From Plicaturopsis crispa FD-325 SS-3 (taxonomy: Eukaryota > Basidiomycota > Agaricomycetes > Amylocorticiales > Amylocorticiaceae): a DNA stretch of 64,000 nt. The notes under the pieces are model-generated. The model saw only the letters and a program-made list of their open reading frames with translations. It did not search any database and was not told the origin of the DNA. How positions within the stretch are numbered: position 1 is the first letter of the stretch; every line of letters begins with the position of its first letter. The stretch is taken from assembly GCA_000827205.1 (NCBI GenBank), contig KN832567.1, forward strand, positions 579,189-643,188, given 5' to 3'. A program made the position numbers and the translations under genes. Positions 1 to 64,000 of this stretch are shown in pieces.

Positions 1-256
1 ACAGCTCACTTTGGAAATAGCGTCCGTCAACCAGGCCTCTACGAGATGCATCCTCTCTGATAAACACGCGTCTTTTAAAACATGCAAGACCGACATTTTC
101 CATTAGGATGAGATCTGCACGATGTTCTCGTATACCGAGGCAGTCTATCTACTTAGCAGACACGACACACTCGTCAGAGAGAGAGAAACAAATACATACT
201 TCCATCGATTCCTTCTTACACAATGTCTCCCAGCACTATGCAACGGCCCGAACAGC
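1..256. other. window edge, no gene seen
   Basis: Short stretch downstream of the aldo/keto reductase stop. Only short overlapping frames without recognisable protein similarity are present. Nothing is called. Confidence 0.6.
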
Positions 257-1302
257 CTACTCATCGCCGAAAATGCGCTTTCCCTGCCGTTCCGTGTCGA
301 TGTGAGTCCATATATCGATGTCAGAAGGGGAATCGTCACTCACATAGACGCGTTTGAAGAATGTGTGCCCCGTCTTTTCGATCTCCTGGAGTTCGTCAGG
401 CGAGAGCGGAGGCAGGGCTGCTGCCTCCAGATATTCGTGTATCCTAGCCTCTTTCGAGGTTGTCCTGTCCCGAGGCCGTCAAGAACTGTCTCAGAAGACC
501 AGTAACTGAATGGCACGTACGTGACGAAGACGATGTCTTGCTGCAGAAGCCACTTGATAAGCACCTGGACAGCTGTCACGGGCTTTCCCTGGACCGTCTC
601 CAAACGCTGGCGGACAGACTCGAGGACAGGTGTAAGAGGTCCCTCTGGCGCGCGCGTAACGGGTACTAGGCCCGAGTATGACGCCGTCACGATGCCATGC
701 TCCTTGTTGAATCTGTGGACAGCTTCGGCGTGCTTGAGGACATATGGATGATACTCCATCTGCAATACGGCTGGTGAGGACGTGCATTTTTCTCTCCTAC
801 GAAGACTGACCTGATGTACTGCAGGGACCGCGCTTGCCCCATCCAAAATCTCCTTCAGATGCTCCACCTTGAAGTTCGACACGCCAATGGACTTTGTCAA
901 GCCAGCCTTCTGCACCTCCTCCATCTCCCTCCACACGGCCTTCAAGTCCTTATGCTGTATGGGCGTGTGCACCAGAAAGAGGTCCACATACGAGACTCGC
1001 AGCTTACGAAGCGACTCCTCGAGCTGGGTCCGGACGGTGTAGCCCTCCTTCACGGCGTCAAGCTTCGTCGTGATGTACAGCGACTCGCGGGGCACGTCGG
1101 CCAGTGCGATGCCTTCCCCGACCGATTCCTCGTTCTTGTACATCTGCGCCGTGTCGAGGTGCGTGAGACCGTTCTTGATTGCAAGCGGTATGAGGGGCAC
1201 GACGTCCGCCTTCAGGAGTGCGGTGCCGCTACCGAAGGCGATCCAGGGTATTTGCGTGCCGTCGTTGAGGGGGATGGTGGCGAGCGGCGACGGTGTTGAC
1301 AT
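257..1302 (-). CDS. aldo/keto reductase
   Basis: NAD(P)H-dependent oxidoreductase of the AKR superfamily, probably cytosolic, reducing an aldehyde or ketone; the substrate cannot be told. The start is the ATG at 1302. Two introns are inferred: 810-760 (51 bp, in frame, so the unspliced frame stays open) and 520-465 (56 bp). Splicing the second gives an ending SPDELQEIEKTG...FGDE, which is normal for the family. The AKR tetrad is visible: Asp and Tyr in HLDTAQMY, Lys in YITTKLD, His in LFLVHTP. SIGVSNF, a family signature, follows. Length is about 312 residues, the usual size. It lies head-to-tail upstream of an Hsp20 gene on the same strand, with no sign of co-regulation. Confidence 0.88.
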
Positions 1303-1846
1303 GGTGTTGCAGCGGGTGGTAGAGCGAAAACGCGGTGAGGCTCCTCGTTCTTGAATGCTTTCTGCCTACTTATGCCTTTCCTCAGTTACTGTGTAGAAAC
1401 ATTGGATGCCTTTCTGAGCCAATGTAGCCTGTATGTCCGGGTTATCTCCGTATCAGTGCGTCTCCTCCGTCGCGCTGCTCGTCCACAATGGTTCTGGAAC
1501 AGCTTACACCAAAAATAGCGGCTGATACCATACGTCTCTTGCATGTGGTATAAAGAATGCAGTCGCTCGCGTGCTCACCTGTTTGACTCTACTCGAACTC
1601 GAAAGTTTGACCTTCGCAGTAACCTTTCTCATCATCTCAGGGTGTCAGTAACTCTTCTCTTTTCAGCTCTTGGCGACCGCTTCACACATCTCACAGCTTG
1701 CGTCTTTTTCAGAGAGAGGAAATAGAGTAGATTCATACAAATGAGTTGGTAATGTTACATTGATTTTTTTCTCCCCAAATCTTCAAAGTCCACTGATGTC
1801 AATCCTTTCCACGCTCCGTCGACCGAGGTCAGGATGGTGGTCGCGC
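1303..1846. other. intergenic, promoter side of the reductase
   Basis: 540 bp between two minus-strand genes. It should hold the reductase promoter and the Hsp20 3' end. No further gene, repeat or RNA was recognised. Confidence 0.5.
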
Positions 1847-2467
1847 TCAGTTGACCGCGACGCGGACACTCGCAGGCTCCTCCGCCTTCGGGATCGTGAC
1901 GGTCAAGATGCCGTCGACGAGTTTTGCCTGCACTTTGTTCGCAGCGACGGGCTGGGGCAGCCACACCGTGCGTGTGAAGGACGATCGGAACGTTGACTGC
2001 GTCTGCTCGTCCGATGGTGTAGAACTCGCTCCTGCAATGTCCCTATTAGCGCCTGCGACAACGCTCGTAGATGCAACATGCGACTTACCCTCACCGCTGG
2101 AAGGAGTCGCCTTCTCCCCCGCCTCCTTGATCGCGGGCTTCTGCGCGCCCTCGATCGCACCCCGGCTAGCGTTCCGCCTGAAGACCTTCCCCTCGATCGT
2201 CACGCTCCGCCCGGCGTCGCCAACCGTCACGTTCAAGTCCTCCTTCTTCACGCCCGGAAGCTCCGCCTCGACGATGTAGTGGTCTCCCTCCTCTGTCAGG
2301 TCGACGCCGGACTGCGCGTTGGTGTTGCGGTTGAAGAATGGGTGCTCTAGGAGCGAGCGCGCGGGGGCGTAGAAGGATGGGGTCGCTCGGCCGCTGCGCG
2401 CGAATGGGTCGTCGAATCCGCGGAAGAAGGGGCGGAACTCTTGGAGGAAGTGGTCGGTAAGAGACAT
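1847..2467 (-). CDS. small heat-shock protein (Hsp20/alpha-crystallin), copy 1
   Basis: ATP-independent holdase chaperone that binds unfolding proteins as an oligomer. The start chosen is the ATG at 2467 (MSLTDHF), which matches the start of the second copy at 3810; a longer frame to 2608 would include the TATA box. The alpha-crystallin domain runs from GVDLTEEGDHYIVEAELPG through the terminal strand DGILTVTIPKAEE, with the expected PGVKKEDL motif. A 57-bp intron (2088-2032, GTAAGT...TTGCAG) is likely. It is a multiple of three, so retention would add 19 residues without changing frame. Spliced length is about 187 residues. Its promoter holds a TATA box and a perfect heat-shock element. Confidence 0.9.
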   Translation of the reverse strand: MSLTDHFLQEFRPFFRGFDDPFARSGRATPSFYAPARSLLEHPFFNRNTNAQSGVDLTEEGDHYIVEAELPGVKKEDLNVTVGDAGRSVTIEGKVFRRNASRGAIEGAQKPAIKEAGEKATPSSGEGKSHVASTSVVAGANRDIAGASSTPSDEQTQSTFRSSFTRTVWLPQPVAANKVQAKLVDGILTVTIPKAEEPASVRVAVN

Positions 2468-2569
2468 GGTAGTAGTGTGTGTGTTAGCTAGTGTTAGACT
2501 GTAGCGCTTTTGTTGCTTGGTAGGTTTGTGTGTTCGATTGCTGGTACGCATCCTCAACCGTGCAGCACC

Positions 2570-2577
2570 TTTTATAC
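2570..2577 (-). promoter_or_regulatory. TATA box of Hsp20 copy 1
   Basis: TATAAAA on the minus strand, about 105 bp upstream of the ATG at 2467. The position suits a strongly inducible fungal promoter. Confidence 0.6.
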
Positions 2578-2714
2578 CTCGCTTAGTATGTGTCGATTCC
2601 GAGGACACTAGAAAAATCCAGAACGGTAGATGGCTTTCGGAGAAGCGTACATGGCTTTACCTTGACGCGATATGACGTTGGCTTGAGGCCTTCCCAGCAT
2701 GTACTCGACCCAGG

Positions 2715-2732
2715 TTCCGGAAATTTCGAGAT
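2715..2732 (-). promoter_or_regulatory. heat-shock element upstream of Hsp20 copy 1
   Basis: TTC-cg-GAA-at-TTC-ga-GA: three perfect alternating nTTCn/nGAAn pentamers plus a partial fourth, the binding pattern for trimeric Hsf1. It lies about 248 bp upstream of the ATG at 2467, nearly the same distance as the element of the divergent copy. Confidence 0.75.
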
Positions 2733-3031
2733 CGAGAGTCGCGCGTTTCGACGCGGGAGTCCGCACGCGGATTGACCCGATTGAGAAATGTGGCTGATCT
2801 TCTCATCCCGCGTCACTTGCCCGTCGCTGTACACGGTATGGCTGCGAACCTTCGAACACGATCAGTGTAGACTCAAAAGCACGCATTCTCCGAGGGGAGG
2901 TGTGAGCAGCCTTGCCGGATTTTCTAGATCGCATACCTTGGATCCAGATAAGTGACGGCGTATTACATAAACATTTTATTGGCATCCACTTTCAAGGAGC
3001 CGTGGCACAACGGTTACCTCCTCTCATCCTA

Positions 3032-3118
3032 TCTTTGATAGTATAATGGTCAGTACGCCCGCTTGTCATCACGTGACCCAGAACGCGGGAGACCTGGGTT
3101 CAATTCCCAGTCAGAGAG
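3032..3118 (+). tRNA. tRNA-Asp (GTC) with a short intron
   Basis: A complete cloverleaf can be drawn. The acceptor stem TCTTTGA (3032-3038) pairs with TCAGAGA (3111-3117) with one G-U. The D stem is GTAT/GTAC. The anticodon stem CCCGC (3058-3062) pairs with GCGGG (3085-3089). The T arm is CTGGG-TTCAATT-CCCAG. The anticodon GTC is at 3065-3067. A 15-nt intron (about 3069-3083) follows one base after the anticodon, the canonical tRNA intron position. The gene sits between the two divergent Hsp20 genes. Confidence 0.88.
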
Positions 3119-3552
3119 AGTTTTTGGAGACTTTTTCCGACCTTTTTTACGCCTGTGCAGTGTGCAGAAGGCTGGCAAGATGAACCGTCCAAGATGCGAT
3201 CTTTGACTGCAAAAACGAGGAGTTTGAAAAAGGGACGTTTTTGCTTTTCCGATATGATTGAGTACTGGTTCTTGAGGCAGGCCTACACACCTCAGAGTCA
3301 GGAGCCTGAGCCGACCTGAGGCGACTGCAGTGTACACAACAGCACGGCGGCTTCAGCTCTGATTTGGTGGCCGTCACTGGCCTCGCCGTTGCACTGAAGC
3401 TTCAAGTGGACTCCTTGGTACGCTCTGACCGATGGGATGTGGCCTTGATAGTTGTCTATGAAGATTCAACCTACTCGCCGCAGTGCAGCAAAGAAAACCC
3501 ACGGAAACACGAATTCGCCACAATTCCCAATTTGGAAGGCAGTGGTGAATCG
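3119..3552. other. intergenic region between tRNA-Asp and Hsp20 copy 2
   Basis: No coding frame here shows similarity that I recognise. A T-rich stretch just after the tRNA (TTTTT near 3121 and TTTTTT near 3143) can serve as a Pol III terminator. Confidence 0.5.
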
Positions 3553-3553
3553 C

Positions 3554-3566
3554 GAAAGTTCGCGAA
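3554..3566 (+). promoter_or_regulatory. heat-shock element upstream of Hsp20 copy 2
   Basis: GAA-ag-TTC-gc-GAA: three perfect alternating pentamers. It lies about 245 bp upstream of the ATG at 3810, mirroring the element of copy 1. Confidence 0.75.
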
Positions 3567-3686
3567 CGCGTCGCCATCCTTCCTGGCACTGACGTCCATC
3601 CTCTGCACAGTTCTAGATTCGTCGTCGTTCACGTCAAGTGGTACACCTCTGTTCGAGATGTTTCTACCTACGCACTGGGTCAAACG

Positions 3687-3692
3687 TATAAA
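3687..3692 (+). promoter_or_regulatory. TATA box of Hsp20 copy 2
   Basis: TATAAA about 120 bp upstream of the ATG at 3810, between the heat-shock element and the start. Confidence 0.6.
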
Positions 3693-3809
3693 GAGGGCCG
3701 GTCGTTCGCCTACTGACGCCCAGCATTAACAAACACAACAACAACTCTAACGCACAAACACTCACCACAACCACAACCACTCTAACCACCACCTCTAACC
3801 ACCACTACA

Positions 3810-4376
3810 ATGTCTTTCACCGATCTCTTCCGCCTCCTCGACGACCCCTTCTTCCGCACCACCCCCACCTTCTACGCACCCGCCCGTTCCCTCCGCGACG
3901 CGCCGTTCTTCCAGAACGTCACCAGCGGGGGCGGCAACGACAACTCCGGCGTCGAGCTCACCGAGGAGGGTGACCGCTACATCGTCGAGGCAGAGGTCCC
4001 CGGGGTGAAGAAGGAGAACCTTGACATCACCGTCGGCGACGGCGCGCGCAGCGTGACCATCCAAGGGAAGGTCTTCCGCCGCAACCGCGGCGCTGCCCCG
4101 CAGAAAGCCATCGAGGGTGCCCCGCAAGGTAGGATTTTGCGCTCACTTGTTTTCCAACGAGCAACTGTACTGACGCCATTGGGATTTCTAGGCGAAAAAG
4201 CAGCTGAGCAGCAGCAGCCGGAGCAGTCGACGTACAGCTCGTCGTTCACGCGGACAGTCTGGCTCCCCCGCCCTGTCGCGGCGGACAAGGTCCAGGCCTC
4301 GCTCGTCGATGGGATTCTGACCGTCACGATCCCCAAGGTCGCAGAGGCGCAGAATGTGCGCGTTGCGATCCAGTGA
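3810..4376 (+). CDS. small heat-shock protein (Hsp20/alpha-crystallin), copy 2
   Basis: Paralogue of the copy at 1847-2467, transcribed away from it. The N-terminus MSFTDLFRLLDDPFF and the segment FYAPARSL are shared. The alpha-crystallin domain spans GVELTEEGDRYIVEAEVPG to DGILTVTIPKVAEAQ. One intron at 4129-4191 (63 bp, GTAGG...TTCTAG) lies at the same place in the protein as the copy 1 intron and is again a multiple of three with no stop. The spliced product is about 167 residues, 20 shorter than copy 1 because the linker before TRTVWLP is shorter. A TATA box and a perfect heat-shock element upstream argue for Hsf1 control. Confidence 0.92.
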   Translation: MSFTDLFRLLDDPFFRTTPTFYAPARSLRDAPFFQNVTSGGGNDNSGVELTEEGDRYIVEAEVPGVKKENLDITVGDGARSVTIQGKVFRRNRGAAPQKAIEGAPQGRILRSLVFQRATVLTPLGFLGEKAAEQQQPEQSTYSSSFTRTVWLPRPVAADKVQASLVDGILTVTIPKVAEAQNVRVAIQ

Positions 4377-6012
4377 AGGAGCGCTATGATTGGGCTTGTT
4401 TCGGATTTCATGGGACATTGGAAAGAAAAGTAGCAATCGCGTGTATTTGTATCGCCACATATTGGAATCAACACTAGTACTAGTTTCTGCATCATACTTA
4501 CGAGTCTGAATCTGTGCTAAGTACTGAGTATCCGTCGTATAAGTATATGCTATGCTTTTGAGTGGGGTCTAAGCGTACCATCATGCTAGAAAATGGCTCT
4601 CTGTTAATGAATATCAATGAATGGTGGTGCTAGGAAATGTTTTGGAGGCAGAGTCTTCAAAATTCCCGGCATTGAGGCGCCCCGATTTGGTGGCGCGTCG
4701 ACGCGCGACGCGTATGCGACAAGCCTCTTGTCCCCCAACCACCACCACCACCGCCATGCTGCGTCTACCGCTTCAACGACTGGATCTACCCCTCTCAGCA
4801 GCCAGATACTTCATCGTTTCATTGCGGCGGCAGACTCAAGAATATTCATGACCATATCGACGCAACTCGCCCACGAAATCAGACGACGCGAAGTAAGACG
4901 CGATTCACAACATCGGACGACGCGATGACACAAGACAGGACGATACTATGAATGGACCACGCTTACGACGCGTTGTATGGAGTTTGGAGACGCGATCCAC
5001 AACCTTGACAACAACATCGTGCTTGTCGTGTACCAGGTGACCATCTGTGACACCCGTATGTGGATCTCGTGGGTACTGGCGACTCAGCGACGACGCCTTG
5101 ATGCCTCCTCCCTCTCCCTAGCTGTGAGTACATTCTGACATTTGCTCTGCAGTAGACTCTTCAATAAAGACTACTCGTAACTCTGGTTTGCCTCTAGAAC
5201 ATGCTATATTCCATCAAATAGAGTTGTCGATTCGAAGCTAGAGCCTGGCATCCCCCGACGCTCGAAGACTTTTCAGTTACCGGGAGGGTGATGATATGGC
5301 ATCTCAAACTGTTATGGTCCTCAGCCGTTACATCCCGGATGTACCCCATACTACCCGAAGCCCACAGTTGCTCTCCTGTACACGCAATCTCAGCGTTGTG
5401 ATACGCGGGCGAGGACGGATGGCGGAAGGACCTCGATCAGCGATAGTGGTCACGCAACTTCCACCCACCTTCTCCACGGTTATTTTGGCGGCCAAGAAAA
5501 GACACGTTGCTTGGTCGAGAACTTGGGAAACCGGTGATGCGGAGAAGGGAAGGACGTGAGATGGGGAAAAAGGATGGAGGAGGCAGGAGGATTGCGCCTG
5601 AGCGTGTCATCTGACAGTGTGTGCGCGATATCCCGGGTTGGTAAGTCCTCGATGGTCAGTGCTAGCTCGAGACGATAGCTCAAATTTCCAGGTTGCAGCG
5701 CATAGAGCGAGTCGACTGCCGATGGTTGGACCGGGTGCCGACGGTAGAAGGATAAAACACAAAAACATTTGCGGCGACGATGCAGGTCACGATCGAACGA
5801 CTAAGTCGATGACTCGCGAGACGCGTGCTGGTCTTATTCACCGCGCACGTTACCCCTAACCAATCGGATGGCTGCAATACCCACATTTCCACTGGAATGT
5901 CGTCACCTATTCCTCATCCCATGACCCACGCCGCAAAGCCATCTCCAGAATAAAAGGCAGATGCATCGACCCACACTCATCCGTTCTCTCACCCACTTTT
6001 ATCTCTCTTGCC
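4377..6012. other. 1.6-kb intergenic region
   Basis: No convincing gene. Frames at 4617-4928 and 5296-5559 are short, lack similarity and have no sensible intron signals. A loose scatter of GACGCG words lies around 4860-4990. The right end should hold the catalase promoter; AATAAAAG near 5950, about 60 bp before the catalase ATG, could act as a TATA element. Confidence 0.5.
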
Positions 6013-7779
6013 ATGCCGTCCAAGCAAGTGTTCGAAACCGCAGACAATGCCACTTACACCACCTCTAACGGTGCAGTTGTAAACGAGCCATATGCTGCTC
6101 AACGCGCAGGCATAAACGGGCCCCTCCTGCTTCAGGGTACGTCGCTGTCATCGTCGTCGCCGTGCAACCCCTAACTCTTTTTCTCACAGACTTCCACCAC
6201 ATCGACCTCCTCGCCCACTTTGACCGCGAGCGCGTTCCCGAGCGCGTTGTCCACGCCAAGGGTGCCGGTGCACACGGCGTGTTCGAGATCACCCACTCTC
6301 TCGCCGACATCACCGACTCCAAGTTCTTCTCCACCGTCGGCGCCAAGGCACGTACCAGCATCCGCTTCTCGACCGTCGGTGGCGAGAGTGGGTCTGCGGA
6401 CACTGCTCGCGACCCCCGTGGCTTCGCAATCAAGATCCGCACGGACGAGGGCAACCTCGACTGGGTGTTCAACAACACCCCCGTCTTCTTCATCCGCGAC
6501 CCGGTCAAGTTCCCCCACTTCATCCACACCCAGAAGCGCGACCCGCAGACGCACCTCAAGGATGCGGACATGTTCTGGGACTACCTCAGCCAGAACCCCG
6601 AGAGTATACATCAGGTCATGATCCTGTTTTCGGACAGGGGGACACCTGACGGGTACCACAACGAGCATGGATACTCCGGGCACACGCTCAAGTTCGTCAA
6701 GAAAGACGGTTCGTTCACGTACGTCCAGGTCCACGTCCGTGCGGACGGAGGATTTAAGGTGTGCCGAATTGACACTTGTGGAGTCAATGTTGCTAACGCG
6801 TTGTGCAGACCCTCGACAACGAGACCGCTGGAAAGCTCTCAGGCTCGAACCCAGACTACGGCACACAGACGCTCTTCGAGGCCATCGAGTCCGGGAAGCC
6901 GCCCTCCTGGACGGTGTACGTGCAGACGATGACGCCCGCGCAGGCCGAGTCCTTCCGCTACAACATCCTCGACCTCACGAAAGTGTGGCCGCACAAGGAG
7001 TTCCCTTTGCGCCCTGTCGGCAAGATCGTTCTGAACGAGAACCCGCAGAACTACTTTGCCGAGATCGAGCAGCTCGCGTTCTCGCCCTCGCACCTCATCC
7101 CCTACATCGAGTACTCCGCGGACCCCGTCCTGCAGTCGCGCCTGTTCTCGTACCCCGACACCCACCGCCACCGCCTCGGCCCGAACTACCAGCAGATCCC
7201 CGTCAACGCGCCGATCGTGCCTGTCGCGAACTTCCAGCGCGACGGCTTTGGCACGGTGAACGGCAACCAGGGTGCGCGGCCCAACTACCAGAGCAGCATC
7301 GCGCCGCTCAAGTACGATGGGCGTGTGGGCGCGATCGAGGGGGGCAAGCAGGACTCGGAGCGCGAGCGGCAGCACGAGACATTCGTCGGTGGCGCGTACC
7401 GCGAGCTGTCCGAGCTCACCGAGCGTGCGTCCCTTTCCTTTTCCGGTTTTTCAATGAAATACTAACTATCCCCGCAGTCGACTTTGAGCAGCCGCGCGCG
7501 CTGTGGAGCAAGGTGTTCTCGGACACGGACCGCGCGCACTACGTGTCGAACGTCGCGGGGCACCTCGGCGGCGCCAAGTCGGAGGTCGTCAAGGCGCGCC
7601 AGCTCGCGGTGTTCGCGCACGTCGCGCCCGAGCTCGCGGATGCGGTGGCCAAGGCGATCGGCTTCTCGGGCAAGGTCGACCCCGGGCTCATACAGGTGAA
7701 GAGCGCGGCGGAGGTCATTGGGTTCAGGCATAACATCACCGGCAAGAACACGAAGCAGCTGTTCCAGCAGAGGTTGTAA
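6013..7779 (+). CDS. monofunctional heme catalase
   Basis: Breaks down hydrogen peroxide. Four exons with introns 6137-6189, 6759-6808 and 7425-7477 give 536 residues, the small-subunit type. Active-site signature [13 protein letters not shown] carries the distal His near residue 63; the catalytic Asn lies in [14 protein letters not shown] near residue 136; the heme-ligand Tyr is in [17 protein letters not shown] near residue 346, followed by QQIPVN. The start [12 protein letters not shown] is the only in-frame ATG before the first intron. There is no signal peptide. The C-terminus QQRL is at most a weak match to a peroxisomal tripeptide, so cytosol or peroxisome cannot be decided. Confidence 0.95.
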
Positions 7780-8172
7780 ACGGCGGATGTTACCAGCCTG
7801 CTCCGTGCGTTCAAGGGTCTTTGTGTAACGTTTTGTAGAAAGTTGTAAAAGCATCTGTATTTTTTCTGTACCACAACGATCTCATTCACAATCGAAGTGT
7901 TCACAATGTTGGCGATGTATCCGATTCAAGCACCCCGAAGACCGAGTCTGTAAAACGTCAAACTGTATGTCTACGAGAAACCTTTCCTTCATAAATAGTC
8001 GAGAATTTGCGGCGCCAAGATAGGGGCTGTTCCATCCAAGATTGGGCATACTTTTTTCCTCGATCGCGTCTGCTACTTTAAGTTGGAAAACATAGCTAGC
8101 AGGATTCATTCTTGTCAGTTCTTGTCTTGATCATAGCGTGCTACACTTGCCAGCCATCTGACAATACGATCT
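7780..8172. other. intergenic region
   Basis: Catalase 3' end and Utp22 promoter. I see no gene or repeat. Confidence 0.5.
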
Positions 8173-11100
8173 ATGGCCCCAACGCTCAAGCGAAAACGGG
8201 GAAAAGAAACCCCTCGCGAGAAGGACTTGGAGGTGCGTACGCTCTGGCTTGCACGCGAGCTCGTACTTACATATAATGTGAACTAGAAAAGACAGAAGAC
8301 GCCTAGTGCGGACGTGTCGGAAGGTGAAGACGATGCCGAGGTGATGGGCGATGAAGATGAAGACGAGGAAGAGGAAGAATGGGGCGGCATAGGCGCCGAC
8401 ACCCCTCCTCCGTCCGGACCCTCCAATTCTGGCCCAGATAAATCTGGAAAAAAGCCCAAGAAACCACCCACGGGCGAAGAATTGCGCGCCATCAAAGACG
8501 CAACCGACCTATACCGCTCAAACTCGTTCAAATTGCAGGTGAGCATATGCCCCCTGCATCTCGCAGGGTTCGAAGGAATATCGCTGACCTTACCCTCGCC
8601 CAGATCGACGCCCTCCTTCCAAATGTGCGACCTAAGCCCAGTCGTGTGCCCCCGCTTGAGCGCGCCCTGCTGTCTCTACACACGTTCCTCACTACGCTGC
8701 CGTCTATATCGGCTAAACACCCCTTGGTCGCCGCACGGTCTACGCACAAAAGAGGGATTGCGGTGCCGTACCCAGCACCGCTGCCCACAGAGGACACGAA
8801 CTGGACCGTTGCTTTCAGCCCCCCAGCTGCAGAGGACATCACGCTCGTCGGCAGCTGGGCCGCAGGGCTCGGCGTGAAAGCGAAGGACGGCGCCTCATGG
8901 GGCGTCGATCTAGCGGTGGGGATGCCTGAGGTGAGCGGCTACTTTTCTATATGGTTGCACTCAAGGACGCGTTGACTAACTGGATGCCGGGACGTGGTAA
9001 AGGATTTGTTCCAAGAAAAGGACTACCTAAACGGCCGCTTCTTTCATAAACGCGCGTTCTATCTTGCGAGCATCGCTGCTGCGATCGCGAAAAAAGGCTC
9101 GGGTCAGAACTACGAGCTCGCGTACGAAGGCGACGATGCGCGCCGCACGACGCTCGTCCTTCGCCCCCACAACGGTCTGTCTTCCACCTATCGAACAATT
9201 ATTTCCTGGAGACTTACGGTTATTGGGCTCATATACAGACAACTCCGCTAACGACTTCACGAAACTCAACGCCTCCATACGAATAATTCCATATCTCCCG
9301 TCCCTGGGGCCAATTCCCATGCACCGTCTCTCGCCCGCGCACTCTAACCTCCGTGTAACCTCCTCTACTGCACCCACCGACACACCGGCACCCGCCGATC
9401 CCGTGCCAACGCCCCACTACAACGCCGCCCTCCTGCTCTCGACCACGCCCAAGGCACACCTGCTCGCCGCGCACACGCTGAAAGAGACCGCGCCCGCGTT
9501 CGGCGACGCGCTCGCGCTGCTGCGCGTGTGGGCTGCACAGCGTGGGTACGGGACCCTTGTACGCGGCTTCGAGGGGAAGGGCGCGTGGTGGAGCGCACTG
9601 CTCGAGTACCTGGTCATGGGTGGCGAAGAAGGTCTGGGTGCAGGCGCGAAGAGGAGGCGGCCGGTAGGGCGGGGGCTGAGCTCATATCAGCTGTTTAAGG
9701 CCGCGCTGGATTTTCTCTGTGAGTGTCACACGGAGTTCGACTTTCAGGAAGTGCTGATGCGACTCGTACCAGCAAAGCACGAGTTTGGGAAGGTGCCATG
9801 TTTTATGCGGAATCGGGGCGGTCATCGCGTATGCTTTTACATCATTCTCTGACTGTAGTTGTCGGTTGCTGATAGGGTTTTTGGACAGTATGACCCTCAA
9901 GAATATGTCGACAACCACGATTCGGTGTTCGTGGACTCGGCCTCGCCCATCAACTTTCTCGTTGGCGTCCCGCTTAGCTCCTTAGACCTTGTAGGTGCAC
10001 TCCCTTTCTACTTATACTATCCACTTATGAGTTTACCCTTGTGGCGTAGCTTCGGTACGATGCAAAAAAGACGCTTGAGGCGCTCGATAACCCCCTCGCC
10101 AAAGATCCATTTACAGAGGCGTTCCTCAAGGACCAGCGTGATCTACCCACGCGTTTCGACACCATCATCCGGTACGTCTGCTATCTGAACTAACCCGTCC
10201 GTCATGTGTGTGGACTTCTGATGTCCTACCTACCAGCGTTGACCTGTCGAATGCCAAGCCGAGGAGCTCGTCCCTGCATACGACCCTCGACCACGGCTCA
10301 GCTGCAAATGCGCTACTATCATCCCTTGCCGCGCTCCTCCGCCGGGGCCTCGGCGACCGCACCACGGCCATCGGGATTTTGCATGCGCCGAGTGGGACGA
10401 GGCCGACGGCTCAAGCACATCCCTCCACGCCCGCGGTCATCCACATCGGTCTCATCCATAACCCGGAGCACGCATACCGCCTCGTCGACCACGGGCCCGC
10501 CGCAGACGACCCGGACGAGGGTTTCCGCGAATTCTGGGGCGACAAAGCTGAACTGCGGCGCTTCAAGGACGGACGCATCGTCGAGAGCGTCGTGTGGGAG
10601 GTGAAAACCTCGGACGAACGTGCTCGTGTGCCCGGCATGGTCGTCCAGCACGTGCTCGCGCGCCATTTCGGCGTTGCGGCAGACGATGTGCAGACATGGC
10701 AAGCGGCGTTTGACAGCGTGCTCAGGCTGCCGGAGAGTGTTGCGCAGGCGTATGCGGATAGAGGTATAGTGCCCGGGTTCAAGCCCGCTATGGCGTCGTT
10801 CGACCAGTTTGTAAAGACGTTCAAGGTGTTGGATGACGAGCTGCCGCTCTCTCTGCTCAACGTGAGCCCTGCATCTCCTTACCTGAGGTACACAAGTGTG
10901 TTCAGCCCCGTACCGACTTCCGCTGCTGCGCTACCCGAGTCGCTGCGGTACTCCCCGCCTATGGAAATCGTCTTGGAGTTGGAAAAATCCTCGCGTTGGC
11001 CGGACGACCTGCGCGCCATCCAGAAAATCAAGCTGGCGTTCTTCGAGCGCATTGCGACGGTACTCATGGCGTCCGTCCCCGGGACGCGCGCGGCCGTGGT

Positions 11101-12394
11101 GGTTGGAGACCAGCCGGGCACGTCTGAGATACAGGACCAGGCACGGCTGGAGGTTGTCACGCCGCAGGGGTGGGCGTTCTCCGCGCGCATCTGGCACGAC
11201 CGCGAGGCTAACCTGCTCGACCGCATCATCAACGACAAGCCACGTATTCCTGGGCAGAAGCCAGAGGACGGCAAGGCGAGAGAGAGGCAGGAGGCACTCG
11301 AGGCGCGCGAAGTGTACCTACGGCGGTTCATCCACGCGCCACGCCACCACCGTGCAGTTGCAGCGCTCTGCCATCGCTATTCGGCGTTTGCGGGCACGGT
11401 GCGGCTGGTCAAGCGGTGGCTGGCGGCGCACTGGCTCTTGCATGGCCACGTCAGCGAGGAGGTCGTCGAGATTATATGTGCAAGCCTGTTCGTCAGCGGT
11501 GATCAGACTGCCGATGCTAGGGTAGGCGTTCCTGGGAGCAAGGAGCGTGGATTTGCAGCCGTTGTCGAGTTCCTCAAGGATTGGGCTTGGGAAGACGGGC
11601 TGTTCGTCCCGCTCTACGACAGCGAATCGCGGGCTGGTGTCGACTCCGCCCCTGCAGCCGGATCGAAACACGGTGTTTGGTCGGTATCTACAGACGTCGA
11701 CAAAGGCGGTCATATGTGGACATCGTCCGGCCCCGATATCGTCGCGGCACATCGCGTGCGCGCATTGGCCAAAGCGACCTGGAACTGCTTGCGTGGGATT
11801 GGGGAGGGTGGCCTTGACGTGCAGGTATAGTAGCACCTTTGTAAAAGGCACGTTTTGAGACTAATTTTTTCCATGACAGGCACTTTTCATACATCCTACC
11901 GAGGACTATGACTTTGTCGTACATCTAGAGCCCTCTGTTCTTCCGCGGTACTACCAAAATATTGATCCTGATAGTGCTGTTTGGGCAAAACGCGGGAAAT
12001 ACGCCAATATTCAAGACGCGGACGACTCCACCCGCCCTTCGCGCCCTGGGTTCGATCCAGCCATGCTGCTATTCGACGACATTCGAAGGACGTACACCGA
12101 CACGCTGAAAGTATTCTATGACCCATTAGGCGGAGACAAGATCGGCGCCGTCTGGGACCCTTCGCTGAAAACTCCTCGGCCGTTCAGAGTACTCGGCGGA
12201 TTTTCCAGCGTACCATTGCCCAAAGTATGCCTCTCGCGTTTATCATCATATCCTCACTTTGCTGATGTGCGCATCACTAGGAGTCTGAAAAGGCGAAAGA
12301 TAAAGGTCTTGTGGTATTGAATTCTAGCTCTATACTGAGCGAGCTCGAACTGTTAGGATCGGGCTTGGTCAAGGAGATCACTGTGCGTTCGTGA
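8173..12394 (+). CDS. UTP22: U3 snoRNP protein Utp22/Nrap
   Basis: Nucleolar protein of the small-subunit processome (UTP-C), needed for 18S rRNA maturation. Eleven exons are inferred: 8173-8232, 8287-8538, 8604-8930, 9003-9174, 9239-9718, 9773-9828, 9889-9990, 10050-10171, 10237-11824, 11880-12224 and 12281-12394. They sum to 3,618 nt, a whole number of codons, giving 1,205 residues, usual for the family. The N-terminus is basic and then strongly acidic (repeated E and D near residues 40-60). Nrap blocks follow: GDALALLRVWAAQRGYG, SSYQLFKAALDFL, DPQEYVDNHDSVFVD, GDKAELRRFKDGRIVESVVW and the C-terminal FYDPLGGDKIGAVWDP. The fold is a tandem inactive nucleotidyltransferase. The gene converges on the WD40 gene to its right with under 200 bp between stops. 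Confidence 0.92.
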
Positions 12395-12586
12395 CAATAA
12401 AACGAGGATAGCCGTGCTTCCTGGGCCCGCTCATACTCGCCTGGTTGTGTATTGCCTTGCCAAAGTCAATGTACGCATAGGATATTATTTGATTACATAT
12501 AACACTAGTGTAAACATTATACGCACTCCCTGGATACAAGATACATGGAAAGCCACAGAGGAATACAAACAGCTGGATGTTATGGG

Positions 12587-15500
12587 CTACGGCGGTAACG
12601 GCAGGCCGGAAAGCAGAGACAATGGTGATCTAGACAGTACATGGGCATTGCCAGTGGACATTCCATCGAGGAAGCCGACTCTTGGAGGGGGATCACATAT
12701 GCATCCACAACCCGTAGCACACGCAGCGTTGTGGCGGCTATTGTGGCCTTTCCAGCAGGAGATGTGGGTAACATGGAGGCATCGTGCGCATGTGTGCGAT
12801 AGACCTAATTTTTGATCTCAACATAGAGCTCGGCGCCATACAGGAGTAGCAGTACTTTACCTTTGACAGGGAGGCGGCATACAGAGCATCCGGGCTTGGA
12901 CGGCAAGTTTCCGCAGGCGGTGCATGCCAAGGCGTTTTCCAGTAGACGCATACCACATCGTGCGCACGTATGTGCAAGACCTGTGAAGCATTTGATGTGA
13001 GCGAGACGACGAAGATCCGTGCTATCTGGGTCGCACCGGTGTCATGATATTCGTGATTCTGGACAGTGACGAATGGTGCGTATTGGTGAATTTCGGCTTG
13101 GACCGACTTCAACATCTCCGCGCGCTTGTGCGGTAACTCCCAGGCGAAGAGGCAATTTGCGTATTGCATGATATGGCAAACAAGTTGTTGCCGCACATGT
13201 GGGTCAAACGTGAGAGTACTGCAGGTCACACCATTTTGTCAATCACCTTGGCATAGTTATGGGGGAAATAAACGAACTTATGGGTGTGCACTAGGCTAGG
13301 GTTCCTGTTGAAAACCAGTACTTTTTCTGGGATAGTCGATGTCTGCGAAAATGTGGGACGTCGGATGTGGCCCGCAGAGCCGGAACTTGATTTCATGAGC
13401 GGTGAAGGAAGAGGGATCGATCCATCTGACCAAGATAACTTGGGGGCCGAAGACGCAGCTGAAGAATCTCTCGCAGAACCTTTCAGCCTCGGTGAATCCT
13501 GGCCGCGCGCTCCTTCAGCACCTGGAGGAACTGGTATCGTCGTTCCAGTCGGCAAGCGCGAGACTTGAAGATCGAACGGCATAGGTGTGGATCCATCCTT
13601 GAAGGTATCCTGCATGCCAGCCATAAAATGACGCATGCCACCGGCATTGAAAAGACTGGACCACGACCCGCGTGAGGAGTTGGACGTCGATAGCGAGGGG
13701 CCAGTGTGCCCAGTGGCGGCCGGCGACGAGGACAGCCGAGGCCAGTTCGGAGACGTTGCTACTCGATTGATATTTTCTTTCCGGCGGGATAGGCTGAAGT
13801 AGTCCGCACCATTCAGACGCGACGCTGCGGAGGCGAGCGGGGTCTCGCTGCTCAAGCGGGCCTCCTGTGCCGTGGCTTTGCGTAACATCAGCAACATAGG
13901 TGATTAGATAGGGACAAAGTGGCATACGCAGCGGAAACGGTGAACGAGACGCTTGGAAAAGAATCACTGATGTCATTGCAAGTAGCTGTATATCCTTACT
14001 AACGAGGAGCTCGGCGTACCTGTCATTGACGGTCAGCGTTAGTAACGACTATAAGGACCTCACTCACAGTCGATCTGCAATCTGTTGAGCTATAGAGTGT
14101 CGACGTGGTAGATCACGCGCGGATTTTCGACTGCACACGGCCGAGAGTAATATCCTAAATGCCCGCTCGTGGTCGAAGCGGCCACACGTCCTGGCAACCT
14201 TTGCATTGCGCTCACACACGGCCTCCAGTGTATCGGCCTCGAAAATGTACCCTTTTGCTGCCGACTTCTCGGCCTGGGTGATATCCGCTGGCCACATAAG
14301 GCAGAGCATGCTCCTCCGAACAGGGACTAGGGAGTAACTCGCTGAAGAGTCACTAGCTGACTTCGGGTCAGTGTTGGCACCTAGCCGTTGACGATCGGAT
14401 GTCAAGAGGTTGGTCATGACACGCAGGAGATTGTCGCCGGTTCCGACAGGACCCTTGGCATCTGTGGAAATCGACGCAGGTCGGTCTTTTGCAGAGAGCC
14501 CGAGGCGACGAACAGCATCTGACAGAAGCGCTGGGGGTTGTAGGAGACCTGTAGGACGAGGTTGGAGTTCCGCAACGGTCCGCGTTATTACTGTGGCCGC
14601 GGGATTCCGAACAAGACGAGGGGGAGCTCGGAAGAAGCAGATGAGTTCACCTTACACGGGAAGAAACATTAGAGGGTCGTTGCAGCGAACCAATGCACGA
14701 AGGTTGGCTTACCATTCGGACCAAATATGCCCTGCGAGGTGCGAGGCTCCACTATGCCCGGAACATTTGCAGCCAAAGCAACCGTCGCATCTCGGCCTTT
14801 GCGCGATACAGGGTCGTCTTCGCCCTCAGAAGAAGACTCAGACTCCTGTCCGCCAGGCTGTTGAAGGTCATCTTCATAGAGGAGGAATTTCAGACACGGC
14901 TCCAAGCATGGTCGTTGGTGGGCCGCGATTGCTCGAAGCCTCCGCAGAATCAATGCGCGGGCTCTGTTCGTGATGAGAGGAGTTTTCTCTAGTTCAATTG
15001 ATGGAGTACCGCCCGGCGGAGGTGCGTGCGGATAATCTTTTGGAAATGTGAAAGAGACGCGTACGAACACGGAACTATGGTCACCCCATGGCCCATGTAA
15101 GCCGAGGGTACATGTTCGCTTTTTTGTTAGGTCGTGCTATTCGGACGATCGGATGAGTAACTTGTAGCACGCGTTTCACATGCAAAACAGTATGAACCTT
15201 TTCAAGTTTGATTTTCGACGCCGGAAGTTTCGTGAGGACAGATGTTATTCTACGAAAAAATCTGATCAATAAAAGTAGAGGTGGTAGTGAGAGTCTTAGC
15301 TTACTCATTTTGCAGAAACTGTATGCCATCGCCTTCATCCCGGCCTCTACTCTCGCTTCGGGGTCGCAAGTCGGGTGAATCATCCTGTCTTGAGGGCGGT
15401 CGTGACGCCGAGCTGACCCGAGAAGCCTTTCCACTGCCACCGCCGCTCCCGGGTCTCGAGCTGCTTTCTCTGCTCTCGCCTGCCTTGACGCTTGTGAACC

Positions 15501-17525
15501 AAGCGAGAGGATCTACTCGGGCTGATTTTCCACCGACACCGCCGCGACTCATAGTCCCGCCCGGTCGACTGCCCGTCAAGGAGACAGGGAGAGACTTCGG
15601 GCCATTCGTCAAGTCGTGGAGGTGTGCCATTTTTTCCGTAGGTCTTTCTCGTGGTCCTGTACCCGCAAAGCGTTGGGAGCCAGGGGGTGGACGGGGCGGT
15701 GGAGGGGCTCTGACCCCGGCCAGAATCGAACGGTGACCGACGGGCGCTGACAGCGCCGGAGGATAATCCGTGCCGATAGGAAGATTTCTAAACGAGAAAC
15801 CTGTGTATGCAGAATCAACATCGGACGTTTCCGCAGTGTGCGTGGAGCCATGTCCATGCCCGATTTTCTGTCGGGGAGTGTCAGAATACAGGACAATTTT
15901 TACGGCGGATCTGACGGACCTGCGTAATCTCGGGATCTTGTGGCCAGAAACGAAGGGTCCGGTCTTTTGACCATGTAATGAGCTGGAAATCGGTGCCACC
16001 TTCAAGATGTCAGTATAAAGACTAGACGAAACAAGGCTAAGACCAAAGTCTGACCTTGATTGCCTCTCCTCCAAACGAATTCCTTGACAACGTCTGTATG
16101 ACCTTCGAAAGATTCCACGGGAGTCAAGGCATCGTCGTAAGACCACATCTCCAGTGCATTCTCGCTCCGCTGGGGGAGGCTCAGAACACCGCGTCCAAAA
16201 GGTAGGTCCCTCGCCCTCCACACCGGGTACGTGGTAGAGATCGTGGTCTGTGGGACATGCTGCCCTCCTTCGGATGCTTGAGCATCAATGTCCCATACCT
16301 TGATTGTCTTGTCGAGAGAGCATGTTACGATTTCATTGCGGCTGTAATGCGTCCAGTCAATCCCGTAGATTTTGGCAGAGTGGGCTTTGATCCTAGTCAA
16401 GGGCATTGAGCCTTTCTGGTGAGATAGCATAAATGCGAGTGCTCGTGGACCACTTTGCATAGAATGTAACTCACGCGGCGATCCCATATGAGAACCTCGT
16501 TCATATGCGAGGAGGCGAGGATGTTAGCATCCCGTCGATTCCATTTGACTTGCGTTCCACCGGCTGAGAAAACGTTCAGACTGTGTACTGCGTAGCACAT
16601 TTATTTCATGTGATTTACCGTTGAAGGCACATAACCCTGAGGTGCACAGAGTCAATCCGACAGCACATTGACATGACCGTAGCGACTAACCAAGGATAGG
16701 TTTACGGGTCTCGCGCAGGTCCCACGCCCATAGCCAAGAGTCAATGCCAGTGCTCACAACCGTGTCAGGCTCAGTTGTGTGCCAGTTAATGTCCGTGATA
16801 GCACGGTAGTGAGATCGCAGGATATGGTTAATGGAAGTCTTTCCAACGATGAGCAAGTTCCAAATCAAGCTGTATATAACGCGTGAATATGCTAGTGCGA
16901 TGCTTTATACAAGAACATGCGTACAGCTTCTCACTAGAGGTAGAAACGATATATTCTGCCCTCGAAGGGTGAGGATTCCACTGCACGTCCGCAACATCCC
17001 ACGTTCCACCTTGAGGCAGAAATCGCGGTACATTGAGGGGCTCCTCTAGATCTATAATGAACAATCCTCTCCGACTGGCACCCAGGTCATTGGTTGAGCT
17101 GCGTTGGGAGTGAGGCTGGGACGTACGCGGCAAGGACAACGTCGCGACTAGAAGGGCTGATACTCATCTGCAGAGCGTCTTTCGCGTTAGCAATCCCATT
17201 CCCGACGTCCAGGGCCACTGAGTAGTGCAAAACATGGACTCACATTTCCGACAGCATCGCCGACCAAGTTCTTCATGTCTATTTGCATGCTATGCCCGAA
17301 ATTGCCGCCGCCCTCCGGCGAGGGTGGTTCCGACGCCTGCACTGAGCTGTCAGAACCTTTGTGCGCAAGCTCATCAGAGCCTTTTGGTGTAAGCTCGTCC
17401 GACGAGAAAGGCGTCGCGCGGGGCCTGCGCGCGGAGAGGAGACCGATATCTGTGCTGCCAGTGGGTGCCGGCAAGTCAAGTCGTACCGACCGAGCACTCG
17501 CTGGTGACCGTGAATTTCGCGACAT
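12587..17525 (-). CDS. WDR59: WDR59/Mtc5-like WD40-RWD-zinc protein of the SEA (GATOR2) complex
   Basis: Subunit of the vacuole-associated SEA/GATOR2 complex that relieves TORC1 inhibition. The gene has many introns; the extent is firm but not every junction was fixed. In order: a low-complexity N-terminus; WD40 repeats (AVQWNPHPSRAEYIVSTSS-like, ITDINWHTTEPDTVVSTGID, VKWNRRDANILASSH, IYGIDWTHYSRNEIVTCSLD); a Pro/Ser-rich linker; an RWD domain with FTFPKDYPHAPP; the block NAKVARTCGRFDHERAF; and a C-terminal zinc module with CTACG, CSVCRLPV, CARC and CATGCGC. That order is diagnostic of WDR59. The start at 17525 (MSRNSRSP) is the most likely ATG; an in-frame ATG at 17591 is the alternative. 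The stop at 12587 follows the last zinc cysteines by about 40 residues. Confidence 0.88.
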
Positions 17526-18115
17526 TCCTAGGACAGCTTGCTCCAACCGGTGCCAGTCAGTCTCGCGAACCCAGATGCAACCCAGACGCAAGTCAAGCAG
17601 CAGTCAAGAATCAAGATGCGTTTTGCAGTGTGCACTCGCGCGATGGCAGGTAGGAGTCTGTCAGCGATCAAGTCAAATAGCCCCTGTGGTACCGCCAGTT
17701 GGTGTACGGCTTCAACTTGTTCAATGAGCAATAGCTTGCAATGAACGCTTGCACTGCTGCTTTTCGCCTCGTTTCGCCAGTATTTGCAGACACTTATGCT
17801 CCTGCTACTACCTCCGTGAAGGTACCTACTTCAAATCTGTGTACATGGAGTTCAAGCTCATGTTGTTGTGCCGACGACATCCTTGTATTCCGAGAGTCTG
17901 ACCAGTGAGTGACAAGGCGACCTGAGTTAAGTTCTTCGTCGTTATTTGTTCTTTTTTTTTGCTATCAAGACATTCGCATTGTTGTAGTCTCCCAACCCGA
18001 GTCCGATGGCACAGTATAAAGGTGAGAGACAGCCGTCAATTCGCCACAAATTTTCCCTCATCTCACTTGATTTCCCAGTGTGCATTCATTGCCTCTTCTT
18101 CTCAGGCTCTTCACA

Positions 18116-19501
18116 ATGTCGGCGTCCCCACCCAGTGTTACAACGGTCAAGCATTATGTGCCTAGAGCACTCCTGCCACCAGTTATTCACACTGATTCAG
18201 TAGAGCCTATGCCACTCGAAGGCTTCCGTAGTCATCACCACCCTCTCGGAGGATATCTAAATCCAGGGGGTATCAACAAACTGCTTCGAATGCACCGCTA
18301 TGATCAAGTCCAGCTCACGCATGACGTGCAGGAGTGTCAGTTTATCATCGTGTACTACATAGCCATGAATAAAGGGACTAATATGGGCACAATACAGTCA
18401 GCAGCAGTATCTCAGAAATGCAGCTCACTTTCAATACAGACGACGAAGAAGACCTGACAATATGTGTAGACGGTGAGGCCTTTCAGATTCCCGACTCCAG
18501 GATGTACTAATGTATTTTGGTCGATCTGCTATAGGTGTCAACGACGAATTCCCGCCAGGCCAGTCTAAGCACTCAAAGAGGATCATTATTCAGCAGAGAT
18601 TGCTCGAGTCAGACGAAGACGTTAGCCGTAGGACCCAGCACACCATTCTCATGACAGCTAGCAGTATTTACCACAAGCTCTTTCCTGCAACTCCGCCGGA
18701 GTGGAGGTTTCGGCGTCATAGAGTACTCGGAGTATTGCCACAATATTTTCATGCTTACATTTTTGGCGATTGGGAGGTGTGTTTACTAGGTCCCTTGACG
18801 CGTCCTCCTGCGATGCGACTGATTTGCATGCATCTACCCAGCTCAAAGAGGGTGCTGTCGCTGTGTTTGTCGTCCCGCCGTGGTATTTAGCACCACAAGA
18901 TATGGAGGATTTCGTGAACACCCGTTCGGTAAGTAGTGCGACAGCGAGACGTTTGCCCTTCCTCATGCTAGCAACCAGTTCAAAGCCTTACCTATAACGG
19001 GTGAAAGCTCCCCATCTGTCGACCAGAAGAGACAGCATTACTGGGCAATGGTGAGCTTGATTCTCCGATAGATAGATGTTTATCCAGGATTGACGGCCTC
19101 GCATTCAATCCAGATTGACAATGTCTGTTACAATAATCAGATCCGTCATTTCGCAGTGACGACTTATGAGCAATGGGTATTTGGGTGTCTTTCGGACGGT
19201 ATGTTTCTGGCACTTTCACATGGTACTGCCGTTTATTTTGTATGGCTTTGTAACCCCAGACTGGAAAGACGCGAGCATCTCCGAGATACGAGGACACAGA
19301 GCGTGTAGTCCAACGATTCTAGAAACGCTCTTATTCTGGATGCGATGTGGGCTTGGAAACGAACCAGGGATGCGTCCATCAGAGGTCGGTCACTGCCCTC
19401 CCTTCCACGGTGTTGTTGATACCGATGAGGTCTCTTGCACCTACGAGGACCTTTTCTGGGGCGATCCAAAAGTCGTCCATGAAATTTCCTCCTTATATTG
19501 A
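18116..19501 (+). CDS. uncharacterised expanded family, copy A
   Basis: I recognise no named domain. The multi-exon structure is shared with copies B, C, D/E and F. Conserved blocks in order: VKHYVPRALLPPVIHT; HHHPLGGYLNPGG; RMHRYDQ; a short acidic piece before a splice site; SSIYHKLFP; GVLPQYFHAYIFGDWE; FVVPPWYLAPQDMEDFVNTR; KRQHYWAM; TTYEQWVFGCLSDG; a block with PTILETLLFWM; EVGHCPPFHGVVDTDE; CTYEDLFW; stop after ISSLY. The start ATG at 18116 (MSASPPSV) matches copy B, and a TATA box lies about 100 bp upstream. There is no signal peptide or membrane span, so it is probably intracellular. Exact splice sites need transcript data. Confidence 0.65.
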
Positions 19502-19561
19502 GCGTTCGCTGCTTGTTTTCGTGCGGCTAGTTAATTTCGTTTTCTTCTGTTTGTATTTTAG

Positions 19562-20725
19562 GCCCCATCCAATTCAACCGATTCTGGCCATTTTGGAAGC
19601 GACGCAACCCTTCAAGCTCAAGATAACACGACATCCTTCGTGCAACAACTGAGGTCCCCAAGTCTGGCTTTACCTGGGCCCCATCAACATGTCGTCTATC
19701 CTCACACACTGATGCCACATGGCGTCGCCGTTACCCCTACCCCGGAGGTCACTGAGAACCTCGGTGAAGAGAACAAGTCTCCGCTGTTTACCCCGAGGCC
19801 CGACAATGAACAGCCCCCGCCTGTGCGCCGGAACCCATTCGCACTCCAGACTCCGGCTCGCTTCGAACAATCCCCGGGATATTTCGTCGCGAGCTCTACC
19901 CACGGAAATGTCCACCCAGGTCCTAAATTTGAGCCGAGCGACGAGCAGTCTGGCATAGTGGTCTACAACGGCCGGAGTGTAGCCGCCCAAGTCGCAGGCC
20001 CCTCAAACATGAGCGTGGACCATCCGTACCAACAGCTGTCGCTCGCTACAGTTCCTCCTCGTGGATATACCATGAACACTGGGTTCGCAAATGGGACTCA
20101 GCCGCAGGCGACTGAATACCGGGCTGCCCCGAGTGTGTACCACCAACACCAACACCAGCCGCAAGCCCCTGCGCTCGGAGGGCTTCACAGTCATTTTAAC
20201 GCCGCACCAGCTAGTGATACTATGTTCCAGAGGCTAGGATATCTCGACCAGCAAGGTGCTTTCGGGGGGCCACCCAGCGGACACGTTGGCATACCGCATG
20301 GACATTGGCACGGGACGGGGTCATCCGTGGGCACCGACTCACTTCGCGCAGTCCCGATAGCGCCGGTATCGCTCGAAAACTCAAACGCTGGCTACGATAA
20401 TGGCGCTCACTCTCAGGTGGCACGATTCCACCCGGCGGTACAACAGGGCGGTGTGTTCGCGACTGGTCCGAGCATATACGAAGAACAGCAGCGACATGCC
20501 TTTGCGACCGCACACTTCCGCCGCGCGTACGCTGAATTTGAAAGACTCCATTCTCGGACGGCAGCCATACTCTCAGGTCAAGCTGCTCCCTCCTCGGCGA
20601 GTTCGCACATTGCGGCACCCAACACGACTGATACACACGCTCAGGCTCCCGGGGAAAGCTCTGACATGAGCATGAGCATGTCCCCACCATGTCGGTCGTC
20701 CCAATGCTCCACCGGTAATCAGTAA
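19562..20725 (+). CDS. Pro/Gln/His-rich frame downstream of copy A
   Basis: Open frame of 387 codons starting right after a strong splice acceptor (TTTGTATTTTAG) at 19561 and ending at 20725. It is low in order and rich in Pro, Gln, His, Ser and Gly, with PHGHWHG, QQGG and a terminal MSMSMSPP-type run. The first in-frame ATG is at 19712 (LMPHGVAV). Copy B has the same frame in the same place. The codons just after the acceptor (xPxNxTDS) are kept in copies A, B, D and F mostly by synonymous changes, so this region is translated. Whether it is a separate gene or a downstream exon joined to copy A by unusual splicing cannot be decided; copy A has its own stop at 19501. Confidence 0.5.
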   Translation, partial: APSNSTDSGHFGSDATLQAQDNTTSFVQQLRSPSLALPGPHQHVVYPHTLMPHGVAVTPTPEVTENLGEENKSPLFTPRPDNEQPPPVRRNPFALQTPARFEQSPGYFVASSTHGNVHPGPKFEPSDEQSGIVVYNGRSVAAQVAGPSNMSVDHPYQQLSLATVPPRGYTMNTGFANGTQPQATEYRAAPSVYHQHQHQPQAPALGGLHSHFNAAPASDTMFQRLGYLDQQGAFGGPPSGHVGIPHGHWHGTGSSVGTDSLRAVPIAPVSLENSNAGYDNGAHSQVARFHPAVQQGGVFATGPSIYEEQQRHAFATAHFRRAYAEFERLHSRTAAILSGQAAPSSASSHIAAPNTTDTHAQAPGESSDMSMSMSPPCRSSQCSTGNQ

Positions 20726-20931
20726 GTACCAGTCACTGCCAGTCAGTACCTAGCATCAGTGACAGAGTTCTATTGTGCGCATGAAATGCATATGCTATTG
20801 CTGTTTTTCCTGGCTTGGACATCGACTTATGAAAGGTAGGGGCTCAGCACTTGGGTATAAGCAGGAGATATATTCGGTACGGTAATAATGACAGCAGATA
20901 TAATGTAGGGTAATTTTGGCGACGAGCGCAC

Positions 20932-22742
20932 TTAGAGAGCAGGGCTAAGACGAGCGATGAGCACGGTGAACTTCAGGGAAGGGAAAAAGATACGCACGAG
21001 AGTGCCTTGCGGGGAGTGACCTGGATGGACGTGTGGTTGGGCACGCCGTTGATACGGTGGTACGCGTTGAGGTTCTTGTGCAGCACGATCTGGAATATCG
21101 AGCATCCTCCTTGGCTGTACACACGCATAAGCAACCACATACGCAACGCGAGAAAGAAAGGCAGGCACGCACCGAGAGATGATGGTCGAGTATGCGAGGA
21201 AGAAGACCCAAATCCTGTACCAGCGCTCGCCGTACTTCTCGACGACCTTCTCCTTGTTCGACACCCAGTTCTTGTACCACCGGTAGAGTGTTGCGGAGTA
21301 GTGCACACCGAGGACGTCGATGCTCTTGACTTCGAAGCCGGCGTTCTCGAGGTGTCCAACGTGCCAGTTGAGAGCGCAACTCGCGTCGGCACCGGGGAAG
21401 ACGTATTTGTTCATGAAGAGACCCCTTCGTGGTGCGTTAGATGCACGTCGACACGATAACAGGGACAACGCACCAAATGAGATCCTCGTATTGCCATGTG
21501 GGACGGAAGCCAGAGACCTGGTAGAAGAAGATGCCGTCGTCGTCCAGAAGGTCGTAGACCTGCTTTAAAAACGAACTGTAGTGGCGGACGCCAACGTGCT
21601 GCGGAAATGTTAGCCCTGCCCGCGAAAGAACGACGCGGTACACACCTCAGCCATCTCCAGAGACACGATCTTGGAGTAGTGTCCGGGACCACCAGGAATG
21701 TCGCGGTAGTCCATGCACAGGATGCGGGCCTTGTCTGCAGTGACGCCGTTGTTCTTGATGCGCTCGTTGCCAAACTTGGTCTGGTTCTTGCCGAGGGTGA
21801 TACCGGTGACGTCGCAGTCATAGTTCTTGGCAGCGAAGGCAGCGAGAGTGCCCCAGCCACAGCCAATGTCCAGCAGGCGGTCCGAGGGCTGCAGGTCGAG
21901 CTTCTCGCAGACGATGGCTAGCTTGTTGTCCTGGAGCTCCTCGAGCGTCTCCTCCCTAGTGATATCCGAGATGACACCAGAGGTGTAGATCATGCGTGGG
22001 CCCAAGAACCTAGACGATGCGTCAGTAACAGGCGAAGGCGGCGCACGGTGAGTTAATACCATTCGTAAAAGTCATCACCGCCTGTAAAAATATCAGACTT
22101 GGCGCTGGCAATAAGAGAATACGCGAACTTACGGTCGTAGTGTCCACGGACTTGCTCCTCGTCCTGGCTCTGCGAGTGGACGATGACCTCGGGGATGAAG
22201 CGCGTGAAGACGTATTTGAAGAGCTCCGGAGTGAAGATCATCTTGGCCCAGTCGTGACGCTGCTCGAGGATGTCGAGAACGTCGCCTGGGTGACTGTAAG
22301 TGCAAGTCATAGACACGCGACACAGAAATGGCGTACCATTTACGTCGATCTTGCCCTCAAAGTACGCGTCGTGGAAGACCTGCATGGGGATTTTCTCCTT
22401 GCCGTGGAACTGGACCTTGAGTTCGCGGTCCTTGATGGTGATGTACTCCTCGATGTCCTTGCCGGGCAGAACGACCTTCTGGTTCTTGCGGCGACCGTAG
22501 ATACTGTTCAACGTCCAGTACGCGATGGTGACGGGAACACCGAGCACCACGACGAGGAAAAGGTACGTCTTGAAACCACCACGGTTGACCAGAGGCAGTA
22601 TCCGTTTGACTACCCATGGGACGGCCAGAATCAATGCTGCCAAATGGTAGTTGGAGAACGAGCCATTGCCCTCTGCCAGACCAACCAGCGGCGAGTTTTT
22701 GATTGCAGGCACGTCCGTGACGCGGACGGAGGAGGACGACAT
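20932..22742 (-). CDS. sphingolipid C9-methyltransferase (cyclopropane-fatty-acid-synthase type)
   Basis: Membrane enzyme that adds the C9 methyl branch to the sphingoid base of fungal glucosylceramide, using S-adenosylmethionine. The N-terminus has two hydrophobic spans (about residues 30-50 and 60-80). The SAM-binding motif LLDIGCGWGTLAAFAAKNY and the family blocks GDDFYEWFLGPRMIYTSG, ARILCMDYRDIP and GIFFYQVSGFRP follow, as does the late segment YRWYKNWVSNKEKVV. At least six introns are seen, including 22336-22286 and 22132-22082. The last intron is inferred and sets the stop at 20932; without it the stop would be at 20973. YIF1 is divergent from it, sharing a 265-bp promoter. Confidence 0.9.
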
Positions 22743-23007
22743 GGCGGTCAGGATGAAGAAATGGTACCTGTTTGCACGCTGGATTTATATTTTTCTGCTG
22801 GCTTACGTATTTTTGTGACACGTCGAAGTACTGCTGTAAATTGGTTGCTTCGTACTTCATCCGCCCACTTCTTTACTTTACACGTCGCCGTCGTCCGCTG
22901 GTCTGTACAGGTCCATTCCACCTCTGGAGACCGCTGAAAGTCAAGCGGATCAGTCTCATTCGTGCCAATTTACAGGAATTTCCCCTTAGTGGCGTAGACT
23001 GCGCAAC
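22743..23007. promoter_or_regulatory. shared divergent promoter of the methyltransferase and YIF1
   Basis: Only 265 bp separate the two start codons. No clear TATA box was seen on either side. Any control region must be shared or compact. Confidence 0.45.
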
Positions 23008-24275
23008 ATGGCCAACTATTATTCAGGATCGCCTCCCCCACTCCAGCACCCTGTTCCAACGCATCCGACGTACCTGCCTGAGCCACCGGTAACGCCCAAC
23101 TCGCCCCAGGGATATCAGAGGTTCAGCAGCACTCCACCCATTGCGCCAATGCACCAGTCGGCGTACCCGCAGAATATGGGCGCCCACCAACAATACGCGG
23201 CGCCTTTTCAACCTGTCGCGTCGCATTCACAACCACGCCAACCACAACAGGCGCCGCATGTTCGACAGCAGCAGCAGACACCAGATGCACCAAACTTTGG
23301 TGCATGGGGCATGAATGACGCGACAGCGCAGTTCGGCATGCAGTTGGGTCACAGTGCGGTGGCGGCGGGCCAGGAATATGTACAGAAAAACGTGCGTTTC
23401 TAATTTCCTCGTATTTGGGCTGAGATCTAACGCGCTGTCTAAAGTTTGGAGGTTTCATTCCGATCACACTTCTGAAGCATCATTTCAATGTCTCCAATTC
23501 CTATGTCATTCGCAAGTTGAGACTCGTCGTATTCCCGTGGAGACACAAGCCTTGGACACGACGGATCCGGCGGTCAGAGCAGGGCCATGGTGAATGGCAG
23601 CCACCGCGTGACGATCTCAACAGCCCAGACCTTTATATTCCCCGTACGCATACACGCAATACCTCCGTCCGGTTTTATATTAATTTCTGTCGACAGTAAT
23701 GGCGCTCGTCACGTATATACTGCTCGCCGCTCTACAGGCTGGTCTACAGCAGCGCTTCCATCCCGAGTTACTGGGCATATCTGCATCGAAAGCAATGGCC
23801 GTCATGCTCCTCGACTTCCTCTTTGTAAAGCTTGGGTGTTATTTTCTCAACGTTCAAGAAACGGGACAGGTTCTCGACTTGATCGCGTATGGGGGATACA
23901 AATTCGTCGGGTAAGATCTGTTCTAGGGTTTTCTCCTCAAGGTCGCATATTGATGAACGCATCGACAGAGTTATATTGACAGTCCTCGTTGGAATGCTCA
24001 ACTTCAGGCCGACAATCTATGGTGTCGTTTTCCTCTACGCGTTTTTCGCGAATGCGTTCTTCCTAGTACGTTCGTCTCTTTTGACACCGTTACGTGTATA
24101 ACTGACTTTCTTCGTTAAGCTTCGCTCTCTGCGATCTGTTGTACTCCCGGATGCAGTGAACTCTCCAGCCAATGTAGGGACGGTGAACCCGGCGCAGAGG
24201 AGCCGGCGGATCACATTCTTATTCCTAGAAGCTGTCATGCAGGTCCTGTATATGGGTGTGCTGGTGCGAGTGTAA
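23008..24275 (+). CDS. YIF1: Yif1-like Golgi membrane protein
   Basis: Partner of Yip1 in ER-to-Golgi vesicle transport. Five exons (23008-23391, 23445-23643, 23697-23910, 23969-24065, 24120-24275) sum to 1,050 nt, giving 349 residues. The cytosolic N-terminus, about 110 residues, is rich in Pro, Gln and Ala. The family core follows: FGMQLGHSAVAAGQEYV, then FNVSNSYVIRKLRLVVFPWRHKPW, then PDLYIPLMALVTYILL and several hydrophobic segments up to the C-terminus. Intron phases join into one continuous frame. The gene lies in the spacer of the inverted duplication but is not itself duplicated. Confidence 0.9.
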
Positions 24276-24471
24276 ATTAATGCGATTGAGTTTGCGATTG
24301 TTCCTTCACTAGCATGTCAGCATCATCAGTACCCATTGTGGATTAAACGTTCAGACTCAAGGACCGGTCGTCTGATCTTGCAAATGTTTTCCTCGATTCA
24401 ATCGGTCACTAATATTATTTGATTTTACATTCCATGTGCGCAATAAAACACTGTCACTGATACTATACTGA

Positions 24472-25605
24472 CTACTGGTTACCGGTGGAGCTATGGGACG
24501 GCCGACGAGGTGGGGACATGTTCATGCTCATGTCAGAGCTTTCCCCGGGAGCCTGAGCGTGTGTATCAGTCGAGTCGGGTGCCGCAATGTGTGAATTCGT
24601 CGAGGAGGGAGCAGCTTGACCTGAGAGCAAGCGTAACGCCTGAGCATGGCGTCTTTCAAATTCAGCAGCCGCGCGGCGGAAGTGCGCGACCCGAATGGCG
24701 TGTCGTTGCTGCTCTTGGTATGCGCTCAGACTAGCCGCGAACCCACCCTGTTGCAGCGCCGGGTGGATCCGTGCCACCTGAGATTGATCGCCATGGTCGT
24801 AGCCAGCGTTCGGATGTGTGGAGGGCGACACCGGTGCTACTGGGACAGCGCGAAGCGATTCGGAGCCAGCGGATGCCCCTACTCCGTGCCAGTGTCCATG
24901 CGGTATGTTGGCATATCCGCGGAGCAGCCCTCCAGAAGTGCCCTGCTGGTCAGGATAGTCCCGCCTTTGGAGCACGTCGTGACCAGGTGCAGGGTTGACA
25001 TAACCGTTAGGTCCTCCGATCGCAAGGATCTGTGGTTGGTGCTGATGGTACACGCCCGGACCAGTGTGATACCCTGTTGCCTGCGACTGAGTCCCGTTCG
25101 TGAACCCGGTGGAGTTCATGGCATATCCACTGGGAGGAACTAGAGCTCGCGACAGCTGCTGGTACGGATGATCCACGATCATGCTTGAGGGCCCAGCAAC
25201 CTGGGCGGGTACATTCTGGTTGTTGTGAACCACTAAACCAGATTGGTCGTCGCTGGGCTCATATTTGAAGCCTGGGTGCACGTTCGCGAGGGTAGAGTTT
25301 GCCGCGAAATATCCCGGGGGTTGTTCGAAGCGAGCCGGGGTCTGAAGTGTGAACGCGTTCTGCTGAATAGGTGGGGGCTGTTCGTTCTCGGACCTCGGGG
25401 TAAACAACGGAGATTTGTTCTCTTCATCGGGGCTTGCAGTGGGCTCCCAGGAGGGTGGAACGGCGACACCGTGTGGCATCAGTGTGTGAGGATACACGAC
25501 GTGCTGCCGGGGCCCTGGTAAAGCCAGACTCGGTGACCTCGATGGTTGCGCGACGGAGCCGGCTACGCCGTCTTGAGCAGGAAAATCGGTTGAATTGGTC
25601 GGTGC
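24472..25605 (-). CDS. Pro/Gln/His-rich frame downstream of copy B
   Basis: Counterpart of the frame at 19562-20725. It begins after the acceptor TTTGTATTTTAG at 25606 and ends at 24472 with a TAG. Shared stretches include QHVVYPHTLMPHGVAV, LQTPARFEQ and the near-identical C-terminus DTHAQAPGESSDMSM. First in-frame ATG is at 25497. Preservation of two long open frames across diverged copies supports real translation. It could be an exon of copy B or a separate gene. Confidence 0.5.
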   Translation of the reverse strand, partial: APTNSTDFPAQDGVAGSVAQPSRSPSLALPGPRQHVVYPHTLMPHGVAVPPSWEPTASPDEENKSPLFTPRSENEQPPPIQQNAFTLQTPARFEQPPGYFAANSTLANVHPGFKYEPSDDQSGLVVHNNQNVPAQVAGPSSMIVDHPYQQLSRALVPPSGYAMNSTGFTNGTQSQATGYHTGPGVYHQHQPQILAIGGPNGYVNPAPGHDVLQRRDYPDQQGTSGGLLRGYANIPHGHWHGVGASAGSESLRAVPVAPVSPSTHPNAGYDHGDQSQVARIHPALQQGGFAASLSAYQEQQRHAIRVAHFRRAAAEFERRHAQALRLLSGQAAPSSTNSHIAAPDSTDTHAQAPGESSDMSMNMSPPRRPSHSSTGNQ

Positions 25606-25668
25606 CTAAAATACAAACAGAAAGGAAAACGAAATTAACTAGCTGCACAAAAAACGGTTCTCGAACTC

Positions 25669-27059
25669 TTAATATAAAGAGGAAATGGCATGTATGGCTT
25701 GTGGATCACCCCAAAATAGGTCCTCATAAGTGCATGGGATCTCGTCGGTATCGACAACGCCGTAGAAAGGAGGACAGTGACCAACCTCTGATGGACGCAT
25801 CCCTGGTTCGCTGCCGCCTCCGCAATGCATCCAGAACAGGAGGTATTCAAGTATGGTCGGATTGGATGCTGTCTGTCCTCGAACTTCCGAAAGACTTGCA
25901 ACTTTCCAATCTGGACTTGCCGGCGCAGTGAGTTGATGAAAGACAGACATAGATGTAATGCGCCTACCATCGGAGAGGCATCCGAACACCCACTGCTCAT
26001 AGGTCGTCAAAGCGAAATGTCGGATCTTGTTATTGTAGCAAACGTTGTCGATCTGACAAAAAATCAGAAGGGATACAGTGAGTGCGAGTGACCAGTGACA
26101 GCCTAAATCTTAGCCTGGTCTCACCATTGCCCAGTAGTGCTGCCTTTTCTGATCCACAGATGGGGAAGTTTCGCCCGTTATCGGCATATATTTGAACTGA
26201 TGAGAAGTTTCAGAGAGTGCACACCTTATAGTACCGCACTGCTCTACTTACCCGATGGGTGTTTATAACATCTTCCATATCACGCGGTGCCAGATACCAT
26301 GGTGGGACGACGAATACGGCCACAGAGCCTGTGCTGAGAGAGGCCATGTCCTGTCACGCAAGTGTTATGAACACAGCGAACGATAGAGATGGTTAAAAGG
26401 CCATACCTCCCATTCACCAAAGATGTAGGCATTGAAATATTGGGGAAGCACACCGTATACCCTGTGGCGCCGAAATGCCCAGTGCGATGGCGTAGAAGGA
26501 AAAAGTTTATGATAGATACTGCTCGCTGTCGTCAAGATGGTGTCTTCGGCTCTTCGGTTAACATCTTCGTCCACTTTGAGGTTCCGCTGCCGAACGATGT
26601 TTGCCCTTAGATGAGGCGGCGTTCCTCGAGGAATTTCCTCGATGATACCTAACAGCGCCACAAAAAATAAGCACGCTACATCTATACAGTGCGCCGTCAA
26701 GAACTCACCGTCTACATATAGAGTTAAGTCGTCTGGGAGACCAGTGTTGTAAACAAGCTCCATTTCTGAAATACTATTGGTGACTGTGTCGAGTAAATTA
26801 GCTATTTCGATGTGACGGTGTAGAAGATGCGATACTGACACTCTTGCACATGCCGATCAAAATCGACCTGATCGTATCTATACATTCGCGAGAGCTTGTG
26901 GAGGCCTCCAGGATGGACGTAGCCACCTAGAGGATGACAGTGACTCCTGCATCCGTCGGCTGGCATCGGCGGTGCGCTTTGTGTGTGCACCACTGGTGGC
27001 AAGGGCGCGTACGGTACATAATCCTTCACCTTTGTAACACATGGCGGCGGTACCGACAT
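25669..27059 (-). CDS. uncharacterised expanded family, copy B
   Basis: Same architecture as copy A. The start MSVPPPCV (27059) leads into VKDYVPYAPLPPVVHT, HCHPLGGYVHPGG and RMYRYDQ. Then come TASSIYHKLFPSTP, GVLPQYFNAYIFGEWE, FVVPPWYLAPRDMED, KRQHYWAM, TTYEQWVFGCLSDG, PTILEYLLFWMHC, EVGHCPPFYGVVDTDE and CTYEDLFWGDP, ending at the TAA at 25669. All inferred introns are GT-AG and sit where those of copy A do. A TATA box (minus-strand TATAAAGG near 27155-27162) lies about 100 bp upstream. No disabling change was seen. Function unknown. Confidence 0.65.
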
Positions 27060-27328
27060 CGAAATTTGACGCGTCACGGGGAGGAGACTTGAAATATTGG
27101 GAAAGTGAAGGGGCGATACTTCTTTGTGCCGTGAACGTTAACACTCTCGGGCACCTTTATACCATCGTATGCGAAGGCGGCCCTCCCTTAAGCAACGCAA
27201 ATGGAATAATAGCAGAACAAAAAGAACAAATGACGACGAAGAACTTAACTCAAATCGCCTTGTCAGACTCTCGGAACACAAGGATGCTTCAACTTGTTCG
27301 TCGGCACAACGACTTGGACTTCATGTAC

Positions 27329-27756
27329 CAGTGGGTCCCTTCACGGCGGGCGGAAGCCCATAGATGACCATGCTATCCTTCACCATGCAATGCCCATCGG
27401 AGCGAGACCACATTATCATAGAAAAGTAGACAAGTCGATGGGCAGAACTTGAGCGTTGTTATTGGCGAAAAGCAGGAATCGTACAGCACACATAGGGGCT
27501 ATTTAATTGTATCTCCTTCGCCGCTGACTCTGAAGTTGATCCGCCTCAGCTCGTTGCGCAAGGGAGCGCGTCGAAAGACATACAGAAAAGCCCTGAAAAG
27601 CCCTATGGCATCATAGTGCATAAACCAGGCCAAACGACTTTCAATATCATAGTACAACATAACGATTAAGAATACTTCTCTCGTCAACACAACACTCATC
27701 TATACACGCACACTCAGCTATACATCCACACTCAGTGGCACGAGCACGCCTCCCCA
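27329..27756. other. intergenic region
   Basis: Between the right arm of the inverted duplication and the amine oxidase relic. No gene was recognised. Confidence 0.45.
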
Positions 27757-27815
27757 TCAGCATGAGCACGCCTCCCCATCAGCATGAGCACGCCTCCCCC
27801 TCAGCATGAGCACGG
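27740..27815. repeat. 22-bp minisatellite, 3 to 4 units
   Basis: Unit CGCCTCCCCATCAGCATGAGCA, repeated with one substitution in the third unit. It overlaps the last codons and stop of the amine oxidase relic. Confidence 0.8.
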
Positions 27816-28460
27816 TACCATTCGGGAAGGCCGCGACACTGTGGTCATCCTTCGTCCCGGGCACGTCCATACTGGGGTTCGCCGCAAAGCAATTGTTGGG
27901 TTTGAATGTGACGCTCAAATGCTCGACGGGCATCCTGAGAACATAAAGTCAGGCTGGCGCGGTGTGGTGATAAAGACGAGCATGGGAGGTGCTTACACAG
28001 GCCAATCTTCCGGACGGGGGATGTGCGTGAGACCTACATACACACGCACACATGAGCACCAAAGCGCGAAAACGAGCCAGTAAGACGGAAGGCAGAAGAC
28101 GACATACCAACAGTAAGATAAACCAAAATATCCTCATCCTCAATCCCCCCCTCCCCCTCCTCCTGCACCCACCTCCCCACCTCATCCGCCGGCGTCTCCC
28201 TTGTCTGCGGCACATACTTCCCCGCCAGCCACACCCTCCCGCCCTTCGCGTCCTCATCCACATCCCGCACCACCCACAGCGCCCGCGCTCACCGCCACCC
28301 GCGTGGCCCCGCCCTTCATCCCGATCGCGTACCCCACATCCTTCCTGGTGCTATAATGCCGCCGCGCGGAGTTGGTCACCGTCCACCTCCTATCCCTCGC
28401 AAGGTCATACTCCCTCGCGCCCTCCCCCTGCTTTCTAAGCACGGTGCTGCGCGTAGTGAA

Positions 28461-28520
28461 CCCATTGCCCGCGTAAAACCCGTTGCCTGCGTAATGAACC
28501 CGTTGCCTGCGAAGTTGGCT
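28461..28520. repeat. short tandem duplication in the amine oxidase relic
   Basis: Three imperfect copies of a roughly 20-bp unit around CCCGTTGCCTGCGTAA. They repeat the codons of a family AGNGF motif and shift the reading frame. Confidence 0.65.
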
Positions 28521-28800
28521 GGGGAGCCAGTGGGGAAGGGCAGGGGGAGTACGTCTGTCTCGACGACCGAACGGAGAAGAGGTGCTGGTGGTAGTGCCGG
28601 GCGCGATGGTGGTGCCGTGTGGGTTCTGCGGCGATGTAGGCTTGGAGGATGCCGGTGAGCCGGATTTCGAGCTCGATGGTGCCGTCTTGGTAGAACATGT
28701 AGTTCCAGATGTATTCTAATCATGAATGCGCTCAGCCATAAGTAAATGCGCTCAGAAAGTGCGAGTGTGAGAGGAAGACGAAGGGGGGAGACGGACACGT

Positions 28801-29570
28801 CACTACGCACATTCCATAATTTCGCGCCTGCGAAATTTAACCCGAAAGTCGTTGCGAAAGAGGCAGAATCCGCCTGGGCTTTTGCCGCGGAAAAATACAA
28901 AATTTAGCCTGAGAAAAAGTCTTGCCGAAATCTCAAGTTTTGCGTCCCGTTTCTCACCTAATTTAGGAACTGCGAAAGCAGAGCTTTCGCCGGTGAGAAA
29001 TTGAGTCTTTAGCGTGTTCGAAATTGAAGCCGAAAGTGCACGAGAAATAGGCAAGGTTGGCTCAAATTTGTCTCGTGCGAAATTTGTTCTTTCTCGCGTG
29101 CAAACCACATGCCGAAACCACGTCTTTTGGACCGACTTTCTCCCTTTCAAAAGTTCCTCTTTCGGCCATCGATCAGCTTTCGCAGCTGCAAAAGCTGATC
29201 GATGGCCGAAAGAGGTTCTTTTGCACAACCGAAATAGTGCCCAAAACATCATATATTGGGGTGGATTTTGCATGATAGAAAGGGCAAGTTTTGCCATTGA
29301 GAAATTTGATCCAACCTTGCCTATTTCTCGTGCACTTTCGGCTTCAATTTCGAGCACGCTAAAGACTCAATTTCTCACCGGCGAAAGCTCTGCTTTCGCA
29401 GTTCCTAAATTAGGTGAGAAACGGGACGCAAAACTTGAGATTTCGGCAAGACTTTTTCTCAGGCTAAATTTTGTATTTTTCCGCGGCAAAAGCCCAGGCG
29501 GATTCTGCCTCTTTCGCAACGACTTTCGGGTTAAATTTCGCAGGCGCGAAATTATGGAATGTGCGTAGTG
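28801..29570. mobile_element. foldback DNA element with CACTA ends
   Basis: A 770-bp near-perfect palindrome. The outer 260 bp or so of each arm are essentially identical (one mismatch noted, near 29018). The inner part of the arms has diverged, and the centre is a second 60-bp palindrome (29156-29215). Ends are CACTACGCAC...GTGCGTAGTG, flanked by CGT on both sides, matching the 5'-CACTA termini and 3-bp target duplication of the CACTA/EnSpm superfamily. Many GCGAAA/CGAAAG words in both arms resemble subterminal transposase-binding repeats. It has no transposase, so it is non-autonomous. Both strands give similar open frames only because of the palindrome. It nearly fills an intron of the amine oxidase relic. 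Confidence 0.8.
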
Positions 29571-29668
29571 CGTACCGTAGTTCGCCAACGTACACACCAT
29601 ACTAACGACCAGCCGGCGTCTGCGCGCGTCCCCCGGGGCGGTAATCCGTGTGCTTCCACAGCACACCA

Positions 29669-29721
29669 GCGTCCTCCTCGTGTATGCAGACCCGCGTCCT
29701 CCTCGTGTATGCAGAGCGCGT
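29669..29721. repeat. tandem duplication in the amine oxidase relic
   Basis: TCCTCCTCGTGTATGCAGA occurs twice at a spacing of 27 bp or so. It repeats the codons of the CIHEED motif. Confidence 0.7.
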
Positions 29722-29824
29722 TCTTGATGATCGTCGCACTCCCGTCCAGACCGACGTATACACCGGGCTATCCATCCATCCACATCGCGTCAGGACATCC
29801 ACATCGCGTTAAGTCCATTCCCAA

Positions 29825-29990
29825 TGGTAAACGTATCTCATGGCGAAAACGCGTATTCCACGGCGAAAACGCGTATCTCACGGCGAAAACGCGCATCATG
29901 GCGAAAACGCGTATCATGGCGAAAACGCTCTCCATGGTAAACGCTCTCCATGTTAAACGCAAACGCGTATCTCACGGCAAAAACGCAAAC
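29825..29990. repeat. minisatellite of about 18-20 bp
   Basis: Roughly nine degenerate copies of a unit like ACGGCGAAAACGCGTATCTC, within an intron of the amine oxidase relic. Confidence 0.8.
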
Positions 29991-30404
29991 GACGGGACGT
30001 ACGAGGTAATGGATCTGCCCCACACAATCACATCCCAACGACAACTCGTTCCCATCCCATACTCCCCCGTGTCGAATGCGAATTTACGGGTGTGGGGGTG
30101 CTCGGGCGCTCAGGCGCGTGTGCGGGTGTTCGGGCGCGCCGTACGGCACGACCATCTCCACGACGGAGAGGCGGTAGATGATGGGCCGCGGTGAGCCGTT
30201 GTCGGTGTAGGTGACGGTGGAGATGGCTATGCCCTCGCCTCGCGGTGGTTGAATGCTGCATCGTGTGGTGTGAGCACCTAATGCCGCGATAGAGAGATGG
30301 AGATGGGGGGGGACAGAGCTCACCGACGTGCATCTTCCACTTCTGCCACTCCAGCTCGTTCCCCCTGACCTCGAAGCTCACCCCCTCCTGCTGGACGATA
30401 TGCA

Positions 30405-30515
30405 GCGGCTTGATATCACTACGCGGCTTGATATCCGTGCGCGGCTTGATATCCGCGCGCGGCTTGTGCATACCACTGCGCGGCTTGTGCATATCACTGC
30501 GCGGCTTGTGCTCAG
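30405..30515. repeat. 18/21-bp coding minisatellite
   Basis: Six copies built on GCGCGGCTTGATATC or GCGCGGCTTGTGCATA. Translated on the minus strand they give a KPRSD-type repeat just before [11 protein letters not shown] of the oxidase. Confidence 0.75.
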
Positions 30516-30765
30516 TATCCTCCACCAGCAAATCGGGCAGTAAGTCGAACCGCTTCAGCGGCGGGGGGATACGCTCGCGCCCCGCCTCGGGGGCAATCCG
30601 CTCGTGTCCCGCCTCGGCGGACAAGGGGGACGGTGCGGTGCTCGCGGCCGTGAGGGATGGGGCGGAACCGTCGGCGGGGGAGGCGGAACCGTCTGAGGAA
30701 GGGGTGTATTTAGCCGGGAAGTCGATGTGCACGACTTTGCGTAGGTTGGAGTCGAGTCGATGGTG

Positions 30766-30985
30766 GGGATGAAGTCCTGCGGGGATGTGAGCGATGAAGT
30801 CCTACGGGGGATGTGAGCGATGAAGTCCTACGGGGTGTGAGCGATGAAGAACAAGGGGGGTGAGTGATGAAGAACAAGGGGGTGAGTGATGAAGTCCCAT
30901 GGGGTGTGAGTGATGAAGTCCTACGGGGATGTGAGTGATGAAGCATGAGGGGATGTGAGTGATGAAGCACGGGGGAAGGGGGGGA
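30766..30985. repeat. 24-29 bp minisatellite filling an intron
   Basis: About nine copies of GATGAAGTCCTACGGGGATG plus variants. They fill the intron 30996-30777 of the amine oxidase relic. On the minus strand the better-preserved units restate the end of the intron and the first exon bases (GTAG then GACTTCATC). Confidence 0.8.
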
Positions 30986-31852
30986 GACGTACATACCAAG
31001 GGGTGTGCGTAGAGGTTCTGGTGCTGGGAGAGCCTGGCGAAGAGCAGGCATTGCAGAGCCTGGCGAATAGTAAGCATTGTTGGAGGCGCGCGTTCTTGGG
31101 GAACCGGTCGTAGCCCAGGGCCCATCCGTCCGCGAAGATCTGCTCCGGCGTGACACCTAAGTACGAAGGTCAGCGTACTGAGTTTCTACGGGCACGACGG
31201 GACGTACCTATCTCTTTCGCGAGCGCTTGGACGCGAGGGTCAGCTCGCACGCAGCGAGTTCCTCTGCGGTGATTTGGGGCTGAGTGCCCTCGGGCAGCTT
31301 GTCGATCGTCTCGACGGTCCATTTCGCATCGTTGAATGCGAGGATGACGTTGTATGCATCGCTATACCATAATTAGGACGTGGAAGTGAATGTGGGGATG
31401 TAAACGTACCCTGTTAACACGTCTAGGAACTCTTCATAGTCGTCAATGAACTAAGTATTCGAGATCGAGATGCGTATTATGCACTCACATCGACTTCGGC
31501 CTTGCGGACGATGTCGACAGGTGCCTGCGGCTTCTCTCCAGGCGCAAGAGCGATGCCCAGGTACGCGAGGACAGCCTTCTTCGGGGGCGGCTGGAGATAG
31601 TTCGTTACAAACTTGATCACCTTGACCTGCGACGTACGAACGCACCGCAAGCGACACCGCGACGATCTATGTACCATACCAAGAAATGTAAGTCTCAGGC
31701 GACGCGGCATCGATCACTCGCGCACTCAGCTCGTCGGGCGTGAGCGGGTCCAAGGGGTGCTTGAACGACGTGGGCGTAGCGTGCACGGTAGTCTGTGCGC
31801 TGGTCGCTGTGCCGGGGACGATGTGGCCGGGGGTGGTCGTGCTGGCGGTCAT

Positions 31853-32860
31853 TGTGCTAAAGGCGTACGTATGTGAGGGAAGGAAGGCAGTGGGGAGTGT
31901 GGGCGTCTTAAGTAGGCAGGAGACGGAATGCTGAATCCCGCTCATACATACGCGCGCAGAATCGTGGAAAGCGATAGCCATTGGGAGGCACGTGATGCTG
32001 CTCGCGTAGATAAACCCATTTTGAATATCCGCGACAAACTCATGAATACCAGTACGCGCCGGCGCCGCTTGCTTGGTGAGTTGACGCGTTTGCCATGGCG
32101 CGAGTACGAGCGAGTGAACGAGGATAGGAAAGTATGTGAGACGTGCGCTCTACCGATGCACCGTAGACGGGTCACATGATGTAGTGCTGCGACGCTGGAA
32201 GCTGGGTGGACGAAAGGATCGTGGAAATGCGCTGCATGTACGGAGCAGTACTTGGATAGACGTCCTTTGAATCTGATGAGGGCTGCTGACTTGACACCCG
32301 TGAGAGCAGCACCTCATACCTGTTCACTACGGCGTCGTCGCCCCAAATATATGGACGTGGACGTGTGTCGCTGGTGTGGGGCGCGCGTTCTGCATCGCGT
32401 GTTCTCGGATTGGCTTGTCTCTTTCGCAGTGTATAGGACAGCCTCCAGAAATGAAAAGAGAGCCACAAGAGAGCGAGGCGTAGCAGAAGGCGGGGCAAGA
32501 CGGTGGCACTAAGTACAAGAATAAGAGGCTCGTGCAATGTACAGCCGCGCCTGTCGCTCGCTCCTTCCACGTGGCTACGTACTTACCAGTATAGCGTCGG
32601 ACATCGCCAACCACAGCGCATACGCCACATTCACAGAAAACCATAGCTTCCATTACACCAGGCATTTCCAGAACATGGTTCGTGAGGTATACGGGCCATA
32701 GAAGCGGGGCGAGGAGCGTGCGATGGCCTCAAGCGCTCTAACGGCGGCGGCTGCGGCTTCCATCCCGGAATCGTAGTCCTTCGCCAATGTGACCCCATGC
32801 CCAATTGCCTCTAGTCTCTAGTTCTTCTCCAACTCCAACTCCAAACCACCACCGGCACCC
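31853..32860. other. 1-kb divergent intergenic region
   Basis: Between the amine oxidase relic and the GH95 gene, which are transcribed apart. No protein gene recognised. A 30-bp tRNA-like stretch near 32133-32165 is discussed under rejected items. Confidence 0.5.
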
Positions 32861-35800
32861 ATGTTGTTCGAGCCCTTTTTTTACCTCGTCTCTCTGCTCA
32901 CCTTTTACACCAAGTCCTGGCTAGAGCAAACCACCTCCTTTCTGAGTGGCACCGACACCGAAACCGGAGCCGAGCGAGCACTAGTAGGAAATGTGTCCGT
33001 CCCTGAGGGCTTCCCGAAATCCGGCAATGGCCTGTGGTACATTTCCCCAGGCATGATCTGGGCGAAGGATTATCTGCCGATTGGGAATGGGTACCTCGCT
33101 GGTGAGTTTCCGTATCCTCCCTCCATTGTCCGTATCCTCCATATCCTCCATCGAGCTGTTCGATGTTCCCGCTGCTTACCGTTCGATGTTCCCGCTGCTT
33201 ACCGTTCGATGTTCCCGCTGCTTACCGTTCGATGTTCCCGCTGCTTACCGTTCGATGTATCCTGTGCTTACGGGTGTTGGAACTTTGGGGAAGCGATGGT
33301 CCCGGGCGGCACGGTCTACGAAGTCACGCAGTTCAATATCGAGTCGTTGTGGTCTGGAGGGCCTTTTGCGGACGCTGTGAGTGCGCTGTTACTCTACCCT
33401 TAAGTCGCGTCGTGTCCGTCGAGTCGCGTCCGTCGATTCGCGTCTTTCTAAGTCGCGTCCGTCGATTCGCGTCTTTCTAAGTCGCGTCCGTCGAGTCGAG
33501 TCGCGTCCGTCGAGTCGCGTCCGTCGATTCGCTTTCGTCGAGTCGAGTGGCGTCGCGTCGCGTCCGTCCGTCGAGTCGCGTCCCGTCGAGTCGCGTCCGT
33601 CGAGCGTCCGTCGAGTCGAGTCCGTCGAGTCGCGTCCTTCTAGTCGCGTCGCGTCCTTCTGCGCGTCGAGTCGCGTTCCTATACGCGTCATGGCCCCTTG
33701 TGTTTCCATACTGACCGTTCGCTTCGATACTGACCGCGCGCGTCTAAGCAGACGTACAACGGCGGCAACAGCCCGCCATCGGACAGGAGCGTTTTAGCAG
33801 CGGATACACAAGATATCCGGCATACGATATTCGCGAATGATAATGGGACTATAGATAGTACGTCCCGGGTAAATTTGAGACTTAAAAGAAGCTCACTCAT
33901 GTGTGTGTTTGACTAGACATCGAAGAGCTCGCTACACCAGCAGGCGCTTACGGTATGTATTCCTACTGGTACTATGTCTTTCTCCACCAATCACGTCGTG
34001 CAGGCTCATACATCGGCGCCGGCTACCTCATCAACACCCTCAACACCCTCAACACCCTCACCCCCACCACCACCACCACGCAACAGCCCACCCAAATCAA
34101 AAACTACACCCGCTGGCTCGACCTCGACATCGGCGTCGCCCGCACCGCATGGACGGTAGGGAACCAGAGCTTTATGCGGTATGTAGTGTATACGCGCGTG
34201 TAACCCGACTCGCACACGTATACTTATATCGTGGCGGATAGGGAGTCGTTCTGCTCGCACCCGGCGCAGGCGTGCGTGCAGCACCTCTCCCTCTCCACCA
34301 ACCTCTCCACCCACAACACGCACACGAACGACACGAACGCAGCACTCCCGACACACACATACGCGTTCGCGTACTCCCTGAACGGCACCGCTGGTTTGAA
34401 CGTGAACGTGACGTGCTGGGACGAGACGACCCTCCGGCTGCGCGGTACGGCGGGCAGCCCGGGTATGGTGTACGAGGTTTTGGGCAGGGTCTTTGTTTCG
34501 GGCGGGGACGCGAGTGTTTCGTGCGCGCCTGTGCAATCCGCAACACCCGTGTCCGTGCAAAACGCAAACGCGAACTTTCAATCCGAAGCGACTGTGACCA
34601 TGCAAAACGCAAACGCGACGGTGACAGTGCAAAACGCTACCACGTCCTGGATCCTCTGGGTCGGCGGCACGGAGTTCGACCAGGCCGCAGGGAACGCGGC
34701 GCACAATTTCACGTTCAGAGGGCCGGACCCGCATGACGCGTTGGTGGCGCTTCTGTCCGCCGATACCACAGGCGAAGGCGAAGGCGATTACAAAGAAGCC
34801 GATTACACCTCTCTACGCGCCGCGCACGTCGCCGACATAACCGCCCTGCAGTCCGGCTTCCGCCTGAACATAACAGGCGACTTCGATGTGGCGACGCTAC
34901 GGCCGACGGACGAGCTAATGCGCGCGTATCGCACCGATGTGGGCGACCCGTATCGCACCGACATAGGCGACCCATGGGTCGAGCAGGTATTGTTCAACTA
35001 CGGGCGGTATCTCCTCGGCGGGAGCGCGCGGGGGGTACTGCCGGCGAATTTGCAGGGGAAGTGGGCGGAGGGGGGGAGTAGTGCTTGGAGTGCTGGTATG
35101 TGCCTTCCGCTGGTGAGGTTTGAAGTGCGAAGTGCGAGACTGAGTTGAGGATGGTGCTGTAGATTATCGTGAGTGCTACAAGACTTAGCGCAAACAGGTC
35201 GTGGTGCGAACAGTGGGAATGTTATTTCGTAGATGCGAATATCAACCTACAGATGAACTACTGGGCTGCAGAGACGACAGGGCTCGACGTCACGCAGTCT
35301 CTGTGGAATTATCTCGAGGCAAGTACCGTCAGCCCTCCTAGCCTCGCCTTATTCTAGCTAATTGAATGCCGCGTAACTTGCAGCAAAATTGGGCACCTCG
35401 GGGTGCGGAGACAGCTCAGATCTTGTACAACATTTCACGCGGGTGGGTGACGCACAATGAGGTACGTGGCCTTGTTCTTGCAGCCTCTCTATGGTTAAAA
35501 ATTCCTGACGGGTTGTTAGATGAATGTGAGTGAGACTGACTGAAGTGCACGCCTCCGTTAGCTCAAACATATGTTTGCGCAGATTTTCGGGCATACTGGT
35601 ATGAAACTGAGCGGAAATAGCGCGCAGTGGGCTGATTATCCTGGTATGTTCCATTCCTCTCATTCTTATGATGTTTCTCAACTTGTTACTTTCAGAGTCT
35701 GCTGTATGGATGGTGAGCGTCCCATTCCACCCCCGTCCTCTTATCCTGCACAATTAATATTCACACCATCATGCTACTTAGATGATCCACGTATGGGACC

Positions 35801-37190
35801 ATTTCGACTACACGAACGACGTCACCTGGTGGAAAGCGCAAGGCTGGCCACTCCTCAAGGTAACCCCCCCCCTCCCCCCACATCACCAAAAAACCGAACC
35901 TAACGACCATGCAAATGCCAGGCCGTAGCGAGCTTCCACCTAGACAAGCTCATCCTCGACCTCCACTTCAACGACTCCTCCCTCGTGACCGCGCCCTGCA
36001 ACTCGCCCGAGCAGACGCCCATAACATTCGGTACGGTCTCTCCCTCCTTGCTGCGATGGTGGTGTCGGCGATGTGTACTAACGAGATGGTGCCGACCGCG
36101 TTGAAGGATGTGCGCATGCGCAGCAGCTGATTTGGCAAGCGCTTAATGCGGTTGAGAAGGGATTCGAGGCGTCGGGGGATACGGATACTGCGTTCCTCGC
36201 TGGTGTGTGCTGACTGACCCTCCGACCGTTCAGATCTTTGGTGAATTTGGTTGAATGTAGAGGTACGTGCGAAGCGCGATAAGATGGATAAAGGTATCCG
36301 TATCGGCTCGTGGGGGCAGCTTCAAGGTGCGCATATACGCACGCAATTGATAAGAGAATTGTAATTGACCGCCCAATAGAATGGAAAGTAGACATGGACA
36401 GTCCCACAGATACCCACCGGCACCTCTCGCACCTGATCGGACTCTATCCGGGGTACGCCGTCGCCGGGTACAACAGCACCATCCAGCCCGTGCCCAACCT
36501 CAACGCTTCGAATATTAATACCACTCTCAATTATACGCTCCACGACGTGCTGGGTGCGGCGCAGACGAGCCTTATTCATAGAGGGAACGGGACGGGGCCC
36601 GATGCGGATGCGGGGTGGGAGAAGGTGTGGCGCGCGGCTGCGTGGGCGCAGTTGGGCAATGCTAGCGAGTTCTATCATGAGTTATCGGTGAGTCGGTTGG
36701 CCCGCTCTCACCTTCGATGTGGTATTAAAGAGTGAGAGTAGTATGCGATTCAGCGGAATTTCGGAGACAATATGTTTAGCTTGTACGACCCGGACTCCTC
36801 GGATTCGATATTCCAGATAGACGCCAATCTCGGATATCCTGCCGCTGTCATCGTGCGTCTTACTCCTCTTCCTCTTCCTCACCCCTCAATCTTACATCCC
36901 TCTATCTCATCCACTGGCAGAACGCGCTCATCAGCGCACCAGACACAGCCTCGCTCTCCACACCCTTAACCGTGACCCTCCTCCCCGCCGTACCTACCCA
37001 ATGGCCCTCAGGCACCGTAACGGGCACGCGCCTGCGCGGCGGGTGGACGGTAGATCTCGCATGGAGCGGGGGGAAGCCGACCAGCGCGGTGTTCACCGCG
37101 AAGAACGCGACGCGCCCGGTGAGGGTTGTGTATGGCGGCAAGGTGGTGGGGAGGTTTGACGGGGCGGTGGGAGGGACGATTAGTTTTTGA
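32861..37190 (+). CDS. GH95 family alpha-L-fucosidase
   Basis: Secreted glycoside hydrolase releasing alpha-1,2-linked L-fucose. The start MLFEPFFYLVSLLTF gives a hydrophobic N-terminus fit for secretion. Family blocks: GLWYISPGMIWAKDYLPIGNG; PGGTVYEVTQFNIESLWSGGPF; GVLPANLQGKWAEG; DYHANINLQMNYWAAE with the Asn pair of the active site; GHTGMKLSG; NSPEQTPITFGCAHAQQLIW with the presumed acid Glu; DTHRHLSHLIGLYPG with the presumed base Asp; DSIFQIDANLG. It has many introns, among them 33102-33293 and 33377-33751, both long because of tandem repeats, and a 6-nt exon at 35163-35168. Many N-glycosylation sites fit a secreted protein. No disabling change was seen. Spliced length was not computed exactly. 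Confidence 0.85.
33158..33271. repeat. 23-bp minisatellite in GH95 intron 1
   Basis: Four perfect copies of GTTCGATGTTCCCGCTGCTT plus ACC (33158-33249), then one degenerate copy. It makes this intron 192 bp, three to four times the local norm. Confidence 0.9.
33400..33690. repeat. GTCGAGTCGCGTCC minisatellite in GH95 intron 2
   Basis: A degenerate array of GTCGAGTCGCGTCC / GTCGATTCGCGTC words with higher-order 25-30 bp units. It lengthens the intron to 375 bp. Confidence 0.85.
34918..34975. repeat. 24-bp in-frame coding duplication in GH95
   Basis: Two copies of a CGTATCGCACCGA-containing unit, giving YRTDVGDP then YRTDIGDP. The frame is kept. Confidence 0.75.
35163..35168 (+). other. 6-nt exon of the GH95 gene
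   Basis: ATTATC lies between an intron ending AG at 35162 and one beginning GT at 35169. Together with the flanking exons it supplies the codons of Asp-Tyr-His in ADYHANINLQ, the conserved active-site stretch. Without it the frame and the motif are lost. Confidence 0.65.
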
Positions 37191-37458
37191 GGGCGGGTTT
37201 GGAGTTGCGGGATAGGGACTGAATTGGAAGAGACAGTGTTTTTTTGTACTATTATACGTGTTTATAGCTGGGCTTGGGGTCCTTCGTTGTAGGGCAGTGT
37301 CCACAGATTGTGTATTGCAGTTTACTTCACAGATTGGACGATTCGTCAACGGAACTCACACGAGAAGTCTCCGAACTCAAGCTTCAAAATATTCATGACC
37401 GTAAGGTCCAATTCGCATACATCCAAGTTAAATAAGGCCTGGTGATATCTCGCCCCAC

Positions 37459-38653
37459 TCACCTCCCCTCGATATTCCCCTTCACACTCTCCTCGAAACC
37501 GATCCACTCCTCGCGCCCCATTTCCTTCAAAAGAGCAGTGCTCCTTGTATTATCGACCCGACTTAAGTTGAGCAGGGTCTCCCAAGCGAAATGCTCGGGC
37601 AAATCCGTTCGCTCAGGACGGAGCTTGCGCACTGCAGCCAGGAGCCGGTTCCACGAGAACGGCTCCGCGGCACCCCAGAGACGGTAGCCAGGGGCGTCGG
37701 TCGACGGCAGGGTCAGTGCCGCGACGTGCAGGCGCGCGCAGTCGCGCACGTCGACGAACCACTCTACATATATGCGTTGGCTGTCAGGGCGGTCGGGAAA
37801 GGTAGTAGAAGGGCTGAACGCACGACAAGGAAATCCTGTGAGGAGGTCACTTTGGCCGGAAATGATGGAGAGCGGGAAAGCTGCGCTGCTCGGCGCGGTG
37901 GAAGGATCCAAAATCGGCCCCAGGGTCGTGTCCGGGAGCACTGTGTTGAACACGAACCCGGGCTACGATTGCGCGTTATTAGGGGATCAATGCGTATCAA
38001 CGCCCGAAAGTTGTCGACGCACCTTCTCCTCTTTCACGAATTTCCAGGCGGCTTTCTCCCCCTCCGTCTTGCTCACCGCGTAGACATGAACGCCCCGCAG
38101 CGGATCGGCCTCAGCGCTCTGCACGATCTTAGCGCTGCTCTCGTTCCAGCTATTCTCATCGCGAGTGTATGCGACACCAAGCTCAGGGAACCCGGCCGCC
38201 ACCGACGACGACGTCAGCACGAACCGCTTCACCGAGGGTGTTGCGGCGGCTGCACGCAGGACGGAGAGGGTGCCCCTCACCACGGGTCCGACGACCTCAT
38301 CAACATTTTCAGACATGCTGATGTCCGACGCGATGTGCGCAACGCCGGACACGCCTAGGCAGTCGGTCAGGTTGATTATGGTGTGGGTCGGAGGATTGAG
38401 AGGGTACGAACGAACCTTTGATCGCCTGGTCAAGTGCCCCCTCGACGGTTACGTCGGGGATTTCTATGATCTCTATGCGCCCTTCACCATACTCGCGAGT
38501 AAATTTCTCGCGTAGGAACGTAGCCTTCTGCGCTGTGCGCGTGGTCCCGCGCACAGAATATCCTGCTTGGAGGAGCTGCTGCGCCACATGGGAGGCGATA
38601 TATCCCGTAATGCCTGTGACGAGGACCGTCGAGCCCTCTGGAATAACTGTCAT
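37459..38653 (-). CDS. NAD(P)-dependent epimerase/dehydratase-like reductase (extended SDR, Gre2 type)
   Basis: Extended short-chain dehydrogenase like yeast Gre2 or dihydroflavonol reductase; probably reduces a ketone or aldehyde in the cytosol. The start MTVIPEGSTVLVTG at 38653 leads into the Rossmann motif VTGITGYIASHVAQQL. VAHIASDIS and the SDR catalytic pair YAVSK (Tyr and Lys) in VHVYAVSKTEGEKAAW follow, then FVFNTVLPDTTLGP and WFVDVRDCARLHVAAL. Three or more introns interrupt it. The stop is taken at 37459 after GNIEGR; an intron there leading to a slightly longer tail cannot be ruled out. A TATATAA about 75 bp upstream is a likely core promoter. Confidence 0.85.
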
Positions 38654-39004
38654 TATGAAGTTGGTACTAGTGAGCAGTCTTGCGAGGAAGTTTGGGATTC
38701 TTTGGAGCAGCACTTACCGGTAAGGGCTTATATACCGACCGAGTTACTAGGGAGCACTGTACATCTGTACTCGCTTGCTGTAAGCAAACTGTCAGCACAT
38801 TGCACATGTAAGCGCTGGAAGCCTCACATAATCGGATCCTTATTGCACCCCCCACTCTAACAGGCGACTCACAGGTGAGCGTCGAGCGATATTGATATTG
38901 CACCCGTGAACTTACTTACATGTTGCTCCTAGCACAAGGCTGACGCAGCAACTTCGATCCACTTTCGCGCACCTTGGGGTAATCACGTTCGACTGAGGCT
39001 GAGG

Positions 39005-39185
39005 CGCCTCGTCAAGTGCCCCCTTGATGGGAACGGTGGGGATTTGCACGACTTCGAGGCGCCCTTATACCCTTGAACTCGCGAGTGCGGTTCTCGCGCA
39101 AGAACGCTGCTGTCAGCGCTGAGCATGTTCCCGCGCACAGAATGACCTCAGCAGGAGTCGCTGCATTACATGATTTTAGCCAGCA
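39005..39185 (-). pseudogene. relic of the 5' part of the Gre2-like reductase
   Basis: Resembles 38428-38600 within the neighbouring gene: GTCAAGTGCCCCC, GGGGATTT, ACTCGCGAGT, TCTCGCG and CCCGCGCACAGAAT occur in the same order. It contains no open frame of useful length. It is best read as an eroded partial duplicate just upstream of the intact gene. Confidence 0.6.
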
Positions 39186-39189
39186 ACTT

Positions 39190-39504
39190 CAAGGGGCACG
39201 GCGATCTCTCACTTTTCTTGGCGGGGGCTAACCCCAGCATAACGTCGTGGCTGAACGGGAGATCTTGCATGGCGCGGAGGAAAGCTAGAGGAAAGCCAAT
39301 CAACGCGAACAACAAGGCCAATCAGTGACTTCAAATTCTTGGTTTTTCACGAAGCATTCCGCAAGCAAGAGACCGTGTTACACCTATCCCTCCCAGAGGG
39401 ACAGGTCGCCGCATACGCGGCCTAAGTATACATGCCCATAGATAGGATAAGAAATAAAGCAGCAGCTCGTACACATCATCTCCCGCCCATCCGTATCAAC
39501 GACC
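39190..39504. other. intergenic region
   Basis: Between the reductase relic and the 3' end of the small membrane protein gene. I see nothing in it. Confidence 0.45.
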
Positions 39505-40503
39505 TCAAGACCGGTACGGCTTCTCGAACTGGAGGAAATCGCTCGCAGCGTCGCTCGTCGGGTACATCTCGGGCCCGACCCCGTACGAGTCGTTGTACAT
39601 GGAGCCGCCCGCGTAGGGTGTGTAGCGCGAGAAGGGCGTCGTCCAGACGTGCTTGTGGCCGGCCGAGTGCTCCGAGAACGCGAAGCGCGCGATGCTTGCG
39701 GTCGTGAGGAGTACTGTCAATATAGTGATATGAGATAATGAGAGAGCGGACAAGGGAGAATAAGGAAGGGCGTACGGATAACCCATTCAATCCACACGAA
39801 TGATTTCAGGACCTGTAAATCCAGACACCATGACTTCATGTCGGCATATTCTGTGATTGTTTGCGGGTTAATCAGTGCCCTGAGTAGATGGAGATGTTTA
39901 CGGACCACTGGGGATGGCGCTGCACATCAGAGGGACGTGGCGCCAGCGGGATGTGGAGAAAGCGTTGAATGCTGTACAATACGTTGGTAAATGATTCAAC
40001 GGCGCGCGTGTAGGTAGGAACTCACCGAGCCACAAGACGGTCAGGAGGGAAAGGACGATGATCATGAACGGGGCCTTGACTAGTGACGATTCCTTTGCAG
40101 TAAACCCCGAGATAGTCCTGGCGATTTCGCGATTGTTAGCAGCGGTCAAGACGCGGTGATCTGAGCCGTTACGCACATGAAGAAGAGCACCACCATTGTG
40201 AAGATAGACAATGCTAGGGGGAACAAATCTGCCACGACTTTGGACACAAGTCACCGTTCATATCAAACAAAAAAGCCATGAATGGGCTCGTCAGCGCAGC
40301 GCTCTCAATCCAAGCAAGGGCGACAACGCACAATAATATTCTTGGAATTCATTGACTCGCGCTGCAAACGCCAGCGTGATTAAATTGGCAAGAAACAGAC
40401 CCACTAAAGTCGCGCTTCTTGTGAGTGAATTGCTCTCGCGACACCTGATATTGCACTCACCGAACGCCGCAAGCAGCTTCTTCCCCGTCGAGGAGTATTT
40501 CAT
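39505..40503 (-). CDS. small multi-span membrane protein, MARVEL-like
   Basis: A short, intron-rich gene. The start MKYSSTGKKLLAAFG at 40503 is followed by hydrophobic segments: GLFLANLITLAFAARVNEF, SIFTMVVLFFM-type, KAPFMIIVLSLLTVLWLAFNAFS and LQVLKSFVWIEWVI, ending with ILLTTASIARFAF and a hydrophilic tail rich in Tyr and Ser (GSMYNDSYGVGPEMYP). Four spans with short loops resemble the MARVEL-type hypothetical proteins common in agaricomycetes. The function is unknown and the splice sites are tentative. Confidence 0.6.
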
Positions 40504-41182
40504 GTTGTCCAGATGCGCTTTCAAGGGTGAAAGGCGCAGAAAGCTTTAGATTGCAAAGAGCGTGAAGATATACGGTGAACCGGAGATGGGCAAGAGAAAG
40601 GAATAGACAGAGGATATCAAACGATACGCTGGTAAGTACAGCCTGGACACACTGTGTGCACTTGGAGCTCGACGGAAACATGGCAGATATCATTTGTCTT
40701 GGCGACCTGGGGATATTCGCGGGGTTTGATATTTATATCGTGGGAACATGTTCCATATTTGGAGATCCCGACAGCGCCTGGTCCCGAAGTCTCGAACGCG
40801 TTCATGCAAAGAACTTGCGCTGAACGACGGTCTGCTTTGTGGCGCTGGCTCGGGGTGCATTCTCAACCGCTACCACATCCTCTGTAACGAACAGGCGATA
40901 ATTAACGAGAAAACGGGGACTTGCCCATCGTTTAATCTTGCTGCCCGGGCCCGACAGTAAAAATGTGGCGTTTGTTTCTGGCAACTCTTGTATTCCAAGC
41001 GATGCAGGATCCGAGATGCGTTTATTCACCCCGTGCCCGTGAATGGACAATTGTATCGTTGTACTGAGGATGCCCGCTCGACGGTGTGTGATGGATACAT
41101 AAATTGAAGTGAATAGGTGAGTTATCCTGTTTCAATCCACCAGTGGCATTCACGGCTCATTAACATTACTCGTTTTTTAGAT
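40504..41182. other. intergenic region
   Basis: Between divergent genes. No coding similarity or clear repeat. It should hold both promoters. Confidence 0.45.
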
Positions 41183-42673
41183 ATGCCAGAAACTGAACCG
41201 TATCTCGTTCAGGCCAGCGATTATATACCTAACGCTGCGCTACCTCTAGTCGTGTACACAAGCAGTGTCCCATCGATGCCAGCCCACGACCGCTGCAGCC
41301 GAACACATCCTTCTGGAGGTTACATCACACCAGGTCACCAGCATTTATTATCCCGAATGCATAGATACGACATACGTCGGCACGAGAAATCCGTAAAAGA
41401 ATGTGCGTAACGCATTACCGAATTATCTTCCAATGTTTACCCACTGCGTGGAAGTACAGTCAGTAGTAGCTTCGCAGAGCTCGAGCTCATCTATAATCCG
41501 GAGGGCGGAGAAATCTTGACGATCCCCGTTGACGGTGAGCTATCTGCAATCCGACCGGTTCGCGTTAGAGTATGCTCATCACCTAAATCTGCGTACATTA
41601 GGTATCCTTCCCCAGGTTGTGCGAAGGTCACGTCGACGTGAAGGAGCGACTCCACTTGGATCCAGAGATACGAATGCAGAGAACAGCCGCACTGTTCATG
41701 ACCCTGTTCTGACAATACCAGGCCCTTTCCGATACCGAGACGTCAATGCGGACGACGATGTTGGCCGTGTCGTCCATGAGTCTGTTCTAACGACCGCAAG
41801 CACTATTTCCCGCCAGCTGTTCTCTTCGACTCCTGCGGAATGGACGTTCCAGCGCTCTATCGAGCCTGGTGTACATTCAGGGTATCTCACCCCCTACGTG
41901 TTTGCCAATTGGAATGTACGCTCGTTATCGTCGACAACTCTTTCTAGCACACCTAACTCTATCTGGCCCTAGTCGAGAGATTCATCCTCCTTTACGGAGG
42001 GCAAAATGGCTGTATTTGTGGTACCACCATGGTATCTCGGACCTCAAGATATGCAGTATTTCGTTAACGCTCTTCAAGTGAGTAGTGCGATCATTGTATT
42101 CCTTACCTTCTGGAGTGGCTGACGATATAGTGACTAGTTTCGGAACACGCGCATACGAAAGAGAGACGCTCCGGGTCCCAACCTCAAAAGGCTACATTAC
42201 TGGACCATGGTACGCCGAGTACGGAAGCATCGCGTCGGATGCAACGGCTGACTTGTTCATTTAGATTGCTAGTTTTTGTCATGGGCACGGAATCCGTCGT
42301 TTTGTGCTAACTACATATGAGCAGTGGGTGTTTGGGTGTTTCTCAGAGGGTACGTGTCTTCACTCACGTCGCACATGTCTCACTTTAACTCGGATTGATA
42401 CTGCCAGATTGGACCGATGCGGCCGTGTCGGATGTGCAGGAGCGCACCGCGCGGAGCCCGTCCGTTCTCGGGACGTTCCTATTCTGGATGCATTGTGCGT
42501 GCGAAGGACTTGGAAACGATCCCGGGAGGACGGAGTCTTCACCTCGTCCTCATCCCTCAAGCAGTGGCGTGGCTTCCGACGACGAAGGCTCCGTCACGTA
42601 CACTCCCTGTACATTCGAGGATGTATTTTGGAGGCATCCGAGGGCCGTTCACGCTATCATCTCCTGCTATTGA
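41183..42673 (+). CDS. uncharacterised expanded family, copy C
   Basis: The most diverged copy, but the full set of blocks is present: DYIPNAALPLVVYT; HPSGGYITPG; RMHRYD; a short acidic exon; TASTISRQLFSSTPAEWTF; YLTPYVFANWN; KMAVFVVPPWYLGPQDMQYFVN; KRLHYWTM; VLTTYEQWVFGCFSEG; SVLGTFLFWMHCACEG; CTFEDVFW; stop at 42673 after ISCY. Introns are GT-AG and fall where those of copies A and B do. The region equivalent to EVGHCPPF has been replaced by a Ser/Pro-rich stretch. It has no Pro/Gln-rich downstream frame. It probably still codes for protein. Confidence 0.6.
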
Positions 42674-43607
42674 TTCCGCAGAGATGCGAGATATCTCTGT
42701 CCTCCGGCGACCAGTTCATGCCGAGCTGTTTTCGTGCATGCAGTCGCTTCATTGTTTCTGCCCAATCTTCGTATAGTATCTATCCGATTGCCTTTTAATA
42801 TCTACCCTATAGCAACTAGTTCGCCGGCGACTGGTCAGACTATGCCATTTGCTCGTGCAGGTGCCAGGTAGTCGCTTCATTCATTCATTCTCCTCTTCGT
42901 ATCTATCTTAGTATCTTTGAATATATACCCAATGTCAACTAGTGCATCTTCCTGGCGAAGACACGGACACGGAGCATTTGTACGCCTAATTGAAAGCGCG
43001 CAAGCGAATCTGGCAAACAGCCATTTGTGGCGCTCCAGTCACGCTGATAGAATTTGGGCGACACTAGTACTGACAAGTATACTACTACTACTAGAAAGTT
43101 CCAACGACGACGATGGTAAAGACAGGTCTCCATTCTAACGAGGGTGTGGAGAGATTGAAGTTGGAATTGGCAACGACAGGAGTGGTTGGAGATTCTAGTG
43201 GAATGGAATTCAGACACAAAGCGATAAAAAGGTGACGAAAGTAACAACGACAATAAACAGCGTACTCATATATCTACGGGGCCCCACAGGAAGAAAGAGT
43301 ATGAAAACATATTCGGTGTCGAACGTCGAAGGGGGAGGGATAAGGGGATCGTGACCAGTCGTCGGGGCGTGCGTGTATGAGCTAAGACAAACAGAGGGTG
43401 GGGGTGGGGAATACAGCGAGGTAGGTAGTACCAATGTAGCGGCGTCCGTCCGCGGGGGCGTATGTGTAGGTGTATCATTTATCAGTGAGTATGTATGTAT
43501 GTGTAGGGGAGGGGGAGCGGCGGCGGCGTCTAGTCCAGTCCAAGGCCAGTCCAAGAGATATTCGGGTCCATTTTTGTGTGCAAGTGTAATTAAGAAGACG
43601 CGCGTGC
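42674..43607. other. intergenic region with a local duplication
   Basis: A stretch at about 42735-42825 is repeated at about 42865-42945 (GTCGCTTCATT...CTTCGTAT...CAACTAGT). Otherwise no gene was recognised. It lies between the convergent 3' ends of copy C and the GH16 gene. Confidence 0.5.
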
Positions 43608-45951
43608 TCAGCACAGTTTCCACATCTTCACGTAGTCGCTGTGGGGGTATCGGGGTCAGTAATGCGGACGCGGGCAGGGGAGGACTCGGGGAAAGACGCA
43701 CATTCGGAAGGCAAGGTCGTTCACGTTTGAAGGCCAGGTCGCGTGCCACGTGTCCTGCGCCTTGGCGAAGTCGTGCATGGCGGTGCTGGAGGCATCGTAC
43801 CAGGGCTTGCCATCCACGCCATCAGGGAACCAACCACTCGTGCCACCCACAGCAAGATCAATGAGCAAGTAGAACGCTGCAACAACCCCAATCAGCACCC
43901 AATACCCACGCGCTCCGAAAAAGGCATGCCAACTCACATTTATCGAACGGCGCGGAGTTCGCGCCGCCGCTGTAGATGTTGTTGATGACGACCTTGGAGC
44001 TGCCGTTCTGGGCGGTCTCGGGGAAGCCCGCCTGGTTCCAGAAGCTCTCCTTCTCGTTGCGCGTGCGGAGGTCCAGCATCGCGTTCAGCCGGCTGTCCGT
44101 GTAGAAGCGCATGAAGTCGCCCGTCCACTCCACGGAGTACGTGTGGAAGCCCTGCGCGAGCGTCGTGCGCTTTAGCGAGTACCACCCGAAGATCGTGTGC
44201 GTGAGCGAGTCGAGCGGCCCATAGTTCAGCGACGAGCGCACGAAGTTCGTGCCCTGGCCCTGCGCGGATGGCTTGTTCCCGCGGGCTTCCATGATCTGCG
44301 GAGAGATAAGCAAGGAAGAAAGAGACGGATAACGAAGTACCTACATCCATTTCACCGGACATCGGCCACTCGCCGTACTCGTTGTCCTCGGGCAACATCC
44401 AGATAGCGGGCCAGAGCCAGTCACTAGAGGATCTTAGCGCGGAACTCTAAGAGAAGGCGGAGGTGGGACTCACCCTGTGGGGAGCTTTGCGCGGATCTCG
44501 ACCTTCCCGTACTGCAGCGTAACCTTACCCTTCGTGTTGAGACGGCCACTCATAACGGGGTTGATAACGGTATCCGTATCGCTGCTACTGCTGACAGAGC
44601 ACGCCGTGCTGTTATCAGTGCTGCAGTTATCGAGCGTGTAGTTCCCGCCGTTGAAGATCGCGTCCGTTCCGAGGGTGTCGCTAGTGAGCGTGGGCACGAT
44701 GTACAGCTGTCCGTCGTTGATGTACATGTTGTCGCTGCTGTCGGTGGTCATCTGGAACTCTCCGTTCCCGAACCCGCCAAGCTCGATGTCCTTCGACCAG
44801 TTGTTCGTGAGGTCGAGGGTATCGAAGTCGTCTTGCATGACAAGGCACAGCTGCGAGTCCTTGATAACGAACACGTTGCGCGTGCCGCTCCATGCAAGGG
44901 CGCCCGCGCCGCAAAGTCCGAGGAGGATCATCGAGAAGGTGAGCCACCAGCCGATTTTCGTGTGCTTGTCCTTTTTCACAAGCCACGGCTTGTCCTCTTT
45001 TCCGAGCTTTTCAGGCAAGCGAGTACTGGGAAGCGGTGCCTTAGGCTTGGGCAGTGCAAGCGCAAGTGCCGACGTCGACACCGATGGCGACAGGTGCGGA
45101 GAAGGCGGCCCGCCAGCTCCGGAGAATCCCGCGTACGAGGGCGGGGACCAGAGTGACGACGATGGGCGGGAGGCGGGAGAAAGGAAGGGCGCACGGAATG
45201 TCTGGCTGCTATTGCGCGGGAGATTTCCGCTCTCGTTAAGCCCGGTGCTCGAGGCGTGACGCTGAATCCCTGCGGCAGCGCTGCTACTGTAGACACTGTT
45301 TGTCGGGGAGCTCGTTGCAGCCCCGCCGCCCATGAACGGGGCATATGGCCGGCCCAGGTCTTGTGCAGACTGTTGTGTCGGGACCGACTGGTATACGGCG
45401 TTCGGCGAGCGCTGGGTGAGCACGATACTCTCAGCAGAGTTACGACGCGAAGGAATTGGGTCAGGGTTGCCCGGGTACGCCTGGAAGGGATATGCGAATG
45501 AACTCGGAGGCGGCCTCGAAGCGCTTGCTGCGGGCGGCTCACGTTCGCCAGCGTCGTCGTAGAGGGACGCGGGCGTCCAGTTCAACTGCGGCGGGGAGTC
45601 CGAGAAAGGATTTGCCGCGTTGGGTCCGGGCGTGTTGGGGTCAACTGCCGAGTATGCGCCGTTTGTGGTCGGTGCGTTTGCCATGGAAGAACGACGGCGC
45701 GTATGGTTGCGCGCGCGACGTGTGGTGACGGGCGGGGCTGCAGCCGCAGCGTCGCGATCCGAGTCCGAGTTGGCTTCCAGAGAGTCGGCGGACCAAGAGT
45801 TACGGTCGGACGAGCCCGCTGAGAGAAAGAAGGGACGTGGCGGGCTGAGTGGGTCGGGAGATGTGAGGTGCGAGTCCTCCTCGCTGCTGCTCTGTCTGTA
45901 CGAGTAGGCACTCGTCGGACGTGGTGCGCGTGGTGCACGACCGTAAGACAT
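43608..45951 (-). CDS. GH16 beta-glucan synthesis-associated protein (Skn1/Kre6 type)
   Basis: Type II membrane protein of the secretory pathway needed for beta-1,6-glucan in the cell wall. The start MSYGRAPRAPRP at 45951 opens a Ser/Pro-rich cytosolic region of about 340 residues. A single transmembrane span follows (IGWWLTFSMILLGLCGAGAL), then the lumenal GH16 domain. The catalytic motif is GEMDIMEARG (E-x-D-x-x-E). Before it lie YGKVEIRAKLPTGDWLWPAIWMLP; after it FHTYSVEWTGDFMRFYTD and WNQAGFPE. The C-terminus is DYVKMWKLC, reached by a last small intron, with the stop at 43608. At least four introns. Divergent from a GT2 synthase. Confidence 0.92.
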
Positions 45952-46932
45952 CGCTATAAAGAGAGAAGATGTTGGTAAGTTGGCCCTGCACGATTGATAA
46001 CGCACCCACTGTAGAATCCGATGTTCTGATTGAGACGAGTGCAGTGTCGATAGCGTCCTGCAAAAGCACTATAAGAGATGAGCAAGCGAGTAGAAACCTG
46101 GAAACCTACGAGGACAGGGAAGTGGAGAAAGACAAGGAGCAGACCTGCGGGGCCCTGCGAGGAGCCCCAGCCCTACATGGGCCCTTTTTTTGTTGGCCGC
46201 CGCCAGGCGTTAAGTTTGCGATATGGAATACACGCTTCCGGGGTCCTGCTCTCGGCTCCTTTCCTGTGATATCTGTCCATTTTAGGCGCCGATATCTCGG
46301 CGCTATTTTCAGCTTCGGTCTTTGCGCCTTCGCCGCTTCGAGTGGTACTTTAAAATTTACGGCTATCGACAATCACCGATTTCCATTTTGCCCTTCATGA
46401 TAATGATTTTTCCATCCCGGGGGTGGCATGTACGCGTACACTTCGAGGCCGCACGATGCCTCGGCATACAGTCAAGTAAACGCGAGCAAACGCCGACGGA
46501 TGGCACTCTTCGTTGTCAACGAAACTCGACCCTGTGTCCTCCATGGCTCGTTCGTCGCCGTTTGCGTCAGTGAACATGCAAAACATGACGCAAAACATGA
46601 CGTCCGAGCCCTGAAGCCGATCAGCGTGTATCACGGCGTCGACCGCAGACAACCTGGAAAACGTGGGCGTTGATATTCCGCGATCAATATTTTAGAACTA
46701 CGGCCTGGTTATCCGAAGCATCTATCTCACGAGGGGACCCCGGGGAGTGCTAATTTGCCAGCCCTCGATTCCTCGTACATACACGCTCGATCGAAACTCG
46801 TTGAAAGCGACCCCCGTTCGGCCTGTTCCTTTTACCCACACCACCTCGTTCCCCGTCCTCCTCCTCCTTCTCCCCCACGACCACGGCGACTTCAGCCTAG
46901 CGCCCAAGCACCCCGCGCAGTCGCAGTCCACA
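45952..46932. promoter_or_regulatory. 980-bp divergent intergenic region between GH16 and GT2 wall genes
   Basis: No gene or RNA recognised. This is the only upstream space of both wall genes, so it should contain both promoters. CT-rich runs near 46850-46880 just before the GT2 ATG are typical of basidiomycete start regions. Confidence 0.4.
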
Positions 46933-49900
46933 ATGGATTACGGTCAGTAGTCGCGCGTGCCCTCTGCTCCGTTATCCAACTTGAAGCTAATGGATATCGC
47001 AAAAACTCAGACCGCTATGATGCTTTTCTCCACCACATCTTCAAACAGACCCAGGGTGACGCCTGGTTCCGCCCCAACGAGGACCACCTCGGTGTATCCG
47101 CTGGTGTAGCCCTCCGCGTGTCCGATAATCCCGGCGCGCCGGAATTCAGGGTGTTTCCATACGAGAATCTTGCACTCGAACCATTCGAAACCGCCGTCGC
47201 TGCACTCAACCCCGTCGTCGCAGTCAAAGTTAGAAGCGCCGCTGTGCACGCCGCTCTCGCCGATGTGTGAGTTTTTTTTCTTTGCCTGCCGTCCTCGAGT
47301 TGCACTGGCCGATGGTGTGCCTGCATTACAAATGCCTTGGATACCGTGCGCAGCTGCGCGTTTTTTTTCTTGGAAATTCCGTATGGGCAATCCTACGGTA
47401 TTCCATACGGTGGTGTCGTATTTTTGCTGCATGTTCGCAGGGTGCTCTGTGTCCGCCGTCGGCCAGAGTCAACCGCGTACTATTAATGCGCGCGGACAGC
47501 CTTGGTTATCGAGCGGCGGCTTCGTTTTGCCGTTTTACACACTGTTTTCCCCGATCTTTTCACCGTTCGACATTCGAGGATCACCGTCTTCCCACATGCT
47601 TTCTTACCCGTTAACTTTCTTACCTTACGTTGAAAAAAAAAACTAACCCGCAATTCCTAGCGAACCCGAGGAGAAAAGTATCTATGTCGACGCGAATACG
47701 CGTATACAGGTGCTTGACACCATGCTCATGCTACCGCACGCCGATAAGGAGCAGTGCGCCGCATTTATCGTGAGTCACTTTCACTTTCCGCCACTCATTT
47801 CCCGTCCCAATAGGGCATCGGCATAACCTTTCTATCTTACTTCACGGCATGAGCTAACATGACATTTCAGCGCGACGAGCGCGTGCTTGTCGTCTGGTCA
47901 GATTCGCTCGACGCGATCATCCCGACCTGCCAGGACTTCGAGGACAGGCTTATCAAGCTTCTGTGGCGATCGCGCCCCATGAACCTCACCTCCACCGGCG
48001 GATCCGCTTCCGCTTCCCTCCGCGACGGCGCGTCCGTCTCCGGCCAGTCGCTCTCGCAGTTCCACTCCTCCTCCGGCGGCGCGCATGCACCGAGCTCCCG
48101 GCTCAACCGCGCGTATACCGACGGGATTGAGGACCTCGATGCGGAGAAACAGGGACAGACGCAGAAGCAGGAAGTCGTGTGGAAGAGGACGTGGTATGGT
48201 AGGAAAGTTAGAGTCGTTAAGGATGTACAGCCCGGCCAGGCGGATGAGGAGCTGGGGCCGGAAAAACGCCCTGCTCGGCTGTTTGCGCCTATCTACAATG
48301 GTTTCGCTGCTGGTCTTGCGCTTGGTATGTTTTCACATTTTTTCTCGTGGATGTTGAATAGTGTTGACATCGAATTGCAGTCTTTATTGGAAACGGTGTA
48401 AAAAACCTCCTCTCGGAATGGGAGCTCGACAACGGCTTCATCCGGTTCGCCCTCTGCGCGTTGTTGCCGCTGTTATATTGCGTGTCTCTTGTTCGTGTTC
48501 CCTGTGAAATGATTTACTCCTCGAGAAGTACTGACATGCTGGGCCTAGTTCTTCGCCCTGCAGATCATTCAGAACGTGACCATGGCCTTCGGACCTGTCG
48601 CTCAGTTCCACGATAACTCAATGTATTACTCTGCTCGGAAGCCAAGGCCCAACAAGCTCGTCGACAACAACCTGCCGCACATCACGATCCAGATGCCTGT
48701 CTACAAAGAATCCCTCGACACCGTTTTGTATGTCCATCTCATTTATTTCGTCCGATAAGCAAAGTGACTAATGAGTATTCCGCGCAGGGCTCCCTCTATT
48801 GAGTCGTTGAAAAAAGCAATGCAGACGTACGCGCGCCAAGGCGGCACTTCAACGATCTTCGTCAACGACGACGGCCTGCGCCTGCTCTCCGCCGCGGACC
48901 GCGACCAGCGCATCGCGTACTACGCGAACCACAACATCGGCTGGGTCGCGCGCCCGACGCACGACGGCGCGGAGGGCGGCTTCAAGCGCGCTGGGCGCTT
49001 CAAGAAGGCATCCAACATGAACTACGCGCTCGCGCTCTCCCTCAAGGCGGAGAAGCACCTCGAGCAGCTGCAGGCGGCCGAGTCCGAGCAGCGGTTCAGC
49101 GCGACCGGGTCGTCGGCGCCGGGCGGCGGGACGCAGGGCTCGGACTTTGGCGGGTATGGCATGCAGTATCAGCAGAGGGAGGGCGAGGAGCAGGGCGAGA
49201 TTAGGGGAGGGAGGTGGGAGGATGAGCTGGAGGAGCGCGCGCTTGGTATGGCCATTGATGAGGTCTACGAGCAGAGCGGACGCAAGTTCAGGCCGTGGGC
49301 GGCTAATGGCAAAGCGTGTCGTTTGGGCGAGATCGTCCTCATTATCGACTCGGACACTATCGTCCCCGAGGATTGTCTCAGGGATGCGGCGCGCGAAATG
49401 GCAGAGTGCCCAACGGTCGCTATTATCCAGCACGAGTCTGGTAAGTCAAGTCTTGTGACCTCGGAAATAACTGCCGCTGAACCCGTTTCACAGATGTTAT
49501 GCAGGTCGCGCACCACTACTTTGAAAACGGCATCGCGTACTTCACTCGGCGTATCAACAGATGTATCTCCATGACCTGCGCCAACGGTGAAGTAGCACCT
49601 TTCATGGGACACAATGCGTGCGTTTTCTCCTTGTCTTCTTCCGGTGCTTTAGCTAACAACATTTTTTAGGTTCTTGCGTTGGAAGGCCATTCAGGACGCA
49701 GCATTCATTGACCCTCTTGACGGCCAGGAAAAGATTTGGTCCGAAACCAATGTATCTGAGGACTTCGACATGGCGCTGCGCTTGCTGCTTCGTGGCTACA
49801 TCATCCGCTGGGCGACGTACTCGAATGGCGGCTTCAAGGAGGGTGTCTCTCTCACCGTCGACGACGAGCTCAACCGGTGGCAGAAATACGCGTACGGTTG

Positions 49901-50890
49901 CAGCGAGCTGCTTTTCAACCCGTTCGTGCAGTGGTGGCGCAAGGGCCCGATCGCTCATCAGATTCACCGCTTCATGTGGTGTGGCGCCCCCATGCACTAC
50001 AAAATCTCCATGATGGCTTGTGCGTACTACCTTCACGTTTCCTGATCCCTCCTGCTGACAGAGTTGCGCAGATATGTTTTCGTACTACGGTATCGCTGCG
50101 TCGGTCACTATCGGTGTCATCAACTACGTCCTGCTCGGGTTCCAGTTCCCTGTCGACGGGTTCTACATGCACTCTTTCGAAATTTGGCTCGCTACGACCG
50201 TCGTGTTCTTCGGTACAGGGAACATCGGCTACACGCTTTTGGAATACCGACTCGGCCACAAGGACCTGTTCTGGGGTCTCTTGGAGAACATCAAGTGGAT
50301 TCCCTTCTTGTGAGGCCCTCGTTTTTCTCGTTGCTGCTCCTGTGGATCTTGACCGGTTTTATCCTCAGCTTCTTCTTCTTTGGTGGGCTCGGTATACCTA
50401 TTTCTCAGGCCATTCTTGCGCATCTCTTCAGCTACAACATTACGTGGGGCGCGACTATCAAGGAAGTCGAACGGTCAAATTTCTTCAAGGAAGTACCGAA
50501 AATCTTCAAACGGTGTGTATCCCCCGCAGGTCGCTGTTATGCCTTTACTCACTGGACGGTCGCGTTTTTAGATTCTGGTTCCCATTCATCGTGTGTTTCG
50601 TGATCATTGCTGGCATGATCATTTGCGCAACACCACTGGTGCCCTTAGCGTGGCGGGTGGATGGATCAGGATGGGCTGTCATCTTCCCTCTTGCGTAAGC
50701 GGCCTTTCCACATTCCTCTCGGCGCCGTCCCAACGTGCTGACTGTAATGCGCTTATACTTAGAATCGTCGCTGGATGCCACATCCTGTACCCCGTAAGTC
50801 GCGTTTTCTTCTCACGTCGGGGCTCCTATACCGACTGCGCATTCTTTGCAGATCGTTTTGAACCCATGGCTGATGATATTCTCGTACTGA
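46933..50890 (+). CDS. GT2-family membrane polysaccharide synthase (chitin/cellulose-synthase-like)
   Basis: Processive glycosyltransferase of family 2 in the plasma membrane, probably building a wall polymer; the sugar cannot be told. The 4-codon first exon (ATGGATTACG) and intron 46943-47010 precede DRYDAFLHHIFKQTQGDAWF. Two N-terminal membrane spans follow (LFAPIYNGFAAGLALVFIG, FIRFALCALLPLLYCVSLFFAL). The GT2 core has ITIQMPVYKESLDTV, the Asp pair in FVNDDGLRLL, LIIDSDTIVPEDC, ETNVSEDFDMALRLL and NRWQKYAYG at the place where chitin synthases have QRRRW. At least five C-terminal spans follow, ending LNPWLMIFSY. An insertion of about 100 residues rich in Gln, Gly and Glu interrupts the core before GEIVLIIDSD. 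It is not a classical chitin synthase. Confidence 0.82.
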
Positions 50891-51621
50891 TCGTACGGAG
50901 TACCGCCCCCTCTTTTTGCTGCGCATACACGCCCCTGTCGTTGCCGCCTAGAAAGCTCCTCGGTCTATACCCCATCGCCGTATACCTCCAAAAGTGCCAT
51001 CCAGCGGACTTCGTTCTTGCCCTGTTATCCGAGGTTTTCTACGTTCTTCCGGAAATCGTTTCGGCGCTCTCGTCCGTCCCTTCTTGACATCCTCCCTCCA
51101 CTCCTGCGAATCCTAGACCTGTCATAATACCGGCTCCCGCTCTGTCTCGATACAACACCCCGCACACGCACTGTACACACTCGCTCTCACGGTCACTACC
51201 TGGTAATATTGTGGTATTTGGTATAGACGTTGACTAGGACCTTTTTCTTCTCTGTGTTTCTCATCTCCCCCTGCACATTCACTTTCCCTTCATCGTCCGC
51301 GGAGGTTTTTACATACGTGAACGTACTTGGAGGATCATTCATCGTTTTTGTAGACATTCGTACGAACACTGGCACAGTATGTGTATTTCCGGCATACAGT
51401 ATATTGACAATAAATATAACGGACAGATGTACCTCTAGTGAACTACACAAGTGCGAGGAAGGAGTGACAGACTTTGCAGAGATAACTTGATACCTACGCT
51501 GGCTCGGAACACCCGAGCACGAACACTCCGTAGGGAATTAGTCTAAGCGTGCCTAGATCCCGCCGCGGTAGAGTGGCCATCTTGAGGGTCGTTTCCTGTG
51601 GGCGCAGTACTCGTCGAAACC
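50891..51621. other. intergenic region
   Basis: 3' flank of the GT2 gene facing the 3' end of a small minus-strand gene. No further gene recognised. Confidence 0.45.
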
Positions 51622-52329
51622 TCAAATTGTAGCACCTCGGTTTCGTATGCCTGAAGCAGTCGCGGAATAGTTTAGGCTGTCAAACGAGGAGTCTTCATGG
51701 GAGACCAAAACGCCGGGAGAGTACGGTGTCGAGAGGGTTTGGAATCTGACGCTGTCCAGTGTATCAGTGGTGGATCCGTAATTCCCAGTTGGCTGGTCCT
51801 GCTGATACAGGGCACCCGCGTTGAGTTGCTCGTTGTTCCAGCTAGGAGTGTTCGGAGGTGCACTTGTGGGAGTTTGGCGGAGTTGCCCAGACTGTTCCGC
51901 GCTGAGGTTGGGATGTAGAGAGATCGAGTTCGAGACAAGAGCTCCGGTAGGCCAGCTAGAACCAGCATCGTGTTCATCATATCCTGTCCCGCTAGAAGAT
52001 GCATGTTGAGAGTTGTTAAAGAACAGGTTGTACCAGCCAGGCAAATCGCCACTTGTGTTGTCGTCTTGACCTACGGAGGGTTCTGTAAAGAGATCGAAGC
52101 CATGCCAGAGATCAGAACGCCCACTCTCTGGCTCCGATACCAGTCCCAGAGCATACAAAAATTCGCGGTATGTATGATCGGCCACTTCTTCGTTCTGAGA
52201 TGACAGAGCGCTCGCTGGTCTTGACGATCCATGTCCTTGAGAGATATCCGGTATATGTAGACCCTGTAATCCATACCCATGCATGTGAGGTGGGGACACC
52301 GCGTTGGCGATTCCAAGTCCTTGATCCAT
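51622..52329 (-). CDS. small unrecognised Ser/Gly/Gln-rich acidic protein
   Basis: An uninterrupted frame of 235 codons from the ATG at 52329 (MDQGLGIANAV). It is rich in Ser, Gly, Gln and Asp with scattered aromatics, low in Lys and without membrane spans. One short ordered stretch, HTYREFLYALGLVS, may be helical. TATATAAA lies about 47 bp upstream of the start on the same strand, which supports a real gene. The composition resembles transcription-activator regions, but no DNA-binding domain is present and no function is proposed. Confidence 0.5.
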   Translation of the reverse strand: MDQGLGIANAVSPPHMHGYGLQGLHIPDISQGHGSSRPASALSSQNEEVADHTYREFLYALGLVSEPESGRSDLWHGFDLFTEPSVGQDDNTSGDLPGWYNLFFNNSQHASSSGTGYDEHDAGSSWPTGALVSNSISLHPNLSAEQSGQLRQTPTSAPPNTPSWNNEQLNAGALYQQDQPTGNYGSTTDTLDSVRFQTLSTPYSPGVLVSHEDSSFDSLNYSATASGIRNRGATI

Positions 52330-53620
52330 CTGGAAACTGGTTTTCGCTCTCGTAGCCTACGGTAGCAGGCCATGTTTATATAGCTCTACATAACTCTACA
52401 TAGCGAGCGCCTCTCTAGCCGTGCTACGCGACGCTACTCCATCCTAGCCGATGTGCAGGGTCTTCAAAGAAGACAGGAAAGTAGTGTCAACAAAGATGGC
52501 CGGATGCTCTATGAGAACTCAGGTGCGCCGGTGCCTCATTTTTGTGCCAAACGTTTGTCTCATGCTGACAAGTTTTGTTACCGTCCTTGCCCTCTCATCA
52601 TCATTCATGTTCCTAGCTTCGCGTTGACCGAACGTTCAACGACTCAAAATCGTACAAGTCCTCGCAAACCGGCCCTCACGCATGACGAAGTTAAGTATCA
52701 CCGCGCCCGAACCCGTCTCTTGCCTCCGTCCCAACCCCAACCCAGGCTGGCACTATCCCACCGATCTCCGCGCAATATTCAAGTTGTGGCCATGACCTGG
52801 GCGTTCACAGTCTACAGGTCGTCGGATGCATCTTGAGGCATGCAGGATACATGAAGATTTCGTGTTTCGAGTACGTTACAATTCCATTTTCTACTATTTA
52901 GTTTTGCTCATAAACCGCCACTGGCAGGTCGTCGGCGCTAGGACTGACGTACCGGGGCGTCGTTAATGATCGCGGCGCCGCGGGCACACTCGTGTCGGAT
53001 CCCGAGTGCCTCGCCGTCGTAGGCGACACGTCGGAACCGCTCGTCGACAAGGACGGCGCGCGCGCGTGGTCCACCGTGAAGCGCCACCCTGGTGTGAGGG
53101 CGAAGCACAGGTGCGACACGGGAACGGCGCGGTGCAGACGAGCAGGGGCGCGTACAGGCAGGGGTAGATGAAGGCGCGGGACCTGACGGAGCGCAGCGAG
53201 GCGAACAGGAAGGTGTCTACAGTCGCATCGGCGCTCCTGAAGGTTCGCGTTTGCTCGCAGTACTGTATCTGTACATGTCGGAAGTTCCGTGTTTGTTAAC
53301 TTTAGTGATACTCGTTGAAGCCTGTCGTAGTACATCAATATTATCTTTGTCTGACTCTACTCCCTGCATACTGCTTCATTTTGGAGAACTGAGACTCGAT
53401 ACCGGCCAGAAGCATCCCAGTGTTACTAGCCTGTGCCTCGCAATCGGAAGGCCAGATAAGGGGAAACATCGCTAGTCTTACAGGTTTGCCACCGACATTC
53501 GGGTAGGTGTTGTAGCCGCGTAGCAAGGATACCTCGGCTAGCGCTCAACTAACCGAGCTACAGCTCTCTACTGAGCGCTCAATAGCGGGGACATAGCTAC
53601 CCGACTATTTTAACTACCCG
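52330..53620. other. 1.3-kb region without a convincing gene
   Basis: Short frames only. A minus-strand frame at 52898-53338 has a compositionally plausible end (SADDLPVAVYEQN) but no start or domain. At both ends, 52375-52440 and 53536-53645, lie clusters of TAGCTACATAG-type words that may be remnants of a small repeat. Confidence 0.4.
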
Positions 53621-53639
53621 AGCTATGTAGCCCTATGTA

Positions 53640-53714
53640 GCGTGCTGTCGGTTTCCAGATGACTCGGCCAGCGTTGTGGAGGGAGAATCCGTTCCATTGT
53701 CAGGACCCTGAAAA
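53640..53714 (-). pseudogene. downstream exon remnant of family copy D
   Basis: After an acceptor (TTTGTATTTTCAG) come codons for GPDNGTDSP, the counterpart of the first codons of the Pro/Gln-rich frames at 19562 and 25605. The similarity stops within about 60 bp, so the long tail is absent here. Confidence 0.5.
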
Positions 53715-53766
53715 TACAAACAAACAAAACGAAATTAACTAGCCGTACGAAGAGAGCGCCACGAAA

Positions 53767-54125
53767 TCAATAGCAAGAAAAAACGGCATGAACGACCTGC
53801 GGGTCGTCGTCGAATAAATCTTCGTACGTGCAGGGAACCTCATCGGTGCTGACATGGCCGTCGAAAGGGGGGCAATGACCAACCTGTGAGGGTTTTGTTC
53901 CTGGGCCGTGCCCACAAGCAGAGTGCATCCAGAATAGGAACGTTTCGAGGATGGTTGGATACCGCGCTGTGCGTGACCGTATCTCGGTTATGCTGGCATC
54001 TGCGAAATCTAAAACGAAGGGATTGAGATGATGTGGAATGCCTAGAGGGAAGCGCGTACCATTCTCGAAGGTCCCGAATACCCATTCTTGATAAGTAGTG
54101 AAGGCGAAATGCTGGACTTTGTATA
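53767..54125 (-). pseudogene. family copy D/E, 3' half cut off by a transposon
   Basis: Contains the last part of the family: QHFAFTTYQEWVFG; an exon with PTILETFLFWMHSACG; QVGHCPPFDGHVSTDE; CTYEDLF; stop at 53767. It begins abruptly at 54125, in the middle of the exon, where the 7.2-kb element starts. The 5' half lies at 61312-62361 on the same strand. The last 11 bases here, 54115-54125, are repeated at 61312-61322. Confidence 0.8.
54115..54125. repeat. target-site duplication, left copy
   Basis: GACTTTGTATA, identical to 61312-61322. The bases next to it on both sides differ between the two copies, so the duplication is exactly 11 bp. Confidence 0.85.
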
Positions 54126-54135
54126 GGCTCGATAT

Positions 54136-54181
54136 ATCCAGCCGCTTCGGGACCTCACACGTTCGGGCGAAGCGGCTGGAT
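54136..54181. repeat. left subterminal hairpin of the element
   Basis: Perfect 14-bp arms ATCCAGCCGCTTCG (54136-54149) and its complement (54168-54181), loop 18 bp. A second small hairpin with 9-bp arms GTCACACTT / AAGTGTGAC follows at 54204-54230. Confidence 0.85.
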
Positions 54182-54631
54182 GTACTGGGCAGTCACATGG
54201 CGCGTCACACTTTCTACCGCCAAGTGTGACTCGAGACTTAGAATTCTCGCGCCTGAAGCTGTACTCCTAACCGACTTCGACCTTAGAAAAGAGGCATTGG
54301 TCTCAAAAAAGTCCAGAAACTTGTGTAATGAAAGACGAGTCATTTGCTAAATGTAACCAGATGAGAACAGGCAGAAAAAGAGTTTTTTTTTTCAAGGAAA
54401 ATGACTTCGTGAGTGAGGCGAGCGACCGGTGAGGCCTCGGTGATTCAGTCCAGTACTGGAGGTGCTGTGAGCTCCGTTGGACATTGCCGTCAATGGACTC
54501 GGAACCGACTGTGGGCAGCTGAATGTAATGAACAAGTCTGTACTATGGTGAATGTGATATAGGGAAACCACAAGAACATCGGGTCGAAGTATACGAGTAA
54601 ATGTAGATCAGCATGATGCCATAGACTCGAG

Positions 54632-57600
54632 TCACTCGACATCCCGCTCGTCCTCGTCCGCCTCCTCCTCGTATTCGTGGTCAAAATCGTCGTACTCGTC
54701 ACCAGCGAGGTCCTCGGCATCCATATCTAGCGATACATCCTCAGCATTATCGCGTGACAATGTAGGCTCAATATCATTGTCATCCACAATAAACTCGCCC
54801 CTGCCGTCGACATCTCTGTCAGTACAGTCATCGCTCTCGTCACCTGAGTCATCGCTCTCATTGCCGTCATCCTGCTGACCACTGGGCAGTGTATCGATGT
54901 CAATTCCATTTGCCATCGACGCTGCTCGGCGGGCCTCGATGACTTCGATATCATCATCTCCGACAATTGGTGAGAGTCGGCGACGTGCCTGCAGATTGCA
55001 GAAAGCCCGGTTATATTCGTGGAGTGGGTTCGTGGCGTTGTCGGTAAGCTGCTGCATGCCGGCATTCATAACGTCTACCGTGGGTGCATCGTCGTCGTCG
55101 AGAATACGGCCTTTCTCCGCGTAGACTTCGTGGTTTGATAAACTGCGCATGAGCTCGGGAATGTCATGGGTGAGGTTGAGTGTTGCGTGCCGGTTGCCTT
55201 GGTACGATCCGAAGACCATGTTCATGGAGGTGACCAGATACCGCAGAATACTCACGCAGGGGCCAATCATCCCTAGCCACTCCCACGAAGCTGAACTACC
55301 GTGGGCTTGATAAAAGTTCTACGAGAAAACAAGGATTTGATCAGCAGATGTCTAATGCACAGCAGAGAGACACACTTTAATCCAATAGTTCATGTGTTCC
55401 TGCATTAGATCGACCTCTACCCACGCGTTTGGCCGTCCGGTAGGGTTCAGCAGCCAGTTGTTGAACACAATATCCCTGATTAACAGTTGAATACAACCAT
55501 GAGACTAATGAACAGAACGGCGAATGCAAGTGAAGGCTCACCGTAAACCTTTTGGCCACACATGCGAGATGTTATGACACAGATGCAACATCTCGTGGGC
55601 GTATTTCGTCCGCCCGTTACCCCGGAAACCGATGGCCCAAGTTTTCAAGACCAGCACGACACGTCCGGAATCGCCACACTTAATGGCGTCTGTGAACTCT
55701 CGAGAAATGAGGGCGTCGCGCAGAAACAGGATGGCGTTCTCGAGAATCATGTCTCCGGCAGGGGTACATGGCTCAGCAAGTGGGTTTGCAGCCGCGGCGT
55801 TTTCCTGTGCTTGTCGTCGCCATCGCATATCCGCCACGACAGCGGAGCTTGCGTATTTGTTGACTATCTCTGCCGCGTGTTTCTCGAGAGTACCCCAAGA
55901 GCTCACAGAGTCAGCATAAGAGTCGAGAGAGCTTTGGTGTGATACGAGCAAGAGGAGATGGAGGACTCGAGCGTACAGGGACACAAATACAAGGTCACGG
56001 CACTTGCGAAAGGGAGGCAGGGACGAGAGGAGTATTGGATGGCGGTGAAGTACTGTGTTGTGGAAAGCGAGGCATCCAGGGTTCCGCGTGCCTGCATTCG
56101 GCTTGCCCCAATGCGTGACAAAAAAGCCGTGCATGTCTGCAATCTTCGCATGAAACAGGCCAGGCATCCAAACCCCCCACCCGAAACCTTCATAACCTCC
56201 CTCGTGGCCAGCACGAATGTTGACGATGGATCGGAGGCGGGCAATCGAAAGCTGGTCGCCAGCAAATATCTTGACATATCGAAGCCAACGGGAGAGCCTC
56301 TTGATCCAAAGAACATCGAAGGAGGTATCGACAAAGTTGGCATTGCCAACGATGGTTGATTCGTCGATTTCGAAGGCATTGATGGGATGAAGGGGTGTAC
56401 GATGTACCTCAATTTTCTGCGGGGTGACCGGCGTACAGCAGTCGAGGTCTTTACTGAACTTCGCAAATTTCTCGCCTCCGTGAGTGATAATGATTCGCAG
56501 TACGCAGTGAATGAGGCAGGCGTGGAAAGTCTTTGCTTCTTCCTCGTTGAGGACGATGTCTGTGATCGACAAAGGGGGTGCAGCGTCAAATGCAGTGGTC
56601 AGGTCAGCGACACGCATATCCTCGAGGCGCGCCTTCCATAAAGGCCAGATAGTTGCGCAAGTCCCGTTCTCCTGAGAATCTGTACAAAGAGTTAGGATCA
56701 TATACCCATGTAGACGGCGACACAATTACCTGTACGACCCATGATCTGCTCCGCCGCACGGAACACCATATTGATATTATCATAAACAGTCGCATAAAGC
56801 CCTGTTGCTGCCACACTACGCGCCGAGGTCATCATCGACTCAGAAAGAGTACGCAATGTGCCGGCTCGTCCGGGATGCAATAATGATGGATCCGTGACCG
56901 GAGATGCACCATCCGGAAGCCACTGGTCTGCCGCAGCAACACCCGGAGGATGGGCTGCATCGGCCGACTCAGCAGTAGTAGTACTGGTACTGGGTTGATG
57001 CGCAGGCGAAGGGGAGTGGCTACGGGAGGCGGACGCATTGCTTGGTGACGGAGAACGGCTGCGGTTAGATCGTTTTTTGTGTCGAGTCTTTTTCCGAGGC
57101 TTGGCTGTAAGATTGCTATAACTCTCCGCAAGACCCAGGTGCGAAACGACAGTCATCGATTGACGCTGGGTTCCTGTCGCGAAGAAGTATAAACCCATAA
57201 TTCGCTTGACAAAGTTGTTGGCATAGCTGTATTCCCCCAATAACTGTAGGGCAGCGGATGTAACAACCTAGTCGATGCGACAGGTCAGAATAAGGAATGA
57301 GTAGAAACAAGAATAGCTCACCATTGATTTTTTGAGCATCCGTGCTGGCGTTGCGGACTTGAGCTGCCTCACGGAAGTCGCAAATGAATTTAGAATGGAC
57401 ATGGTCACGGATGCTGAGTCCATGAGACGATCGTGTATCTTGGTCATGTCAAAGTCCTGGACAAATTTCGCATTGATGGGTCGCGTAATGGTCTGTAAAT
57501 ATTGCACGTCTGTAAACGCCTTGGCCTCGCTGCGAACCGCTCGCGCAGTGTAGTCAACTGCCCAATCGTGGACTTGCTTTCGTGCCGCTGGAGTATTCTC

Positions 57601-58227
57601 CTTCGATGCCCACAGGTCAAGGATCCGGCGCGCTGTACCGCGTGTCCTGAAAAACCCTTCCCATCGCGTCTTGGCATTCTTGTATACGGGATCAAAGACG
57701 TGGAGCATAAGGTCCCCGATTGTCAACCTGCGGGAGGCCAGACTCTCGAGGACGCTGTCTAGGAAGGAGATTTTTTCGCGCTCGACACGATTGGCATTCT
57801 CCACGGCCTGAAGTGCCTTGGCCCGATCATTAACGGCGCGCTGGATCTGGGCGTCCGCGAAGGTCTGTGCTCGCTTGCGCACAGATTTCCGCTGCCTAGC
57901 AGCTGCCCGTTCGTCTTTAGTGCCCCTAATTGGACTGCTGATTACGATGCCGTCACTAGATAATGGGGGTGGCGAAGAGTTTCGAGGGCGCCCAATATGC
58001 GAGGCTGAGTGCGGCTCGGCAGGACTAGCGGGACGACCATGGGGGAATGTAGGTGATGGCGGTGGTGAATACGGGTGGAGTGTGCTGAAGGGGCTGAAGC
58101 TGAGTAGTGCTGGAATTGGCGTCAAAGATTGTGCGCCATTGTCCAATGCATCGCCATCGTCGGAGGCGTTGTCACCGTCATCGTCAAATGCGAGTAACGC
58201 GAACCGGTTGCTATTCGGGGTGGACAT
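54632..58227 (-). CDS. DUF6589-like protein of the transposon, candidate transposase
   Basis: Five exons (58227-57322, 57267-56730, 56679-55542, 55475-55376, 55318-54632) sum to 3,369 nt, giving 1,122 residues. Start MSTPNSNRFALLAF. Layout: a disordered N-terminus with Pro/Ser and a basic coiled stretch (residues 1-170); a helical part; a Ser/Arg-rich linker; then the core with FEIDESTIVGN (about 585), FAGDQLSIARLRSI (about 623), WMPGLFHAKIADMHGFF, THWGKPNAGTRNPG, KYAHEMLHLCHN (about 845), LNPTGRPNAWVEVDLMQEHMNYWIK (about 875) and YQAHGSSASWEWL; and a very acidic tail. The core resembles, from memory, the agaricomycete family annotated DUF6589. The conserved Asp/Glu/His set could form a nuclease site; that is inference. 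Confidence 0.75.
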
Positions 58228-58364
58228 ATTGAACAGGGAAAATTGTGAGGGGAAGGAAGAAAAGGCTTGCAGGTCGGGGCGGCGCGCACGTAGCACGTGC
58301 TCGGATGCCAGTCAGGAATTAAATTCTACGACGTTCGATCTTGTAACCTCCACCAGAAATATCT
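58228..58364. promoter_or_regulatory. divergent promoter inside the element
   Basis: Only 137 bp separate the two start codons of the element's genes, so both must be driven from this stretch. No clear TATA box was seen. Confidence 0.45.
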
Positions 58365-60830
58365 ATGGCGCCCATTCCGCAGGGCTACCTGGCCCGCCGT
58401 GCAGAGAGAAGACAGTCGTCGCAGGAACGAAAGGAGAGTCTCCCCAAAAAGACATCTCTCACGGCAAAAGACCTCGAGGGCCTCGGCGAGCTCGTGAAGT
58501 CGAAATTTGGGCTCAAATACGACCTCAGGCAGTTTCAGGTGGATGCTGTCGAGGCGCAGTTGATGCAGAAGGATGTGCTCGTCCACGCAGGGACGGGACT
58601 TGGGAAAACAGCTATTGCAGCAGGCCCGCATGCACACCCAAGTGCGAAAGGCAAGGTCACGATAATGGTCTCACCACTGCTTGCCCTGCACGATGAAATG
58701 GTTAGTTCATTTCCATGCGGGCAATATTACAGCACACTCACAAGACTGTGGTCAGGCAGAGACATTTGCGTCCGAGTTTGGCTTGAAAGCGACGGCAGTA
58801 AACAGCTCGAATGGGGGCTGTAAACCAGAAGTGCTAAAGGTAAGATTGATTATAGTGTATAGGGCAATACAAAGAACTCACCGACGTGCATAGCAAATTG
58901 TTTCCGGAGACTGGCAGATAGTGATGATATCCCCCGAGATGCTGGTATCCCGGCGATTTACGCGAGAGGTGCTGAAGAATGCGGAGTTCTCCCAGCGTAT
59001 CCTCTCTGTCGTAATAGACGAGGCTCATGTAGTCTCCCACTGGGGCGACTCCTTCCGCAAGAAGTACGGAGAGCTTGGCAAAGTGCGAGCATTCCTTCCC
59101 CGGTCAACCCCGTTTGTCGCGCTCTCAGCGACGTTGGCTGCACGGGTGCGGCATGATGTCTTGACGAAACTACAATTCCACAAAACAAATTACGTTAATA
59201 TCGATGTCGGGAACGACCGCGCCAATGTCTCCATTGTCGTGCGCGGGATACAACATCCAATCAACACTTACGCGGACCTCGACTTCATCATCAACAAGCT
59301 TGTGGAAAACCCATCCGACATCCCAAAGACTTTCGTGTATTGCGATAACATCGCCGTTGGGGTCGAAATCATTGACCACTTGACCGCGCTTCTACCCGAG
59401 CGATTTCGTAACGCGGGGTTGATTCGACCGTATAATGCGGCCTTCTCAGGAAAGTACCGGAAGAAAGTCATGAGTTTGTTTCGGGATGGATCTGTGCGGA
59501 TAATGGTCTGCACGGATGCAGCAGGAATGGTCAGTCGGCAACACCCAAAAGAACAGTTGTATAACTAACTGGTTTATAGGGTTGCAATATCCCCGACATC
59601 GACGTTGTTGTACAGTGGAAGATGCCTGGGTCCGTCTCAACTTTTGTCCAGCGAGCGGGACGTGCGGGACGAGGGGCGGGGACTAAAGGCTTGGCGGTTC
59701 TGCTGGTGGAGCAGTCAGTGTACGGCGTGGATCCGGCGGAGATCAAGCATGTCCCACCTGCAGGAGGAAAGGGCAAGAAACAGAAGGGGAAGACCGGGAC
59801 TGAGCCTGTCTCTGCGAGCGATGCAAAGAAGAGGGCGGCTGCAAAGAAAGCGCGGGCTGTGGCACGAGGGGCGAAGCGAGGATCTAGGGATGGTACCGAT
59901 GACGACAAATACACGCGCGATGCACCACCTCTGCAGGCAGACGCTGTCGACGAAGGTCTTGCTGTGTTGGCGCAAACAGGATTCTGTCGCCGTGCCGTGC
60001 TAACTGAGGTCTACGCGAACGGGCCATTCGGTAAGATGCGAGCTTTAGAGCAACTAAATCAAATCCACTGACCATCGACTCGAATAGAAACCGATCCTAA
60101 GCTGCGGATTGTCCCTTGCTGCGACCTCTGCGATCCGAAATTACTTGATAGGACGCGTCCAGGGATACCTCCCACTCCAATGCGTCAGACGCGGCTGAAG
60201 AAGGGCATGCCGTGCGCGATGGTGCAATCCGCATTGCACGCGTGGCGAATGTCGGTATGTCGCCGTGACTTCGCGCATGCCCTATTCTCTGGGCCATCCA
60301 TCTTGAAAGACGAAACGCTCGACCTCTTGTCATCGGTGGGCCCGTTTGATTCTCGCGCAAAGCTGCAAAAAGTGTTAGGTCAACAATGGGACTGGGAGGC
60401 AAAATACGGCGACGAGCTTTTCGAGGTATTGGTAAAGATTGACATACCTCCATTGGTCGTGAAACCACGGGCGCTGCGAGGGACGAAGCGCGGGCCACCA
60501 GATGATACAAGCGAAACGGGTGTTCCAGCGTCGTCGAGGGCAAGAGGAAAGGCGAAGGCGAAGACAACTGCACCGACGGCGTCTTGCTCTGACTCGAACC
60601 TGGCAGATGGGAATGCAGTGGAAAAGAACAAAAGTTACGTACCAAGTTCTGATTCTCAGGCAACGAGGCCGGCCTCGCAGCCTGAGGTTAACGGGCAGAG
60701 GAACGTCTTACACGACCACAGCGGACCCCACGCCAGCGCTAGTAGTGGGAGCTCGTTCATGTCGTTCTCCCTGGATGCAGATACTTGGATGGCCAACCGT
60801 GTTGTACAACCTAAAGAATATAACCTTTGA
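58365..60830 (+). CDS. RecQ-like superfamily 2 DNA helicase of the transposon
   Basis: Five exons (58365-58700, 58756-58839, 58894-59529, 59580-60030, 60088-60830) sum to 2,250 nt, giving 749 residues. ATP-driven 3'-5' DNA unwinding is expected. Motif 0 RQFQVDAVEAQL; Walker A GTGLGKT (76-82); MVSPLLALHDEM; VMISPEML; Walker B DEAH (about 182); motif III ALSAT; KTFVYCDN; motif V CTDAAGMGCNIPDI; motif VI QRAGRAGRG (about 376). After the helicase core come a Lys/Ala-rich insert and a Cys pair motif (CCDLCD) like a RecQ zinc-binding region, then a Ser/Thr-rich tail. All motif residues are intact. It starts 137 bp from the divergent DUF6589-like gene. Confidence 0.88.
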
Positions 60831-60884
60831 GAGGAATCCAAATCGTGCATTTGTCTTGTTAGTTGTGTGCTAAACGATAGAGTC

Positions 60885-60995
60885 CCACTTGAAATATACC
60901 TCCGAGTCCGAGATCATTGTATTGAACGACGCGTTGAGTCTAACTTGAAGATATACCTCCGAGATAGTCTTGAACGCCGCGTCTTGTTGCAATAA
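60885..60995. repeat. short direct repeats near the right end of the element
   Basis: CTTGAA(G)ATATACCTCCGAG occurs at about 60889 and 60944, and TTGAACG-CGCG at about 60922 and 60971: two copies of a roughly 50-bp unit downstream of the helicase gene. Confidence 0.65.
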
Positions 60996-61226
60996 TTGCC
61001 GCGCGCATGTCAGAAATTGTCTCTCACGTTGAAGTGTTCAGTTTCAGCGAGAAAAAAGTGTTTTTTTGGCCTATAGTAATCGCATCCTTGGCACTCGGGG
61101 AACATTTCGGTATATACAAGTTCGAAACAAAATTTGAGCTATGAAGCATGTTTCGACGAAAAATCGCAAGTGCTCTGTCACCGCTGGCGCGGAAATCGAC
61201 TTCACGCCAAAACCGTGCCCAGTAGC

Positions 61227-61301
61227 ACCAGTCCGCTCGCAAGCTCGCGCCCGTCCTTCCCGTTTTGTCTTAGGGCGCACGTGACTTGCGAGCGGACTGG
61301 T
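61227..61301. repeat. right subterminal hairpin of the element
   Basis: Perfect 17-bp arms ACCAGTCCGCTCGCAAG (61227-61243) and its complement (61285-61301), loop 41 bp. The core CCAGTCCGCT resembles CCAGCCGCT of the left hairpin. Confidence 0.85.
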
Positions 61302-61311
61302 TACGAGTCTA

Positions 61312-61322
61312 GACTTTGTATA
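61312..61322. repeat. target-site duplication, right copy
   Basis: GACTTTGTATA, identical to 54115-54125. Confidence 0.85.
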
Positions 61323-62361
61323 TGAAGCAAAAATCGTTCACCTAAGTGAAGACGCGAGATGTCAAAACATATGTCAAGACAACATTCTCGACGTTGACTC
61401 GCCATGGCCCAGTAGTGTTGCCTTTTTTCTTCCATACTGGGAGGGACGCCCGGTTTGATGGAATCGACACGCTTGAACTAGTCCTCCTGTTAGCCCAAAT
61501 TATGCTGAGACTATAGAATGCCGGGAGGAACGCACTTCCCGTATGTTGACGAAATCTCGCATATCCCGGGGCGCCAAATACCATGGAGGAACCACAAATA
61601 CAGCCATTTTGGAATTTGTGCATGATATTGTTGTCTGAGTCACGAGACGTCAGTGAGGACGTTCCACTGGCAATGGTAGGATACATTGAAGGGCTTACAT
61701 TCCAGTCTGCAAAAACAAATGGGGTCATATACTCATATTGTATCCCCCACGCCTTATAGCGCCAAAATCTGCACGTTGGAGCGACGGAAGGAAATAGCTG
61801 GTGATATATCGTCGTGGCGGTTTCGAGAATGGTCATCTCGGTTCGCGTGACAAGGTTTTCGTCTGATTTTAGGTACCGCAGTCCGAGAAGAGTCGCCTCT
61901 ACACGCTTGGGTAATCCTGGCGGTATTTCCTCGACGACGCCTGAGGAATATGGGGTACATGATAAGTTACGGGGGGACCAGCTTGATTGAGAGAACGTGA
62001 CCTCACCGTCGACGTGGATCGTCAAGTCTTCTCCGTTGTCCGTGTTGTAGGTGAGTTGCCGTCGCGCGATACTCTCGTTGACTACAATTCAAACTGTTGT
62101 CAGTCACTTCGTGTTCCTACAGAGGGGAACAACCTGCGGACATTGATTTATGTGGCGTTCTACCAAACATTGGTCGTATCTGTGAATTCGTTGAAGGTAG
62201 TGGTATCCTCCTGGGTGCATGTAGCCATCACGGGGATGATATTCGCTGCGACAGTCGTCCTCTGGCATCGGTGGCACATCGTTGGTGTGCACAACTATCG
62301 GTAGCAATGCTTGCTGGACATAGTCTCTGGTTGCAATATGACATGGCTCGGTGCTCGACAT
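61323..62361 (-). pseudogene. family copy D/E, 5' half cut off by a transposon
   Basis: Starts at the ATG at 62361 (MSSTEPCHIATRDYV), with a TATA box (TATAAAG) about 65-70 bp upstream. Blocks present: DYVQQALLPIVVHT; HPRDGYMHPGG; RIHRYDQ; LTIHVDG before an intron; EIPPGLPKRVEATLL; YHQLFPSVAP; YMTPFVFADWN; KMAVFVVPPWYLAPRDM; KRQHYWAM; VNDFCFIYKV, where the element begins. No other break was seen, so the insertion appears to be what disabled this copy. Confidence 0.8.
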
Positions 62362-63178
62362 GATGCCAAGCTTTGGGGGAGTATGAGTTTTGAGGATATC
62401 GTTTTGAGGATTGTCATGCTCGACTTTATACCTAGGCCAAACGCCGTGTACCTTCGCAGAACCTAAATACAAAGGAAAACAATACGATTGTCAGGATCAG
62501 AAAACGGGGAGAACAAATAGCGAAGTGCTCAACTCGGACCGACTTGTCACTGGCAGTTTCTCGAATACAACAGACGAGCAACAGACGATGTCGAATCGCC
62601 ATGACAAACAACTCCGTGTGTAGCCATATGTATCCGTGTAGATCCAAGTCGGATAATAACACTTTTTTCAAAAAGCACAATTCAGCCAGGATTCAGCGCC
62701 TGCGGCAAGCCTGAGGCTTGAGCTCGAGCTCGGTGCTGCTCGAGTTTCCGGCCGAAGGTTGTATTTTCCGCGGCTGGAGTCCATTCGCAGTGAGCATGTG
62801 AGCGGGAACGCTTTTTTGTGGCGAGTCGCGACTTCGATCGCGTCCATGGCCACCGCGTGCAAACCGCGTGAGTCTTTGGCCTTCCGCCATCTCAGTAAGA
62901 CTATTCCCGCTCGAGATTTATTAGATTCTACATGCTCGAGTATATTGGGTCTACGGTCCTAGCCGCATCTAATGCTAGGCAACAAGCAACGATGTTGGGA
63001 AAGGGCGCTTGCAAACCTCGGTCGAACGAAATTCTGCGAACACAGCCTGCTTAAGCACTACCCGTGGCAAGTCCTTGTTCGGCCAGCGCTAAGGGAGAAT
63101 CCGTTCCATTATTGGGAGCCTGAAAATGCATAGAAGGAAAACGAAATTAACCAGCCGTACGAAAAGAGCGCCACGAAA
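62362..63178. other. spacer between copies D/E and F
   Basis: Holds the D/E promoter and the 3' flank of copy F. At 63105-63121 lies the downstream acceptor with codons APNNGTDSP, as in the other copies. No other gene recognised. Confidence 0.45.
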
Positions 63179-64000
63179 TCAATGGCAAGAAAAAACGGCG
63201 TGTACGACCTCCGGGTCGTCATCAAATAGATCTTCGTACGTGCAAGGAGCCTCATCGGTGCTGAGGTGACCTTGAAATGGGGGGCAGTAACCAACTTGTG
63301 ATGGTTTCACTCCAGGGTCGTGTCCGCAAGCAGAGTGCATCCAAAACAAGAATGTTTCGAGTATCGTTGGCCACCGTGAGGTGTAACCACGCACTTCAGA
63401 AACGCAAACGTCTGCAAAATCTACGGAAAAGACGATTAGAAGAAATTCGGAGATATAAGGATAAATAGCCTATACACACCGTCCGAAAAACATCCAAACA
63501 CCCATTCCTCATATGTTGTGAAGGCGAAGTGCTGGACCTGATGCATATAACAGAAATCGTTCACCTGGTTGACGATTAATGCCGCACAGTTAATTTGCAG
63601 ACGATGCATGGCGAAGAAGACGTTTAACTTGCCAAGGCCCAATAGTGCTGACGTTTCTGCTCCATATCTGGCTCTGTGCCCGGCCGTATGAAATCCGTGC
63701 CTTTGAACTAGGTCTAACGTAAGCCCGTGTAGGATGAAACATGACTCGTAGCACGCACTGCACGTATATTGACGAAATCACGCATATCTCTTGGCGCCAA
63801 ATACCATGGCGGAACCACGAAAACAGCCATCTTGCTATTTGTAAACGATTCTGTCTCCTGTGTACAAAGTCGTAGGTAAGCAAAGATGGCTAGCGAGGAA
63901 GACATGACAGCGTACAGTCCAATCCGCGAAAATGAAAGGGATCATGTATTGGGGTTTTAACCCCCACTCTGGATGCCGCCGAAAAGTGGCATTCGGGGCA
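63179..64000 (-). CDS. uncharacterised expanded family, copy F, 5' end beyond the window
   Basis: Partial copy running off the right edge. Visible in order: KMAVFVVPPWYLAPRDMRDFVNI; KRQHYWAL; VNDFCYMHQVQHFAFTTYEEWVFGCFSDG; TSRWPTILETFLFWMHSACG; QVGYCPPFQGHLSTDE; CTYEDLFDDDPEVVHAVFSC; stop at 63179. It is closer to copy D/E than to A, B or C and stands in tandem with it, so these two are probably a late duplication. Confidence 0.65.

Follow-up and report, generated by a model that had tools for sequence, protein, structure and literature searches.

The window, that is, the whole 64-kb stretch of DNA analysed, contains a host gene split by an insertion. The insertion is flanked by a duplicated target sequence, has inverted ends accompanied by hairpins, and carries two intact reading frames. 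The genes at the locus are as follows.

53767-54125, minus strand: host gene, 3′ half (bounds from the earlier sequence reading; frame checked beside the junction)
54632-58227, minus strand: DUF6589 (PF20231) gene, presumed transposase, 1122 aa (introns 57268-57321, 56680-56729, 55476-55541 and 55319-55375)
58365-60830, plus strand: RecQ-like SF2 helicase gene, 749 aa (introns 58701-58755, 58840-58893, 59530-59579 and 60031-60087)
61323-62361, minus strand: host gene, 5′ half (bounds from the earlier sequence reading; frame checked beside the junction)
63079-63842, minus strand: uninterrupted paralogue of the host gene, representing the empty site (bounds as aligned; final kb of the window)

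The sequence-only reading had proposed an insert of 7,186 bp lying between identical repeats, and the junctions confirm it. The 11-mer GACTTTGTATA has two exact copies, 54115-54125 and 61312-61322; the rest of the 64-kb window contains no further copy on either strand. Shuffles predict 0.01 copies, and none of 100 shuffles contained two. The stretch separating the copies, 54126-61311, is 7186 bp long. When the flanks are joined through a single repeat copy, they align with the paralogue across the site with 72% identity (563 identical columns out of 786, and 49 gap columns). The host protein at the junction, VNDFCFIYKVQHFAFTTYQEWVFG, and the corresponding paralogue segment, VNDFCYMHQVQHFAFTTYEEWVFG, are of equal length and identical at 19 of 24 positions, as counted by eye. 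Because the paralogue has the same length, nothing beyond the insert and one repeat copy has been added here. The host frame is open at the junction, in agreement with the proposal that the interrupted exon is in frame over the gap. An in-frame TAG is found immediately ahead of the VND codons of the interrupted gene. Since AG occupies the same place in the paralogue, this TAG may be a splice acceptor; alternatively, the host copy may already have been degenerate.

The long host-gene frame at 61345-62088 has no Pfam match. Copies of the host family are found nearby at 53680-53971, 61530-61657, 63092-63383 and 63753-63880 (72% identity overall, 77-83% in the best stretches), and a short 47-bp match to the family lies at 25622-25668. 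Elsewhere in the window, tandem repeats at 33135-33658 are of two types, one with the 23-bp unit GTTCGATGTTCCCGCTGCTTACC and the other a degenerate array of the GTCGCGTCC type. Three of 10 long window frames searched against Pfam gave matches: 10142-11827 to Nrap nucleolar protein domains, 6622-7776 to a catalase-related domain and 340-1362 to aldo/keto reductase.

The length of the duplication is defined by the ends of the element, as follows.

54115-54123, plus strand: target-site duplication, left copy, GACTTTGTA (match extends to 54125)
54124-61311, no strand: transposon, 7188 bp on the 9-bp reading, with termini TAGGCTCG...CGAGTCTA
54124-54131, plus strand: left terminal inverted repeat, TAGGCTCG (7/8 identical to the right end)
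61304-61311, minus strand: right terminal inverted repeat, TAGACTCG, read inward (7/8 identical to the left end)
61312-61320, plus strand: target-site duplication, right copy, GACTTTGTA (match extends to 61322)

In the 9-bp register, with GACTTTGTA as the duplicated sequence, the two ends agree at seven of their first eight bases, as TAGRCTCG, whereas in the 10- or 11-bp register they agree at one of eight. When the bases of the ends were shuffled 2000 times, one shuffle gave a match of at least 7/8; this control covers a single register, while three (9, 10 and 11 bp) were tried. Gapped alignment of the ends scores 34 for 9 bp and 10 bp alike and 32 for 11 bp. The gapped similarity extends for about 34 nt, beginning at the 9-bp register, and its score was reached in 1 of 2000 shuffles. 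The paralogue does not fix the length, as the site is followed by TAT in the BLAST gapped alignment and by CAT in a codon-by-codon reading. Thus, duplications of 9, 10 or 11 bp are all readable, and we favour 9 bp. Of the 11-bp duplication proposed earlier, the 11-bp match stands, and it is better read as a 9-bp duplication plus two chance matches. Under the 9-bp reading, the match runs two bases further because the terminal TA of the element, at the left junction, is matched by a TA of the host at the right junction, and the element extends from 54124 to 61311, or 7188 bp. The 11-bp duplication is set aside because the ends agree at 1/8 in that register rather than at 7/8.

Just inside the termini, both ends have the potential to fold.

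54133-54184, no strand: left subterminal hairpin (17-nt arms 54133-54149 and 54168-54184, 94% complementary)
61227-61301, no strand: right subterminal hairpin (17-nt arms 61227-61243 and 61285-61301, 100% complementary)

DNA folding of two nested stretches per end gave z scores of -4.4 to -6.4 in all four cases, with equal stability in 0 of 200 shuffles for each. CCAG(T)CCGCT, a motif derived from the element's own ends, is found once in each of the four hairpin arms and at no other place in the window, a count made without a shuffle control. Given the hairpin arms and the presence of this motif in all four of them, each end is palindromic with a core common to both, as expected for a transposase binding site. 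The duplication, the paralogue, the ends and the folding give good support to the proposal of a DNA transposon that has two genes, a target duplication and hairpin ends.

Two further repeats lie inside the element. An extra copy of the terminal octamer TAGACTCG is found at 54622-54629, just beyond the DUF6589 stop codon, and a perfect 13-bp direct repeat, ATATACCTCCGAG, at 60894-60906 and 60951-60963, downstream of the helicase gene. No second copy of the element is present within the 64-kb window.

The two genes of the insert are, as had been read from the sequence, long, intact and divergent. Both frames are open, with GT..AG introns that were placed by hand, and have no internal stops. Residues 513-938 of the larger protein match DUF6589 (PF20231) with 477 bits (E 5e-143). 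The acidic and histidine motifs pointed out earlier are all present, FEIDES from residue 584, GDQL from 622 and EVDLMQEH from 881, and they are candidate catalytic motifs. The protein is predicted to be a DDD/E transposase. Single-sequence structure prediction of DUF6589 exon 3 (378 aa; EVDLMQEH is encoded by another exon) gave a mean pLDDT of 37, too low for a fold to be read. A PDB search with the DUF6589 core returned two aldolase sequences, each at E 0.17, and nothing else; we regard these hits as noise. The helicase protein has the Pfam domains DEAD and Helicase_C, and its nearest solved structures, among the best 60 of 192 sequences, are RecQ, WRN, RECQ5 and BLM chains. No RecQ zinc-binding or RQC domain was found in it by Pfam at E values up to 1. 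At the same threshold, neither protein of the insert has a Pfam match beyond DUF6589, helicase or P-loop families, and no Academ-named Pfam match was obtained for either.

Two DUF6589 queries and part of the helicase gave 0, 6 and 12 pattern matches in viral_contigs, with no confirmed relative, and two degenerate motif scans of the same collection gave 0 matches. The 55 pattern matches of DUF6589 exon 3 in the prokaryote collection genome_contigs include no relative, and tblastn with this exon found none in phages and plasmids. With a fungal source, the lack of relatives in viral, prokaryote, phage and plasmid collections would be no surprise.

The DUF6589 protein, acting as the transposase, would bind and pair the palindromic ends and cut at the TAG...CTA termini. 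The cut ends would then be joined to target strands with a 9-bp stagger, and gap repair would generate the 9-bp duplication. The reaction would most likely be DDD/E cut-and-paste, or copy-out. The RecQ-like helicase would probably act in trans, either opening the hairpin-prone ends or processing a DNA intermediate or the donor gap.

AcademH was reportedly defined by Kojima in 2020. According to an excerpt of a published account, AcademH elements generate duplications of 9 or 10 bp and AcademX elements duplications of 3 or 4 bp, a difference apparently tied to whether a helicase or a nuclease is encoded (PMC10045372). RecQ helicase is listed, in a passage of another, among the non-transposase proteins of Academ (PMC3627910). 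In similar excerpts, AcademH is described as low-copy in Basidiomycota, Ascomycota and Mucoromycota (PMC10799480), and putative Academ elements are noted in the mushroom Marasmius oreades (PMC8290104). The element is filed as probable AcademH on the basis of its 9-bp duplication (PMC10045372) and its RecQ helicase (PMC3627910), as printed in those passages. The duplication is 9 bp when the ends are in register (the match is 11 bp if the ends are ignored); the helicase is of the SF2/RecQ type, with DEAD and Helicase_C domains and RecQ, WRN, RECQ5 and BLM as best relatives; and terminal inverted repeats are present as TAGRCTCG (7/8). Nothing in the comparison, which is one of descriptions, contradicts AcademH; a difference is that the printed Academ passages, as excerpted, make no mention of hairpin ends. 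Thus, the element is probably AcademH, a known kind rather than a new class, being matched to printed descriptions of duplication length and helicase type. The novelty implied earlier for the transposase/RecQ pair is not supported, as RecQ in Academ (PMC3627910) and AcademH with 9-10 bp duplications (PMC10045372) are already in print in these passages.

The exact duplication, the equal-length empty-site paralogue, the in-register ends, the hairpins, the RecQ-like helicase and the literature together argue for an AcademH-lineage insertion. Most likely, the locus received an AcademH-lineage DNA transposon with a DUF6589 transposase; the element appears to be complete, and it probably inserted fairly recently. 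The element may also be active at present. What the locus adds to the published picture is a link that it suggests, that of DUF6589 to an AcademH-type element as its transposase.

The strongest competitor is that DUF6589 is the transposase of a separate, undescribed superfamily, unrelated to Academ, which moves units with palindromic hairpin ends, recruited its dedicated RecQ helicase independently and makes 9-11 bp duplications. Pfam still lists the domain as one of unknown function. The word DUF6589 occurs in no paper of the literature searched, a body of work outside which lie most subscription journals and the AcademH paper, and no search of the same literature linked DUF6589 to any transposon. 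The silence of the excerpted Academ passages on hairpin ends points the same way. Against it, both the duplication length and the helicase type fit AcademH as printed in the available passages, and we regard a separate superfamily as unlikely.

KolobokH is a fungal lineage that also encodes a RecQ helicase, and excerpts of its description state that it is reported from fungi only, that the Kolobok superfamily makes 4-bp TTAA duplications, and that in KolobokH the helicase follows the transposase domain (PMC9587614). The shared helicase notwithstanding, the duplication here is 9-11 bp and reads GACTTTGTA rather than TTAA, which already contradicts this assignment, and the helicase is encoded by a separate, divergent gene; KolobokH is thus highly improbable. 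Just as hard to credit is a locus without a transposon, that is, two host genes amid unrelated gene fragments or an assembly artefact: a single copy was examined, but the duplication is exact, the ends match and a paralogue of equal length spans the site.

Three other kinds of element were considered and rejected. AcademX belongs to the same superfamily as AcademH but, in the excerpt of PMC10045372, makes 3-4 bp duplications and encodes a nuclease where AcademH encodes a helicase; the present element has a 9-11 bp duplication and a helicase, and Pfam finds no nuclease domain. A Starship is set aside, as Pfam (E up to 1) gives just DUF6589 and helicase/P-loop families. Starships carry a tyrosine recombinase. 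Helitrons resemble the element in having a helicase and a terminal hairpin, but they have an HUH/Y1 nuclease and make no target duplication, whereas here a duplication is present and neither protein has an HUH/Y1 Pfam domain or a Helitron_like_N match.

If the AcademH-lineage reading with a DUF6589 transposase is true, the Pfam family DUF6589 could be annotated as the AcademH transposase, and the DUF6589 genes said to be scattered through agaricomycete genomes would be recognisable as mobile DNA rather than as host genes. In all other respects the element is unremarkable, a well-preserved representative of a known kind. Its hairpin ends, lying beside a RecQ helicase gene, would offer a testable reason for the carriage of a helicase by these elements.
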